Assembly: GCA_036971615.1 (NCBI GenBank) | Contig: JAYKKR010000010.1 | Location: 1,054,001-1,118,000 of the forward strand | Direction of reading: 5' to 3' | DNA from: Amyloporia xantha | Taxonomy: Eukaryota > Basidiomycota > Agaricomycetes > Polyporales > Adustoporiaceae | Length of the DNA: 64,000 nt | In this document: positions 1 through 64,000 of the stretch, in pieces | Layout of the letters: each line of letters opens with the position of its first letter | Numbering within the stretch: the stretch's first letter is position 1 | The notes under the pieces: generated by a model | The model's database searches: none | What the model was told of the DNA's origin: nothing | What the model saw: only the letters and a program-made list of their open reading frames with translations | Made by a program: the position numbers and the translations under genes

Positions 1-858
1 GCAACACCGCCGAAGCCCTCGAACGACAAGGGCAAGGAACCTGCGTACAAGACCATCGTCCCTATCATTCAGCCGAAGCTCGCCGAAGAAATCTTCCAGC
101 GTTCGATGAAATCGCAGTTCGTCACGCTGACCCCCGAAGAGCTTCTTTCGATCGCACCGGACGTTCGAACCAAGTACCGCGAAGCCGTCACCCCGAAGCG
201 AGTCTCGACGGAACCCGTCGCGTCGGCCCACATCATAGAAGTCGCCGACGACGAGGTGATCTCGATCAACCAGCTTTCGTGTTCGGGCGCGACGCTGGAA
301 CCCGGTGCTACGATCGTCCCCGACCCCTACGAAACGTACTTGAAGCATGTCCCCCAAGGCGAATATCCCGCAGAATTCACTGTCGCCCGGGATTCGAACG
401 CGATCCGTTCGATCATTGCTCTGATCGACAACAAGGAGCAGATCGAATGCATCGTCGATCCCGGCTCGCAAATCGTCGCGATGTCGGAAGAGATCTGCCT
501 CGGTCTCAACCTTCTCTTCGATCCTACGATCCAGCTAAACATGCAGTCCGCGAACGGCGAAGTGGACCGATCGTTGGGACTCATTCGCAATGTTCCCTTC
601 CGCATCGGTGAGATCGTACTATATCTCCAGGCTCATGTTATTCGAAATGCAGCCTACGACATTCTCCTCGGTCGACCCTTCGACGTGCTCACGCAGAGCG
701 TCGTCAAGAACTTCGCCGACGAGAACCAGACGATCACCATCCTCTGTCCGAACACCGGCGAAACGGTTACGATCCCGACATACGCGCGAGGAAGATCGCG
801 AAGCCAGCAGCATCCTTTCGGGTGTCGCAAATCGCATTTTCTCGCTTCGAGGAATTGA
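1..858 (+). CDS. Element A gag-pol fragment with aspartic protease domain (partial at the 5' end)
   Basis: The frame is open from the first base, so this is the continuation of a gag or gag-pol protein that starts outside the window. The protease core is at about codons 145-160 from position 1: hydrophobic-hydrophobic-D-P-G-S at about 450-470, in place of the usual DTGS, followed downstream by the ILLGRP flap-side motif (about 658-675) seen in Ty3-family proteases. The enzyme would cut the Gag-Pol polyprotein in the virus-like particle. The frame ends at 858 while the pol frame continues in the -1 register from about 822. I saw no canonical X-XXY-YYZ slippery heptamer in the overlap, so either a non-canonical shift or a one-base loss explains the break. 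Confidence 0.85.
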   Translation, partial: ATPPKPSNDKGKEPAYKTIVPIIQPKLAEEIFQRSMKSQFVTLTPEELLSIAPDVRTKYREAVTPKRVSTEPVASAHIIEVADDEVISINQLSCSGATLEPGATIVPDPYETYLKHVPQGEYPAEFTVARDSNAIRSIIALIDNKEQIECIVDPGSQIVAMSEEICLGLNLLFDPTIQLNMQSANGEVDRSLGLIRNVPFRIGEIVLYLQAHVIRNAAYDILLGRPFDVLTQSVVKNFADENQTITILCPNTGETVTIPTYARGRSRSQQHPFGCRKSHFLASRN

Positions 859-1532
859 TTCCCCATGATCAAGGAGAAGCCGCGCTAGTCATCGACTACG
901 ATGGGGTAACACCGAGTATTTCCTTCGTTTCTCCGATTAATTCTTCTATTCCGAATGCAGTCTCGTCCCTCTATCTCTCGGCATGTACCTCCGTTTCTTC
1001 ATATTTACAGTCTCTCTACGCCACGGACTCTACAGCTTCTAATGCCGCCCCGTCGAACGCTTCGACGTGGGCTTCGACTCTTCTATTCTCAGCTCCGTTC
1101 GCTTCGACTCCGCCCGCTCCCGTCCCGACGAAGTCCCTCTCCCAGTTCTCCAACTCGATTCTCCCCTTTCCTTCGACGACTTCGACTTCTATCCCTTCGA
1201 CGCACAAGATACTCGCCGCGACGAAGAAGAAATACAAGCCTGTCGCTCTCAAAACCCGACCCGTCCTTGGTGCCGTCCCCGAACAATTTCGCATACTTCG
1301 GGACATCAAGGGCGACCCACTATCCATCATGCCTAAGCTCTCGACCGACCCCCCGCCATTCAAACCTACCGGTCGGTACACCCTCGAACGCTTTGAAACC
1401 ACCGAGAAGCTCCACGACGGCGATTTCCTGCTTCCCGACGAGCGTCGAGTCCTCCACCACTTCATGTGCCTGCACAACGAAGCCTTCGCATGGACCGACG
1501 ACGAGCGCGGATGCTTCAAGCCCGAGTATTTC
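822..1532 (+). CDS. Element A pol, amino-terminal piece up to the insertion
   Basis: This frame overlaps the end of the protease frame (822-858). It encodes a Ser/Thr/Pro-rich linker and then the conserved leader found just before reverse transcriptase in agaricomycete Ty3 elements, with the sense of large acidic-aromatic blocks such as LLPDERRVLHHF and DDERGCF. The frame runs into the nested LTR after the codon at 1530-1532. Skipping 1533-7834, which is the nested element plus one copy of its target duplication, continues the same protein in phase at 7835. The element was therefore an open pol gene at this point when it was hit. Residues read past 1532 into the LTR are not part of the original protein. 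Confidence 0.85.
1528..1532. repeat. Target-site duplication ATTTC, left copy (right copy 7830-7834)
   Basis: ATTTC precedes TGTAAC at 1533 and follows GTTACA at 7829. A 5-bp duplication is the usual integrase signature. Removing the element and one copy restores the element A pol frame, which independently confirms both boundaries. Confidence 0.95.
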
Positions 1533-1786
1533 TGTAACGTGCCGTTACATATCTATTCAATTACATTCCATTATATTATTATAATCCCTTATCCTAGGCT
1601 TATATGCCCTTATCATCTATATTTACATATGTTTGTGTGCCAGCACATATGCCACCATCTATTTCCTTTCTAAGACGAACACTTCTTTCACATTACATCC
1701 ATGTATGCACTACTGTAGACTTTCTCTGGAATAGAGATTGGGTGCAGCGCATACCAGGTGTGAGTGAGAGAAGTATATTTGTTACA
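1533..1786 (+). repeat. 5' LTR of the nested element
   Basis: 254 bp, TG...CA, beginning TGTAACGTGCCGTTACA, so the LTR start is itself a small inverted repeat. It is nearly identical to 7576-7829, with differences concentrated around 1672-1720. The host pol codon phase is intact on its left side. Confidence 0.95.
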
Positions 1787-1844
1787 CATTTTTGCGCTCC
1801 TCTGACTTTGTCAGGTTTCTACAACCTGGGAGAGTTTACAGCGC

Positions 1845-4800
1845 ATGCATACATTTACAACTGCCTACTTCACTAAGTGGCCAGCTGGAACTGTCCTCTT
1901 GGCTAAATGCCTTGAGGTGTTGCATCCATTACATGAAGAAGCTCACAGTTCTTCATGCAATGCTTGGAAAGCCCAAGACCTTCCCTCCTGGGTTCACTGG
2001 GAGAGAAGGTCTCTGTCATTTGAGAGGGCAATCTCAGATTTAATCGAGATGCCTCTCGAGGATTTCGAGAGACGAGTCGCTCGGTTTAACGACCGAGCGA
2101 AACGGTATGGTTTCGAGCGCGAAGACCGCGCGCTCATGGCAGTCAGTACCATCCGGTACTGTGTCATGGCGCAGATCGACCACGACGAGAAGCGACGCGC
2201 TGAACAGCGGTCCTCTCCCGTACGCGAATCTGCGCAGCTCAGCAGGCCCGCAACGGGGACCTCTGAGGCTGCCCGAGGTTTGCGCCCGACGCCCCGCGCA
2301 GTCATTCCCGACGCGCGGCGCGGCGAGCGCTTACAAGCGCCTCCTTCCGCTACCACCACCACCACCACCACCACCACCACTGCCACTCCGACCTCAAGAC
2401 CGGCCACCACCACCACCACTGCAACACCCACGGCCACGGGACCTGAACGGACGCGCCCGGTACCCCCGAGCGTGCCAGTTAGGCCCGTACAAGAAGGCCT
2501 CCAGCCGCCACCACATCCGCGCGCCGTGCCCGTCGACGGCGCGCCCCATCCCTCTGCGACGCGTCAAGACGCGTCGTACGGACTTCAACCTCACGACTCG
2601 GACCCCCAAGAGGTCTCGAGCGTCGTTCCGCGTCCGCAGGACGAACTCGCCGGGCGGTTGCGCGCCCGGGAGGGGATAGGAACCGGGAACAGGGGCACCC
2701 ACAAAAGTAAGTACCCCAGTTCGTCCGCGATCCGCCCCGAACCGCCGCCCAACGCGCACAGTAGTGCCGCGTTGGGTGGACTGCTACTCTCGAGTACTCA
2801 CGTACTCGAGAACGCGACAGAGAGCGGTGCGCTCGTCAGCCTAGCTGACGGCGCACCCGTTTCGTCTGCCACCCGCATAGAGCCGCCGCCCGACGTACGC
2901 ATCTGCGCCGCGCCGGGTGGGCTGTCAGACTCGAGTACAGAAGTACTCGAGAATGCAACGGTAAGGGGCGCGCCCGCCAGCGTAGCTGACGGCGCACCTG
3001 CTCCGCCCACTGTCCGCCAAGGACCACCGCCGAACGCGCACGTCCGTGCTGCGCCGGGCGGAACGATGTTCTCGAGTACCTTAGTACTCGGGAACATGGC
3101 CGGGCGTACGAGCGACGCGCACAGCAGCACAGCTGTCTGCGCGCAGCCGCTGTCTACCCCGCGCCTCGCACCCTGGACCAGCGTACACCATGGTGCTACG
3201 TTGGGACGGGCGTACTACTCGAGTGCTGTTGCACTCGAGAGTACCATGCTCGATCGTTCGAGCGCGGGCGTGCCGACCAAGACACACTGCTCGAGTACTC
3301 GAGTACTCGAGCAGGCATCTCGTTCGAGTGCACCGGCACCTGTGCAGGATCGTGCACACAGCGTTCGTCACGCCAGCTCGCGAGACGAACTGCTCTCCCC
3401 AAGTACATTCGTACTTGAGGAGGCGCATGCGAACGATGTACGCATCAGTATGACTGAATGCGCACATCTGCCGCGGTCCTGCTGCTTCCAACCACCACCC
3501 GATGCGCACAGCGGTGCCGCGCCGGGTGGGCCGTTGCTCCTGAGTACCTCCGTACTCGAGAGTGCCGATGCGAACGGCGTGTATATCAGCATAGCTGATT
3601 GCACGCGCGAATCGCTGGTTGCTCAATACGAGCGACCGCTCAACGCGCACGTTAGTGCAGCGCTGGGCAGACCGTTGCTCCCGAGTGCTTCGACACTCGA
3701 GAGCACGAGCGCGAGCGATACACACGACAGCGCCGACTGTGTGTACATGCCGCCAGTCGTCCGTGGTCGCCCAGAGCCTCCTCCCAGCGTGCACATCTGT
3801 GCCGCGCTGAGTGGACTATGGTTCCCGAGTACCAAGGTACTCGAGAACACAGGGGCGAGCGATATGTGCAGCAGCTTGGCTGACTACGCGCCGACGCCGC
3901 TGCCTCTCCATTCCGAACCACTACCCAACGAGCACAGCAGTGCTACGCTGGGTAGACCGTCGCCCCCGAGCACTTCGGTACTCGAGGACACAGAAGTGCG
4001 CAATGTACGCAGCGCATTCAGTGCTCGCGTACAGGGCAGGCTGCTGCTCCCGAGTACTCCAGTACTCGAGAGTATGGAGACGGACGATACGTGCAGCGGC
4101 ATAGCTGACTGTGCGTATACACCGTCTGCCTGCTGTGCTCGACCAGAGCTGCCTCCCAATGCACACAGTGGTGCGGTGTTGGGTAGGTCGTCCTCTTCGA
4201 GTACTTCAGTACTCGAGAGGGCCACTCTACTTCGCCCGTACACGGCTGCATCGGCCGGAGCACCCTGCCCGAGTAGACGACTACTCGATCGGATACTCCA
4301 CCCGAGCACGCTGGCGTGCACGCGGCGTTGTGCGCACAGCACATTCAGTGCGTGCGTGCCAGACAGACAGCGGTCCCCAAGTACTATTGTACTTGAGGAC
4401 GCGGATGCAAGCGACGCACGATTCAGCATGAATGAATGCGCGCGCCCGCCGCATCGTCCTCCATCTCAAATACTACCTACCTCGCACAGCTGTGCTGTGG
4501 TGGGTAGGCCGCTACCTTCGAGTACCCCAATACTCGAGGGTGCGCATGTGAACGGGCTGCACGTCAGCACGGTTGACTGTGCGCGTCCGCCGCACCCAGT
4601 TCGTTCCCCACCCAGCGCGCATGCTAGTGCCGCGTCGGGAAGGGTACTTTTCCCGAGTACTGTAGTACTCGAGGGGGCTGTCGTTCGACGCCCGCGCGCC
4701 AACCCAATCGGACGGGCGTACTCTTCGAGTACTCCTGTACTCGAAAGTACTTGCCGTGCCGCCGGGTCTGACGCCGCAGACGACAGACGGCACCGCTCAT

Positions 4801-6545
4801 GCAGCCGAGCACGGAGTACTGCATATGCGCCGAGTACTATGGTACTCGACGTAACTGGCAGTGACTGCGTGTGCCCGCCGCCGAACGTGCACGCTAGTGC
4901 AACGTTGGGCAGACCGTTGCCCCCGAGCACCTCGGTACTCGAGAGCATGGGCGCGGATGGCGTGTATATCAGCATAGCTGATTGCACGCACATATCGCTG
5001 GTGGTTGCTCAACTCGAGCCCTGGCCCAACGTGCATTTCGATGCAGTGGTGGGTGGGTCGTTGTCCTCGATTACTGCGATGCTCGAGCACGGGCATCCTC
5101 CGCATCTCAGCCATCACCCGCCCCAACATAACAAGCACAATGATGCTGCGTTGGGATGGGTATCGCTCTCGAGTATGACACTCGAGGGGGCACTCTTTCC
5201 GCATCCGAACGCGGACGCACCGGCTGGGGCACACCACCCGAATACTCCGATATTCGAGTGGCTACCCCACCCGAGTACGCCGACGTCCGTACCAGGTCGT
5301 GCGCGCAGCGATTCCAACGCCTGCGCGCAGGACCAACCGTTGTCCTCAAGTATGGTTGTACTCGAGAACATGGGTGTGAGCTGTACACGAATCAGCACCG
5401 CCGATTCGATGTACTTGCCGCTCCTTGCTCACCATGAGCCCGTACCCGATGTGCACACCAGCACATCGTCAGGCACACGACCACCCTCAAGTACGAAAGT
5501 ACTTGAGCAGGCAAACTTGAGCATTCCGCGAGTCGGCATGACTGACTATGCGCGAATGCTACGAGTAATTTGCTCTGAGCCTGCATCTACTGCATGCAGT
5601 AGTGTGGCTCTGAGCAGGGTGTATCACCCGAGTACTTTCATAGTACTCGAGTGGATTGCTACTGCAGTGCCGTTGATAAGTAGCACTGCAATACCTCCTC
5701 GCCCTCCACCTCGGCCAGCACCAGCGCCGGCACCAGGCCCCGGACAAGGACCTGGGCCGACGGCATCATACATGGGGGCGACCAATTATGGTCGCCACTA
5801 TGGAGCGGTGCCACAAGCAGTGTACACAGGCTACTTTGGATGCATGTCCACCTTGGATATCGGAGTATCTGAGGGTGAATATGCCCAAGGTATGCTTGTC
5901 GACAGACATACAAACAACTTACCATGTTGTTTGTATGCCCCCTGCATGAAGCATTCGAGTACATCTTCTATGTACTCGACTTCTCCTTTCCTTTCGAAAT
6001 GTCTGACCCTTGTCTCTATTGGACTTGGGCCATTCTTTCGGTGGATAGATGAAGTATTTTATACTTTGTCTATTCTAATTGTAGTGCTACTTGCCAGTCG
6101 CACTATCCTACCTCCCAAACGACTGAACCCAGACTCTGCTGCCGAAGTTCATCAGACCGGGGTATCTTTCCGAGGGAGGGACCGGGAGCCCGACCAATTC
6201 CCATTGGTCCTGCTCTTCGGTGACAATTCCATATCACTGGGATTGTCGCTCCTCAAATGGAATACTTTCAATTCCAGTTTGAGTCTGCTGACCAGCGCTC
6301 ATCAGCGCTCATCAGGAATCGAAGTCTGTAACCGACTTCGATTGACGCTGGAGGTCTATATAGACCGTCGACGTGGACAGGGATCCTCCATCCTCTCAAC
6401 CACCATGTCCACCGACAACGCCTCCATCGCCCCAAGCCCCTATACGCCCAGCATCTCAGATGCTGAGCGCATAGAGGGTGAATGTGCCCTTGCCTATGAG
6501 ACTGAGGTCATCTTGGCAAGGTGCAGAGCAGCGCAAGCCGCTTAG
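1845..6545 (+). CDS. 1,566-codon ORF of the nested element with repeated (P/S)-S-T-x-V-L-E motif; function unknown
   Basis: One frame stays open for 4.7 kb. About residues 60-125 form a charged helical segment (ISDLIEMPLEDFERRV onward, then KRRAEQR) that could be a Gag-like domain, but I do not recognise it. A poly-Thr run and Pro-rich stretch follow. From about residue 310 to 1270 the motif P/S-S-T-x-V-L-E recurs about 25 times, 24-50 residues apart, interspersed with short C-A-P/H and P-P-N-A-H-x-x-A blocks. The tail is Pro-rich, then hydrophobic, then acidic. Every copy of the motif lies in this same frame despite variable spacing, and loop-length changes are whole codons. That argues for translation. 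Against it, other frames are also unusually open, because the repeat is GC-rich and poor in stops. It could be a structural Gag substitute or a passenger. Confidence 0.5.
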   Translation: MHTFTTAYFTKWPAGTVLLAKCLEVLHPLHEEAHSSSCNAWKAQDLPSWVHWERRSLSFERAISDLIEMPLEDFERRVARFNDRAKRYGFEREDRALMAVSTIRYCVMAQIDHDEKRRAEQRSSPVRESAQLSRPATGTSEAARGLRPTPRAVIPDARRGERLQAPPSATTTTTTTTTTATPTSRPATTTTTATPTATGPERTRPVPPSVPVRPVQEGLQPPPHPRAVPVDGAPHPSATRQDASYGLQPHDSDPQEVSSVVPRPQDELAGRLRAREGIGTGNRGTHKSKYPSSSAIRPEPPPNAHSSAALGGLLLSSTHVLENATESGALVSLADGAPVSSATRIEPPPDVRICAAPGGLSDSSTEVLENATVRGAPASVADGAPAPPTVRQGPPPNAHVRAAPGGTMFSSTLVLGNMAGRTSDAHSSTAVCAQPLSTPRLAPWTSVHHGATLGRAYYSSAVALESTMLDRSSAGVPTKTHCSSTRVLEQASRSSAPAPVQDRAHSVRHASSRDELLSPSTFVLEEAHANDVRISMTECAHLPRSCCFQPPPDAHSGAAPGGPLLLSTSVLESADANGVYISIADCTRESLVAQYERPLNAHVSAALGRPLLPSASTLESTSASDTHDSADCVYMPPVVRGRPEPPPSVHICAALSGLWFPSTKVLENTGASDMCSSLADYAPTPLPLHSEPLPNEHSSATLGRPSPPSTSVLEDTEVRNVRSAFSARVQGRLLLPSTPVLESMETDDTCSGIADCAYTPSACCARPELPPNAHSGAVLGRSSSSSTSVLERATLLRPYTAASAGAPCPSRRLLDRILHPSTLACTRRCAHSTFSACVPDRQRSPSTIVLEDADASDARFSMNECARPPHRPPSQILPTSHSCAVVGRPLPSSTPILEGAHVNGLHVSTVDCARPPHPVRSPPSAHASAASGRVLFPSTVVLEGAVVRRPRANPIGRAYSSSTPVLESTCRAAGSDAADDRRHRSCSRARSTAYAPSTMVLDVTGSDCVCPPPNVHASATLGRPLPPSTSVLESMGADGVYISIADCTHISLVVAQLEPWPNVHFDAVVGGSLSSITAMLEHGHPPHLSHHPPQHNKHNDAALGWVSLSSMTLEGALFPHPNADAPAGAHHPNTPIFEWLPHPSTPTSVPGRARSDSNACAQDQPLSSSMVVLENMGVSCTRISTADSMYLPLLAHHEPVPDVHTSTSSGTRPPSSTKVLEQANLSIPRVGMTDYARMLRVICSEPASTACSSVALSRVYHPSTFIVLEWIATAVPLISSTAIPPRPPPRPAPAPAPGPGQGPGPTASYMGATNYGRHYGAVPQAVYTGYFGCMSTLDIGVSEGEYAQGMLVDRHTNNLPCCLYAPCMKHSSTSSMYSTSPFLSKCLTLVSIGLGPFFRWIDEVFYTLSILIVVLLASRTILPPKRLNPDSAAEVHQTGVSFRGRDREPDQFPLVLLFGDNSISLGLSLLKWNTFNSSLSLLTSAHQRSSGIEVCNRLRLTLEVYIDRRRGQGSSILSTTMSTDNASIAPSPYTPSISDAERIEGECALAYETEVILARCRAAQAA
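2352..2420 (+). repeat. ACC trinucleotide repeats
   Basis: Two short ACC tracts code for runs of threonine in the long ORF of the nested element. This is a simple low-complexity repeat. Confidence 0.9.
2789..5655 (+). repeat. Array of about 25 hairpins with covarying arms, unit near 141 bp
   Basis: Core arms are CTCGAGTAC and GTACTCGAG around a 3-6 nt loop, at about 2789, 2930, 3071, 3218, 3290, 3398, 3540, 3682, 3824, 3966, 4052, 4196, 4269, 4378, 4518, 4653, 4725, 4830, 4922, 5066, 5168, 5239, 5340, 5488 and 5632. A further copy is at about 5957. Several spacings I measured exactly are 141, 141, 147, 72 and 108 bp, all multiples of three. Arms change together: GAGTGC with GCACTC (3218), AAGTAC with GTACTT (3398), GAGTAG with CTACTC (4271), CGAATA with TATTCG (5239). 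Between them lie other inverted repeats, such as GTCAGC-CTA-GCTGAC at about 2834 and CCCAACGCG...CGCGTTGGG at about 2747-2776. Confidence 0.9.
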
Positions 6546-7560
6546 TGGTATCTTCTGCTTCCAGAAGATGACTCACAGCTGTATGCCTACATTGAAGTAT
6601 GGCTGCAGCACCTTACTGCATGCCGTCTTCACAACATTGAATATGTTGTGGAGGCGCGACGGAGGTTACTCCCTCTCCTCCAGCGTACAACACCTGATGT
6701 GTTGTACACTTCATCCCAGCGTACGTCACACCTACCAGTGCGACGCACATACCAGGAGCAGTCTGTCGCTGCTTCTGATGCGGATAGTGACAGCATGCCA
6801 TACGCTGTCATCTATCCACCAGATGCCATTGCGCTGTGCCCCAGCGCTGGTTTCCCAGTATATGAGGTTCGCGTCAGTTCCTGGCGCAGCTTCTTCATGC
6901 CCTCAGCGCCTTCATCGACGCTGTGTAACCATTGCACTAGACCGTCTAGGTCAACGGCATGGACATGTCGAGATGCCATGTGTGTCGTCTCCTCATACAC
7001 GCGACATGCCTAACCGGTGTCGCGTGGTACGCCAGCGGGCATGCCAGATACTTCACAGTTTGGTATGCCCTATTTATGGACATGCTGCATGCTTAACTGG
7101 TGCAGCGTATCTCTGTGGACTTGCCACATGCCTAATCGGTGTGGCATGCCGTATTTCCTCGAATCAGTCGTCATCCACTATCATGACTGACGACGGATTC
7201 GGCGATGCACCTTGATGCCTCTCCAGGTCATCAGCAATGGATAACATTGCTGAGGATGCAGAGGTAACCCCCCTGTGTCCTGCTGGTCCAAAGGCAGAGT
7301 GACCCTACTGCCTGGGACCCAGATGCGATGTTGGCGCTCACTGGTCTCTGGGGACTGGTTTGCGTTGATGTCAACTCTGCTGCGGACTGTGCTTGCCACA
7401 TGTCTAAGTACTACTCCTTGACCTGCGTGGAGTGTTCACAATTTGATTGTGAACTGTTGCTGCGGGGACTTCATCGTCTCCTGCAAAGGAATACATTCCA
7501 CTGGTTTCATCCATTTCAAAGTGCGATGGGCCCTGCCTCCTGTTGGACCCGTGGTACGAG
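5770..7560. other. Non-repetitive but hairpin-dense right part of the nested element
   Basis: This stretch no longer shows the 141-bp unit, yet contains perfect short inverted repeats roughly every 50-150 bp, each with different arm sequence. Examples: a 12-bp stem with 7-nt loop at 5907-5937; a 9-bp stem at 6318-6342 (ATCGAAGTC with GACTTCGAT); a 9-bp stem at 6685-6707 (GTACAACAC with GTGTTGTAC); a 9-bp stem with 3-nt loop at 7434-7454. It overlaps the end of the long ORF. I do not see a convincing separate gene, although a 245-codon frame (6478-7215) and a 121-codon frame (6648-7013) are open. Confidence 0.7.
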
Positions 7561-7562
7561 TC

Positions 7563-7575
7563 CGGTAGGGGAGGA
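7563..7575 (+). other. Polypurine tract of the nested element
   Basis: The sequence GGTAGGGGAGGA abuts the first base of the right LTR. By position and composition it is the plus-strand primer site used in LTR reverse transcription. Confidence 0.8.
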
Positions 7576-7829
7576 TGTAACGTGCCGTTACATATCTATT
7601 CAATTACATTCCATTATATTATTATAATCCCTTATCCTAGGCTTATATGCCCTTATCATCTATATTTACATATGTTTGTGTGCCAGCACATATGCCACCA
7701 TCTATTTCCTTTCTAAGACTAACACTTCTTTCATATCAACACCTATGTATGCATACTGTAGACACTCTCTGGAATAGAGATTGGGTGCAGCGCATATCAG
7801 GTGTGAGTGAGAGAAGTATATTTGTTACA
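7576..7829 (+). repeat. 3' LTR of the nested element
   Basis: Same 254-bp length and same termini as 1533-1786. About ten mismatches and two compensating one-base gaps separate the copies by eye. It is followed directly by the second copy of the target duplication. Confidence 0.95.
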
Positions 7830-7834
7830 ATTTC

Positions 7835-10780
7835 CCTCCCGTCGATTTCCCCGTCGTTCCTCACACGCCCTGGGTGCAGAAGAATATACCTATTCCGCCC
7901 GGAATCTACAACGAAGTCTGCGCGGTGATCAAGCGAAAGATCGCCGCCGGAGTCTACGAACCATCGAACTCTTCGTATCGATCGCGGTGGTTCTGCGTCG
8001 TAAAGAAGGACGGCAAATCTCTTCGACTCGTTCATTCCCTCGAGCCCCTCAACGCAGTCACAATTCAACATTCCGGTGTACCGCCGACGCCCGAATATCT
8101 CGCAGAACAATTCGGAGGAAGACCATGCGGCGGCATGCTCGACCTCTACGTCGGCTACGACGAACGACTCATCGCGGAGTCTTCGAGAGACCTTACGACG
8201 TTCCAGACACCCTACGGAGCCATGCGGCTAGTAACACTCCCGATGGGTTGGACGAACTCAGTCCCCATATTCCACGACGACGTCACCTACATCCTCCAGC
8301 CCGAGATCCCGCACGTCACGGTGCCCTACGTCGACGACGTTCCCGTCAAAGGTCCCGAATCAGACTACGACGACGAACGGCTCCCTTCGAACCACGGCAT
8401 TCGACGCTTCGTATGGGAACACTTCGAGAACATGAACCGCGTCGTCACTCGAATGCGCTACGCAGGAGGAACCTTCTCCGGAGTCAAGAGTGTCCTCATC
8501 TCTCGAGAAATCATGGTGGTAGGACATCGATGCACTCCTCAAGGACGCCTTCCCGACGATTCACGAGTAGCTTCGATACGCAATTGGGGTCCCTGCGCTA
8601 CTCTATCCGACGTTCGAGCATTCCTAGGAACCATCGGCGTCGTTCGAATTTTCATCCGCAACTTCGCTCACCGCGCCGACGCGCTCGTACGCCTCACGAG
8701 GAAGGACGTCGAGTTCGAGTTCGGTCCGGAGCAAATCGCGGCGCAGGAAGATCTCAAGGATGCTCTACTGTCGTCCCCCGCACTTCGAGCAATTAATTAC
8801 GATTCCCCCTCTCCCGTCATCCTCGCCGTCGACACCTCTTTCATCGCAGTCAGATATCACCTCTGCCAGTGCGACGAAGCCAACACGCGCATTCGATACT
8901 ACAACCGTTTTGGATCGATTACGTTGAACGACCGCGAACGTCGATTCTCGCAACCCAAGTTGGAAATCTACGGCCTCTTTCGTGCGCTTCGATCCCTTCG
9001 ACTCTACCTGATCGGCGTTCGAAACCTCATCGTCGAAGTCGATGCCAGGTACATCAAGGGTATGCTGAAGAACCCCGACATTGCTCCCAGCGCAAGCATC
9101 AACCGCTGGATCGTCTCGATTCTCACCTTCCACTTTACACTCGTCCACGTCCCCGGTACGATGCACGGCCCCGACGGCCTCTCTCGACGCACAGCTCAGC
9201 CAGGCGATGTCATCGAAGACGAGGTCGACGAAGAATTCGATGACTGGATCAACCAGATGCACTCGTTCGTTCACCAGATTCAGCCCCTCCCACCCGTCCC
9301 TTCGCTTGCCATCTTAATCAATGACAGAGCCAAGGACGGCTCGGATTTCAATAAGGAGGAGGATAGCTACGAGCTAGTGCCTCGATCGGAGCAAGCGCAA
9401 CTCGCCGACGCGAAGCTCGACGACGTCCTCGAATTCCATCGAACGCTAGTGAAGCCCGACCACATTTCCGACAGCGTCTACGAAGGGTTCATCAAGTACT
9501 GCATGCAATTCTTCCTCGATAACGACACCCTCTGGCGCAAAAACAGCCACGGAGCACACAAGCTAGTCGTCAAGCCTGGCGATCGACTTCGAATCCTTCG
9601 AGAATGTCACGACCGTACCGCGCATCGAGGAATCTACGCGACCCGCGCCTTCGTCAACGAGCGATTCTGGTGGCCGTTCCACTACGCCGACATCGCCTGG
9701 TTCGTTCGATCATGCCACATTTGCCAGTCTCGCCAAGTTCGACAAATCCTCATCCCTCCGACCGTCGCAGTCCCAGCCCCGATCTTCGCGAAAATACACA
9801 TCGACACCATGCACATGCCTGCGTCTGGCGGATACAAGTACTTGGTACAAGGTAGATGCTCGCTTACGACCTACCCAGAGTTTCGAATGCTTCGAAAGGA
9901 GACAGCGAAGGCGCTCGCCGACTGGATCTTCGAAGACATCCTCTGTCGATGGGGCGCGCTTAGCGAGATCGTCACCGACAACGGTACGGCGTTCATCAAG
10001 GCGGCCGATTACCTTTCGAAGAAGTACCACATCAACCACATTCGAATCAGCGGGTACAATTCGAGGGCGAACGGTCTCGTCGAACGTCCACACTTCAGCA
10101 CGCGACAAGCCTTGTTCAAGACAGCCGACGGAGATGAGAAGAAATGGTCCCAAGCTGCGTATTTTGTCTTCTGGTCCGAACGCATCACGACTCGACGACG
10201 CATGGGCTGCTCACCCTACTTCGCTGTTACGGGCACCCACCCCCTCATTCCCCTCGACATCGTCGAAGCTACCTATCTCCAACCCCCGCCAACTTCAATC
10301 CTTTCGACGACCGATCTCATCGCCCGAAGAGCCATCGCGCTACAGAAACGCGTCGAGCAAGTCACCGAACTCCATTCGAAGGTCTACGAAGCACGTCGAA
10401 CGGCAGCAATTCGCTTCGAAAAGGAGCACGAACACTCGATCCAGGATTTCGACTTCAAGCGCGGAGCTCTAGTGCTCATACGTAACACGAAGATCGAGAA
10501 ATCCCTCAACCGCAAAATGCGCCCGCGATACCTAGGCCCCCTCATCGTTGTCTCGCGCAACAAGGGCGGCGCGTACATCGTGTGCGAGCTCGACGGGACA
10601 GTCCTCGATCGACCCATCGCAGCTTTCCGCGTCATTCCGTACTTCGCGCGCAAATCCATCCCAATTCCCGAAGATCTCGAAGATGTCTCGACAGAGCGCC
10701 TTCGAGAACTCGAACTATCGAATTCTCTCGGCGACGACGACGACAATGAAGTCGAAGAAGCCGAAGAACGCGACGAATAG
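7835..10780 (+). CDS. Element A pol: reverse transcriptase, RNase H and integrase
   Basis: The frame continues the piece ending at 1532 and is uninterrupted to the stop at 10780. Numbering from 7874, the reverse transcriptase spans about residues 1-240, with the first catalytic Asp in MLDLY (residue 90) and the YVDD box at 152-155. RNase H follows at about 315-440, with Asp in LAVD (320), Glu in QPKLE, Asp in VEVD and the final Asp in GPDGLSRR. The integrase has an HHCC zinc domain (ECHDRTAHRG ... SCHICQSRQ) and a core with IHIDTMHMP, VTDNGTAF and a downstream Glu. A chromodomain was not recognised; the C-terminus is an acidic tail. All catalytic residues I can check are present, so the enzyme could be intact apart from the insertion upstream. 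Confidence 0.92.
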   Translation, partial: PPVDFPVVPHTPWVQKNIPIPPGIYNEVCAVIKRKIAAGVYEPSNSSYRSRWFCVVKKDGKSLRLVHSLEPLNAVTIQHSGVPPTPEYLAEQFGGRPCGGMLDLYVGYDERLIAESSRDLTTFQTPYGAMRLVTLPMGWTNSVPIFHDDVTYILQPEIPHVTVPYVDDVPVKGPESDYDDERLPSNHGIRRFVWEHFENMNRVVTRMRYAGGTFSGVKSVLISREIMVVGHRCTPQGRLPDDSRVASIRNWGPCATLSDVRAFLGTIGVVRIFIRNFAHRADALVRLTRKDVEFEFGPEQIAAQEDLKDALLSSPALRAINYDSPSPVILAVDTSFIAVRYHLCQCDEANTRIRYYNRFGSITLNDRERRFSQPKLEIYGLFRALRSLRLYLIGVRNLIVEVDARYIKGMLKNPDIAPSASINRWIVSILTFHFTLVHVPGTMHGPDGLSRRTAQPGDVIEDEVDEEFDDWINQMHSFVHQIQPLPPVPSLAILINDRAKDGSDFNKEEDSYELVPRSEQAQLADAKLDDVLEFHRTLVKPDHISDSVYEGFIKYCMQFFLDNDTLWRKNSHGAHKLVVKPGDRLRILRECHDRTAHRGIYATRAFVNERFWWPFHYADIAWFVRSCHICQSRQVRQILIPPTVAVPAPIFAKIHIDTMHMPASGGYKYLVQGRCSLTTYPEFRMLRKETAKALADWIFEDILCRWGALSEIVTDNGTAFIKAADYLSKKYHINHIRISGYNSRANGLVERPHFSTRQALFKTADGDEKKWSQAAYFVFWSERITTRRRMGCSPYFAVTGTHPLIPLDIVEATYLQPPPTSILSTTDLIARRAIALQKRVEQVTELHSKVYEARRTAAIRFEKEHEHSIQDFDFKRGALVLIRNTKIEKSLNRKMRPRYLGPLIVVSRNKGGAYIVCELDGTVLDRPIAAFRVIPYFARKSIPIPEDLEDVSTERLRELELSNSLGDDDDNEVEEAEERDE
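9345..9361 (+). other. Candidate central polypurine tract in element A pol
   Basis: ATTTCAATAAGGAGGAG here is identical over 17 bases to the tract just before the 3' LTR (12839-12855). The similarity extends upstream, with GGACGG at the same distance. In frame it reads D-F-N-K-E-E, between RNase H and the integrase zinc domain. Central polypurine tracts in the integrase region are known from lentiviruses and yeast Ty1. Confidence 0.6.
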
Positions 10781-11245
10781 AGGTTCTCCATTCTTCTTAC
10801 TTGTACAACACGATGCGTACTTTCTCTCCATTTCTGCTCCTATGTTACGCTATATGCTTGATTTTCTCCTACGATTTAGATCTCCACTTGTACGATTACA
10901 TTCGATTCAACTCGAAAGTCGCGATATCGCTTCGACGTTCTTCGAACGCTTCGATTCGACGGTTGCGCGGAGGCTCACCTTAGACGAGTCCTCCTAGGCT
11001 GTGATGACAAACTGAGCCTATATTTTCATCAAGTCCATTTTTCCTCGCTACGAAACGTTTCGACTTGAGCTTCGATTTCCTTCGATCATGTTATGATTTG
11101 CTTCGATCACGCTTATTTTCTTTCCTTTTCCCTTAGTTCGCGCTGGGTTTCGTCTAGGCCATACAGGCCACATTTTGTATTCACTGGAACCGACACGAAG
11201 TACTCGACACAAACGGCTACTCTACGATACGAGCTGCGACATCGC
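10781..11245. other. Spacer between element A pol and the antisense gene
   Basis: It holds no convincing frame. It is rich in TTCGA words and T-rich tracts, and both flanking genes end into it (convergent). Confidence 0.6.
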
Positions 11246-12618
11246 CTACTCATCATCCGAGACAGGCTCGAAGTCCGCCCCCTTAAGTGCGGCTTCCTCC
11301 ATCTGCTGGAGATGGGTATCGGCGTCCCGCAGGACCTTCATGCGCGTCTCGAGAAGGGCCCGTTCCTCCCGAATCACTCGAACGATGGCGCGCGAGCGAG
11401 GGGTCAAGTCCATAGAATCGAGGTCGTCCGTCTCGAGCCCGAGTCGGGTACCGCCATCGACCGGCAGCGACAGCTTTGGCAGCGGCACGCGGCGGCGCTT
11501 CGAACTCGTCGATCCTGCAGTAGAAGGCCCTGGCGACGGAGGACGAGCTACGAATCCGGGAACGTCAGCCGGCTACAAGCGTATCATCGAACGTACTTAC
11601 CGCGCTTCTTCGAGCCCCCGCCATTGCGCACCTTCTTCGTTTTACCAAGGACGTTCACCCCGTCGTAATAACACCCCTGGACTGTTTGGGTGCACTTCTC
11701 GCACGACACGGACCCGTCCACCCACACGCACTCGACGGGCGCGCTACGGTAGGCGACGCAGCGGTCGCACTAAGGGCGAAATGTCAGCACACGAACAGTG
11801 GGCAGGGACGACTATGCTTACCTTCTGTCCTCCTTGCCGCTTCGCAAGGGCGATCGCGGCCCTCTCTGCCTCGACCATCGGCAGCGCCCGCTCTGCGGCC
11901 TTGGGAGTCTTCTACGAGAAGTAACGAAATCAGTCGCGAGTCGAAGAAACAAAGAAGTGGACTTACGACCGGATCGTCGAATATCTCGATCACATCCTCC
12001 TCATCGGCAGCACGACCCTTGCCTTTCGAATCACCAGGCGCGGCGGACTCTTCGACCAAACCTTCGGCGGCGGCTATTCGCGCCAGCTCCTCGTCGGCAG
12101 CCTCTTGCTCGCGACGTTCTTCCTCGGCCTTCTTTCGACGTTCGTCGTCCAGGCGGCGGGCTTCGGCGGCTTGCTCGCGTTTGCGCGCCTCCTCGAGGCG
12201 TCGTGCCTCTTCTTCGGCAAGACGTTTTTCTTCATCGAGACGGCGTTGGATGGCCGCGTCGATAGCGGTGGCGAGAACCGGCCAATCACCTCGAGCCCAC
12301 GTAAGCCAAGACTCGCTCGCTCGTTCGGCGAGCTCGCCTGCGACTGTCAGCATTCGGCCTTCGATCTCGGCGTCCGTAATCGACCCGAGTGTCTTGCGGT
12401 ACGTGTCCTAAGCGACGAAGACATGAGTCGAAGGGTGTCTGCTTCGAAGCGACTACAAGACCTACCAGGAACGAGACGACATCCTGCGCCCAAGCCTCGA
12501 GGACCTCGAGTGGCTCGATGTTGGAGGGCGGGTTGTCGAGAGCTTTCACGAGCCAATCAAGAGCGCGCTGGGAGCGCGAGGCGACGGCAGGAGTGACAGA
12601 TCGAGAGGCGGCGGACAT
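11246..12618 (-). CDS. Antisense five-exon gene inside element A: coiled-coil protein with Cys cluster, function unknown
   Basis: Reading the minus strand: exons 12618-12466, 12407-11967, 11911-11822, 11769-11601 and 11547-11246, each joined by GT..AG introns of about 52-58 bp that keep phase. The product is about 385 residues: a helical N-terminus, a long Ala/Glu/Arg-rich coiled coil (roughly residues 85-165), an acidic linker, then a cysteine block spread over about 35 residues (CDRC, then C-V-W about ten residues on, then CEKC, then G-C-Y). It continues with a basic stretch (KKVRNGGGSKKR) and an acidic C-terminus ending DDE. The spacing resembles, but does not exactly match, fungal Zn2Cys6 clusters. 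It lies between pol and the 3' LTR on the opposite strand, so it would need its own promoter. A DNA- or RNA-binding accessory protein is possible, but the function is not known. Confidence 0.75.
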
Positions 12619-12838
12619 GGTCGAAGCAGCGAGTAAGGCGAAGAGTGGTGGGTGGGGCGACGATGGAACAGTGGACTGGCGAAAATGAGGCTAAGTCCAC
12701 CCTGCTTATATCCCCTTTTCGACCAGCGTTTAGCGCCGACCACGAGGCGTTCGAAACCGACACGGGTTGCCATGCCACTTCGATCCATTCACGATCATCA
12801 CGCTTCTCGCATCACGTGGAGGACCGAGGACGGTCCAA

Positions 12839-12856
12839 ATTTCAATAAGGAGGAGA
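12839..12856 (+). other. 3' polypurine tract of element A
   Basis: ATTTCAATAAGGAGGAGA sits directly before TGATAGG, the first bases of the LTR. It is the expected plus-strand primer and has a near copy in pol (9345-9361). Confidence 0.85.
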
Positions 12857-13930
12857 TGATAGGCGCCAAGCCCCTCTGGGCCCCGATCCAGCTCTTTTTG
12901 GCCATCGCATCCCGCACGGCACTTCGGCTCAGTCACTCAACCCTTCGATTTCGCCTTCGACGTCCGTCGATACTACGCACGTTATCCCCGACGCTCAGTA
13001 CCCTTCGACGCTCTTCGACTGTGCGCGACGCTTGCTCGAAGCTCGGCGCGGTCGTTCCGGTGTCTCGCCCTTAGATCCTAGGCCATCTCCCGCATCCGGC
13101 GGACAATGGTGCCACTCGACGCCGCTCGTACAGCGCATGCATCGCTTCGTGCCACACCGACGCGTCCGGTCTTTCCCGATTAGGTATCGAGCCTCGCAGC
13201 GTGCCCTCGAAGTCGGATATCGGTCCGAGTTGTCTCGTATGTTTCTCTTCATCTCCGCGATCGGCATGACGTCACGCGACCGATGGCCTCGATACGTGCC
13301 ACTCGGTGAGGCGGACTCGTGTAGGACAATGCAAAGCCACTCATACTAGTGTGCCACTCTCGATAGTCGTAGCGTTCTCTTTCGTAGTATAAAACATGTC
13401 GTATTTCTCTCCCAAATACAAGTTCCTTTTCCCCCTCGAGTTCAGAGCTCATAAGTCGAGTTCGCCCTGCGTCTAAGTCTTCTACTACGTCACTTCGTTC
13501 TTCGCTGCGTAACCTCGAAACCTCGTCTACTGCGTCTACTCGTCGAAACCGTCTCGTCGAACCTTTGATCCGACGATCGCCCTCGACCATTGTCGAAGAA
13601 CTGCGTTACCCCTCGAACCGCGTTACAGCTAAGTCCTCCCCCTCGAAGCGTTTCTATTCCTTCTACGTTACATCGAAGAGCTCTATCGAGCTTCGATCGT
13701 CTCTACCGAGTCCCGCTAACTACCCACAGTCTTCGAGTAGCTTCGACGACGTGTCGAGCTACATCGTATCGTTCCCTAGTCTTCGTAGCCTCCTCGAAGG
13801 CGTTTCTCGTGCTCGCTCGAACCGCGGGACACCTTGCTGCTAACTCCCCTCTCACTAAGACTATAATTCGTCTCTCTAGTCCCTTTAGGTCGCACCCAGG
13901 TTAGGGGTTAGGGTTTCGTAGGTCGTATCA
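12857..13930 (+). repeat. 3' LTR of element A
   Basis: The start is set by the polypurine tract and the end by the inverted terminal match TGATA...TATCA. The LTR contains a TATA-like box TATAAAA at about 13388 and a dense run of TCGA words (about 18 between 13400 and 13850 by eye). Near its end is TTAGGGGTTAGGGTTT (13901-13916). No 5' partner is present in the window, so length and termini are inferred. Confidence 0.75.
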
Positions 13931-14965
13931 ACGCGTCCCAGTAGGGAGTGTTGACGCAGGTTGATTCGCGCGCGCGGGAGGGGTGGTCGACGGGGCGGGA
14001 AGGGGAGATGGAGGAAATAAGGTGAGAGGTGAGTTCGGAGGCGATTGGGGGCGCTAGGCACATACCTTGTTGATGGCGGCTGTCTGTGCTACCTGCATGA
14101 TTTCCTGTAGACAGCTCTGCATTGTCGCCGGATTTAGCCTTCCGATGTTGAATACTTCCTGGTCCTCCGCCTGAGATAAGAGCGAGTCGTGCCACAGGCG
14201 GCGTACGCGTTCTTGGTACAGGAGAACGGCTGCTGTGCCGTGACCATGATCTTGCCGATGCAACGGATGGGTAGTGATAGTGTAGAAGAAAGTGTTGAGG
14301 GCGTCGTAATGCGACGCCGGCCACAGCGGGAGAGCTTTGATCTCATTGAGTAACACCGGGAAGCCGGTCATGACTTGCGTCCAATGGAGGTCTCTGTCCT
14401 TTATGACGTTGCGGGACGCTTTGTGAGCTGCAAGAGGTCTAAACGTCAGTACGTCGTCGACGCGGGCTATACCGAATGATTCTTCGGCGGTGGTGCGCTG
14501 GCTGTTCGAGACGTCAGCGCAGCCCTCTGGGGTGAAGTACCACAATTCTACGAATTCGAAGTTTTTCAGTTTGTTGATCGCGTATGCGGGGGTCTTGGCC
14601 GCGATGATGTCTGGTGGGGCGAGGTTACCATTGAGTGTCGATAACTTCGGCTTTTTCTTCTCTGCGGCTTTCCGCTCTGCTTCGGCTTCTTTCTCTGCTG
14701 TTGCCTTGTGCGCTGCTAGTTCTGCTAGTCGGTGTTCTTCAGCCGCGTTCGCGATGTCTTGGTCGTGCTGTTGTTGGGCGGTCCAAGCTAAGACTCGTTC
14801 GGCTTGATTCGCGTTCCAGGCGTTCCTCAGAGATGTTAAAGCGTCGTCTTCGGAAAGGCCTGATGCGACGAGGACCGTTCTGATGTTTTGGAAAGCAGGC
14901 CGCGTGTAATCGGGGCAGATTTCTAGCGTGGGGTCGGATGCTATGCGGGCTGGAATTTCAGCCAT
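13931..14965 (-). pseudogene. Truncated gag-like gene cut by the element A LTR
   Basis: Minus-strand exon 1 runs from ATG at 14965 to about 14063, about 300 residues. It has a UBA-like helical start (SEDDALTSLRNAW), an Ala/Glu/Lys coiled coil at about residues 65-105, and a conserved block reading ELWYFTPEGCADV, followed by a helical region. The exon ends at a good donor (AAG then GTATGT), but the next exon would lie where the LTR begins, so the 3' part is lost or displaced. I associate this protein type with gag-like genes of agaricomycete mobile elements, from general familiarity only. It could also be the remnant of an older element into which element A jumped. Confidence 0.55.
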
Positions 14966-15482
14966 GGTTTGAGTATTAGGGAGTACTTAGGATGTATAAT
15001 GATTCAGAAATGGAATGTTGTGAAGTTTTTTCAGGATATACGTCTCAGACTAGGAGTACTCAAAGCTAGCATGCACGGTGGCGAGACGAGAAAGGTTAAG
15101 CGCTCGCCCCGCGTGTTCACAGACCTAACTCTAAGTTCCGCTCGTGCCTCGCTTCTCCCTAGAGAATCACCAGTGACAGGCCTGATCAAGAGGCTCTGCA
15201 GCCATCTAATCTTGAAATACATTTCGGTCTTATCAACCCCGCTATGCGAGCTTGCTTGATTCCGGGATGGCATGCAGACAGAACCTTCTCTTCGAATGAT
15301 GCATCATTTACACGATAAATCTTATGAGCTCGAGAGTGGGCGGCCTCGCCCAAGTCTCGCCATCGAAGTTCTTGCCTCCTGCGTTCGCAGCAGGATTCAT
15401 CTCCGCTCTTTTCTCTCAGTCATCTTCGCCTTCAACGTTTTCTCTTCCTCGACTTTGACAGTCGAGTCTACTACCTACTAGC
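14966..15482. other. Intergenic, no gene seen
   Basis: This gap contains the divergent upstream regions of the gag-like gene and the MFS transporter gene. It has no open frame with coding character and no structured RNA that I recognise. Confidence 0.6.
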
Positions 15483-17448
15483 ATGGCTAAAATTGAGCGG
15501 ATCGTGTTTCTGTCTCTAGTGCTGGATCTATTTGGTATGTTATGTGTCGATCGACGTCGAGATGCCACGATGTACCTGAACGCCTGTTTGGAATTTAATA
15601 GCTTTCACCATTCCTTTACCTCTTTTCCCGCGTATCATTGAGTGGTATACGAAGGTAAGCCCACGACCTTTGTGTGGCCAACTATGGAAACCAACCTACC
15701 TCGAAGCGTGAATCGTCCGACCCCGCAGGCTTTCTTTCACGCACGCTTTGGTTCGTGTCCGCTGTGCGTGGCCTACTCTACAAGCCCACGTCAAATCCAC
15801 AGCGATGGGATGTGGTACTACTCGGTGAGCTGTCTTCTAATCGAGCCTGATGTGTGTTTATGGAATGATTGAAGGGGGGCTAATGGGATCCGTCTTCTCG
15901 TGAGTGGTGTGTAAACATAGACACTGTCTTCTCTGACCATCATGTCTTAGGATGCTGCAATGGTAAGGGTCACTGTTCTGTACAATTGTAACTACGCTGG
16001 ACAGACTCCCGAAGGTTCGTCTCGCCACATATCGGAGCCCTGAGTGACAAGTATGGCCGGAGGAGGGTGCTGCTATTCACCATGATCGGCAATATATTAT
16101 CTGCATTGATGTGCGTATCGTTCTCCCGCGTTGCTGTGCAGACTTACGCCATGGGTTTCACACTAGATGGGTCAAGTCAACAACATTCGCTACATACATG
16201 CTCTCACGCGTCGTCGGCGGCCTTAGCGAGGGAAACGTGCAGCTTGCAATGTCAGTGTCTCATCTTACTCCAAAGCTGAATGATACACCTACATCTTGAT
16301 TCTCCAGCGCAATTCTGTCTGACGTCTCCAGCCCCGCTACCCGTGCTAAGGCCCTTGCACATGTCGGAATCGCATTTGCAATCTGCTTTTGCATCGGTCC
16401 TCCGATCGGAGCATATTTTGCCACACGACCACTGCCCTCTTCATTCAGGGCTTCTGGCTTTGAACTCAATGTCTATGCTACACCGGCAATGCTCACTCTG
16501 GTCCTTCTTGTCTTGGAAACTATATTCTTGGCCGCAGCACTGCCGGAGACTCGAGGCAAGGGAGCTCATATAGGCGGCGATTCGCGGCAAGATGGGACAA
16601 ACGAAGTAACAACGGAGAAGTCTGCGCATTCAAAGACCACCGGTACAGAAGTAAAATCCTCGAAGCCGACGAGAAAGGCTAGTGTCGAGCAGCGCCTCCG
16701 TACTCTGCAGGTCCTACGAAGGCTGCACTTCCTATTTTTGGGCGTGTTCTCGGGCGTGGAGTTCACGCTGACCTTCCTCACGTTTGACCGTGAGCTTATA
16801 TTACTAGTTTCAGGGTCTGAACGCTGACCACACATCCAGTGTTCGATTGGAACAATAAGCAAAATGGAACGCTCATTGGCTCCATCGGCATCATCAGCGC
16901 CCTCCTCCAAGGGGGCTACGTGCGGCGAGCGATCCCCAAGGTGGGCGAAGGCGCCATGGCGCGCCGGGGTATGTCCAGCTGTGCGCTCGGCTTGGTTCTT
17001 CTCACCTTAGTGCCGCTCTTCGTAACGAGCCGTGTCACGATGGCCGTTCGGCTGCTCCAAGGTGCTGCCGTCTGCATGGCATTCACCTCTGCGACTGTCG
17101 TGAATTCGCTCACGTCCTACGCATCGCTGCAATGTGACGAAGGCGTCGACGAAGACACCGGGAAACTCGTGCAGGAGCACCCTCAGCTCGCCAAAGGGAA
17201 GGCCCTGGGCGAGTTCCGCTCTTCCGGTCAGCTCGGGCGAGCGATCGGCCCGCTTTTAGGTACGTGTTTCGAGCGTGCCGTGGAGAAGGAGATCGTCAAA
17301 TTAACTTGTGAATTTCTGTGCAGCGTGTGCGTCCTACTGGACCTTTGGCCCGTCTCTGACGTATGGCATTAGCGCCGTAGCTATGTTTGCGCTTTCGGCG
17401 AGCGCCAAGACTATAGCTGGACGGAAGACTGTCTCCGTGGCGTCATAG
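15483..17448 (+). CDS. Major facilitator superfamily transporter (fungal TetA/MFSD10-like)
   Basis: Ten exons keep one frame: 15483-15534, 15602-15654, 15707-15824, 15875-15899, 15951-15962, 16015-16110, 16167-16250, 16308-16789, 16840-17259 and 17324-17448. Exon 5 is only 12 bases. The protein starts with a hydrophobic helix (IVFLSLVLDL) and carries the MFS loop 2-3 signature GALSDKYGRRRVLL. The antiporter-type helix SRVVGGLSEGN, the PETRG stretch at the end of the first half, and six more helices follow. This is the layout of 12-helix proton-coupled exporters related to yeast YCR023C and animal MFSD10. The substrate cannot be read from sequence. All junctions are GT..AG and no stop interrupts, so the gene looks intact. 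It faces the next gene tail to tail. Confidence 0.88.
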
Positions 17449-18137
17449 GAATTTAGTCACTGACGGCGCACGGCTGTCCTAATGCCCTCATGTTGCGGAT
17501 ATACCTGAGGAGCCGTTCCGGACTAATATTTCAATTTGTGGCTGCATAAATTTGCATTTCCATATCTGGACCATCTGGGGTACGTCTGCTGCACAGCGAT
17601 GGACTTGATTAGTCGGCATGATAGGGCGAGGGACACCCGGACATCGTACAGTTACAGTACACTTATTCCGACGTACAGTGGTACAGATAGTTGAATTGAA
17701 TCGCGCAACATCGCTCATGTCACGGTCGGCTCCCATTCATTAGTATCGCCCAGCTACATCCGAGTTCGAGGAGAACACTTGTCATGAGCTGCGGGAACTC
17801 CGTTGCCACCAGCTGTCAGGCAAGCAGGAAGAGAGTTGACACTGTTTATTTTGTTTGATAGATATAGTAGATGTATGCTAGGAACGGTGCAGCTACTCTA
17901 AAATGAACTGTGCTTGGGACCAGCCGCGAAAACGGGGAGCAACGAACCAACGACGAGTGAAAAAAAAACGAATGAAAGTCCAAAAGCAGTCGTTACTAAA
18001 ACGGGTATACTGTCCTCCCCCTGCCCCCCATTAAAGCAAGCATCGCCAGTCCCAAATATACATGCGCAGGCGGTCAGAGATCTCACTGTACTACGGCTCT
18101 CGATACACGCCCACCTGCAGGCCACGCACGCACGCCC
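17449..18137. other. Intergenic between convergent genes, no gene seen
   Basis: AT-richer sequence with 3' flanks of the MFS and GT32 genes. It contains an A-tract at about 17965 and no coding frame that I trust. Confidence 0.6.
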
Positions 18138-19793
18138 TCACAAAAGAGTGGATGTCGTCGAGCCCTCCGATGAGAACGAGGAGCCTTCCGCCCGCGCGTA
18201 CGGCGGCAGGTCCGAGACAGGCAAGAGAGCGCCCGATTCCATGTCCCCCGAATATAGCTGTTTCTCCGGGGGCGGTAAGTTAGATGTCGTTCGCACGAGT
18301 GACGGGCGTGAGCGTGAGCGCGGCAAGCTGCGCCCGCGCGGGAGCTCGATGTCCTGCGTCGGCGCGAAAAAGGCGGGCAGGAAGAAGAGCACGCCCCGGC
18401 TACGCCGTGGCCGCCGTGACCGTGCGGGTGTGTCTAAGGAGGTGGACGCGCCAAATAGCGTCGTGATCACGCGGCGACCCGCGCGTCGCACGACGTCCAG
18501 GGTCGATCGTCCGTTCTGAGGTTGCCAAGATGTCGTGGACACCATTGACGAGCTGTCTGATGGTGCTGGAGATGATGAGCGCGGATCGAACGACATGGGA
18601 AGAAGTTGCATATCCACTTCCTCCGTGTCCGATGACGGCTCGCTCGGGAGAGAGATAGGCGACGTCGGTTGTGTCGGTGTGTTCGCGCCCGATGCTGGTA
18701 GACCAAACCAGCCCAGGTCGAGATACCACCTGCCCTCGCGCAGAACCCACCGAGGCATCATGACCTCGTACCCGCCGATCCGTCTCAGACGGTACTTGCG
18801 GCGTTTCGCACTCGGCGCCAAGAATAACCGAATCACTCCCAGGATGAGCACGACCAGACCCACCCACATAAGGCCCTTGCCCCACTTGCCCAGGAAGCCA
18901 ATGAACGCAGCGTCGTCTGCGTGCCAGCTGCTACCGTAGTAGTGCGAAAAGAACGAATGGGGTGCCTCCCCTGGCTTCGCGTTTTTGCCGTAGAGCGCCT
19001 TCGGTAGGACACGCACCTCCCCGCCGGGCTGTGCGAGCGTGGGCGGATGCGTCGACGTGTACAGGCCATACTGCGCCGAGAGGAACATGGGACCAGTACT
19101 GAACATCACCGTGGGGTAATTGAGCACCCATGAGTGGTCGAAGCCCATGAGCCCATGAATGGTCTGCTCCATGAAGGGGTGCCGGGCTTCCGCGAAGATA
19201 AGGTCGTTCGAGACACCCACGGGGATCGTCTTTGGCAAGATGATGGGATAGACTAGCAGCGGGTCCAGTGGGCGCAGGCAGCCGATGTCTAGATCGAGGT
19301 AGATTCCACCGTAGTGATAGAGAATGAAGTACCGGATGGCGTCGGCGCGTTGGATGGGGTACGTGTAGCCGTCGAATGTGTCGAGGAACCATGGATAGTG
19401 CTCGGCAATGAACTCGCGCGAGCTGGCGTCGGTCCACAGCATGTACTCACTGTAAAGATGGTCATGAAAGGAGCTCAGCGAGAGAACAACAATGGACACG
19501 CACTACTCGGGCATCATATCTCGACAGCCTTGGGACACATTGACCCATTTTTCAGGCAAGGTCTCTGACTTCCATGTCTGGTGGAGGATGCGGGGAATGC
19601 GCTCGACTTTGCCGTGCTCTGTTGCGTTCCATGGCGAGGTCGCGTTCATGGATGCACCAAGCTCCAGCTCGGTGATATAGGCATTAGTGTCGATAGAAAG
19701 ATAGTAGGATATGGAGGAGAGGACGACGACGGTGCCCACAAGGATAGCGGCGAGGAGACTAAGGAATATGTAGACTGTGCGTCGACGAAACAT
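18138..19793 (-). CDS. GT32 family glycosyltransferase, likely MIPC synthase catalytic subunit
   Basis: Two exons on the minus strand, 19793-19507 and 19449-18138, with a 57-bp intron. The start at MFRRRTVYIF gives a type II signal anchor at about residues 8-30; an ATG further upstream at 19877 would add an unlikely Pro-rich leader. The catalytic domain has RIPRILHQTWKS, MLWTD, the sugar-binding RADAIRYFILYHYGG and the DXD metal-binding motif in IYLDLDIG. A second hydrophobic segment lies about residue 300 (MWVGLVVLILGVI), followed by a long Ser-rich cytosolic-type tail. This matches Sur1/Csg1-type enzymes that add mannose from GDP-mannose to inositol phosphorylceramide in the Golgi. Och1-like activity is the alternative, but two membrane segments favour the sphingolipid enzyme. 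Confidence 0.85.
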
Positions 19794-20870
19794 GCCGTGA
19801 GAGTGGGGAGGAGGGGGAAAGGGCCAAGGAGCGCAAGGGGTTGGATATAGATTCCAGTGCAGACCGCCATTCGCCAAGGCCCGCTAGCGCCACATCGGCA
19901 TCCATATATGGCAATTCCCATTTTCCGCAGTCAGACTGCCAGGCACGCGCAGCGCCTTCTGCAGCTCCCTTGAACTGTGCTTAGACACACACCCTGCCGT
20001 CCTTTCTCACTCTTCGGCCTCGCTCAGCTAGCACAACACCTGTATGGCCCGACAATATGTAGTCAACTGTATTTCCTGCCTATCATGTTTGAATCCTGAG
20101 ACCCGTCCGACGCTCATCTATCTCTCAGGTACAATCCTGCAGAATCTAACCAAAACGTACCCAGCCAGTCCGATTGCAGACCCACCATGCTCCCATCTGT
20201 CATGTCCGTTTTCGTACCCCAATCCCTGACAGAACTCGTTACGGCGCCGGTTGGTGTGAACCCGCAGCGAGATGCCGAGTCGAGAGATAACCTTCCTGAT
20301 ATGTACGGCCACGAGTTGGCAGTTCCGGATCCACATTCGCGAAAAACTCGGAGATACAGAAGACACCACGCCCAAGTGAACTTGCAAGTCACCACGACTC
20401 GCATCGCCGCAGCGGGCAATGATGTAATCGTAGCGGCGGCAAGCGCCAATCCCCGACTTCGTTGAAGTATATACGTTCATTTCAATTAAATACGCATAAG
20501 GACGGAGAATAGTACTAGAAATCAGCACAGGAAACACAAGTTACAATACGATACTCTGTGTAACATACAGTCAAATTTTCGCAAAAATGCTGCCTAGAAC
20601 CTTGATGACATGCATATGTCTGTCAATACTTATGTTGATGGAAAAATATAAGAACAGCACTTGTGTACTTACTCGCTTGCAGGCCTGTTTCTACACGGAG
20701 GATTTTATACTCGAGTCAACGAACAAAAATCGACTGGATAAATAGCGGATAGGACGAATATCTGAGGTCACGTTTAGTTTCCCACGGGTCCAACGCTTGG
20801 AGGGGGATAGGCACGTTGGAGGTTTGACAATACCCTCCTCCACTCCGTGGGAGTCGGGGACAGCAGCAGA
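19794..20870. other. Intergenic, no gene seen
   Basis: About 1.1 kb containing the promoter side of the GT32 gene and the 3' flank of the Swt1-like gene. Open frames here are short and lack coding character. No tRNA-like cloverleaf was recognised. Confidence 0.6.
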
Positions 20871-22592
20871 TTAGAGACCCGTCGGACGCAGTGGCGTTTT
20901 GAAGACCCGCTCTGTCTCCACTTTGAGGTACTCCAGCGAGCCCAGGACAGAGCTGTCCTCGAATTTCAGCCCCATGTCCTGTAGCGCAGCGATCGAGTTC
21001 TCCCAGTCTCGGCGCGACCAGTCTTGACCTCGACGAGACCCACGATCTGTATACGGCCGGAGCAGAAACACCCGTAGGGAAGGCGACGAAGGGCGGAGCG
21101 GCTTCTTGGATCCCAGGTAGTCCAACGAATCACCCACAGTCCACTCCGCAAATTCCTTGCGACGGTATCCCGGCGCATGGCTGGATTGGGCCGGCGGTCC
21201 CACATCCCCAGACACCGTGCGAACGCGGAGCGCCAGGTCCTTGAGAACGAGCGTGAAGTGGTCAATCACCTGTAAGTGCAAGGAGTCGAGCGCATGGCTG
21301 GGGATATATTCTTCCGTCGTATTCTCCGCTTCGTGTTGTACATTGCCATCGTCGACCTCCATGCGATCCTCCGAGGTGTCGTCGGGGACAGGTACGACGG
21401 TCACCCTGATCTGTCTGCGGCCAGTTGCCGGCCGATAGATCGACAGATTGTCATGGCCCCGGAATTTTGTGATATCTACGCCGTGGATTGCAAGAGACTG
21501 CGCAAGGTCCCGGCTGGACCACCCGCGCTTCGATGGTTTTATGGCCGGGATATCTATCAGTCACAACATATTCATCCTTCCCGTCATGTATGTATCAGAG
21601 ATGACTCACCTTCCCTGAAAGTATCGATGCATAGGTTCGTGTCGTTGCTGAGAAGTACAACTGGACCTTTCTGTCTGAAAAACCGGCAACAGTCACATAT
21701 GGCGGTGTCGTTCTTGCGTTCGAAAGGCACGCCCTCGGTGTAACAAGTCTCGCGCCGCGCCTGCACCTTGACCGTCCGACGCTCTTTCATCCTGTCCAGA
21801 ATCCAAGTCGAGGCTCTGCTGGCGAACCATCCCACCTGCTCCCGCTTCTTTAAGCTACATGAGGGTGTTCAATCTACCAGTGAGACGGGATATTAGGAAA
21901 GGCGACGGGTGCTTACCCGTCCAATTCATTCAGAAGAACATTGGGAATAACTATCATGATCGGCAGCCCGAGGGCTTCTATGTCTTCATTGAATCGTTTC
22001 ATAACGTCGAGGTGATCAATCAGAACATTCGTATCGGGAACCAGAAACAGCGTTTCCGTGGTGAAAGCATCCTGTAAAATATATCGACGCCGTCATGAGA
22101 ACGATGATGCCTGCAGACGCAAAACCATAGATCGCAATGATATATACCGCACCTTCATTTCAACATCCTCGTTTGCAGCTTCATAAATACGCCTTAACGT
22201 ACTATCGCCGCTATCATAGTGTACAGCAAGTGACACAGCTATTGCCAGAGATTAATTACTTCTCATACTATATAAAATGCAGCGGTCAGGGGCCACCACG
22301 CACCTTGAACATAGTTCGCCTTCTGGAGCGCCACAGCGTCGGGCGTATGCCGGGAAGACGGACTTGCTTGGACCTGTAGAAGAGGGTTTACAACAGACAT
22401 GTATACTGAGTACTCACCTTGTAAAAGCGTGCACAGTTTTGCGAATCGAATGAGGGAGCACTCGCCGGACTGTCGTACTGAGGGGCGGCGATGAGTTTCG
22501 TGTGGTACACGGACAAAGTGACCGGCCGAACGGATCGCACCCGCCCAACGAGTCGATTGCCTTTCTTGGTATGTAGGCGCAAGTGGGAACAT
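20871..22592 (-). CDS. Swt1-like PIN-domain endoribonuclease
   Basis: Minus-strand exons 22592-22304, 22238-22153, 22071-21917, 21855-21610 and 21553-20871 join in phase. The PIN domain begins at FLVPDTNVLIDHLDV, with its first acidic residue, continues through IVIPNVLLNELDG (second acidic residue) and KNDTAICDCC, and reaches LLSNDTNLCI with the distal Asp. This order is characteristic of Swt1, a nuclear endoribonuclease that clears faulty transcripts at the pore. A C-terminal helical domain of about 180 residues follows (VIDHFTLVLKDLALRV). The 5' end is uncertain. ATG 22592 gives an open path, but an alternative frame upstream ending in a GTGAGT donor at about 22422 is also open without an ATG. 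Confidence 0.8.
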
Positions 22593-23040
22593 TTGATTGG
22601 CAAGTATTGCACGATCTAGGATTTGTGCGACTTCGTTGGTGGGATGGAGTCGTTAGTGGGATTGAGAATATCAGAGCTTCGAATTGGAAGTGGGATTGAG
22701 TGTCCACTACTCCTCTACAACACGTCCGACGTTCCAATTTTGACTATGTCAATGGGAACGCAATTCGTGGCAAGCAGAAGTGGAAGGTCAACATCACTAA
22801 AATCAACTTATACGACCACATTCAAAAGTCGTTCGTGTACTCGTTGCTTTGTACCCTGGTGATGGAGACGTACTTTACGAAGTTCGGCATTTGCTACTCA
22901 CAGAACGACAGCGTCCGCTCAAGACCACGATTTCCATTATTATGCATCTAGATAGTACAATGCGTGCTGATCATACTGAAAAATAAAAATGCAAATCCAA
23001 TGCCAACGCCATCCTGTCCGTGTCTATCATGTTACAACAC
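22593..23040. other. Intergenic, no gene seen
   Basis: Presumed promoter and 5' untranslated region of the Swt1-like gene and the 3' flank of pcf11. An unmodelled non-coding 5' exon of the Swt1-like gene may lie here. Confidence 0.5.
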
Positions 23041-25665
23041 TCATGTCGACATAGCCTGTTTTTTCGCGGGAGGTAGATCATCCCTGCCCGCTGCCGAGTT
23101 AGCTGCATCATCGTCCTCAGCCTTACGTTTTGTTCCCAACGGTGTTGAAGGTAATGGTGACTCCGATTTTCTCGGCTCGCCACTCAATGGAGCAGAACTC
23201 TTCGGTGGCGTTCGTACTGCCTGTTTCTCAGGGGTAAGAGACCGACTCCGGCTAGACGATACCTCATTTCGCAGGCGCACAGCAAGAGTAGACTTAGACG
23301 CCATGGCCTCGGCATGGCAAGTTGCATGATAAATCTACGCATGGGAAAACCACATGAGCAACACTATTCGATGCTGCGAAAAGTTTTTGACATACCTTGT
23401 CGTCACGTTTGACCGCATTTCGCCAGACCCAATCCTCATCATCTTCCAAGAACTCTGACTTGAGGGGCTCCTTACAGATCGGACACGAGATAGGCTTCGC
23501 TTCATCACCGGGCGGTACTACCACGAAGAGAGCCCTTAGCTCAGCGTCACGCTTAGCAGCTTCCGCGGCTGCAGCTGCACTCGAATTCAATATACGACCA
23601 TCCGCGCGGCCCTTTCCTTTAATATCAACCGAGCCGTCGTGTATCCAATCCTGCAACACTCATCAGAAATGCTGAACGTATTGACAGGCTCAAGAGTTAC
23701 ACACCTCTACACCAACAAACCAACTGCGGCTGTGACCACGCCCGACAGCTTGACCTGCTCTCCTATTCTGTCTGAAGTGCATGTCCAAATGATCTTCCAT
23801 TTTCTTCTTCCCACTGGAACCGTCAGGAAATCGGATGCCACACTGCTTACATTGAACTGGCAAATGCCGATAGAGGAATTCAGTAATGGGCAAGCGATGT
23901 CTAACGAAATGTTCAGTACATGACAGATACAAGTAGGTGATGGCGTACCTCGTGACATCTGCACTAGTCAACTTGATCTTATGAGCGAGAATAGCTTTCC
24001 TGTGTTCCCGAGCAGCATCCCTGGTAGGATCTGAGGGACCAGATGGCTCCTCAGCCTTCGCCGTAGCACCAGCACCAGTAGGTGTGCCGTTGGCGCCTAC
24101 CACACCGGCCTTCAGGAGCGCGTTGTACAGATTTGCGATGCTGTTTACAGGCGTCGAAGTAGATGCAGGAGCTATGGGCGGAATCGCAGGGGGGAGTGAA
24201 GGGAGGGGTTGCGGAGCCAGTAGACCACTCAAGTTTACAGGCTCAGACTTGGGCATGGTAAATGGCACGGCCGAATATGTCGGTTGCGGAGGGTACACTG
24301 GCTGTTCGATAGGTGCAGAATAGCCTGCGATTGATGCTGGTGGTGAGTATGAGGACTGATTAGGGTACGATTGCGGCATAGAAACAGGTGGCGGAGGGGG
24401 GGCAGACGCTGGCTGAGCTAGAGAGCGCAGTTGGTTCAATATTTGGCCTAATTCTTCTTGGGACACGCCTGCCTGTACCAGTTTGCGAAGCTGATACAGA
24501 AGAAGAGTCAATGACCTGTCATTTATAAGTAGCGAAAGCGAAAACACCTGTTGCAGGACGGCGACATGGTTCTGTGCAGTCTTGTCGAATGGATTTGAGA
24601 GCACGGCACGCTCCTTCTGACTCAAAACAAATTCCAATTCGCTTAATACCTGAGCGGTGGATATCGAAGGAGCCCCATGAGACTGTCTACTCGAAGACTG
24701 CGTATCGACATTAGATGGGAAATGGCGACGAGGGACGACGCGATCACTTACAGCAATATTGTGCGTAGACTCTCCACTCCATATGTGCCGTTCGATAGCA
24801 ACCTGCGGAACGACACCAAATAATTCTCGTCCGTTCGGTGCACCGGTTCGCCAAGTCAGGAGCATCTCTTCCATCTTGCTCCGCGTGCTCTGATCAACCT
24901 GCTCATACGTGTCAAGGAAAAGTCCGACAACAAGGGGAGTGAAATGCCGGGCGTATGGGTCGAACACATTCTTGGAAATGGCATCGAGTAAATAGAACGC
25001 AGGCAACTTCATCCACGGCGGCACCTAACAAGACGGTGTTCCCATAATAGGTAGGCAATTAGTCAGCATTCCATGGGACGGTAGCGACAAGCGAAAAAGA
25101 AAGTCGAAACGGACGAGAATTCGAAGAGCAGCAGAGTCGCAGCGCAACAGCGTGGTTCTCAGTGTTCTTCAGGCTTGGCTGTTTTGCATTCGCCCATGTC
25201 GAAGGCCAAAGGCCTCCGAACAATCTGAGACCTGTTTTTCTCAAGCTGATGACTACGACTACTGCATATACTAGGTACATGATATAGGATTACAATAACC
25301 ATGACCGAGACCAGCCAAAGCCAACACACACGGTGGGTTCCGTAGTAATGCGTGAGCCAACAAGAATAGAAATAGAGACTCACCCTGCGTATATGCGTCT
25401 CTATGCTCTGAGCAACAATCTCCGCAAATCGAGTGAACTCCTGTGCAATCATAGACAGATTCTGGATAATGGGTCTAGAGTTGACGGTGAGTTCAGCCAA
25501 ACGCGCCATGTAATCACGGCGAAACATATTGGGATCCATATGAAAGACCGGCTGCACTGGAGGGTAGTGGTAGGCAGGCGACGGTAATATGGGCTGACTG
25601 TAGGGCTGCCCTGGGTATGGCATCTGGCTGTACGCCTGACTTGCGGGCTGAGGATAGAGGGACAT
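23041..25665 (-). CDS. PCF11: mRNA 3'-end processing factor Pcf11
   Basis: Minus-strand exons 25665-25384, 25024-23949, 23900-23705, 23650-23396 and 23334-23041. The N-terminus is Gln/Pro/Tyr-rich. The CTD-interacting domain then starts at DYMARLAELTVNSRPIIQNL and continues after intron 1 with MKLPAFYLLDAISKNVFDPYARHF; this domain binds Ser2-phosphorylated RNA polymerase II tails. Low-complexity Pro/Ser sequence follows, then two zinc fingers flanking the Clp1-binding region: CKQCGIRF with HLDMHF, and CPICKEPLKSEF with YHATCHAEA. The C-terminus is basic. Intron 1 (359 bp) is long for this locus. Exon 2 may hide two further introns of 54 and 57 bp that are multiples of three without stops. The gene is divergent from RPL9. 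Confidence 0.9.
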
Positions 25666-26323
25666 GATGCACCGACTTATAGGCAAAGACGTATAAACCG
25701 CGTTGGCGTATGCGATGGCGTATGGATCTCAACGATAGCGTTACCGTCGAAGAGCACGATGAGGAAAGGAGCTTGTTGTTTGAGTTTGAGACAGAAAAAG
25801 CTAGATGCTTCGACAGCAAATGTTTCTCAAACTGCCTCACACAGAGCACTCCAATCGCAAGGGATGAAATCCACAAATGTACGAAGCGCGCGCAAGAAGA
25901 TGGTGGTCGATGGTCAAGCCTTGTGAGAAGGTGGCCGCAACAAGGTCAGCACAATGGAGCGATTTGGGACTCCGCCCGAATTGGCCACATTGCGGCGTTG
26001 CGCAAGCCCATCGGCAACGGCCGGTTCCCGTCAGGCTCGTCCCCAGCCGTCTGCAAGTCCAGAAAAGGCAAAGACTCCACTGAGTAGTAAGTACTGCCGC
26101 CAGATTTCACTACAGTCACAAAGCCCAACGGTGCACCCCCTCCTCCTCAAGACTAAACGGTAAGTTCTATACCTGTCATTTGGTATCGGTACGTTGGTTG
26201 TGGCCATTCTGGAGATCCCGTCAATTGTAAGGAGCGAACTACGCGGAGGAAGAGATGGATTCATGTCTCGGCTGGTGGATGTATGCGTGAGCACATTGGC
26301 TAACTTCCGTCCTCTTTTTCAGA
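25666..26323. promoter_or_regulatory. Divergent promoter region of PCF11 and RPL9, with a 5' untranslated intron in RPL9
   Basis: A GTAAGT donor at 26160 and a pyrimidine-rich acceptor ending at 26323, just before the RPL9 ATG, define a 164-bp leader intron. That is a common arrangement in highly expressed ribosomal protein genes. The rest has no coding frame. Confidence 0.65.
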
Positions 26324-27062
26324 TGAAGGACGTAATCAAGACCGAGGAACTCGACATTCCTGAGGGAGTTGAGGTTAACATCAAGTCTCGCCTCATCACC
26401 GTCAAGGGCCCCCGAGGGACGCTGCACAAGAATGTCCGCCATATCGACATGGACATCCGGTTGCTGAAGGGCCAGACTAACAAAGTCACCCTGGCGGTAT
26501 GGCAAGGAGGGAGGAAGCATGTCGCTTGCCTCCGTACAATCAAAAGTCTCATTGTCAACATGATTACTGGTGTGACAAAGGTATGACCTGCTTGTACTTG
26601 CGTCCGGTGGATTTTGGCCAACGACCCACTTATCGTGCAGGGTTTCCAATACAAGATGCGTGCTGTGTATGCCCATTTCCCCATCAACTCCATTATTCAA
26701 GACGATGGTCATGCACTGGAGATCCGTAACTTCTTGGGCGAGAAGGTACGCTCCTTTAGCTCGATGTCTCTATCGTAGCTGACTTGATCCTTAAGATTGT
26801 GCGGCATGTGAACATGCTTGATGGTGTCACCGTCTCGGAATCCAAGGCGCAAAAGGATGAGCTTATTCTGGAGGGTAACGATATTCAGAATGTGTCGCAG
26901 TCAGGTGAGTCCTCGTTGTCACTGCGGATGTTTTACGTGTATTCAACAATTATTGCTGTAGCTGCATCGATTCAGGGTGTATGCCGAGTACGGAACAAGG
27001 ATATCCGTAAATTCTTGGACGGTATCTACGTGTCGGAGAAGAGCACCGTTGTTCAGGAGTAA
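26324..27062 (+). CDS. RPL9: 60S ribosomal protein L9 (uL6)
   Basis: Four exons: 26324-26580, 26641-26745, 26796-26904 and 26962-27062. The product, about 190 residues, matches the full family length. It starts with [27 protein letters not shown], contains [15 protein letters not shown] across the first junction, and ends [18 protein letters not shown], the typical C-terminus. It binds 28S rRNA near the GTPase-associated centre of the large subunit. Start choice is clear because the ATG follows the leader-intron acceptor directly. It ends 172 bp from the stop of the convergent STE14-like gene. Confidence 0.96.
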
Positions 27063-27234
27063 ACAGTGTCTCTTCTCATTTCCAGGGGTGGTCTTTTGTG
27101 TCTTCGCTAGGTTCGCATGTCTATTATCCGCTATGACCAATATGACTACGCCATGCTCTGATGACCGGGAGTGCTTCACTTCAGTCAACAATACATTTTA
27201 TGATATAAATGAGCTGAGATACATCGGGCTCTTA

Positions 27235-28251
27235 TCAAGGGATGAAGGGTATTTTGGTTCCCACTCGTTTTCGATACTCAATATAGGCATTGCCGAAGAA
27301 ACGTATCAAGTACCCTTCTTCAGCTGTGGGCAGGCATTGTGAGGGTGACTCATATGTGATGAGAAAGGGAAGCACGTACATCGAATGCGATAATAGAAGA
27401 ATCGCCATAGAACAATCATGAAGCCGAGAAAACTGATGGGATTGATGAGAGTAAGCTGAGTGCCGAGTGCCCAATAGAAAAACCCTGCGTATGAAGGATG
27501 GCGGAACCATCTTCGAAATTCACAGTAAGAATTGACTAGGCACAAGAAAACAAGAGCCTCGTCGTACCTGTATACACCATCCGTCACGAGAGTATGGGTG
27601 TCTGACTTCCGCAAGGCGACAACATGCGAGAAGTTCGATGCAGCGTGAATCATTGCAGTAGATCTCAAGGCTTGCCCTATAAGAACTAGGAAAATCCCTG
27701 CAGTTGTTTCAGATATGAGGTTTATAATCGCCGTGCAGCAATCTCACCGGCAATAGTAATGTATGAGTGTTCCTTCACGGTGGGGAAGAAGTACAGAGTA
27801 ACCAGGTACTCCAAGATGGCAAAGCTGTGGGCTATGTGGTACTGAAACCCATTCTCAAGGAGGAATGCTGCATAAGAGCACAAATAAGCACATGTTTGCG
27901 AGACCTCGAAAGCGAGGACTCACAGTCAACACTACATTTATCCTTGTTCCAACCTGCTGTGACCGCAAACTCTCCCCAATGGAACGCTGCCCACGCAGCC
28001 ACAAAAAAGCCTAGTTGGTATGTCGACCACCAGAGATTCGAGAAGCCTCCTACAGCAAAAGTAAGGCCCCCAAGAGCAAATAATGATCCAAGTAGGAAGG
28101 AAACAGCAGATATAGCCAGAGGTGTGTTCGGGATGACACCGCGGGGCTTCAACGATGCATCTTTCGGGATAGTATCGAGTGGATTCAAATCGGCCATAGT
28201 ACGCTGACGGAGGCGTTCATCGAAGCCGTCTTTGATTGCGTCTGTCTGCAT
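27235..28251 (-). CDS. STE14: Protein-S-isoprenylcysteine O-methyltransferase (Ste14/ICMT)
   Basis: Minus-strand exons 28251-27924, 27867-27748, 27697-27568, 27510-27380 and 27323-27235 join in phase. The protein has several membrane helices (ISAVSFLLGSLFALGGL; LGFFVAAWAAFHWGEF; FAILEYLVTLYFF; GIFLVLIGQALRSTAM). The C-terminal cofactor site has HTLVTDGVYR, then WFRHPSYAGFFYWALGTQ, and EEGYLIRFFG...YIEYRKRV. The RHPSY box and the second glutamate motif are ICMT hallmarks. The enzyme methylates farnesyl- or geranylgeranyl-cysteine ends of Ras, Rho and a-type pheromones in the ER membrane. Start candidates are 28302, 28251 and 28197; 28251 was chosen because it keeps a typical cytosolic leader. 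Divergent from MEF2. Confidence 0.92.
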
Positions 28252-28483
28252 GAGGGGTTTGGAAAGTGAAAGGGGCCTTGTAACAAGACATTCTGCGGAC
28301 AATAAGACGGTCGAGTATTCGATTTGGGCGTTTATGGCTTGCAGGATCTCACGTGCACCGCGCGTCCGCGTCAGGTCTCGCGCGAGGCGCCCATGCTGGA
28401 ATCTTCACCGTGACATTTCCTCTCAGCAGCTAGCTCGCCTGAGGCTCCTTCGTCCTGAGTCGTCGTCAGCCCTGGCGCAGGTG
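28252..28483. promoter_or_regulatory. Short divergent promoter between STE14 and MEF2
   Basis: Only about 230 bp separate the two chosen start codons, so both genes must share this region for initiation. I identify no clear TATA box. Confidence 0.55.
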
Positions 28484-31049
28484 ATGCTCTCGCGTTTCTC
28501 TGCAGCTTTTCAGCCATGCCGTCGGTCAAACATTCTGAAGCTAGTCTTTCCAGCACGCGGACTTGCCACCAGCGTAGGGCATGATCCATCCAAATTGCGG
28601 AATATGGCTCTTGTAGCCCATATAGGTCAGTCTCTCACAACTTAATGCTACTACCATTAGAACATCTGTCTGCAGACTCTGGAAAGACTACGCTTACCGA
28701 ATCGATCCTCTTGAAGTCCTCGTATCTTTCTTCGGCCGGTTCTGTTGACACCGGAAGCACGACGACAGACTTCTTGCCTGCGGAACGCGAGAGGGGCATC
28801 ACCATACAATCCGCCAGTATTCCTGTAAAATGGAGGGACTGGACGTTCAACTTGATCGACACCCCGGGCCATGCAGATTTTGGCATGGAGGTGGAGAGTG
28901 CTAGTCGGGTCGTTGACGGTGCAGTGGTTCTGCTGGACTCAGTGGAAGGGGTCGAAGCTCAGACGAAGGGCGTCTGGAGACAGTTGGATAGGTAAGCCTT
29001 AAACCCAGGTGAGGGGAATATGTACTGCATATTCTTCATCTTTGTTCACTTCGCATCCAGATACGGCGTACGATCGAGACTGATGTTTCTCAACAAGCTG
29101 GATCGTGCAGGAGCATCCTTCTCTCATTCCGTGGCCTCTCTGCTTACCAATCGGCTTCATCCGAAGCCCATGGTTCTGACTCTACCTATCGCGTCATTCA
29201 ATCCGGAAGACTACGCGAGGGCCGAACCTGGTGTTCAAGGTCTCGTAGATCTCGTCCAGTGGGAAGTGTGGCAGTGGGACCAGAATGGCGAAGTGTCTCG
29301 AAGACCGCTCCCAATCGACGCAAATGAACTCAACAAGATGGATATTTTTCCGGCGTCTCACCCACTCGTTCCTCACTTGCTACCTGCGAGAACAAGTTTC
29401 CTTGAGAATTTATCCATGTTCTCAGAAGACCTCATGGAAACGTTGCTCAACTTGCCCTCAGAACCGTCATCCTATCTTGGCGTCACCCCGTCGCAAATCA
29501 TGCCTCACCTTCGCGCAGCAACGCTTCGTAATGATATCCTCCCCGTTATCTGCGGATCTGCATTTAAACACATTGGGACGGAATTAGTTATGAACTACGT
29601 CGGAGAGCTGTTTCCGAGCCCTGCGGATATAGTTGATTCTGTTCCGCCCCCGAACGCACCTCTTCGTATGCTTGCTTGGAAGGTAGGATGGGACAAACGT
29701 AAAGGCTGGATGACTTTCGTGAGGGTATACTCTGGTGAGTGCATCCTATCGTAGGACCGTAACGCCCTATAACCGAGCACGTAGGGACACTCACCCGTCA
29801 AAGTACTATTTTGAATGCGACACGAAATCAGCGTGAGCGAGTATCCAAGATTGTGCTTCTGTACGCCTCAGAGGCGGAAGAAGTAGAATCGCTGCCCTTC
29901 GGCTCTGTGGGCGTTATACTGGGACTCAAATACACCCGTACAGGCGATACTCTAGTCTCGACAAAATCGTCATCCGGACCATCATTACCTCTCAGAGACA
30001 TCATACCTCCACCACCCGTCATGTCTATGTCGGTTATCCCGCAATCTCACTCTGACCTAGAGCCCGTCCAGAATGCATTAGACTCGCTGGCACGTACTGA
30101 TCCATCAGTCCGGGTGGACGTGCAAGAGGGTCAAATTCTTGTACATGGTCTTGGTTCCTTGCATCTCGAGATTGTGGAAAGTCGACTGAAGGATGAATGG
30201 AATGCTCATTTCGAACTTGGCAGACGACGTGTCAGCTATCGCGAAGGGCTGGGCACCGGTACTGCCTCTCCCGAAGACAACACATGGTCTACCGAGATCG
30301 CAGGCAAACCTCTTGCCGTGACCATCGACTTCATTGTGAGGGCCTTGGATGTGAGCGAGGAGGGTGATCCACTCTGGGATGGTAATGTCGTACTCGACCA
30401 AAAGGGTGTTCCCTTACGTTCACCGGATTTTCACTCAAACCCACTTGATCCCATGGCCAACATTGCTCGCGGTATCTACAACACATTGTCCAATTCACCG
30501 CACACATCCTTGGCTCTCTCCAACCTCCACATACAGGTCAGTAGCTTCCAATATCCGCTCGAAGCTGCCCCGTCGTCGGTTCTCGCGGGTGCTAGCGCGG
30601 TCATCTTGCGGAATTGCATACGCGCCGCTGGCATGGGTCCTCTGCTGGAGCCCTTCATTCGTCTGAAGATCGCAGTCAATGAGGATTCGGTCGGGAAAGT
30701 GGTCAAGGACCTAACAGAGCACGGTGGTGAAGTGCTCGATTTGGCATCAGGTTCGGGTAATCCAGCCGATGTAGAAGAAGACCTCGAGCCCTACTTGGAA
30801 GATGGAGTGTACATTCCACCGCAGGAACTCTCTCCATCATCCTCCAACTCTCCAGAACATGAATCTTCATCATCCCGATTCAAGCGGTCCATATATGCTG
30901 TCGCACCTCTCAGTAGGATGCTGGACTATTCTGATCGATTACGTGCCATTTCTGGAGGTAATGGTCTTTTCGAAACGGTCAACGCAGGGTTCAGGAAGGT
31001 GTCCGAAGCCAGGAAGATGGAGATCCTACGGGAGATCGGGCGGGCATGA
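28484..31049 (+). CDS. MEF2: Mitochondrial elongation factor G2 / ribosome-releasing factor 2
   Basis: Four exons: 28484-28625, 28676-28991, 29061-29734 and 29785-31049. The N-terminus is Arg/Ser/Ala-rich ([15 protein letters not shown]), fitting a mitochondrial presequence. GTPase motifs are G1 [12 protein letters not shown] across the first intron, switch region [13 protein letters not shown]3 DTPGHADF and G4 NKLD. Domains II, III, IV and V follow, with [15 protein letters not shown] in domain III and the domain V region near the C-terminus. An acidic Ser-rich insertion (residues about 740-780) precedes the last helix. Length and motif set match EF-G2, which with mitochondrial RRF splits ribosomes after termination, rather than EF-G1. 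It ends 73 bp from the convergent neighbour. Confidence 0.93.
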
Positions 31050-31122
31050 TAAAAAGCAGTTGGGACGGATTGCTACGGTGTCATTAAGGAGGTAACCCTG
31101 CATCATGTATATTATACTTTCT

Positions 31123-32759
31123 TCATAATTCTCTCGTCTCATCCGCATCTCCGAAAAATACTGCGCCGTCTATTTCATCATCATCTTCCACCATCCCAGC
31201 CTGGTGTTGGCTAACTGACGTTAGCAGCTGACTGAAGTCCATCATTCCACCTTCGTCGCTATCACTGTCCTCAGCTGCAGCGCTTTCATTGAACAGTGGT
31301 ACAGGCGGTAAGATACGATGCTGGAGATGCGGTGCAGGAGTAACGCTTCTTTCTCTATCATATTCCGGCAGAAAAAGTGGCGTGCGTGCCCTCTGAGATG
31401 TTGCACTCCCTACATAGTCAGGAGGAGCTATGCTAGACGCTCTCGACGCGACACTTGCGTTGGGTGCCAATGAAGGGGCTCTCGAAGGAGCCCTTGTCGT
31501 AGACCGCATAGGAGGATAGGGCTCGACAATCACGCAGAGACACTGGCCGTGAATGTTGAAGCCACGATATTTGAGTTGCAACATTAGTTTACTTTTGTCT
31601 TCCTCTGGTTCTTGGAAATCTGGCAGTACAGCTGGAATATCGGATGACGTTGGGTGACCAGGGGGTTCCTGAGCAGCCCCTGCTGCCGTCGGGACGTCGA
31701 GAGTGGAAAGTGGAGGCTCTGTAGGCTCATGCTTGACTACAGCCGGCACGGTTTCTTCACTGTCATCCATTGCTATGAGGCCTGAATCGTCAAGCACAGG
31801 AGCGGAAGCTGGTGGATCGTTCTGGACTGGTGTCTCGGCCACTGAATCAGGGATGGCCACCTCCATGTCTGCGTCCACATCGACCACTTCCGAGTCGGCT
31901 ACATCAGAAGCATCGTGTTGTTCCTTATAACCACCTGGCACTGGCTTCTTAGTCCTAGTAGATCGTTGCGGGTTGACAGGAATGAGAGGAGCAAGAGTAT
32001 CGATATCATCCTCGTCACTCGAGATAGAGATTGCCTCATCCTCCTCATCCGTTTCGGTCGCCTTCTGTTTTCCTTTCGTCTTCGGCTTCTTGCTTTTCTT
32101 CGGAGGTACCTTTCTCTTAGACGTGCGTTTCTTCCCCTTTAAGGTGGTAGGCGGAGGGGTGGGTGGCCGGGGTGGCACGATTTGCTGAGGACGGTTGGGT
32201 GCTGGAAACGAAGTGTCGTGTCTAGCAATATATGTCAGACGAAATCCATGCGGGCAGAATCTACAGTTGCCCGCCTTTATCAAGACCGCGTGAGGGTCTG
32301 TCTTGCGAAGGAAATAACCAAACTGATACGTACCTGCATCCAATGTGTTTGTTATTATATGTACCCGTCTGACAAACATCACAGCAGCTCAAGGAAGACG
32401 CACCACCACGATACACATCTACACTTCCTCGCTTCGCATTCGCCGATCCTCCGGGAGCGAGATGAGCATCTGCTTCCTCCTTTAATTTCGATAATATGCT
32501 GCAAAAGGAAGCGCATATCAGCATACGATGGTGCATTTTACACCGTCTTGAACGAACCGCGGACGTAGGTCTTCAAGGACATGCTGCAGCACCCTCTCAG
32601 ACATCCAGTCAATGTGCCGTTCATCCAAATACACCTAAATATACATCGTAAGACAGCCCGTGTACGTATACAATTGTGTCGTAGTGTACCCACATAAAGA
32701 GGCAAGACAGTATTTTCAGATATTCTCAGATAATACGCATTGCGTGGGCCAAACCGCAT
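31123..32759 (-). CDS. Conserved hypothetical acidic nuclear-type protein with Cys/His cluster
   Basis: Minus-strand exons 32759-32694, 32634-32558, 32498-32334 and 32260-31123. The N-terminal region starts MRFGPRNAYYLRI and carries a helix (RVLQHVLEDL). After a Gly/Ala-rich linker comes a probable zinc site: CCDVCQTG, then H-I-G-C joined over an intron to R-F-C-P-H-G-F. A basic Lys-rich block (KGKKRTSKRKVPPKKSKKPKTKGK), consistent with nuclear import, is followed by an acidic Ser/Asp/Glu-rich region and the conserved-looking YRGFNIHGQCLCVIVEPYPP. The tail is acidic. I do not recognise the family; a chromatin or transcription role is only a guess from composition. The junction between exons 2 and 3 uses a weak donor (GTTCGT) and is the least certain. 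Confidence 0.7.
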
Positions 32760-33333
32760 GGTCGATAATGGGGACTTGAGAGAGGTCGACGCGTCAGGGA
32801 ATATTATGAAGCAAAACCTTCTGTATTCAGCACCAAGTCAATATCGGGGGAGGTTAGAGCCGTCGTCGAGAGTACGTTTTCAGTTTGCCAGCTTTATGAA
32901 TAAGCAGTGAAATCAGAAAAGAAATCTCGAAAGAGTTGAACAGACGCTCTTTTCAGTCATAAGGAACCAAGCTGGTATTGCGAGACTAGGAATTGGCGAC
33001 GCGTTCGCGTTATACGCGGGAGTCAACAGGAGTCAACGCGCCTTGTGACCCTGAAGCGTTTCTTTTCTCGCACCTAGAAAAGGAAACCCAAGATTCCGTG
33101 CAACGATTTATGTCGCAAACTCTAAGGTAGACACGCATTTCTCTCAAAAATCTCTGCTAGTACAGGTGAGCAGCTGTTTAGTCCTACATCAGAATGTTTG
33201 CCTGACTCAGGATCCCAAATTCCTACATAGCTACACTGAGAATCTATAGCCAAGCACAGCTCAATTCCGGTACAAATAACACATCGATGCATACATTCGA
33301 CTTCATTTCTTCTTGCAGATAGTAAGATGTCTC
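32760..33333. other. Intergenic, no gene seen
   Basis: Upstream of the acidic-protein gene and downstream of xylitol dehydrogenase copy A. A similar CTTCATTTCTTCT stretch follows copy B, in line with a shared duplicated 3' flank. Confidence 0.6.
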
Positions 33334-34976
33334 CTAGATGTCGTTGGGAGATACGTCGGGGCCTGAGATAACGGCCTTGATGACACCCTTCCCATCAGAG
33401 CTCTTCCCAGCCCTTGTTGTCTGGAACGCCTCCGTCGCCTGTTCGAACGTGAATCTGCAGGACATATCAGCTGCCTACTCGAGGAGGATAAGTGCAGACG
33501 GTACGGTACCTATGTGTGATGAGAGGCTTGAGGTCGATCTTGCCCTGAGAGACGAGAGCGATGGCGAGAGGATAGTCACCAGGGCCGTATCGGAACGAGC
33601 CCTTGAAGCTGAGCTCCTTGGTCAACAGAGTCGTGACCGGAATAACGATCTCGGGTGCGCCCATGCCGACCTGCGTGTATGGTCAGCCAGACTTGTCCCG
33701 CAGCCCCGAACCGCAGATCACCATGTGGGCCGTACCTGGACAAACGTCCCGCCCGTCTTCGCAACAATGATCCCCGTCTGGATCGACACTTCCGCACCAC
33801 TCGCGTCTACGACGAGGTCGATCGATCCCGGGCCGCGCTCCTCAATGCCGAGCGTCTCCATCATCAGCTTGGCGTTCCGCTCCGAGTAGCGTAGGCGGGC
33901 CTCGCCTTTCTCCATTGGTGGGGGAAGGTATGTCTCAGTCGCAGCGAAATTCTTCGCGAACTCGAGTCTGCTGGGGACAATGTCCACCGCGATGACGCGC
34001 GCAGCACCGAGGGCTTTGGCAGCAGCCATGCAAAGGAGACCGACGGGGCCCGCTCCGAAAACGACGACAGACTGGTTAGAGCGGAGGCCGGCAACGTTAG
34101 CGACCGCGTGAATCGCGACAGAGAGGGGCTCCATCTGAGCAGAACATGAGTGACACGAAAATAGTATGTGCAATACTGCGGGAAAGACTGACCATAGCAC
34201 CATCCTCGAGGGTGAGGTTATCAGGGAGCTTGTAGCAGATATCTGCGGGAATACGGTAGTACCGTGCAAGGGTACCGTCATGAGGAGGAGTCGCAGCGAA
34301 TTCAATGTCTGGGCAGAGCTGCACGCATCTCATTTAGGGGGCTTCAAAATCTTAGCGAGACACATTGCGTACCTCATAACGACCGCCCTTGCAAGCATCG
34401 CACTTGCGGCAGGTCGCACCGGGCTCCATTGCGACCCGGTCCCCGACCTTAAGCGACTTCACCTGAGGGCCGACTAGAGGACGTCAGATCGATAACACGA
34501 AATGCATGATTGCACATCTGGGGTTCACCTTTGTACACCACTCCAGATGACTCATGTCCAAGGACCTAGAATGCGTGCAAGTCAGCGAAGTTTGCAGGTC
34601 GAATGTAGGAGCACCCACCATCGGCTTCTCCACCACGAATTGTCCAATACGTCCCGCGACAAGAAAGTGGACCTGAAATCAAGCAGATCCTATTCATAAG
34701 CTGCAAGACTGCTGGGTATATGCACCTACATCGGAACCACAGATACCTGGATCGTCGACGATGAGACTGGAAACAAGTCACAAAGCCAAACAGCTGCATA
34801 CCTGTCTTTTTCACCTCGATCAAAACCTCATCATCGGAAACTACAGGGAAGAGGGCAGGTCAATACGAAGGGGTATGGATGGTCAACAACTCTGAATGCT
34901 CACTGTCGGGAATGGGTCTCTCCTCGAAGACGACATCCTCGATACCGCGCAAGACGAAGGACGGGTTGTTGGACAT
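33334..34976 (-). CDS. Xylitol dehydrogenase (D-xylulose reductase), copy A
   Basis: Eleven minus-strand exons, 34976-34904, 34840-34801, 34746-34730, 34672-34619, 34565-34529, 34473-34373, 34318-34193, 34134-33736, 33670-33510 and 33454-33334. The third exon is only 17 bases. The catalytic zinc ligands appear in ICGSDVHF and LGHESSG, and the structural zinc loop is [15 protein letters not shown]. The Rossmann motif is GAGPVGLL, followed by VIAVDIV with the Asp that selects NAD over NADP. This is a zinc-containing medium-chain dehydrogenase of the sorbitol/xylitol group. It would oxidise xylitol to D-xylulose in fungal pentose catabolism; L-arabinitol or sorbitol are alternative substrates. 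Copy B (36094-37722) lies upstream in the same orientation. Confidence 0.88.
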
Positions 34977-35100
34977 GGTGGTGGTGGTGGTGGTGGTGGT
35001 AAATAATGGGGTGAGGATGAAGAGATGCGGCGGCCCTCGGAAGTCCAAGAATATATAGCATGACCGCGGGCTATCTGAGGGTGTGGGGAACGGTATCGGG
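34977..35100 (-). promoter_or_regulatory. Promoter and leader of xylitol dehydrogenase copy A
   Basis: On the plus strand a (GGT)n tract occupies 34977-35001, so the mRNA leader would carry repeated ACC just before ATG. A TATATA box is at about 35051. GTGGGG at 35083-35088 fits the SYGGRG site of the carbon-catabolite repressor CreA/Mig1. Confidence 0.5.
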
Positions 35101-35164
35101 ACGAATCCGGACCGTAGATTGCGCTTGGGACAAGTGATATGCGTCGGATACGAGCAAGATACAG

Positions 35165-35490
35165 TTTCGTCCGTCGGTCCTCCCGGAACGATGAGTGCAC
35201 CTGCTTCCTCCTCCAATCTAGGTAGTACGCTTCATGTTGGGGGGAGCAATCTGCTACGCGTGGTGATGCACATTCTACGCGGTACCTGCTCGAGTACTAA
35301 CGATACGCGGACGTAAATTCTCAAGGAGGTTCTCCCAGACATCTAATTGATTTTGCCGTTCATCTAAACGCAACGTAACCTACAACATGCATAGGCTAAG
35401 TACGCGCTAGAGTCGTGTCGTATCGGACTCACTTACGGAGGTGAGACAGCTTTCTCGGATATTTTTGAAATAATTGGCATTTCGAGTATC
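35165..35490 (-). pseudogene. Decayed copy of the 5' exons of the acidic-protein gene
   Basis: Plus-strand blocks here align with the start of the gene at 31123-32759. CGCGGACGTA at 35307 matches 32559, the stretch CAGACATC...CCGTTCATC at 35336 matches 32609, and GATGAG...CTGCTTCCTCCT at 35189 matches 32461. Read on the minus strand, E-E-A-G-A-L-I-V-P-G-G corresponds to E-E-A-D-A-H-L-A-P-G-G. Splice sites and frame are lost, and no long open frame remains. Confidence 0.7.
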
Positions 35491-36093
35491 AATTCCGTAC
35501 GTTGTCAGTGGGGCTAGATGCAGTTCAGTTCTGGAGTGTGGAAGTTGTGGATGGATCAGGCCGTGGATCGCCCTTGCGCAAGCGCCTCTGTGAAAGTACT
35601 GGCCAGTGTCTGTCTGGCCTTGGCTGATGGTGATGGTGATTCCGTTAGATGCATGCCTCCAGTTTTCCATCTGTTGGTTATTGGAAGAGAGCTATCCTAT
35701 AGGCGCATGCAGTAGCAACCTCACAAGAAGGTTATAACCAAGCCCACAATACTTTGCGCATCGCGATGCCAAAAACACGCTACTGACACGACCCCGTGAT
35801 AGACGCGTTTCAACACGTGGGTATCATATAGCCTCTGCACGCATTGCCACGCAGGCCAACCTTCAGATTCAGAGCTCAAAGCACAAAACCCATTCGTTCT
35901 TTTACACCAAATACACCATTGAAATGTCTGAAATACTGAACTGCGTAGCCTGAAGATGCAAGATGTCGCATCGTCAGGGGCTGTGATTTACCCTGGCTGC
36001 CCGTTCTTTTCCAGATGGTTCCTTCTAGTTGCGCAAATAGTACAGTAGAGTCTATAACTGTCTTCATTTCTTCTCGAAACCTGTACGAATCTC
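35491..36093. other. Intergenic between the gene remnant and copy B, no gene seen
   Basis: This gap corresponds in position to 32760-33333 next to copy A. I see no coding frame of note. Confidence 0.55.
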
Positions 36094-37722
36094 TTAAAGG
36101 TCATTGGGTGACACGTCTGGGCCAGAAATAACGGCCTTGATGACACCCTTTCCATCAGCGCTCTTCCCGACCCTTGTCGTCTGGAACGCCTCGATCGCCT
36201 GGTCGAATGAGAATCTGGATAAGACGTCAACGGTTAAATTTCACCGGAATGTCCACGGACAGTACCTGTGTGTGATGAGAGGCTTGAGGTCGATCCTTCC
36301 CTGAGCAACGAGGGCAATGGCAAGTGGGTAGTCGCCAGGGCCATAGCGGAACGAGCCCTTGAAGTTGAGCTCCTTGGTCAACAGAGTCGTCACAGGGATA
36401 ACAATCTCCGGGGCGCCCATGCCGAGCTAGGCGTATAGTCAGACGAGCTGATCCCACAGCCAGTAGGCCGTAATAGGACCCCATACCTGGACGAATGTCC
36501 CGCCCGTCTTCGCGACGATGATTCCCGTCTGGATCGACACTTCTGCACCACTTGCGTCTACGACGAGGTCGATCGAGTTCGGGCCGCGCTCATCGATGCC
36601 GAGTGTCTCCATCATCTGCTTTGCATTCCGCTCCGAGTAACGCATGCGGGCCTCGCCTTTCTCCATCGGTGGCGGGAGGTACGTCTCCGTGGCGGCATAG
36701 CCTTTCGCAAACTCGAGTCTGTTGGGGACGATGTCAACCGCGATGACGCGCGAGGCGCCGAGGGCTTTGGCGGCGGCCATGCAAAGGAGACCGACGGGGC
36801 CCGCGCCGAAGACAACGATAGATTGGTTGGAGCGGAAGCCGGCAATATTGGCGACTGCATGGATGGCCACCGAGAGAGGCTCCATCTGAGCAGAGCATCA
36901 GTTTTACGGATAACGTATGTGCAATGATGTGGGAAGACTGACCATGGCACCATCCTCGAAAGTGAGGTTGTCAGGGAGTTTGTAGCAGATATCTGCAGGA
37001 ATGGGGTAGTACCGCGCAAGGGTTCCATCATAGGGGGGAGTTGCAGCGAAGACCATATCTGGGCATTGCTATATGCATCGTGATTAGGCAACTCTATGAT
37101 AACAAATGGTTCTACGTACCTCATAGCGGCCACCTTTGCAAGCATCACATTTGCGGCAGGTTGCGCCGGGCTCCATCGCCACTCGGTCACCGACCTTCAG
37201 CGATTTCACCTGGGAGCCGACTAGAAGAGGCGAGGTCGATGACATGCAAGCTCGACGGTAAATCTAGGCTCACCCTTGGAAACAACGCCGGAAGATTCAT
37301 GACCAAGGACCTGGACCAGGTGGTCTTGAGCAAAACCGCATACCCACGCAGCTGATCAGGAATACATACCATGGGCTTCTCGACCACGAATTGTGCAATA
37401 CGGCCGGCAACAAGATAATGGACCTATAATAGAAGGCATGTCACAGGTAGGCGGCTAGAACGCTGGGTATATGCACATACATCGGAACCACAAATGCCTG
37501 CATCGTTGGCAATCAGACTCGCGGCGCATGGCATGAGCAGAATGTGACGCACCTGTCTTCTTCACCTCGACCAGGACCTCATCATCGGCAACTATCGCAG
37601 CCAAGTTAGTACGAACACACGGGAGAGAGCAGCTGGTCGAGATGCGCACTCTTGGGGATAGGTCTCTCCTCGTAGACGACATCTTCGATACCGCGCAGGA
37701 CGAAGGATGGGTTATCGGACAT
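36094..37722 (-). CDS. Xylitol dehydrogenase (D-xylulose reductase), copy B
   Basis: It has the same multi-exon layout as copy A, starting at ATG 37722 ([15 protein letters not shown]) and ending at 36094. Visible parts include VADDEVLVEVKKTG, the 17-base ICGSD exon near 37500, [51 protein letters not shown] and [16 protein letters not shown]. The Asp after the Rossmann motif indicates NAD use. The protein is highly similar to copy A across its exons, with changes mostly conservative and at third codon positions. All zinc ligands I can check are present, so both copies look functional. Retention of both may reflect dosage or separate regulation of pentose catabolism. Confidence 0.88.
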
Positions 37723-37840
37723 GGCGATAATAGACGAGTAAGTGAGGAAGGGGAGCAGAGGATGCGGTCCGCGGAAACTGGAGAATGTATGCTACCCCGC
37801 ATCTCGCGGTATTTGAGGGGGTGGGGGAGCGGGGTCGGAA
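37723..37840 (-). promoter_or_regulatory. Promoter region of xylitol dehydrogenase copy B with paired SYGGRG sites
   Basis: GTGGGG at 37821-37826 and GCGGGG at 37829-37834 lie about 100 bp before the start codon. Pairs of such sites are the usual high-affinity target of the glucose repressor CreA/Mig1. This is inferred from motif and pathway only. Confidence 0.4.
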
Positions 37841-38594
37841 CGGATCCGGACCGGGACTTGCGCCTGGGCCAAGTGAGACCTAGTGAGACGCATCGGATAC
37901 ATGTAAGATGCAGGGGCGATAGTCTCCGGTGAATATATCTCGCTGAGAGTGGAGAATAACAGAAACTGTGCACGCACCTCAGGTGAGTATGAACAGGGGT
38001 AGCAAAACCTGTGAGCTAAATTTCATGTATTCGCAGCCATGTGCCTTGCACAAATGACTCTCCTGTGACAGTCGGTCAGAACTTGGGATGTTCTCGAAGC
38101 TGAAACAGCATTTGATATCGAGTAAGTACAGCGATATAATTCACGCCGAAGTGACGTTCGCGAAGTAGAATACAAGATGGCCCGCCATGAGTTCGTCGAA
38201 CCCCAGCCGTGTGACTATGAATAAAAGCGCCGTGGCATCTGCTGAAACGGAGACAAGGTTGGCTGCAAAACGTTCACCCCGGCGATCATTGATGTTTCTC
38301 GTTTCTCGACCGACGAGCTTTGAGGTGGAGGAAAAAGGCTGACGATGCGGGGGAAAATCAGAAATGAGGCCATTTACCGCGATCGATTTATCGATGTGCA
38401 GACGTGCAGCATGCATACGCTGAACCGGGAGCGCAGCTCGCTTCCAGCCGGATGGGAATTCTGCTGGGCAAGTTAGGGCAGGCGCTGCATCAAATTCTCA
38501 TCGTGCGAATATATAAGAGTCTACTCGTTCGATTGCACCATCGCCTCCCTTCCCCTCTCTCACCATCCTTCACCACCTCCCCAATCCCTTCAGA
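37841..38594. promoter_or_regulatory. Divergent upstream region of copy B and MET6
   Basis: A TATATAAG box at 38510-38517 lies about 80 bp before the MET6 start, followed by a C/T-rich initiator-like stretch (38540-38590), as in strongly expressed fungal genes. The remainder has no credible gene. Confidence 0.55.
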
Positions 38595-41295
38595 ATGGTT
38601 GCTTCCAGTGTCCTCGGTTTCCCTCGCATCGGTGAGCAGCACTTTCTGCGCCCATTTCGTTTTTCGGACGTTGACGACGTTGTGTCGAATCATTCCAGGT
38701 GCGAACCGTGAGGTGAAAAAAGCCGTCGAGGCTTACTGGGCAGGCAAACTCTCTGCCGACGAGCTCACCAAGGCTGCCGCCGAGGTCAAGAAGACCAGCT
38801 GGACCAGCCTCAAGGAGCGCGGCGTTGACCTTATCCCCAGGTAAGATCCCATCCCATCGATGTCAATTGCATAACATGAGCTAATTTTCCCACTTGATAG
38901 TGGCGATTTTTCACTCTACGACCACGTCCTGGACCACTCTGCTGCGTTCAACGTGATTCCCAAGCGATACCTCGGGCACAACCTCTCTGCCCTCGATGTC
39001 TACTTCGCCATGGGCCGTGGTCGCCAGGCGGATGGCGTCGATGTCCCTGCGTCTGAAATGAAGAAGTGGTGAGTATCCGAAGCCTCGGTCCTTCTATCCC
39101 CGATCTAGCCTTTTTGTATCTATCACGCAATCTTGGCTCATTACGGCAGAGTGTGTATGCTAACGTGGTGTGATCTCCGCAGGTTCGACTCGAACTACCA
39201 CTTCGTCGTGCCCGAGTTCTCCGATGACACTGACTTCAAGCTCAACTTCAACAAGGCGCTTGAGGAGTTCAACGAGGCGAAGGCCCTCGGTATTGTGACC
39301 CGCCCCGTCGTCCTTGGTCCTGTCTCCTTCCTCGTCCTCGGTAAAGCTGCCAAGGACGCGAAGCCCGGCTTCCAGCCCATCTCTCTTCTCCCCAAGCTTC
39401 TCCCCGTGTACAAGCAGCTCCTCGCCGACTTGAAGGCCGCTGGTGCTGAGACAGTCCAGGTCGACGAGCCCGTTCTCGTCCTCGACTCTGCTGCATACCT
39501 CGAGAAGCAGTATGCCACCACGTACGCCGAGCTCGCAGCTGTGTCGCCCAAGATCGTGCTCGCAACCTACTACGGTCGCCTCGACTCGAACCTCTCGTTC
39601 GTTGCGAAGCTACCCGTCGCCGGTCTCCACATCGATCTCGACCGCGCGCCAAAGCAGCTCGACGAGGTCGTCGCGGCTGTGAAGCCCACCAGCATTGTTC
39701 TATCGCTCGGTCTCATCTCGGGTCGTAACATCTGGAAGGCGGACCTTCAGGCTGCCATTGCGTCCGCCCAGAAGGCCATCTCCGCACTCGGTTCCGAGCG
39801 CGTCATTGTCGCGACCTCCTCGTCGCTCCTCCACACCCCTGTTACCCTCGCCGCCGAGAACAGACTGCCCGCTGACAAGAAGGACTGGTTATCATTCGCG
39901 CTCGAGAAGGCTTCTGAAGTCTCCGTCCTTGCGTCGGCCCTCTCTGGCTCCCAGGATGCGAAGGTTGCTGCTGCCATCGAGGCGAACAAGGCCTCCATTG
40001 CCAAGCGTCGTGAGTTCGAGCGCACCTCTGACGATGCAGTCAGGAAGCGTGTCGCTTCGATCACTCCTGACATGTTGGAGCGCAAGAGTCCGTTCGCCGT
40101 TCGCAAGGAGGTCCAGGCCAAGTACCTCAACCTCCCCAAGTTCCCAACTACCACCATCGGATCTTTCCCGGTAAGTTTTCAACGCATATATTGACTAGAA
40201 TGTGTTCTCATACTCGCCACCACAGCAAACCAAGGAGATCCGTGCTGCACGTGCCAAGTTCAACAAGAAGGAGATCACTGAGACTGAGTACGAGGACTTC
40301 ATCAAGAAGGAAGTCGAGTACGTCGTCCGCTTCCAGGAGCGCATCGGTCTCGACCTGCTTGTGCACGGTGAGCCCGAGCGGAACGACATGGTGCAATACT
40401 TCGGCGAGCAGCTCGAGGGCTTCGTCTTTACCCAGAATGGATGGGTACAGAGCTACGGGTCGCGTTACGTCCGCCCGCCGATCATTGTGTCGGACGTGAG
40501 CCGCCCTGGCCCTATGACCGTCAAGTGGAGCAGCTATGCACAGAGCCTGACGCAGCTCCCGATGAAGGGTATGCTGACGGGGCCAGTCACCATCCTGAAC
40601 TGGTCGTTCCCTCGTGTGGATGTTTCCCGTGAGTTGCAGTGCATGCAGTTGGCACTTGCGCTTCGCGATGAGGTGGTCGACCTCGAGAAGGCTGGCATCA
40701 AGGCTGTGCAGGTCGACGAGCCCGCTCTGCGTGAGGGTGTAAGTATCTCCTCTGGGCGATGGAGAACAATGTCTGATACCTTTTTTATAGCTCCCTCTCC
40801 GCAAGGCTGACTGGCAGCCGTACCTGAAGTGGGCACTTCCCTCATTCAAGCTGGCCACTGCTGGTGTCACCGACAGCCTCCAGACGCATTCCCACTTCTG
40901 CTACTCCGACTTCGACGACATCTTCCCGTCCATCCAGGCCCTCGATGCGGATGTCATCTCTATTGAGGCGTCGAAGAGCGACATGAAGTTGCTCAAGACC
41001 TTCAAGCAGTACGGTTACTCCAACCAGATCGGTCCTGGTGTCTACGACATCCACTCGCCGCGTGTTCCGGGTGAGCAGGAGATCAAGGACCGGATTGCTG
41101 CCATGCTTGAGATTCTTCCCGAGGACTTGCTCTTCGTCAACCCCGTATGTATTTGTATCATTCAATGATTTGACTTCTTGCTGATGATATCTTATGCAGG
41201 ACTGTGGTTTGAAGACCCGTGGCTGGAAGGAGACTGAGGCTTCCCTCGTCAACCTTGTCAACGGCGCCCGCTGGGCCCGCCAGACGTACGCGTAA
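38595..41295 (+). CDS. MET6: Cobalamin-independent methionine synthase
   Basis: Seven exons: 38595-38631, 38699-38840, 38901-39068, 39183-40170, 40226-40738, 40791-41144 and 41200-41295. The protein starts [23 protein letters not shown] and contains the family blocks [65 protein letters not shown] and [11 protein letters not shown]. The zinc and homocysteine site has SHFCYSD and DCGLKTRGW with the essential His and Cys residues. Length of about 765 residues fits the family. The enzyme transfers the methyl group of methyltetrahydrofolate polyglutamate to homocysteine in the cytosol. C-ending codon preference is strong, in keeping with high expression. Confidence 0.96.
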
Positions 41296-41881
41296 TTGCA
41301 TCCCCCTTTGCGCTTCAACAGCGCCCGCGATGTGGTTATCGTAACTTATCAGCGCACTCTCAACGACGCGGCGCTGTGTTCATGACCCAGGGTAGTGTTG
41401 GCGACAAAACTTCGGGCAGGAGGACGCCCAGTGAGCCCTTGGCGATGTCCAGTCCGGTGGGTCGGTCTGTAGAGACCGGAGGACCTGCTGAGCTTGGTGG
41501 CGACGAGGTAGTGTAGGAGCATTGTGTGTCGGTAGTGGTGTTCGGATTTCAACAATCCCGAATGAGAGGCGCTTCAACGGCGTAATTGTCATGAAAGCAT
41601 TTTATGTCCCTTAGATGTGAACATTTGATTTTGAAGTTTGGGCTGTGAAAAAATGGTGAAAGTTTTGTTGTTGGAAAAGATTGATGTAGATGGACACCTC
41701 AGGGTGGAAGTATTGATGCACCACTGATCTGTATATGAGTTGGCATGAGGTGAACAGGCCATCATGCTCATACAAGGTGACCAAGTAAATACAGAATAAA
41801 TTACATACACCATGTAGATAGGTTAGGCTCACCCCCGTGGTACATATTGCACAAAATAGACAATGAGATGAATGTCAAGCC
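41296..41881. other. Intergenic between convergent genes, no gene seen
   Basis: 3' flanks of MET6 and of the zinc-ribbon gene. AT-rich from 41590, with no coding signal. Confidence 0.6.
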
Positions 41882-44800
41882 TCAACCTATCAGTACGAAG
41901 CGGACGGCAATGCGCTGACCAGGAAAGAACTGGTGTCTTCGGTCCCAGGACACACATACCTCCATCTCCCCCACCATTCTCCTCACCGACATGTTCAGCT
42001 TACTCGCATTGGGCGACGCTGTGTCAGAAGATGACGAGGCCAAGGGAATCTGCAGTTCATGGATACAACCATATCTGCTGATCACGGTACTGTTTTCGCC
42101 TACGAAGACGCCAGCCGGTCTGCCGAAGGGCACAAAAAGGCGGTGACATGAATATTTGATAGACGGCTTAGACAATAACATACCTGAACTGAATGCCGAG
42201 TACGATCTGGACTCGTGAAACCACATCCTGCACGACATCGTCGACAACGCCACCGGCGGGGTTCGCAACAACCGAGTATTCGCCATCAAACCGGAAAAAT
42301 GTCGAGTTCGTATCATCGTTGCCCAGTCCCTGAGCAAGCTTGAACGTGAGATACTGCGACTGCGTAGACATGAAGTCGAAGAACCGATGTCGAAGTTCGT
42401 CGAGTAGAGGATTGAGATATTGGTATGCAGTCTTCGATGAGTTCGGTGAGAGAACAGAATTGACGTCCACAAAATAAAACTTACCGGTGTCGAATCCACA
42501 AAGACAGACGCTGGGTTTGCTAACTTGCCAGAAGAGACTACGTTTACGTCGTTATCTGCAGCGTCATCTGTACGTGCACGCTTCTTGGACAGATTGCCTG
42601 TATGAAGACCGATAAATCATTATTCAAGTCATGGACACGGGAAGCTTACACGCATCCAATTCTCCGCTTAGCATGGCGATGAGAGCGTCGCAAGTGATCC
42701 TAGTCATGGAAGAGCCGGTTTTCACGGAGTCGTCATTGACTATACTGCTCCGTGATTCCTCTTTCACTCTCCGCAACTGTTCGCGGCACTGATTACATAT
42801 CTTCCACCGCCAGTCCGAGACTGGTGGAATGATGGCCTTGCACCATCGGCTGCTACAGATACGGGAACCTGGAGCCGATGTACCTACAGAGCAATCAGTA
42901 CAGTAGCTTCGACGAGAATAGCCATGAACGATTCGCACTCAGATCAACGGACGCCTGTAGCCAGGGGTATACATCAGCACGACGAAGACAGCAACAGAAC
43001 CAACAACATCGACCTTCTCCTCCATACTGATCGGTTGCCTAAGTCCAGCCTTACCCTTCCGCCGCCTTTGTATTTCTCGATTATGGACACGGCAAGGCTC
43101 ACACAGCTTCCATCGCGAATCAGGTGGTAGAAGATTTTGACATCGCCGGATGTTGCAAATGGACGCATGCTTCGCTCTTTCAGTGGCCGTTTTCTGAGGC
43201 GACTTATAGGGACGCGGGGGAATCTTTATCTAAAGGACAGATATTTATTGTTCACCGAGGCGTCCACAAAAATCCACCAGACTTACTACAAGCCGGACCC
43301 GCTCGCCGTCTTCCGGCAAATCAATCTCTGACTCGCCTTCATCCGTCGAATCCTCAATGGGAGTCAGGTCGGAGAGGTCACTGTCCCAACCCAAGTTTCC
43401 TGAAGGGCTACTCGGTGGATCCTGCCGCGCTTCGGTGGGAGGCGGCGTGGACAGTAATACTTGCCCAGGAGAACTGAGTGCAGGTGCGGGATTGGATTCT
43501 GGATGGTCTTTAAGTCTCTCGGCCTTCGGTGTCGGACTACGTGTATCGCCCTCGGTACGTCCCGTAGCTAGGTCATTCGATGCTACAGTCTCATCTTCTC
43601 CGGCCGTGTCGGGCCCAGGAGTATGGTCATGCATATCAACGTTCGCAGCTGAGATTCCTCCGCCAGGCCCGTCAAGCGATATAGGCTCATCATCTGCACC
43701 CAACAGGGCCGAGTTGGTCTTCTCGGTGGCGACCCTCTGGGGGGTGAGGGTAGAGTCTAACGGCCCGTCGTCTATTACCATAGGAGCATACTGCGAAGCT
43801 GCTGACTCCGATTGTTTCTGTTGCCCCTCCAGTTCCAGATGTTGCTGGGTCTCTGTAAGGTTGACCCATCTTTCCAGTTCCTCAGCCTCTTTATCTCTCG
43901 CCTTGATATGCTTCCGCAAGAGCGCCTCGACATGTTCGAGCATCGAGTCCGCCTCCATTTCCGCCTCCAAGATGCCCGCCGGAAGCTGCATGTGAGTGCG
44001 CATGTCCAGGTCCGTTACCGTTGGGTCGTGCATCGTCGACGAAACATGTTCATAACCACCCGTTGTCGACCTCCGCCGAGGTACTGCAGATGATGTGTAC
44101 ATAGGATGACTTATGTTTCCCTGAAGAAATAGTGAGCTTCTGCAGCCACTCATTACGATTCACCAATGACACCTACAACGAAGGCACTCTGTGGACTTAT
44201 GGAATTCGCGGGAACGAAGTCAGTAGGTGTAGGCGCTTGCGACGTCCGCTGATATCGCATGGAACGGGCAATGGGAGGGCCTGCAGATAAAGACGGACTG
44301 CTGGACTAATTAAGAATTGGTATCAGGAACGGAACGATAATTTACGGAGGAAAATGCACATACGACCTGCACCGGTGTGGAAAACACGGAAGCTGCACTC
44401 GCTGGGCCATATGATGAGCCGCAATTCGTCGTGTTCACCTTCAATCTCGGCTAGTGATCTATAAGTACAGAGGAATTGACAGAAATTGGCGATTGGCACG
44501 CGTACCTTGTCGACCGCTGTAAGAACACCTGCAGATGAAGAATTGGGGACGAAATCTGCTCTCTGACCGAAGTTTCCCGAGGTCAATAACGGAGCACTTG
44601 CTCGTCGCTGAGCATGCGGAAGCTTGCCATCTTGATGCGAGATTCGACCAGCAGTGGAAGTGCGTCGCGCACGTGGTCCAGAACTCGAGGCCCAGACGGC
44701 GTTAGCATCAGATGCTGCGGCGAGACAGTTGCTACAGACTGTCCACACGTGGCTGGGAGGAACAATAGCATTACACCCATGATTGCCACATATCCGCATC

Positions 44801-45831
44801 TCAGAGCTTGGGCTTCGATCCGTACCTGCCCTACTTCGGGCTGGAGCGCTAGGCGGCGGGATTGTTCTTAGCTGGCCCTGCAAGGGCACGGTGCCAAAGC
44901 GAGGATCTTGCTGAGTGGACGGTGCAGGTGCCCCAATTAGTCGCTGTGTGATCGTAGGGACGGATCAAAAGACTAAACGCAAGGCAAAGACGGACTCGGG
45001 TGTACCTGGATGTATGGATGGATCGCGTTCGGGGAGATCTTGAGATGCGGAACGACGATCTCGCCTCGAGAGTTGTAGTGGTGCGCGCCCGGCGTCACAG
45101 CAAAGAGCGAGTGCACATCGGAATTGGGCACGGCTGGAACGCTGCCGGAATGTGATCCGTCAGACGCGATGTCTAACGGAACGTCCCCGTTGGCAGGATG
45201 GATGTATGCGGCCGCAGTCTGCGCTACCACAGCTGCCAGTTGCGTATTTTCGAGTTCAGAGAACTCGGGAGGTAAGTCAGACTGTCGTACCGGCTGTTCA
45301 GCGGTCGCGGGAGCCGCGGCCCTTGCAGTAGTGCTGCGCTTTCGAACACCATTCGAGTGGGTGCCCTGCATATGATGACATCGCCCGCATAGCACGGGCG
45401 GACACGAGCCGTCGGGCCGCATATATGAAGCAGGGACTTGAACTGCAGTAAAGCAGTTCATGCATCCGGCGGTTTTCTACGCGGTGAACTTGATCAGCGA
45501 AGAGTCATTTGGGCAGGATCCTGACGGCTTACAACACCAGATACTCTGGGCCTGACAAACCCGCCGTACTGGGCCTTCATACCTGCACGGCAGCGTGGGC
45601 ATATGTTCGACTTGGAGCCCGGCTCGAGAACAGCGGAGCACTCTTGCCTGGAACATCTGGGGACAGAGGGGTAGAACAGCGGATGTGCTGCAGGAGCTGC
45701 ATTTTCTGCCATTAGCATAACACTCGGAAATTACATGATTACTCAGCGTTAAATGCTGGCCGAATCGGAGGTCGAGACGGAAAGTAACAAAGGGAGCGCA
45801 ACTCACGTTTCGACTGGTATCCTTGCTGCAT
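41882..45831 (-). CDS. Large multi-exon protein with repeated zinc-ribbon-like Cys motifs; function unknown
   Basis: Read on the minus strand, at least three similar Cys units occur: CSRQECSAVLEPGSKSNICPRCR (near 45630), CGNHGCNAIVPPSHVWTVCSNC (near 44770) and CSSRWCKAIIPP...WKICNQCRE (near 42810), roughly C-x4-C-x(10-15)-C-x2-C. Between them are Pro/Ser-rich disordered stretches, a coiled coil (EAEMEADSMLEHVEALLRKH, near 43950) and a C-terminal folded domain (YLNPLLDELRHRFFDFMSTQS through WDRRHQFFPGQRIAVRFVLIG). The suggested start, 45831, is the MQQGY methionine; exon borders in 43.1-44.6 kb are not resolved, so two genes are possible. The architecture recalls agaricomycete proteins of unknown role. 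The Cys units may bind zinc, and nucleic acid or protein contact is conceivable. Confidence 0.55.
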
Positions 45832-46832
45832 GATAGCACAGTCCAGTACTCCCCTCGGACAACCTTGCGTTCGAAAATTCAGCATACATCCGCAGAAAGT
45901 ACTCTGGAGCGAGCCACGTACAACAAAGTTCAGCACCCTCTCGTCACCTTTTGAAAACCATAAACAAAATCAGCACATCATGCATCACGATTGACCTTTT
46001 CGAAATGTGAACACACACCTCAACGAAACCGATGCGCTCAACGATAGACAATGTCCAACGATACGTGCGACGATGCACGGTAAGAGAAGTTTCTTTTAGT
46101 GAAGAAATCCATGGCTCAGGCTCGCTTAGGACCTTACGCAATCGCGACGTTCGGTTAGCGTGGCACTGATTACCAGAATTTTCCCGTGCTCGGCGATTTG
46201 GGCTAACTACTTTCGGCATCGCCGTGATCGGCGGGCCGACGCGCATGTCACCTATACCGCGCGCCCGACCCACTGGCGTTCCGTATAGCATAGTGACTTT
46301 GTTCGCTATAGTCCGTTCACCATAGGGGGGAAAACTGGCCTCTATATCGAGTAGAACAAACGGTGCAGCAACCTGACACACCCGAAGATCAACACTATCA
46401 CAGCGGAAGTGCTCCAGCGCCCAGCAGGGCCAGCACGCCGGGGAATGATCAGTCCGGCGGTCTCGGTCGCGTGTGGCGCTGTGTGGCGGCGTCCATCTCT
46501 TCTTTCGATAAGCTTTTAAATTGGTTTTCATCAATTCTCACGGATACCACTTTGAATATGACCGTCAGAACCGAAAGATGCTTTTACGTTTTTGCATTGA
46601 ATTGCATTGATGGCCGCTGCGTCTAGGGGAATAATGTATAATGTAAAACATGGGGATCATGCGTGCTGTAGGTGCGATTTGTAAACGAGCGTGCAAATAC
46701 AAGGTATGTAAAGGTACTGGTCAGTAGCAGCAGGAGAGCCCCACTCCGCGTCAATGTAAAGAGCAAGTCCCATGGAATATTAGAAGGTCATTACTGCCGT
46801 CGCCAAGCCACGGACTTGAAGCCCGTGTTCAT
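45832..46832. other. Intergenic, no gene seen
   Basis: About 1 kb between the zinc-ribbon gene and the 3' end of the membrane-protein gene. Open frames on both strands are short and compositionally unlike the neighbours. Confidence 0.6.
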
Positions 46833-49375
46833 TCACCGCCTGTTGCCCTGCCCACCCCCGAGTACGTCCGCCGATGGCACCGTCATCTCATCCGCAATTG
46901 GTATCCCCGGTGTCGTGGGCGTAATTGGGGTTGGAGGCGTCACCATAATCTCTGCCCCCGTCTCACCTCCATCTGTCTGCTCTTCATCCGCTGCAAAGTC
47001 CTTGCACTGTGTATTTCGCAACGGGCTCGGCAGTGTTCGTTTCGAGTCGCTTACCGGCTGCGCTTCCGGGATACGCGACGCGCCCTCCCCTGTCGTCGCG
47101 ATCGTTGGTCGCTCAGGCTCGGCTTCCGACGACAAGTGCTCCATGGCAAGAGCCATGCGTAGACGTTCAGTCACCTCCTTGACACGCTTTGTCTTCCGCG
47201 AGCCCCAATAAATCAGATAGCCAGCGAGGATACCTGCGACCTGTAATGGCGCGCATCAAATTTTGTATCTCATTCGGAATAGAGCAAAATGCTCACGAAA
47301 GCGGCAGGAAGAGTCGTTGCGGTCGTCCACGCGGGTCGCTGGAAGCGGTTCATACCCCACATACAACCGCTCAAAAGAATCTAAAAGACACATTATCAAT
47401 CAAGCGACCGAGCGCCATGCGGAGATATACAAACCTGAAATATCGTATTGAGATCATTCATGACACAAATCCAGACTGCGATACTACACAAAAATGTCAG
47501 CAAACAATTGGCATGTGGCTGCCATACGTTGGTACTTACTCGATAGGGAACGCCTGCATACAAGGCTTCAGAAACTGTTTCGAACTTGAGATTATGGTCA
47601 AAACTCACTCGATGCGTCTGTGTTCCATGTGGCCGATACCAAGTCTGCGACTGCATGAAACTGAGCTGCTCTATTTACCAGCCACCGTCAAATATGCAAT
47701 TGTTGCGGACGGGAAAGAAGACCCACGATAATGTAAATCCACCTGCTCTGCGTCACTCAGCACCGGGACATAATTCGCGTCGTAATGCGGATCCGGCAGG
47801 TCATTCGTGTCGTACAGCTCCGGCAGCCCCGCTTGTTGACGGAGCTTCCCTGTGCGTCGGTGATACCACCAAATCTTGTAAATTCCTACATCGCGTGTAA
47901 GTAAGCGCTAAGTGAAGGCACAATTACAAATACGAACGGTATGTATCGACCATACGAAACGGCGCAAGGCCAATACTCGTAATCGAGAACAAACCTACCG
48001 ACCAAACATAATTGTCAGTACCAAGTCCGAAACTCGGCAAAAAGACCATACCAGTTTCGATCTGCTGACAAAGCTCCACCCAGAAGTCCTGCGAATTCTC
48101 GTTACTGCACTTGATAAACCGTGCGAGGAAGAACACCAGCGCCGTTCCCCAGAACACTGTCGAGTTATAGAAGAAATAAGGATGAATTCACAATAAGGTG
48201 GGACAGCGGATTTACCAACGAGCAGTCCATAGATCGCCGTGATGAACTGAAGAGAACACAATTTAGAATCATAACCGGGTGTCGAAGCTAAGTGCACCCA
48301 CACCCAAAGCTATAAACAATAACAAATTTAATGGTCGAATCAAACTCCGGAGGAAAAGCCACTTACGAGTCTGCACGAACGACCATACACCCCGCATCAC
48401 CCTGCGGAATCGGTCTCTCTTCCTCAACACGTCCTCCACGTGGAAGTCCAAATTGTCCTCATCATTATCGCCGCCTTGCTCTTGCCCCTTCTCTGCACTA
48501 TCTGATTTCGATACCTTCCGTCGCCGCCGCCGAGGTAAAACCACAACTGGTTTGCGTGAGTAAAAGGAAAGCGGAGGTCTGATGGAATACAGTGAGTAAG
48601 ACAGGAGATGCAGCGAGCGCGAGGAAGTGCGCACATCACGATTGCATTCGCCGCGTTTGTGAGAGTCGCGACGGTAGATATCTGAGGATCTGCAACATGG
48701 TAAGTGGAATGATGGGCGCTCCGAAGACATTCGATATCACCGAGACTCACCAATTACATCCAGGTGCTCGACAATATCGTCCGGGTGGTGCTCGCCGTCC
48801 CCCCAGTCAAACTGTGACATCTCCGAGCGTGGCAAGCTGAGTGCACTTCCGATACGTCCGGGCTCGTGGTCGCCTGCAGGCACCAATACGTCCGTCTGTG
48901 GCCCCTCTAACGATATAAGATCGCCGCCTTGGTGTCTATGCCCGGTCAAGGATCGAGTGCTCCTCTGGTCTTCCTCGGTTATATAGTTAGAGGGGAAGAA
49001 GGGGTCGCGGTCCTCGCTGATGAGCCGTGACGGACGAAAGCCTGTGCGTGGGCCTTGCGGCAGGCCTGCGTGCGGGGTGCGCGTGCTGCTCATTACATGT
49101 TGCCATATTCTGCTTGATGGGCGCCGTAATGACGATGTGCGGTGCGGATCTGCGTGGCTGTCTCCGTCGCGGTCGGAGACGGTTGGTGTGCGTGTACGCG
49201 TCTGGGCATCGTTCTGCGAGAACTTTGGCTCGTTGAGAATGGGTGGACGGGCAGTCCGGGGAGTGAATGCAGTGACGAGTGAGCGGGATCGCGATCGGCG
49301 TTCACGACCATTGGTGTGGTCAGGAATGGGGTCTTGAAGAGAAGTGTATCCGCGCTTTACTCGAACGGAGGTCAT
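46833..49375 (-). CDS. Polytopic membrane protein with long disordered ends; function unknown
   Basis: Many short minus-strand exons. Exon 1 (49375-48751) encodes a Ser/Arg-rich N-terminus from MTSVRVKRGYTSLQD. The next exons read STVATLTNAANAIV, then PPLSFYSRKPVVVLPRRRRRK, an acidic stretch and RRVMRGVWSFVQT. Membrane segments follow (FITAIYGLLV; VFWGTALVFFLARFI). The block ELCQQIETG...SITSIGLAPFRMVDTYR comes next, then YKIWWYHRRTGKLRQQAGLPELYDTNDLPDP, VAGILAGYLIYWGSRK and a Thr/Pro-rich tail ending at 46833. The pattern is reminiscent of fungal membrane proteins assigned to DUF2985, but that is from memory and uncertain. An ATG at 49537 is an alternative start. Divergent from the F-box gene. 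Confidence 0.6.
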
Positions 49376-49723
49376 TGGACGGAGGGGTGAAGGATGGAGG
49401 ATGGAAGAGGAGGGTGCGGAAGATATGAAAGCAGAAAGAAAAAGGTTGGAGAGACATTGGGCCGGTGGATGGAGTGTGGAGTGAGAGCTGCCATCGTGAA
49501 TAGACAAGCCATCGTCCTCCGAGCCCCATGAGGTCACTCACCGCCAAGCAAGGCCCCGTCACGTGCCTCCACTCTCGGCGCTTTACATTGGACTGTAAAC
49601 TCATTGCTCAAGCCTCAAGGCGACTGCCCTGTCCTCCGAATCGATTGGCCGCTAAGTATACTGCCTCACTTTTCCCTCTGATTGTCGACTGCATATTCAC
49701 GTACCACGCGCAATCCACCAATC

Positions 49724-51412
49724 ATGCATCAGTGTCTCAAGATCCTAGAAATTCTGTGCATGATCTTCGATTATGTTCCAGGCCAGGACGACGATAAGTG
49801 GAAGCATTGCATGTGGGCCCTCGCGATGACCTGTCGTACATTCAATGAACCAGCCCTCGACCGTTTATGGCACACGCAACAGGATCTTGTGAATCTAGTA
49901 AAGTGCCTCCCAGCTGATGCGTGGGTCGAAAGAGAGGCAACGACTGAGGATTTTGATTACCCTAGTGAGCTCCCTACTGTGGTACGGGACAGCGCTCACC
50001 TATTCTGGCCGTCTGGGACTAAGCTATAACTACAGTCACTAACGAGGCCTCTCCTTCCCGCTGACTGGGTTCGTTTCGACACTTATGCCCATCGAATCCG
50101 TCAATTAGGGATACTCGGGGACCGTGAAAGACGTTGTACCTATGCTTTGGATGTAAACGAAAGTCTCATGCTCCGTCGACAGTCATGCATCCTATTACCC
50201 AATCTCGTCACCTTGTGCTGCGTCAATGACGGCTCCGGCGATATGACCGGGCACGATGATCTTGACATCGCTCCCATTTTCCTCGGTCCGAAGTTGACCA
50301 CTCTTCATGTGTATCTGTTGGATGCAGATGATCGCCACGAGTCGTATCTAGCTGAGCTCGTGTCCTCTTTGCCAAAGGAGTCTCCTGCCATAACGCACCT
50401 AACAATAGACTATTGGCGGGGTCCCTCAGATCAGCCACTGCCGTTTCTGAATCCTATACGCGAGCTTAGTCAGTTACGGTATCTGGCGGCCTTCATGCCA
50501 TCTGTCACAGACATAGTGCAGGCAAACTTGGACATCCTCGTGTCTCTTCCTGCCCTCGAAGAACTGGATCTGACGGGTGATTGCAGGGGAGAAGGAGAAG
50601 GAGAGAATGCCGCACCATGTTGGCCGACACTTCCAAGGCTCAAATCAATCACATTCATCAGCCCCTCTGTATGGCAAACCACAGAGCTGATGGAGATCCT
50701 GCACTCATCCTTCATTCAAGCTGTTGTGATTGATTTTGGCACGGAGTATCACCCGCCAAGTCGTATCGAGGAGCTATGCCATGTTGTCGCGACGGGTGTA
50801 TGTAAATCATCCTTGAGGCGACTCATTTTTCGTGAAATCTGTAATTATATCTCTGATGGTATCCTCGGTATGGAGAACCTGCGGCCCACATTTGTCTTCT
50901 CTCACCTCACGCATCTTGTCTTCGACATCGCAATATCGTTTTCGTGGGATGATACCGATTTAAAGAACCTGGCCGACACATTCCCGTATCTGCAGGAGAT
51001 ACAACTGGGAGCTCGGGAAAGGCAATGGGGCCATACATCGTCGATCACATTGGCAGGCCTTGCCTACCTGGTGAACAGATGTCGGTCGCTTGACTCCATC
51101 GGCATCGTCATCAACGCGACCATGGTGCCGAATGAACTGGACCACAGACCTGCAGACGGATACCTAAATTGGTCCGTCGCCGATCTCTGGCTTGGCGACT
51201 CCAAACTACACGATCCATTCGCCGTTGCAGCGTTCTTGACCGCTCTGTTTCCCGCATTAATCAAGGTCACCACAACGCACCCAGAGAAGTCCAAACAGCA
51301 CAAGAAATGGCGGCAATTAGGACGGGCGATAGGCGCATTCACTACAGCGCGGAGCAGCGAAAGACAATGGAGTCGCTATGGTCGCCGGGGCTGGAGAATG
51401 ATTGAAGGTTGA
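49724..51412 (+). CDS. F-box-like protein of the agaricomycete family
   Basis: Two exons, 49724-49981 and 50036-51412. The start MHQCLKILEILCMIFDYV gives a short F-box-like helix pair, followed by the typical CRTFNEPALDRLWHTQQDLVNLVKCLP. Across the intron the family hallmark RPLLPADWVRFDTYAHRIRQLG appears. The rest has irregular leucine-rich repeats (LPALEELDLTG; LPRLKSITF; LTHLVFDIAISF). Such proteins act as substrate receptors of SCF ubiquitin ligases through Skp1. They form large, fast-evolving families in mushrooms, so a specific substrate cannot be named. The gene looks intact and ends at 51412. Confidence 0.85.
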
Positions 51413-52538
51413 AGGAATTCATTAGCTGCTAATCTTTGACCGAGAACTGAAGCAACTGAAGATGTGTTTCATAGGCATTCACTGATGTCTTCTTACCAAA
51501 TTTCACATTCGGCCGTCGTTCCGTGAATTTGGTCATGCTACAAGGTGATCATGATTTACTTTATCAAATCGAGTACGTGGTCAAAAGTCTGCGTAGTCTA
51601 CGATGAAATAAATCACTGGTATATATATGTCATGATGCACTTAGGTCAGAATCGATTAGTGTGCGTTAGTCTCCGTTGCTTGACCAATATAGCCGAAGAC
51701 AGTCATTCGGCTCTATAATGATAGTAAGGTCACCCGGCCACCCCCGACCCTGTGGCTGGCATTGTTTGCATACGATTAGTTCTGTAGGTCCCTGGACCCT
51801 GGTCCTAGCTTCACGAATCACGTGGCACACCTAACAAGTGACCTTCGCGAAATTGACTGGCCACCATACTAACTTGGTTTGAGACGGCGATGCTCCGCAC
51901 GCCCGAATCCAAATGACCTTAGACTGTGCCCTTCACGGTTGCCGGACCTTCATCTTAGTACCCATCACGTCGCAATACCATCAGCTCATAAGTCAATGTA
52001 ATTAGACGTAGCGTGAATTAGACAGGGAGAAAGGTTCATTGCTGCGTCTGGTTTTATAGAGCCAGGGTTGCAATTCGCTTTTGGGCAGTCAAGCTTCTAC
52101 CTATTATCAAAGGGTAAAGATGCTACCGTTGTTCACCCTTACATCCTGCTCCTCGTTGAGAACCGTCTGGAGCGGAGTCCGACGCGATCGTGAACAGCTC
52201 CCGCGGCCGCGAGGACGACGCGAGCGGGTCCAGCGGTGCATGTGAGTACGACCCGGCCCACAGAACAGCACTGATACCAACACTAAGTCAAGCACTGGCA
52301 GCAGCAAAGTGACGACTCTGACGAGGATGAAGTTCCTACACCACGGAGATTTTAAAACTGTGACGCAAATCAATAATTCATTTATTAACTCTAAGCTTGA
52401 ACAAATGTTCTGTAGCAACCTCGGACACAGGTCGCGGATAAGCTCTTCACACTAGTCTAGACCAGTACTAAGCAGACATTTGATACAACGTGGTGTCGAG
52501 ATTTTGCAGTAATATTGTCAAATCAACCGACTGGTTGC
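51413..52538. other. Intergenic left flank of element B, no gene seen
   Basis: It contains scattered short frames only. A GC-rich patch at 52170-52260 interrupts otherwise AT-rich sequence and may be a gene relic, but I could not identify it. Confidence 0.5.
52535..52538. repeat. Candidate target duplication TTGC, left copy (right copy 63744-63747)
   Basis: TTGC lies on both outer borders of element B. Four bases is short for fungal Ty3 elements, where five is common, and the fifth base differs (G before, T after). Confidence 0.65.
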
Positions 52539-53578
52539 TGACCTGCACGCATGTTGTTTAATAAAACAACTCATGAGCCGTGCTGGGTCGGAGTTGAGGA
52601 AACAATCCACCAGTCAAACATGGACTAATACATCTCCCAGGCGCATTATCAAGAAGGAAAGGAGGTTGCGAGTGGAAGAATTGGAGATGGATTTATGGTG
52701 CGCTGGAGTATCTCAAGAGACGGTCGAATTGGACGAAGAAGAGCAACAGAAGTTACCTGTCATTAATATTAGCGGAGTCATCTAAGGCGACTAGACACAA
52801 AGTCTAATACGTTCCTTACTTGTAATTCTTATATCAAATTATATATGCTTTCCAAATCAGGTAGCAAACTTGGACCCGACAGCTTGGAAGTCACTCTCAA
52901 TTGTCTCAAGTCTGGTGTACTTCCAAATACAGCACAACAATGGGACACCTTGGCTATTACTCACCTAGTTAGGCAACTAGAACAAAAGAATCCTAGGACA
53001 ATGAAGGATAAAAGCCTATTGAGGAGAGAATTGGGAAGGACATAAGGTCTATTATATAGCTACCGTATATGTACTACAATATCTTTTATTTCCATTGTTT
53101 CAATATTTTGAGACGTACTAAAGGATTTCCGTAGCTCATTGAAGTCCAAAATTAGTAAATCCTATTGTACTCTACTTTATTGTTAGAGATTTTCTATTGT
53201 CTAAAAATTCCCACACCTTTTAGTATATAAAGGCCCACTTCAGAGCAGAGAGCATCTCATTTTCCCCCTGAGATCACCTCTTGACCTTTGCCCTTGAGTT
53301 CACTCTGCTCTAAGTTTCAGCCTAGGTACATAAGTTTGTACAGCTGAATAAAACTACTGTTACTCTCTAAAAGTGTGATCTACTGTGTGAAAGTCAAGAA
53401 GGCTTGTCTACATTTATCACTGCTTTGGCTTTTTGATTAAAGTCACCCAAAACCGTCTAAAACAACAAACAAATCCTAATATTCTACAAGAACAACTGAG
53501 AAACTACCTGTCTTGGATCAGGACCGGTTATCTCAGGAAATTGTGATTATTCTTATATAGTCACTCTTTCGCTCGTCA
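52539..53578 (+). repeat. 5' LTR of element B
   Basis: Contains TATATAAA at 53224-53231 and AATAAA at 53347-53352, consistent with promoter and polyadenylation signals in this order. Two short open frames (52573-52785 and 52845-53045) occur before the TATA box. Confidence 0.95.
52573..52785 (+). CDS. Small ORF in the LTR of element B (70 codons, low confidence)
   Basis: Reads MSRAGSELRKQSTSQTW, then a basic-acidic helical segment ending LPVINISGVI. The same frame is present in the 3' LTR with one change (R to C). A second LTR frame of 66 codons lies at 52845-53045 (SLEVTLNCLKSGVLPNTAQQWDTLAITHLVRQLE) and is identical in the 3' LTR. The amino acid composition of both is protein-like. They precede the LTR TATA box, so they would need another promoter in the 5' copy, or would be carried as the tail of the genomic RNA from the 3' copy. 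They may be remnants of a captured gene. No function is assigned. Confidence 0.35.
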   Translation: MSRAGSELRKQSTSQTWTNTSPRRIIKKERRLRVEELEMDLWCAGVSQETVELDEEEQQKLPVINISGVI

Positions 53579-53600
53579 AAGTTGGAGCCCACCGCGAGGG
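53579..53600 (+). other. Candidate primer-binding site of element B
   Basis: TGGAGCCCACCGCGAGGG starts a few bases after the LTR end and begins with TGG, as expected for pairing with a tRNA CCA terminus. I could not assign the tRNA. Confidence 0.45.
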
Positions 53601-53966
53601 GGTAGAATTGGAAATTAGTTTATTCTAAATCTACTCCATCTCCAAACTGTATCCCTCCACTACATACGTATTGCCACAGACAAGCTGTCGCACTCCAGTG
53701 GAGACTCACCATCTACTTTATCAACAGAGATATCCTCAGTATCCTCTGTTACTCCTTCCAGTAATTCCAATTCACCACCAAGTCAGCACTCGCCAAGTAG
53801 TAACACCCCATCAGGTAGTTTATTACCCAGTGTTTTACCCAGTACAACCTCAGTATCAGCACCAACAGCACCAGTCACAACATCCAGTTCAGTACCAGTA
53901 CCCACCACAGTACCCAGTACTTCAGTTTTACCCAGTAGTACCAGCACACCCCAGACGATAAGAAAC

Positions 53967-54785
53967 ATGGCAGCAGCACGATCAGTCCATGATATGCCCA
54001 TACGGGGCTCAAAGTCAGCACCTAGGACCTTCAAAGGACAGTCTTCTTATATAAAAGAATTTCTTGAAGAATACGAAGCTTTGTTATCTTACAATAATGT
54101 CACCGATGAAACAGAAAAGTGTAAGACTTTACGACGATACTGCAGTAGTTCAGTCAGGGAAGTATTAGAAGCACTCCCTCATTACATCACCCCTAACTGG
54201 GACGAGTTGAAAGATCAACTCAAGAAATTATATGATTCAGACCGGAATGAAAGGCGATTCAAGAAACAAGATCTGAAAGAATATTGTCGTAAAACGCGAC
54301 GAAGACCTATGCGATCAATGACAGATGTCAGAAATTATGACCGAGGTTTCCAAAGAATAGCGGGATGGCTCTTGAATACTACTCTGATTGATGAAGCAAC
54401 ATTCAAAGAATATTTTTGGTATGGAATACCCAAACATATTCAAGCTCGACTTGAACTTCGTATTCTGCGACGAAAAACGACACACAATTTGAAAGATCCT
54501 TTTGATGTAGCAGATATACTAACAGCACTTGAAGAAATGTTTAGACGTGATCGGTTTGACGCCGATGGTTTCTCATCTGACTCTGATGATCTAAGTGATC
54601 GAGATCGATCAGGATCATCAGATCCAGATTTTAGTGATTCAGATGATGACGACGTGCTTAGAAGAAGTAGTAAAGAAACAAGAGCAGAAAAGTTACGACA
54701 TAATGAGCGGATAGCAGCAAAGGAAAAGCTGCGAGCCAAGCGAGCAGAAGCTGGACCTACAGCGCCAGCGTCTGAGGGCGCTTAA
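53967..54785 (+). CDS. Element B Gag, first part
   Basis: The first ATG is 53967, though the frame is open back to 53619 with a Ser/Thr/Pro-rich sequence that may be untranslated. The 272-residue product contains the Ty3-type capsid-like helices (YIKEFLEEYEALLSYNNV; EKCKTLRRYCSSSVREVLEAL; WDELKDQLKKLYDSD; FKEYFWYGIPKHIQARLELRI) and an acidic Ser/Asp-rich stretch before a basic helix at the end. It would assemble the virus-like particle shell. The frame stops at 54785, but the coiled-coil reading continues in the +1 register from about 54730, so Gag is split here. Confidence 0.85.
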   Translation: MAAARSVHDMPIRGSKSAPRTFKGQSSYIKEFLEEYEALLSYNNVTDETEKCKTLRRYCSSSVREVLEALPHYITPNWDELKDQLKKLYDSDRNERRFKKQDLKEYCRKTRRRPMRSMTDVRNYDRGFQRIAGWLLNTTLIDEATFKEYFWYGIPKHIQARLELRILRRKTTHNLKDPFDVADILTALEEMFRRDRFDADGFSSDSDDLSDRDRSGSSDPDFSDSDDDDVLRRSSKETRAEKLRHNERIAAKEKLRAKRAEAGPTAPASEGA

Positions 54786-55332
54786 CAATGAAGATCGGCT
54801 TCAGGCAGAAAGTCAAGAAGAAATGGAAGTTTTAATTAAACGACTTCAAACTATGGACATTAATGATACTAACTATGCCGCTTTATATTATAAAGCCTTG
54901 AAGAAAGACCGGGATATTAAATTTATAGTCAAACCACCAGTAATGGTATCAGAAACCCCATCCGGACCTACGTACACCTCTAGACCACCCCGGAATAGTT
55001 CTGGACCACTGAATTCACAGAATAATGAGTACAGACAGAACAATGAGTATAGAGACAATATGCGAAGGGACACATTGTGTTATGGCTGCGGGAAACCTGG
55101 ACATACACTCAATTATTGTAACACAATAAATGACATGGTCAACAAAGGGATTGTCCGTAAGGACAATATGGGCAGAATTGTTATGGCAGACGGTTCCCCC
55201 ATTAGGCGCAATGGGACAGAGCCTATTGTTCACGCAGTACAAAGCGGCAGGAAGCCGTCCAAACGAACCTTATCACTTCTCCGGACGTCTTCTATTACAG
55301 TTCTGACAGCGACGCAGACTCTGACATTTTAG
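54786..55332 (+). CDS. Element B Gag, second part with CCHC zinc knuckle
   Basis: This frame (+1 relative to the first part) begins as a coiled coil (DLQRQRLRALNNEDRLQAESQEE, spanning the boundary) and ends with the nucleocapsid knuckle CYGCGKPGHTLNYC at about 55080, the C-x2-C-x4-H-x4-C pattern that binds genomic RNA. The first in-frame ATG, at 54823, is too far in to be a likely true start. The frame ends at 55332 with an out-of-phase tail; the conserved acidic-Ser stretch typical of these elements continues in the -1 register from about 55260. Confidence 0.8.
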
Positions 55333-55614
55333 TCCTACCTGCGGAGCGTACTCCGAAGTCTACTAAGGAAGCTCGGAAGGTACGTTTCGAGGTGTGTTCC
55401 CTCCGCCGAAGCCTGCGTGGGCCCGCAAGGCCGACGGGCTAGAGCGCGGGAATCCCCGACCTGCCGTTCCTCCAGCCACAGCTAAACCTTCCCTACCAGA
55501 CTCCTCCCGTAATAGTCCATCTGTTCCTGCCAACGCTCGCAAACCCACCGTCGAGATTGACGACGACGCCATAATGGAAGACCCCATCCTCCCTACGCCG
55601 GCCGTAGGGATTGA
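55333..55614 (+). other. Frame-broken Gag-protease linker of element B
   Basis: Coding character persists but moves between registers: one frame is good at about 55260-55390 (YYSSDSDADSDILVLPAERTP) and another at 55391-55618 (PPPKPAWARKADGLERGN). Each step is -1. The series fits several single-base losses, or less likely assembly errors. Confidence 0.7.
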
Positions 55615-58521
55615 TTGATAAGCAAAGCTACCCCAGCCGGAGACAAAGCTAAACGCTTACCTCAGCTCCAATCGGCTGTCTCACGCCAGGTTCAACCCCT
55701 GACAATTCTCGACCGCATCCTAAATACCCCTTTAACGCTGTCCGTCGGTGAAGTCATCGGTTCTTCGAAAGAGGTAAATCATCAACTTCAAAACGTTATC
55801 AAATTTAAGAAATTTATTCAGCCCCCCCAGGTTGCCCAGGTTGCCGCAACGATTGTCACACACAACCGCGGCCCACTAATCCATCTCACTGTTGAATGCG
55901 ATGGCAACCCAGTTGACTCGATCGTCGACACGGGGTCAATGATCAACATTATACATCAACGCGTATGGAAGAACGTCATTCGCCGCCCGCTGGACAAAAG
56001 TCTCCAAATTACCATGAAGGATGCCAACGGTGGCGAGGGCAAACTGGTCGGGCTAGTTCAGAACGTTCCGTTACGATGCGGCGGCGCCATAACGTGGGCT
56101 AACTTATACGTTGCCGAACAAGTCCCGTTCGCTATGCTGCTCGGACGACCGTGGCAGCGCGGAAACCATATCTCGATCGACGAGCGGAATGACGGCACTT
56201 ACTTGATTTTCAAGCACCCCTTCACAAACGACAATCACCTCGAGCTACTCGCTGTACCCGAGAACGCGCCCGACACAAACGTTGACTACGCCCAGTATTC
56301 GGTACAGGACTCGCTCGATGTATTCCTCACCCACGCAAGTCGCGAACGAGAATCAATTTTACCTATCATCACTCCCGGTACCTACGACGCTGAGACATAC
56401 GAAGCCGAGATCGCGCCGACTTTCGCGTACCCGCAAGCGTTCGGTATGTGGGAAGGCTGCCCCTATGAGGATTGGGTGTTGCCGGAAGCCAGCCTCAACG
56501 GGCATGCTGCAGGACCCCCCGGTTTGCATAGCTCTCGTGTTTACCCCTTCGAGCGACACGGCCAAGCTTATATACGAATCTTTCCTTCCGACTCCTACTA
56601 TGAAACTCGCTACTCGGACAACTACGACGCTACGCGCACGGAAGATGCCTACGCCGCGCCCGACGAGGATAGGCTCCCCAGCTTGGAATACATAAGCTCG
56701 GGTAGCGACGCCGACGCCCGAGGCCACGCGCTGGACGCGTTGACGCTAAGCGCACACCCGGCAGGCAACGACGACCACGACCTCGCCGCTGCCCAGCTCG
56801 ACGAACCTCTCTGTACTGATACGACTGAGTCCTGCTCTCTGCCAGTTCCAGCAATCATCTCAGACAGCTCCTTACTCCTGGGCTCAGGAACGACCGACAT
56901 TCGAATCGAGCCGCTAGACAACGACCGTGCTTCGCTCAACGAGCCAAACGGTGGTTTTAAGATCGCCGCGCCGTCTAAGTGTATCGACAATCACGCCGGC
57001 TACGCCTCGCCGATCTACGAGACGCTAGACACAGCAGTTATCGATAATAGTGACGACTCACCACCGAACACTAGCGATCTTGATTTGAGGTTGGAACTCG
57101 ACCGCGCACCCTACGGACTCGACGACGCTGCCACGGTTCGAGCACAGGAGGAGGAGGACGAAAGGTTGGAAAGATTAGGGAGGGAGATCACGAGAATGAA
57201 GCAGCAGGAGAGGAAGAAAAGGAAGAAGGTGGTGCAGCAGAAAAGAGGACAAATCTTCGAACGAAAGTACGGGCATCTCTTTCTTGATAAACCTTCACCT
57301 CAGGCCACCGACGAACAATGCGACGGCGCCGCCGACAGCGCTGCGCCGAGCACGCCTAGTTCGACAAGCATGCAGCCAGTCGAACGGCTATGCGCCCGCG
57401 AGTCAATGCAAGATCAGCCACCTGTAGGACCGCCTGCGCCTAGTTACGCAACAAACGCGTATATACCTCCCCCCTTCTACTACGCCCCTTATCCCGTATA
57501 TGGCTATCCTGCTGGTCGAGTGTGGTACGCCCCCAGCATAACGAACAACAGCGCCTCCTACTCCGGAAACTTCGAACTACTGCCGCAACCGCCCAGCCTA
57601 GCCGAAGGAGTGGAGAAAGACGACTCCAGCTCGGCCTACGCGAGCGAGCCGATGGACATCGAACAAAGCGACGCGATCGAAAATGACGGCAAGGACGGTG
57701 CGGCTAACTTCGCCAGTACCCGTGCTGCCTTACTTGATGCTACAGCGCGACCGGAAGATCGTACGCAGGACCCCCGCCAACGTCAGCCGGCAGTCGACGA
57801 AGGCGCGAAGGGCTCGACGACGTCTCTGTCGGGAGACGTAGTCTGGGAGTCAGACGAAATCAAGCTGTTAGTTCAAACTCTAGTCGACTCACTTCAAAAC
57901 ACGGTTTCCGCAACGGCGTTATCAGATGGATTGGGCGAAATTACGCTGCCAACCACCCTTTTACCTGTAAGCGCAGTCGGATTGGCCTCCGCCAACGATC
58001 ATCTGCAAAATAGCAGATCTGGCTCACTTCATTCCTTACTCTTTCAGCCCTCCGAAACTAGAGGCAGCACGACGAAGCGATGCGTACCTGACGCGCCGAC
58101 GCCAGTCTCGGCTCTTCCGACGCCTCTCGTCTACCATGCGCGCGTGGCATCAGATTCGGCCGTTTCCTACCTAGACGACGTTGACGTCTCGAATGAGGTC
58201 AGTCTACCGTCCGTCCCTCCCACGCCTCCGCCATCTTTGGTCTCCGAATTCGAATACGAAGCGCGTTCCTGCAGCGAGCCTCGAGCAAGTCTGTCAGGTC
58301 TTCCCTCACCAGTCGGTAGTAGTGCAAGTACGGGAGAGGATCTGTATGCAAGGTACGCTACGCCGGAGGATCTTCAAGCCTTTCGAGACGAAACACGTGG
58401 TCACATCCAGGATATGATTGCGGAGGCAACGGCTGTGCTCATTGAGCCGATGGTAGAGTATTGTGTCGAACTGGCTATGTTCGGCGAGGTAAGGTCTTTT
58501 CGTCCCTTCAACTCGAAGTAG
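55615..58521 (+). CDS. Element B aspartic protease with a very long Pro/Asp/Ser-rich linker
   Basis: A 968-codon frame. The protease is near residues 85-205, with SIVDTGSMINIIHQRVW holding the catalytic DTGS and a downstream MLLGRPW. The remaining 750 residues are low complexity: acidic blocks, a coiled coil (RLERLGREITRMKQQERKKRKK at about residue 520), and a Tyr/Pro-rich stretch (PPPFYYAPYPVYGYPAGR). The nucleotide composition is markedly GC-richer than flanking gag and pol. The first codon in frame is TTG at 55615, so translation presumably enters from upstream by shift or fusion. The frame ends at 58521; pol resumes in another register from about 58740, after an AT-rich junction. Confidence 0.8.
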   Translation: MISKATPAGDKAKRLPQLQSAVSRQVQPLTILDRILNTPLTLSVGEVIGSSKEVNHQLQNVIKFKKFIQPPQVAQVAATIVTHNRGPLIHLTVECDGNPVDSIVDTGSMINIIHQRVWKNVIRRPLDKSLQITMKDANGGEGKLVGLVQNVPLRCGGAITWANLYVAEQVPFAMLLGRPWQRGNHISIDERNDGTYLIFKHPFTNDNHLELLAVPENAPDTNVDYAQYSVQDSLDVFLTHASRERESILPIITPGTYDAETYEAEIAPTFAYPQAFGMWEGCPYEDWVLPEASLNGHAAGPPGLHSSRVYPFERHGQAYIRIFPSDSYYETRYSDNYDATRTEDAYAAPDEDRLPSLEYISSGSDADARGHALDALTLSAHPAGNDDHDLAAAQLDEPLCTDTTESCSLPVPAIISDSSLLLGSGTTDIRIEPLDNDRASLNEPNGGFKIAAPSKCIDNHAGYASPIYETLDTAVIDNSDDSPPNTSDLDLRLELDRAPYGLDDAATVRAQEEEDERLERLGREITRMKQQERKKRKKVVQQKRGQIFERKYGHLFLDKPSPQATDEQCDGAADSAAPSTPSSTSMQPVERLCARESMQDQPPVGPPAPSYATNAYIPPPFYYAPYPVYGYPAGRVWYAPSITNNSASYSGNFELLPQPPSLAEGVEKDDSSSAYASEPMDIEQSDAIENDGKDGAANFASTRAALLDATARPEDRTQDPRQRQPAVDEGAKGSTTSLSGDVVWESDEIKLLVQTLVDSLQNTVSATALSDGLGEITLPTTLLPVSAVGLASANDHLQNSRSGSLHSLLFQPSETRGSTTKRCVPDAPTPVSALPTPLVYHARVASDSAVSYLDDVDVSNEVSLPSVPPTPPPSLVSEFEYEARSCSEPRASLSGLPSPVGSSASTGEDLYARYATPEDLQAFRDETRGHIQDMIAEATAVLIEPMVEYCVELAMFGEVRSFRPFNSK

Positions 58522-58543
58522 GTGGACGACTTATAATGCCCCT

Positions 58544-61500
58544 ATGCACTTATCAAATTCGGACTTGTCTTTCTATATGCCCCATATGCCATATGATACA
58601 TATATGCCCAACTCTACCTCATTTCCGTTGCCCTCGTCCTGTATGCTGCTATCTCGGAGCGCGTCGTGCTTGCTATCTCGTACTTTGTCGTTATCATTGC
58701 TATCTCGTTACAGTCAGTCCTCCGGCAGAACTGACTTAAATACCCCTGTATATACCCAAGTTAGGACAATTCCAAATTGCTTTTGGACTTATATTCCAGA
58801 ATTTGAAAGCGATAAGTCTACCTTTGGAGCTTATAAAAAGGTAGATAAGAAAGTCAAACCTGTACCAGGAGTATTCCCTGAAGATGCTAGAGTTATTAGA
58901 AGGATACCAGAGGATCCTTTGAAGTCCCTTATTCCCTTACCAAAGATACCTCCTACCTTTGTTCCAACAAAGAAGTTAACTCAAGAAAGAATAAATGCAT
59001 TAAATATAAATAAAGATGGATACCTATGGCCTGAAGAAGAAAAGCTATTCCTTTATATCTTGGGCTTAAATGAAAGATCCTTGGCCTTTGGAGAAGAAGA
59101 TAGAGGAACTTTAAGAGAAGATTATTTCACTCCCTATATAATTCCAGTGGAACCACATGAACCCTGGGCATTTCCCAACATTCCTATTGCACCAGGTATT
59201 AAAGACAGAGTTATAAAGCTACTTAAAGAAAAAATCTCAGCAGGAGTTTATGAACCCAGTCAATCTTCATATCGATCAAGATGGTTCTGCGTAACCAAAA
59301 AGAATGGTGATCTTAGGATTGTCCATGACCTTCAACCTTTAAATAAAGTATCTATTCGCGATGCAGGCTCACCGCCAATATTGGATGACTTTGTAGAGCC
59401 TTTTGCGGGACGACAGTGCTATACAGTATTTGATTTATTTTGGGGCTTTGACGCACGCAAAGTCCATCCAAATAGTAGAGACCTTACATCATTTATGACA
59501 CCACTCGGTCTTCTACGCATTACTTCTATGCCTATGGGATATACAAATTCACCAGCTGAATTTCAAAACTGTATGACCTTCATTCTTCAAGAAGAAATTC
59601 CCCATGTTGCCAATGTCTTTATAGATGATCTTCCAGTGAAAGGACCCACAACTCAGTACTTAGATGAAGAAGGTAAACCAGAGACTTTGAAAGAAAATCC
59701 AGGAATTAGAAGGTTTATTTGGGAACATGCGATAGATGTTCACCGCATTATGCATCGTGTTGGAGAGGCTGGTGCCACATTCTCTCCAAAGAAAATTCAG
59801 CTCTGTAAACCAGAAGTCGTGATTGTAGGACAGAAGTGTACGCCAGAAGGAAGATTACCAGAAGACGGAAAGGTTTCAAAGATATTAAAATGGCCTGAAT
59901 TAAAAACAGTAAAGAATGTACGCGAGTTTATGGGATTATGCGGAACAGTGCGGATTTGGATCAAAGATTACTCTGCAATTGCGAGACCTTTGGTAGAACT
60001 TACCAGAAAAGATGCAGTGTTTGTTTGGGATGAAAGAAGGCAGGAAGCTTTTGAGCACCTCAAGCAATTAGTGGCTTCCGCCCCAGCTTTGCGACCCATT
60101 GATTATACTTCAGATCGACCTGTTTACATGTCAATTGATTCCAGCATTGTTGCAGTTGGATTTATTCTGTCTCAGGATGACGAACAAGGAAAACGGAGAC
60201 CAGCTAGGTATGGTTCACTTCCTTTTAATGAAAGAGAAGCCAGATATAGCCAACCGAAATTGGAGCTATTTGGATGCTACAGAGCTTTGCGTCACTGGAG
60301 ACTATACCTTATAGGAATCAAAAACTTAATCTTGGAAGTAGATGCAAAATATATCAAAGATATGCTGAACAAGCCAGACCTACAACCTAATGCCACTATA
60401 AATAGATGGATTCAAGGCATTTTATTATTTACCTTTGAACTTCGACATATTCCTGCAGATAAACATAGAGGACCAGATGCTTTATCTAGAAGAGAGCCTA
60501 CTGAAGAAGATATTCTGGAAACAGCAGAATCTGATGGATGGTTAGATGATATTGCTCTCCTATCATTCTATATTCAGCCAGTCCCCATAAAAATTCCTAC
60601 ATTTTTGCCTTCATGTCTAGCCATCAACTCAAAGCAAGAGAAAATCCTGCTAGATATTCAACATTTTCTAAAAACCCTAGAAACTCCAATATTTCCTACT
60701 TCTCAAGCTAAGCAGAGGTTTTTGAAGAAAGCTACCCAGTTTTTCTTACAAGGGGCAGCCATGTTCAAAAGAAGAAAAGGAAGGACACCTTTGTTAGTAG
60801 TCTTCATGCCAGATAAAAGAATAGCAATTATGACCCATGCACATGAAAAGCTAGGACACAGAGGAGTTCATGGAGTTTTCTATCATATCAGAGATAGATT
60901 CTTCTGGCCTCATCAATTCCAAGATGTTAAACACCATGTCAGCTCATGCCACGAATGCCAAATTTGGAGTACAAAGAGAGTAGAAATTCCTCCTACTATA
61001 AGATCACCAGTCACTATTTTCACTCAGATATATGTGGATGTTATGTTCATGCCTAAAGCCCATGGATATCATTATATTGTAGCAGCCCGAGATGATTTAA
61101 CTCATGCTGCAGAAGGCCGAGCTTTAAAGAAAGCAAATTCTACAGAGCTAGCCAGATTTTTCTGGGAAGAAATAATCTGTCGATATGGACATATCACAGA
61201 AGTCGTCACAGATAATGGATCAGAAATGGCTGGAGCATTTGAGAAGCTGTTACAAAGATATGGAATCCCTCAGATTAGAATCTCGCCTTACAATAAACAT
61301 GCGACCGGACTAGTAGAACAAGGTCATTTTGTTATCAGAGAAAGTATACTTAAGGACTGCGGAAAGAAGATTTCCTCATGGCCTTACAGAGTTCCACATG
61401 CTTTCTTTGCAGATAAAATCACGACTCGTCGCTCTACAGGATTTAGCCCTTATTTCCTAATGTTTGGAACCGACCCTGTCTTACCATTTGATCTGACGGA

Positions 61501-62041
61501 AGCTACTTTCCTGGTGAAAGGGTTTAAATCAGGAATGTCCACCGCGGAATTATTAGCACTTAGACTGCGACAACTAGAGAAGAGACCAGCCGACATGGAA
61601 AGAGCCGCTCAGACAATAGTCAGAACCAGAATAAGGTCAAAGGCTCAATTTGAGCAGAAGTTTGAGCATCGATTAAGAAAAGAAAGACTAAAGCCAAAGG
61701 ATTTGGTACTAGTGCGGAACTCCCAACGAGACGCTGGACTTACAAGCAAGTATAGTCAGCGTTATTTGGGACCATATGAAATTGTAGCCAGAAAATCAGG
61801 ATCATACATCCTTAAAGAATTAGATGGAACAGTAATGTTAAAGGCAGTTGCTGGTTTTCGACTATTACCTTATAAGCCTCGTGTTCCCAGAGACTTGTAT
61901 TTGGAAAACATAGAGGCGGACTCATCTTCAGAACCTGTAACAGAAGAAGACGACTCAAATTCAGATTCTATGTTTGCATCAGAATCCTCGGATGATTGGA
62001 TCGCATCAGACAATGATGACCAATGGAATGCATGGGATTAA
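58544..62041 (+). CDS. Element B pol: reverse transcriptase, RNase H and integrase
   Basis: The 1,165-codon frame starts formally at 58544, but conserved sequence begins about 58740 (TPVYTQVRTIPNCFW). Reverse transcriptase carries WFCVTKKNGDLRIVHDLQPLN, the first Asp in VFDLFWGFD, and FIDD in place of the common YVDD at about residue 358. RNase H has SIDSSIVAVGF, QPKLELFG, LEVDAKYI and GPDALSRR. The integrase zinc domain is HEKLGHRGVHG with CHECQ, and its core has IYVDVMF, VTDNGSE and VEQGHF. No stop interrupts the frame. The closest thing in the window is element A pol, with the same domain order but very different composition. Confidence 0.93.
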   Translation: MHLSNSDLSFYMPHMPYDTYMPNSTSFPLPSSCMLLSRSASCLLSRTLSLSLLSRYSQSSGRTDLNTPVYTQVRTIPNCFWTYIPEFESDKSTFGAYKKVDKKVKPVPGVFPEDARVIRRIPEDPLKSLIPLPKIPPTFVPTKKLTQERINALNINKDGYLWPEEEKLFLYILGLNERSLAFGEEDRGTLREDYFTPYIIPVEPHEPWAFPNIPIAPGIKDRVIKLLKEKISAGVYEPSQSSYRSRWFCVTKKNGDLRIVHDLQPLNKVSIRDAGSPPILDDFVEPFAGRQCYTVFDLFWGFDARKVHPNSRDLTSFMTPLGLLRITSMPMGYTNSPAEFQNCMTFILQEEIPHVANVFIDDLPVKGPTTQYLDEEGKPETLKENPGIRRFIWEHAIDVHRIMHRVGEAGATFSPKKIQLCKPEVVIVGQKCTPEGRLPEDGKVSKILKWPELKTVKNVREFMGLCGTVRIWIKDYSAIARPLVELTRKDAVFVWDERRQEAFEHLKQLVASAPALRPIDYTSDRPVYMSIDSSIVAVGFILSQDDEQGKRRPARYGSLPFNEREARYSQPKLELFGCYRALRHWRLYLIGIKNLILEVDAKYIKDMLNKPDLQPNATINRWIQGILLFTFELRHIPADKHRGPDALSRREPTEEDILETAESDGWLDDIALLSFYIQPVPIKIPTFLPSCLAINSKQEKILLDIQHFLKTLETPIFPTSQAKQRFLKKATQFFLQGAAMFKRRKGRTPLLVVFMPDKRIAIMTHAHEKLGHRGVHGVFYHIRDRFFWPHQFQDVKHHVSSCHECQIWSTKRVEIPPTIRSPVTIFTQIYVDVMFMPKAHGYHYIVAARDDLTHAAEGRALKKANSTELARFFWEEIICRYGHITEVVTDNGSEMAGAFEKLLQRYGIPQIRISPYNKHATGLVEQGHFVIRESILKDCGKKISSWPYRVPHAFFADKITTRRSTGFSPYFLMFGTDPVLPFDLTEATFLVKGFKSGMSTAELLALRLRQLEKRPADMERAAQTIVRTRIRSKAQFEQKFEHRLRKERLKPKDLVLVRNSQRDAGLTSKYSQRYLGPYEIVARKSGSYILKELDGTVMLKAVAGFRLLPYKPRVPRDLYLENIEADSSSEPVTEEDDSNSDSMFASESSDDWIASDNDDQWNAWD

Positions 62042-62102
62042 CCTACTTCGATCAGAATTAATGCTTCCAAAAGTGTATCAATGATTCACACGATCGTCTT
62101 AA

Positions 62103-62636
62103 ATGACACGCTGTCACTATCACCGTCCTTTCTCTGTATCAAGCAGCTACTACTCTATAATGTCGACCTCAGTCCTGCTACCATATCTTCGCCCTGCCTC
62201 TATGCGAGTTGTCCAGGGACAACTCCAAACTATTTGGTCTATTATGATTACTGAGCGTAATAGAATACCTCAGGACCAACTCAATGTCGCCCAGCTGCGC
62301 AATGTGCACTATTTAGCTACCTTTGGAGCCACCTGTTACCATCTGGCTATCGAGGCTGGCGAACCAGCACTCAAGCTACACACTTGGTTCTATCATGAAT
62401 CCATCGGCCCTGTCTTCTTAGGAGACATTGCAGATTTCATATCGGCCACAGCCATCCGCATAACATCCTGGAAGCTATCCACAGCATCACTCGAGCACAT
62501 CGACCAGCGCACACTTCTAATTCCCTGCGACATCATCTTATCCATTCGCCAAGTCATAGTGCCCTGGTATTATTATGCCATGTGCTTTCTTACGCGCCCC
62601 ATTGCCAGTACCATTGTGCGTGCCATTCACAAGTGA
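62103..62636 (+). CDS. ORF3 of element B between pol and 3' LTR; function unknown
   Basis: A 177-codon frame; an internal ATG at 62160 (MSTSVLLPYLRP) is the more likely start. It encodes a helical, His/Ala/Leu-rich protein (LRNVHYLATFGATCYHLAIEAGE) with a hydrophobic stretch near the C-terminus (VIVPWYYYAMCFLT). It sits where an envelope gene lies in some Ty3-family elements, but it shows no signal peptide or cleavage site and is short. It could be a passenger gene. Codon use looks more GC-rich than that of adjacent pol. Confidence 0.5.
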   Translation: MTRCHYHRPFSVSSSYYSIMSTSVLLPYLRPASMRVVQGQLQTIWSIMITERNRIPQDQLNVAQLRNVHYLATFGATCYHLAIEAGEPALKLHTWFYHESIGPVFLGDIADFISATAIRITSWKLSTASLEHIDQRTLLIPCDIILSIRQVIVPWYYYAMCFLTRPIASTIVRAIHK

Positions 62637-62701
62637 GTGTAGTTTGTATTCAAGTCATTGGATGCACAACGGGGACGTTGTATTTTCAACTGTGGGGCGG
62701 T

Positions 62702-63743
62702 TGACCTGCACGCATGTTGTTTAATAAAACAACTCATGAGCCGTGCTGGGTCGGAGTTGAGGAAACAATCCACCAGTCAAACATGGACTAATACATCTCC
62801 CAGGTGCATTATCAAGAAGGAAAGGAGGTTGCGAGTGGAAGAATTGGAGATGGATTTATGGTGCGCTGGAGTATCTCAAGAGACGGTCGAATTGGACGAA
62901 GAAGAGCAACAGAAGTTACCTGTCATTAATATTAGCGGAGTCATCTAAGGCGACTAGACACAAAGTCTAATACGTTCCTTACTTGTAATTCTTATATCAA
63001 ATTATATATGCTTTCCAAATCAGGTAGCAAACTTGGACCCGACAGCTTGGAAGTCACTCTCAATTGTCTCAAGTCTGGTGTACTTCCAAATACAGCACAA
63101 CAATGGGACACCTTGGCTATTACTCACCTAGTTAGGCAACTAGAACAAAAGAATCCTAGGACAATGAAGGATAAAAGCCTATTGAGGAGAGAATTGGGAA
63201 GGACATAAGGTCTATTATATAGCTACCGTATATGTACTACAATATCTTTTATTTCCATTGTTTCAATATTTTGAGACGTACTAAAGGATTTCCGTAGCTC
63301 ATTGAAGTCCAAAATTAGTAAATCCTATTGTACTCTACTTTATTGTTAGAGATTTTCTATTGTCTAAAAATTCCCACACCTTTTAGTATATAAAGGCCCA
63401 CTTCAGAGCAGAGAGCATCTCATTTTCCCCCCCTGAGATCACCTCTTGACCTTTGCCCTTGAGTTCACTCTGCTCTAAGTTTCAGCCTAGGTACATAAGT
63501 TTGTACAGCTGAATAAAACTACTGTTACTCTCTAAAAGTGTGATCTACTGTGTGAAAGTCAAGAAGGCTTGTCTACATTTATCACTGCTTTGGCTTTTTG
63601 ATTAAAGTCACCCAAAACCGTCTAAAACAACAAACAAATCCTAATATTCTACAAGAACAACTGAGAAACTACCTGTCTTGGATCAGGACCGGTTATCTCA
63701 GGAAATTGTGATTATTTTTATATAGTCACTCTTTCGCTCGTCA
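62702..63743 (+). repeat. 3' LTR of element B
   Basis: Matches 52539-53578 except for C to T in the ATTATC-proximal codon at about 62806, two extra C in the run at about 63427, and C to T at about 63717. Preceded by a weak purine tract (GTGGGGCGGT). Confidence 0.95.
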
Positions 63744-64000
63744 TTGCTTGCACGAGATTAGCTCATGCCCTGTGCAATACACGATTCTATCATATTTCAA
63801 TATCCTTCCAATTATCGTATCATTGTATACAGGACAGTAACTTATCCATAAGCAGTGTCTACATTGTGTAAATGAATTCAGACTACTGCCAATAATATCA
63901 TGAGGATAGATATTTTGTAACAGTACATGGCCACAAGCACGACAGGGGGAACTACTATGAAGTTACCTATATCCGAATACACATTAATTCCTTCATGTGG
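63744..64000. other. Right flank of element B, no gene seen
   Basis: AT-rich sequence after the target duplication, open to the window edge. No coding frame or RNA gene was recognised. Confidence 0.5.

Follow-up and report, generated by a model that had tools for sequence, protein, structure and literature searches.

The window analysed here, a stretch of 64,000 nucleotides from the basidiomycete Amyloporia xantha, contains a dense series of short hairpins within an element bounded by long terminal repeats (LTRs), and raises the question of what keeps so many hairpins in one piece of DNA. A first-pass annotation had placed about 25 hairpins with covarying arms at 2789..5655. This count is borne out: 20 hairpins of the type CTCGAGTAC/GTACTCGAG with a pairing score of at least 7 lie between 2788 and 5653, five weaker ones are visible near 3540, 3966, 4923, 5067 and 5345, and the arm variants named at the time (GAGTGC/GCACTC, AAGTAC/GTACTT, GAGTAG/CTACTC, CGAATA/TATTCG) are present. 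Other hairpins, such as CCCAACGCG/CGCGTTGGG, are found between the CTCGAGTAC/GTACTCGAG ones. Hairpins of array quality in fact span the internal region of the element, the first at 1927 and the last at 7454, so that the feature has roughly double the length first noted, and the in-frame position of the array within a 1579-codon open reading frame (ORF) had been missed.

The hairpins are part of an LTR element of 6.3 kb at 1533-7829 of the window. The 5' LTR (1533..1786, forward strand, TGTAAC...GTTACA) and the 3' LTR (7576..7829, forward strand) are each 254 bp long, as previously annotated, and are 96.1% identical to each other. Their ends are TG..CA, and the 5-bp target duplication ATTTC directly precedes the former and directly follows the latter. 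A polypurine-tract-like sequence, GGTAGGGGAGGA (7564..7575, forward strand), adjoins the 3' LTR and is found, as a sequence match, in all seven complete copies of the element. By its paired TG..CA LTRs, the target duplication and the polypurine tract, the element is identified as an LTR retrotransposon. It sits inside another gypsy-like element, with the protease part of that host on one side and the RNase H/integrase part on the other. No Pfam match to a reverse transcriptase (RT), RNase H or integrase of its own was obtained in the ORF parts 1806-2711 and 5661-6542, and a genome search in which 150 of 209 candidates were scored gave no RVT_1 match inside the element. Judged by its recognizable coding content the element is non-autonomous, in agreement with the first-pass annotation.

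A TGG-type primer binding site directly after the 5' LTR was not seen by eye, and a tRNA scan of the window gave no match. The post-LTR stretch CATTTTTGCGCTCC (1787..1800, forward strand) is a candidate self-priming site, in which TGCGCT is complementary, over 6 nt only, to AGCGCA near the 3' part of the LTR. At the equivalent position (988-1001) of L049, a related element described below, TACGTT pairs with AACGTA; the letters differ from those of the window element and the pairing is kept. It is possible that the two elements have a self-priming mode in common, perhaps a Tf1-like one.

The genome (46.8 Mb in 60 contigs) contains at least 26 matches to the LTR, from which 18 stretches were retrieved. 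Seven of these, including that of the window, are complete copies of 5.4-6.7 kb, complete meaning that both LTRs are present without a large insert. An exact 5-bp target duplication flanks five of the seven (window, L031, L035, L036 and L037); for L032 and L033, the boundaries applied gave no exact duplication. In three of the seven the LTR pairs are 100% identical, which indicates that transposition was recent. A further copy, L034, is 9.8 kb long, with an insertion downstream of about position 950; the longest frames it contains comprise 657, 451, 334 and 318 codons. At G000:C22:161787-224536, a non-autonomous copy appears to split a pol of the L049 type, with tens of kb between its two LTRs.

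The array itself (2738..5655, forward strand) consists of in-frame repeats with an (S/P)STxVLE motif, most commonly spaced by 141 nt (47 amino acids), and the core hairpin CTCGAGTAC/GTACTCGAG is formed by exactly the codons of this motif within the 47-amino-acid unit. All repeat spacings are multiples of three (141, 144, 147, 84, 321 and others). Exact matches to GAGTACNNNNGTACTC number 84 in the genome, against one match to the same pattern read backwards. From the first ATG, the open frame extends over 1845..6545 on the forward strand (1566 codons of a 1579-codon stop-to-stop frame) and comprises, in this order, an N-terminal part, a P/T-rich stretch, the repeat array, a P-rich piece and a tail. 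In all seven complete copies, a single open frame of 1274-1844 codons covers the array despite its differing length, and the array is therefore very likely coding sequence. The array frame continues directly from the N-terminal part in five of the seven; L033 and L035 have their N-terminal part in a different frame (292 and 286 codons). SSTxVLE units were present in all 12 copies or fragments scanned, with 5 to 35 in each, so the array is not missing from the related copies.

Within the ORF, the N-terminal part at 1845..2048 (forward strand) has 8, 8 and 22 variable sites at codon positions 1, 2 and 3 in 10 copies, as expected of a real protein. From 2049 on, these 10 copies show no third-position excess, and their 5' alignment, which takes in a low-complexity stretch and some copies that are decayed, has 71 gap runs, of which 51 have lengths not divisible by three. 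The coding status of the array therefore depends mainly on the long open frames. Pfam searches at family cut-offs gave no match for 1845-2711 or the other ORF parts scanned, and an AlphaFold model of the N-terminal 129 amino acids had a mean pLDDT of 53.8. A non-coding array was considered as well and dropped, because the repeats are in-frame and their spacings are multiples of three. The earlier idea of a special non-coding passenger with its own role in packaging, recombination or silencing is likewise at odds with the long open frame in all seven complete copies.

Covariation of the arms was examined in 162 distinct units, which were chosen by protein similarity only (at least four of six motif residues). 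Four of eight arm pairs exceed permutations at p < 0.01, one is borderline (p 0.051) and three show no effect. The silent-silent pairs S1/L and S2/V are Watson-Crick in 110 of 162 units (83.1 in permutations) and in 125 of 162 units (98.0 in permutations), respectively. In a stricter set of 96 units, Cramer V is 0.39 for S1/L and only 0.17 for S2/V, compared with up to 0.51 for non-partner pairs. As S1/L is not clearly above these, and some non-partner sites are associated as strongly, array-only covariation was rejected as the main proof of pairing. Covariation is visible in the array, but it is confounded with the copying of whole units, which would account for part of it. For the array taken alone, the arm changes may be no more coordinated than unit copying would give.

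The hairpins are not confined to the array. The internal region of the element contains 26 perfect stems of 8 bp or more, compared with 0.85 in dinucleotide shuffles; the array 2738-5655 alone contributes 11 (0.6 in dinucleotide shuffles), and the excess is alike in the 5' part, the array and the 3' part. Even the part 3' of the ORF (6546..7562, forward strand) carries hairpins of the same kind as the rest of the element. The flanking gypsy sequence, scanned on both sides, has no perfect stem of this length, and the other 28 bins of 2 kb in the window have four in total. Mean folding z scores in 100-nt windows range from -2.57 to -2.77 on the forward and from -2.50 to -2.72 on the reverse strand in five of the seven complete copies, without a significant strand difference; the control at 10-20 kb of the window gave -0.02/-0.04. 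Against synonymous-codon shuffles, which preserve protein and codon usage, the forward-strand z lies between -17 and -29 for the element ORFs of six of the seven complete copies, which contain 28-39 stems of 7 bp or more, versus 3.5-4.8 in the shuffles.

These comparisons weigh on the idea that the hairpins are a by-product of the tandem protein motif (S/P)STxVLE, whose codons would be complementary by accident. Such an origin would fit the in-frame array and the association of non-partner sites through unit copying, but it is contradicted by the loss of structure in synonymous shuffles of the same proteins, by the equal hairpin density outside the array and 3' of the ORF, and by the occurrence of the trait in gag and pol, so that we consider it hardly credible. 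Dense stems on both strands could also point to a silencing trigger or small-RNA source, with hairpins feeding the host RNA-interference pathway. A feature harmful to the element is unlikely to be retained by selection, the copies are young (100% identical LTRs in three of the seven complete ones), and stems of such length are short for Dicer; a silencing role is therefore very improbable.

The connection to gag and pol is provided by a segment of 164 bp (5664..5827, forward strand), which matches part of the L049 gag frame at 95.7% identity. This is a Ty3/gypsy element, with RVT_1 followed by RNase H and then by Integrase_H2C2 and rve (rve below cut-off). The part of the segment from 5730 is present in only some copies of the non-autonomous element; it also gave stand-alone matches at four further genomic sites (98, 98, 98 and 86 bp), of which L049 is one. 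This patchy presence suggests template exchange between element families.

Compared with synonymous shuffles, L049 has z -16.6 in gag and -28 in pol, and the range for L049, L050, L051, L052 and L054 is -7.8 to -28, at pol DNA identities to L049 of 69-70% (L050, L051, L054) and 59% (L052). L056, L057, L058 and L059 follow with z -8.6 to -13.4, L058 being the weakest in stems (3 vs 0.8). Outside this clade, gypsy pol genes have z -1.2 (L055), -1.3 (L061) and -0.8 (L062), the window's host gypsy +0.6 and a second gypsy in the window +1.6. L053 (38% identity) shows a weak sense-strand signal (z -4.3) without a stem excess (1 vs 1.1), and such an excess is missing from the other outside lineages tested as well. 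Nine pol matches in the clade and four outside it were taken from 54, plus the two gypsy stretches of the window, so that six outside lineages were tested among the many RT matches in the genome. For the lineages tested in this one genome, hairpin saturation is the mark of one gypsy clade and its non-autonomous partner, and not of the host. Nor is the array the special part it had been taken for, since the saturation belongs to the whole element and to a Ty3/gypsy clade with gag and pol. Relatives of the L049 pol were not confirmed in viral contigs. One in-frame stop each is found in the pol of L051, L054, L056, L057 and L059, all at different places, which is ordinary decay.

Hairpins can be compared between related elements. 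Of the pairs in L049 pol hairpins, L052 retains 36% as Watson-Crick, and L050, L051 and L054 retain 58-60%. Orthologous hairpins are kept through paired changes, for example AGTGCCTTGA/TCAAGGCACT versus AATGCTTTGA/TCAAAGCATT. For the pol genes, hairpins were defined in one lineage, and silent changes were then scored in a second one, limited to sites on which all other lineages agree. Third positions changed at 51 of 355 arm sites and at 341 of 1148 sites elsewhere (odds ratio 0.40, p 2.2e-9), the latter comprising 30 of 102 in loops and 311 of 1046 outside hairpins. At fourfold sites, the counts are 18 of 142 in arms and 148 of 413 in the rest (p 7.2e-8), and loops (10 of 32) behave like sequence outside (138 of 381). 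The effect rises with stem strength, reaching 6 of 79 versus 160 of 476 at fourfold sites with score 8. None of 2000 circularly shifted arm masks gave a ratio as low as the observed 0.484, and shifting the mask by 3-15 nt raised it to 0.77-0.97.

The effect depends on the depth of the comparison. Near-identical copies show no significant arm effect (12 of 533 vs 54 of 1728, p 0.38; small numbers), and their differences probably arose mostly after insertion. The deepest pair, L052/L058, shows none either (45 of 90 vs 174 of 320, p 0.48), perhaps because the hairpins have turned over by that depth. In the non-autonomous family, variants in at least two copies have arm/rest ratios of 0.38 and 0.48 and singletons 1.04 and 0.73, with counts that overlap between the reference copies; a separate comparison of the singletons gave no arm effect (p 0.40 and 0.70). 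A cruder comparison of variability gave 0.475 in arms and 0.483 in non-arms for the 5' alignment, post-insertion changes included, and 0.207 versus 0.167 for the 3' alignment, in which post-insertion changes and a badly aligned partial copy are mixed. As partial or badly aligned copies, L034, L040 and L042 were omitted from the 5' alignment (13 copies) for the codon-position, one-arm and singleton comparisons, and L038 and L039 also for the shared-variant and singleton arm comparisons; from the 3' alignment (10 copies), L046 was omitted for all of these, and L047 also for the shared-variant comparison. Taken together, the paired bases in the clade appear to be under purifying selection, including where the protein is unaffected. 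The proposal that pairing is maintained beyond tandem duplication thus appears to hold, by way of silent sites in related pol genes and not by way of the array.

The character of the stems bears on which strand folds. Stems are enriched 2.5-16-fold for loops up to 20 nt and 0.9-1.4-fold for loops of 21-400 nt (five coding sequences), only one of 29 four-base loops is GNRA and none is UNCG, and the arms are nearly pure Watson-Crick. Arm/outside ratios at score 6 are 0.55 for G-U-making changes, 0.57 for A-C-making changes and 0.55 for transversions, and at score 7 they are 0.68, 0.44 and 0.62; at none of three thresholds do the three classes differ significantly in their depletion. In-stem A-C mismatches outnumber G-U pairs by 76:27 (p 2e-4 vs shuffles), a sum that leaves out L054 and includes repeated units, which are not independent. 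The absence of a G-U preference together with the A-C excess speaks against classical selection on sense-strand RNA. In the gag frame of L049 (L049:1028-4081), the A-C to G-U ratio is 22:4 (p 0.009 vs synonymous shuffles), which hints that folding may occur on the antisense strand. The G-U versus A-C comparison was nevertheless rejected as a test of the folding strand: static counts favour A-C, substitutions are equal, and the rRNA controls (GU:AC 10:8 in 16S and 13:11 in 23S with a lax penalty, 2:0 and 2:2 with a strict one) do not discriminate. With near-pure Watson-Crick arms, the folding molecule may be single-stranded cDNA or RNA of both strands, or mutation may have contributed.

A mutational origin was also weighed. 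The RT of the clade, or host repair, might switch template within a few bases, copy one arm from the other and thereby perfect near-palindromes, and a function would be unnecessary. Near-pure Watson-Crick stems with short loops only, no preferred loop and no sense-strand preference are what such a process would leave, and it would also act in the ORF, in the 3' part and in sequence unrelated to L049, all of which carry hairpins. Among 21 hairpins with at least two pair-creating differences, nine changed on one arm only, where about seven are expected at random; the other 12 have pair-creating differences on both arms, with a polarity that is uncertain for the L049 part (most of them), and as a test of template switching this split is not decisive. 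By our reasoning, arm-to-arm copying alone should leave the arm rates unchanged and most changes compensated, but sites in arms change at about half the rate elsewhere (about a third at fourfold sites), and Watson-Crick pairs are the outcome at only 11 of the 51 third-position arm sites that changed. An RT prone to local template switching may well create hairpins, and the slowed silent sites are unexplained by that alone. We consider a mutational origin rather unlikely.

We favour a reading in which selection for local pairing acts on the hairpins, although we would put its chances no higher than even. The array would then be one coding stretch of a non-autonomous LTR element that belongs with a Ty3/gypsy clade whose replicating sequence stays saturated with short local Watson-Crick hairpins. 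These would form during synthesis in single-stranded replication intermediates (single-stranded cDNA, the genomic RNA inside the particle, or both), and their general task would be to keep the strand occupied with itself, so that little open strand is offered to antisense or small RNAs, annealing partners and nucleases. The selected quantity would be the amount of local pairing and not particular hairpins, which may turn over individually. Copied in the same particles, the non-autonomous element would be exposed to this pressure as well, and its rapidly changing coding array would be restricted to codons that pair. Local self-folding, of the genomic RNA or of the cDNA, is the probable function of the hairpins.

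A narrower version, which we consider rather unlikely, holds that gag and pol codons are chosen such that single-stranded cDNA, and not RNA, folds back every 50-150 nt, with strict Watson-Crick pairing, no tolerance of G-U, loops up to 20 nt and both strands alike, as a structure code for the reverse-transcription intermediate, to which the non-autonomous partner would be bound too. Dispersed packaging signals, read as hairpins by the Gag of the clade and needed by the non-autonomous element for packaging, would account for the trait in elements both with and without pol. Set against this are the loop list, in which hairpins outside the array have no common loop, and the turnover of positions seen in the L049 pol pairs (36% Watson-Crick in L052, 58-60% in L050, L051 and L054), and we judge packaging signals improbable.

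If selection for local pairing is correct, a eukaryotic LTR retrotransposon lineage would be selected to carry dense local structure within its coding genes, a property shared with a non-autonomous element. Because relatives with and without the trait exist in one genome, the purpose of such structure (silencing escape, packaging or reverse transcription) can be put to the test, and selection can be told apart from template-switch mutation.

Several known systems share parts of this picture. Retrozymes are non-autonomous LTR elements with highly structured RNA, defined by hammerhead ribozymes. The window element is similarly non-autonomous, LTR-bounded and, by predicted folding, highly structured, but differs in having no hammerhead, as an Rfam scan of 1400-7950 gave 0 matches to any family at E up to 1. 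Hairpins are also made by template-switch (quasipalindrome) mutation, and those described here resemble its products in being perfect and short, with free loops and on either strand; different from what we would expect of that process, the arm rate is halved and only 11 of 51 changes are compensated. In genome-scale ordered RNA structure (GORS), positive-strand RNA viruses carry structure along the whole genome including coding sequence, with folding energy in excess over shuffles. The element and its clade likewise fold well below shuffles along their full length and through coding sequence. In contrast to GORS, the trait occurs in an LTR retrotransposon clade and not an RNA virus, is read here from predicted folding, and combines a perfect-stem excess limited to loops of about 20 nt with the absence of a G-U preference and with silently constrained arms. 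A fungal parallel in form is given by the GalEa (Copia) elements, which have one Conserved Hairpin Site after the 5' LTR (PMC5445492). Both are fungal LTR elements with conserved pairing, a 5-bp target duplication and LTRs of similar size (PMC5445492). GalEa pol is described there as Copia-type, whereas L049 is gypsy-type by its domain order, and in place of the one site described for GalEa, the elements studied here carry dozens of hairpins along gag, pol and the 3' part (PMC5445492).
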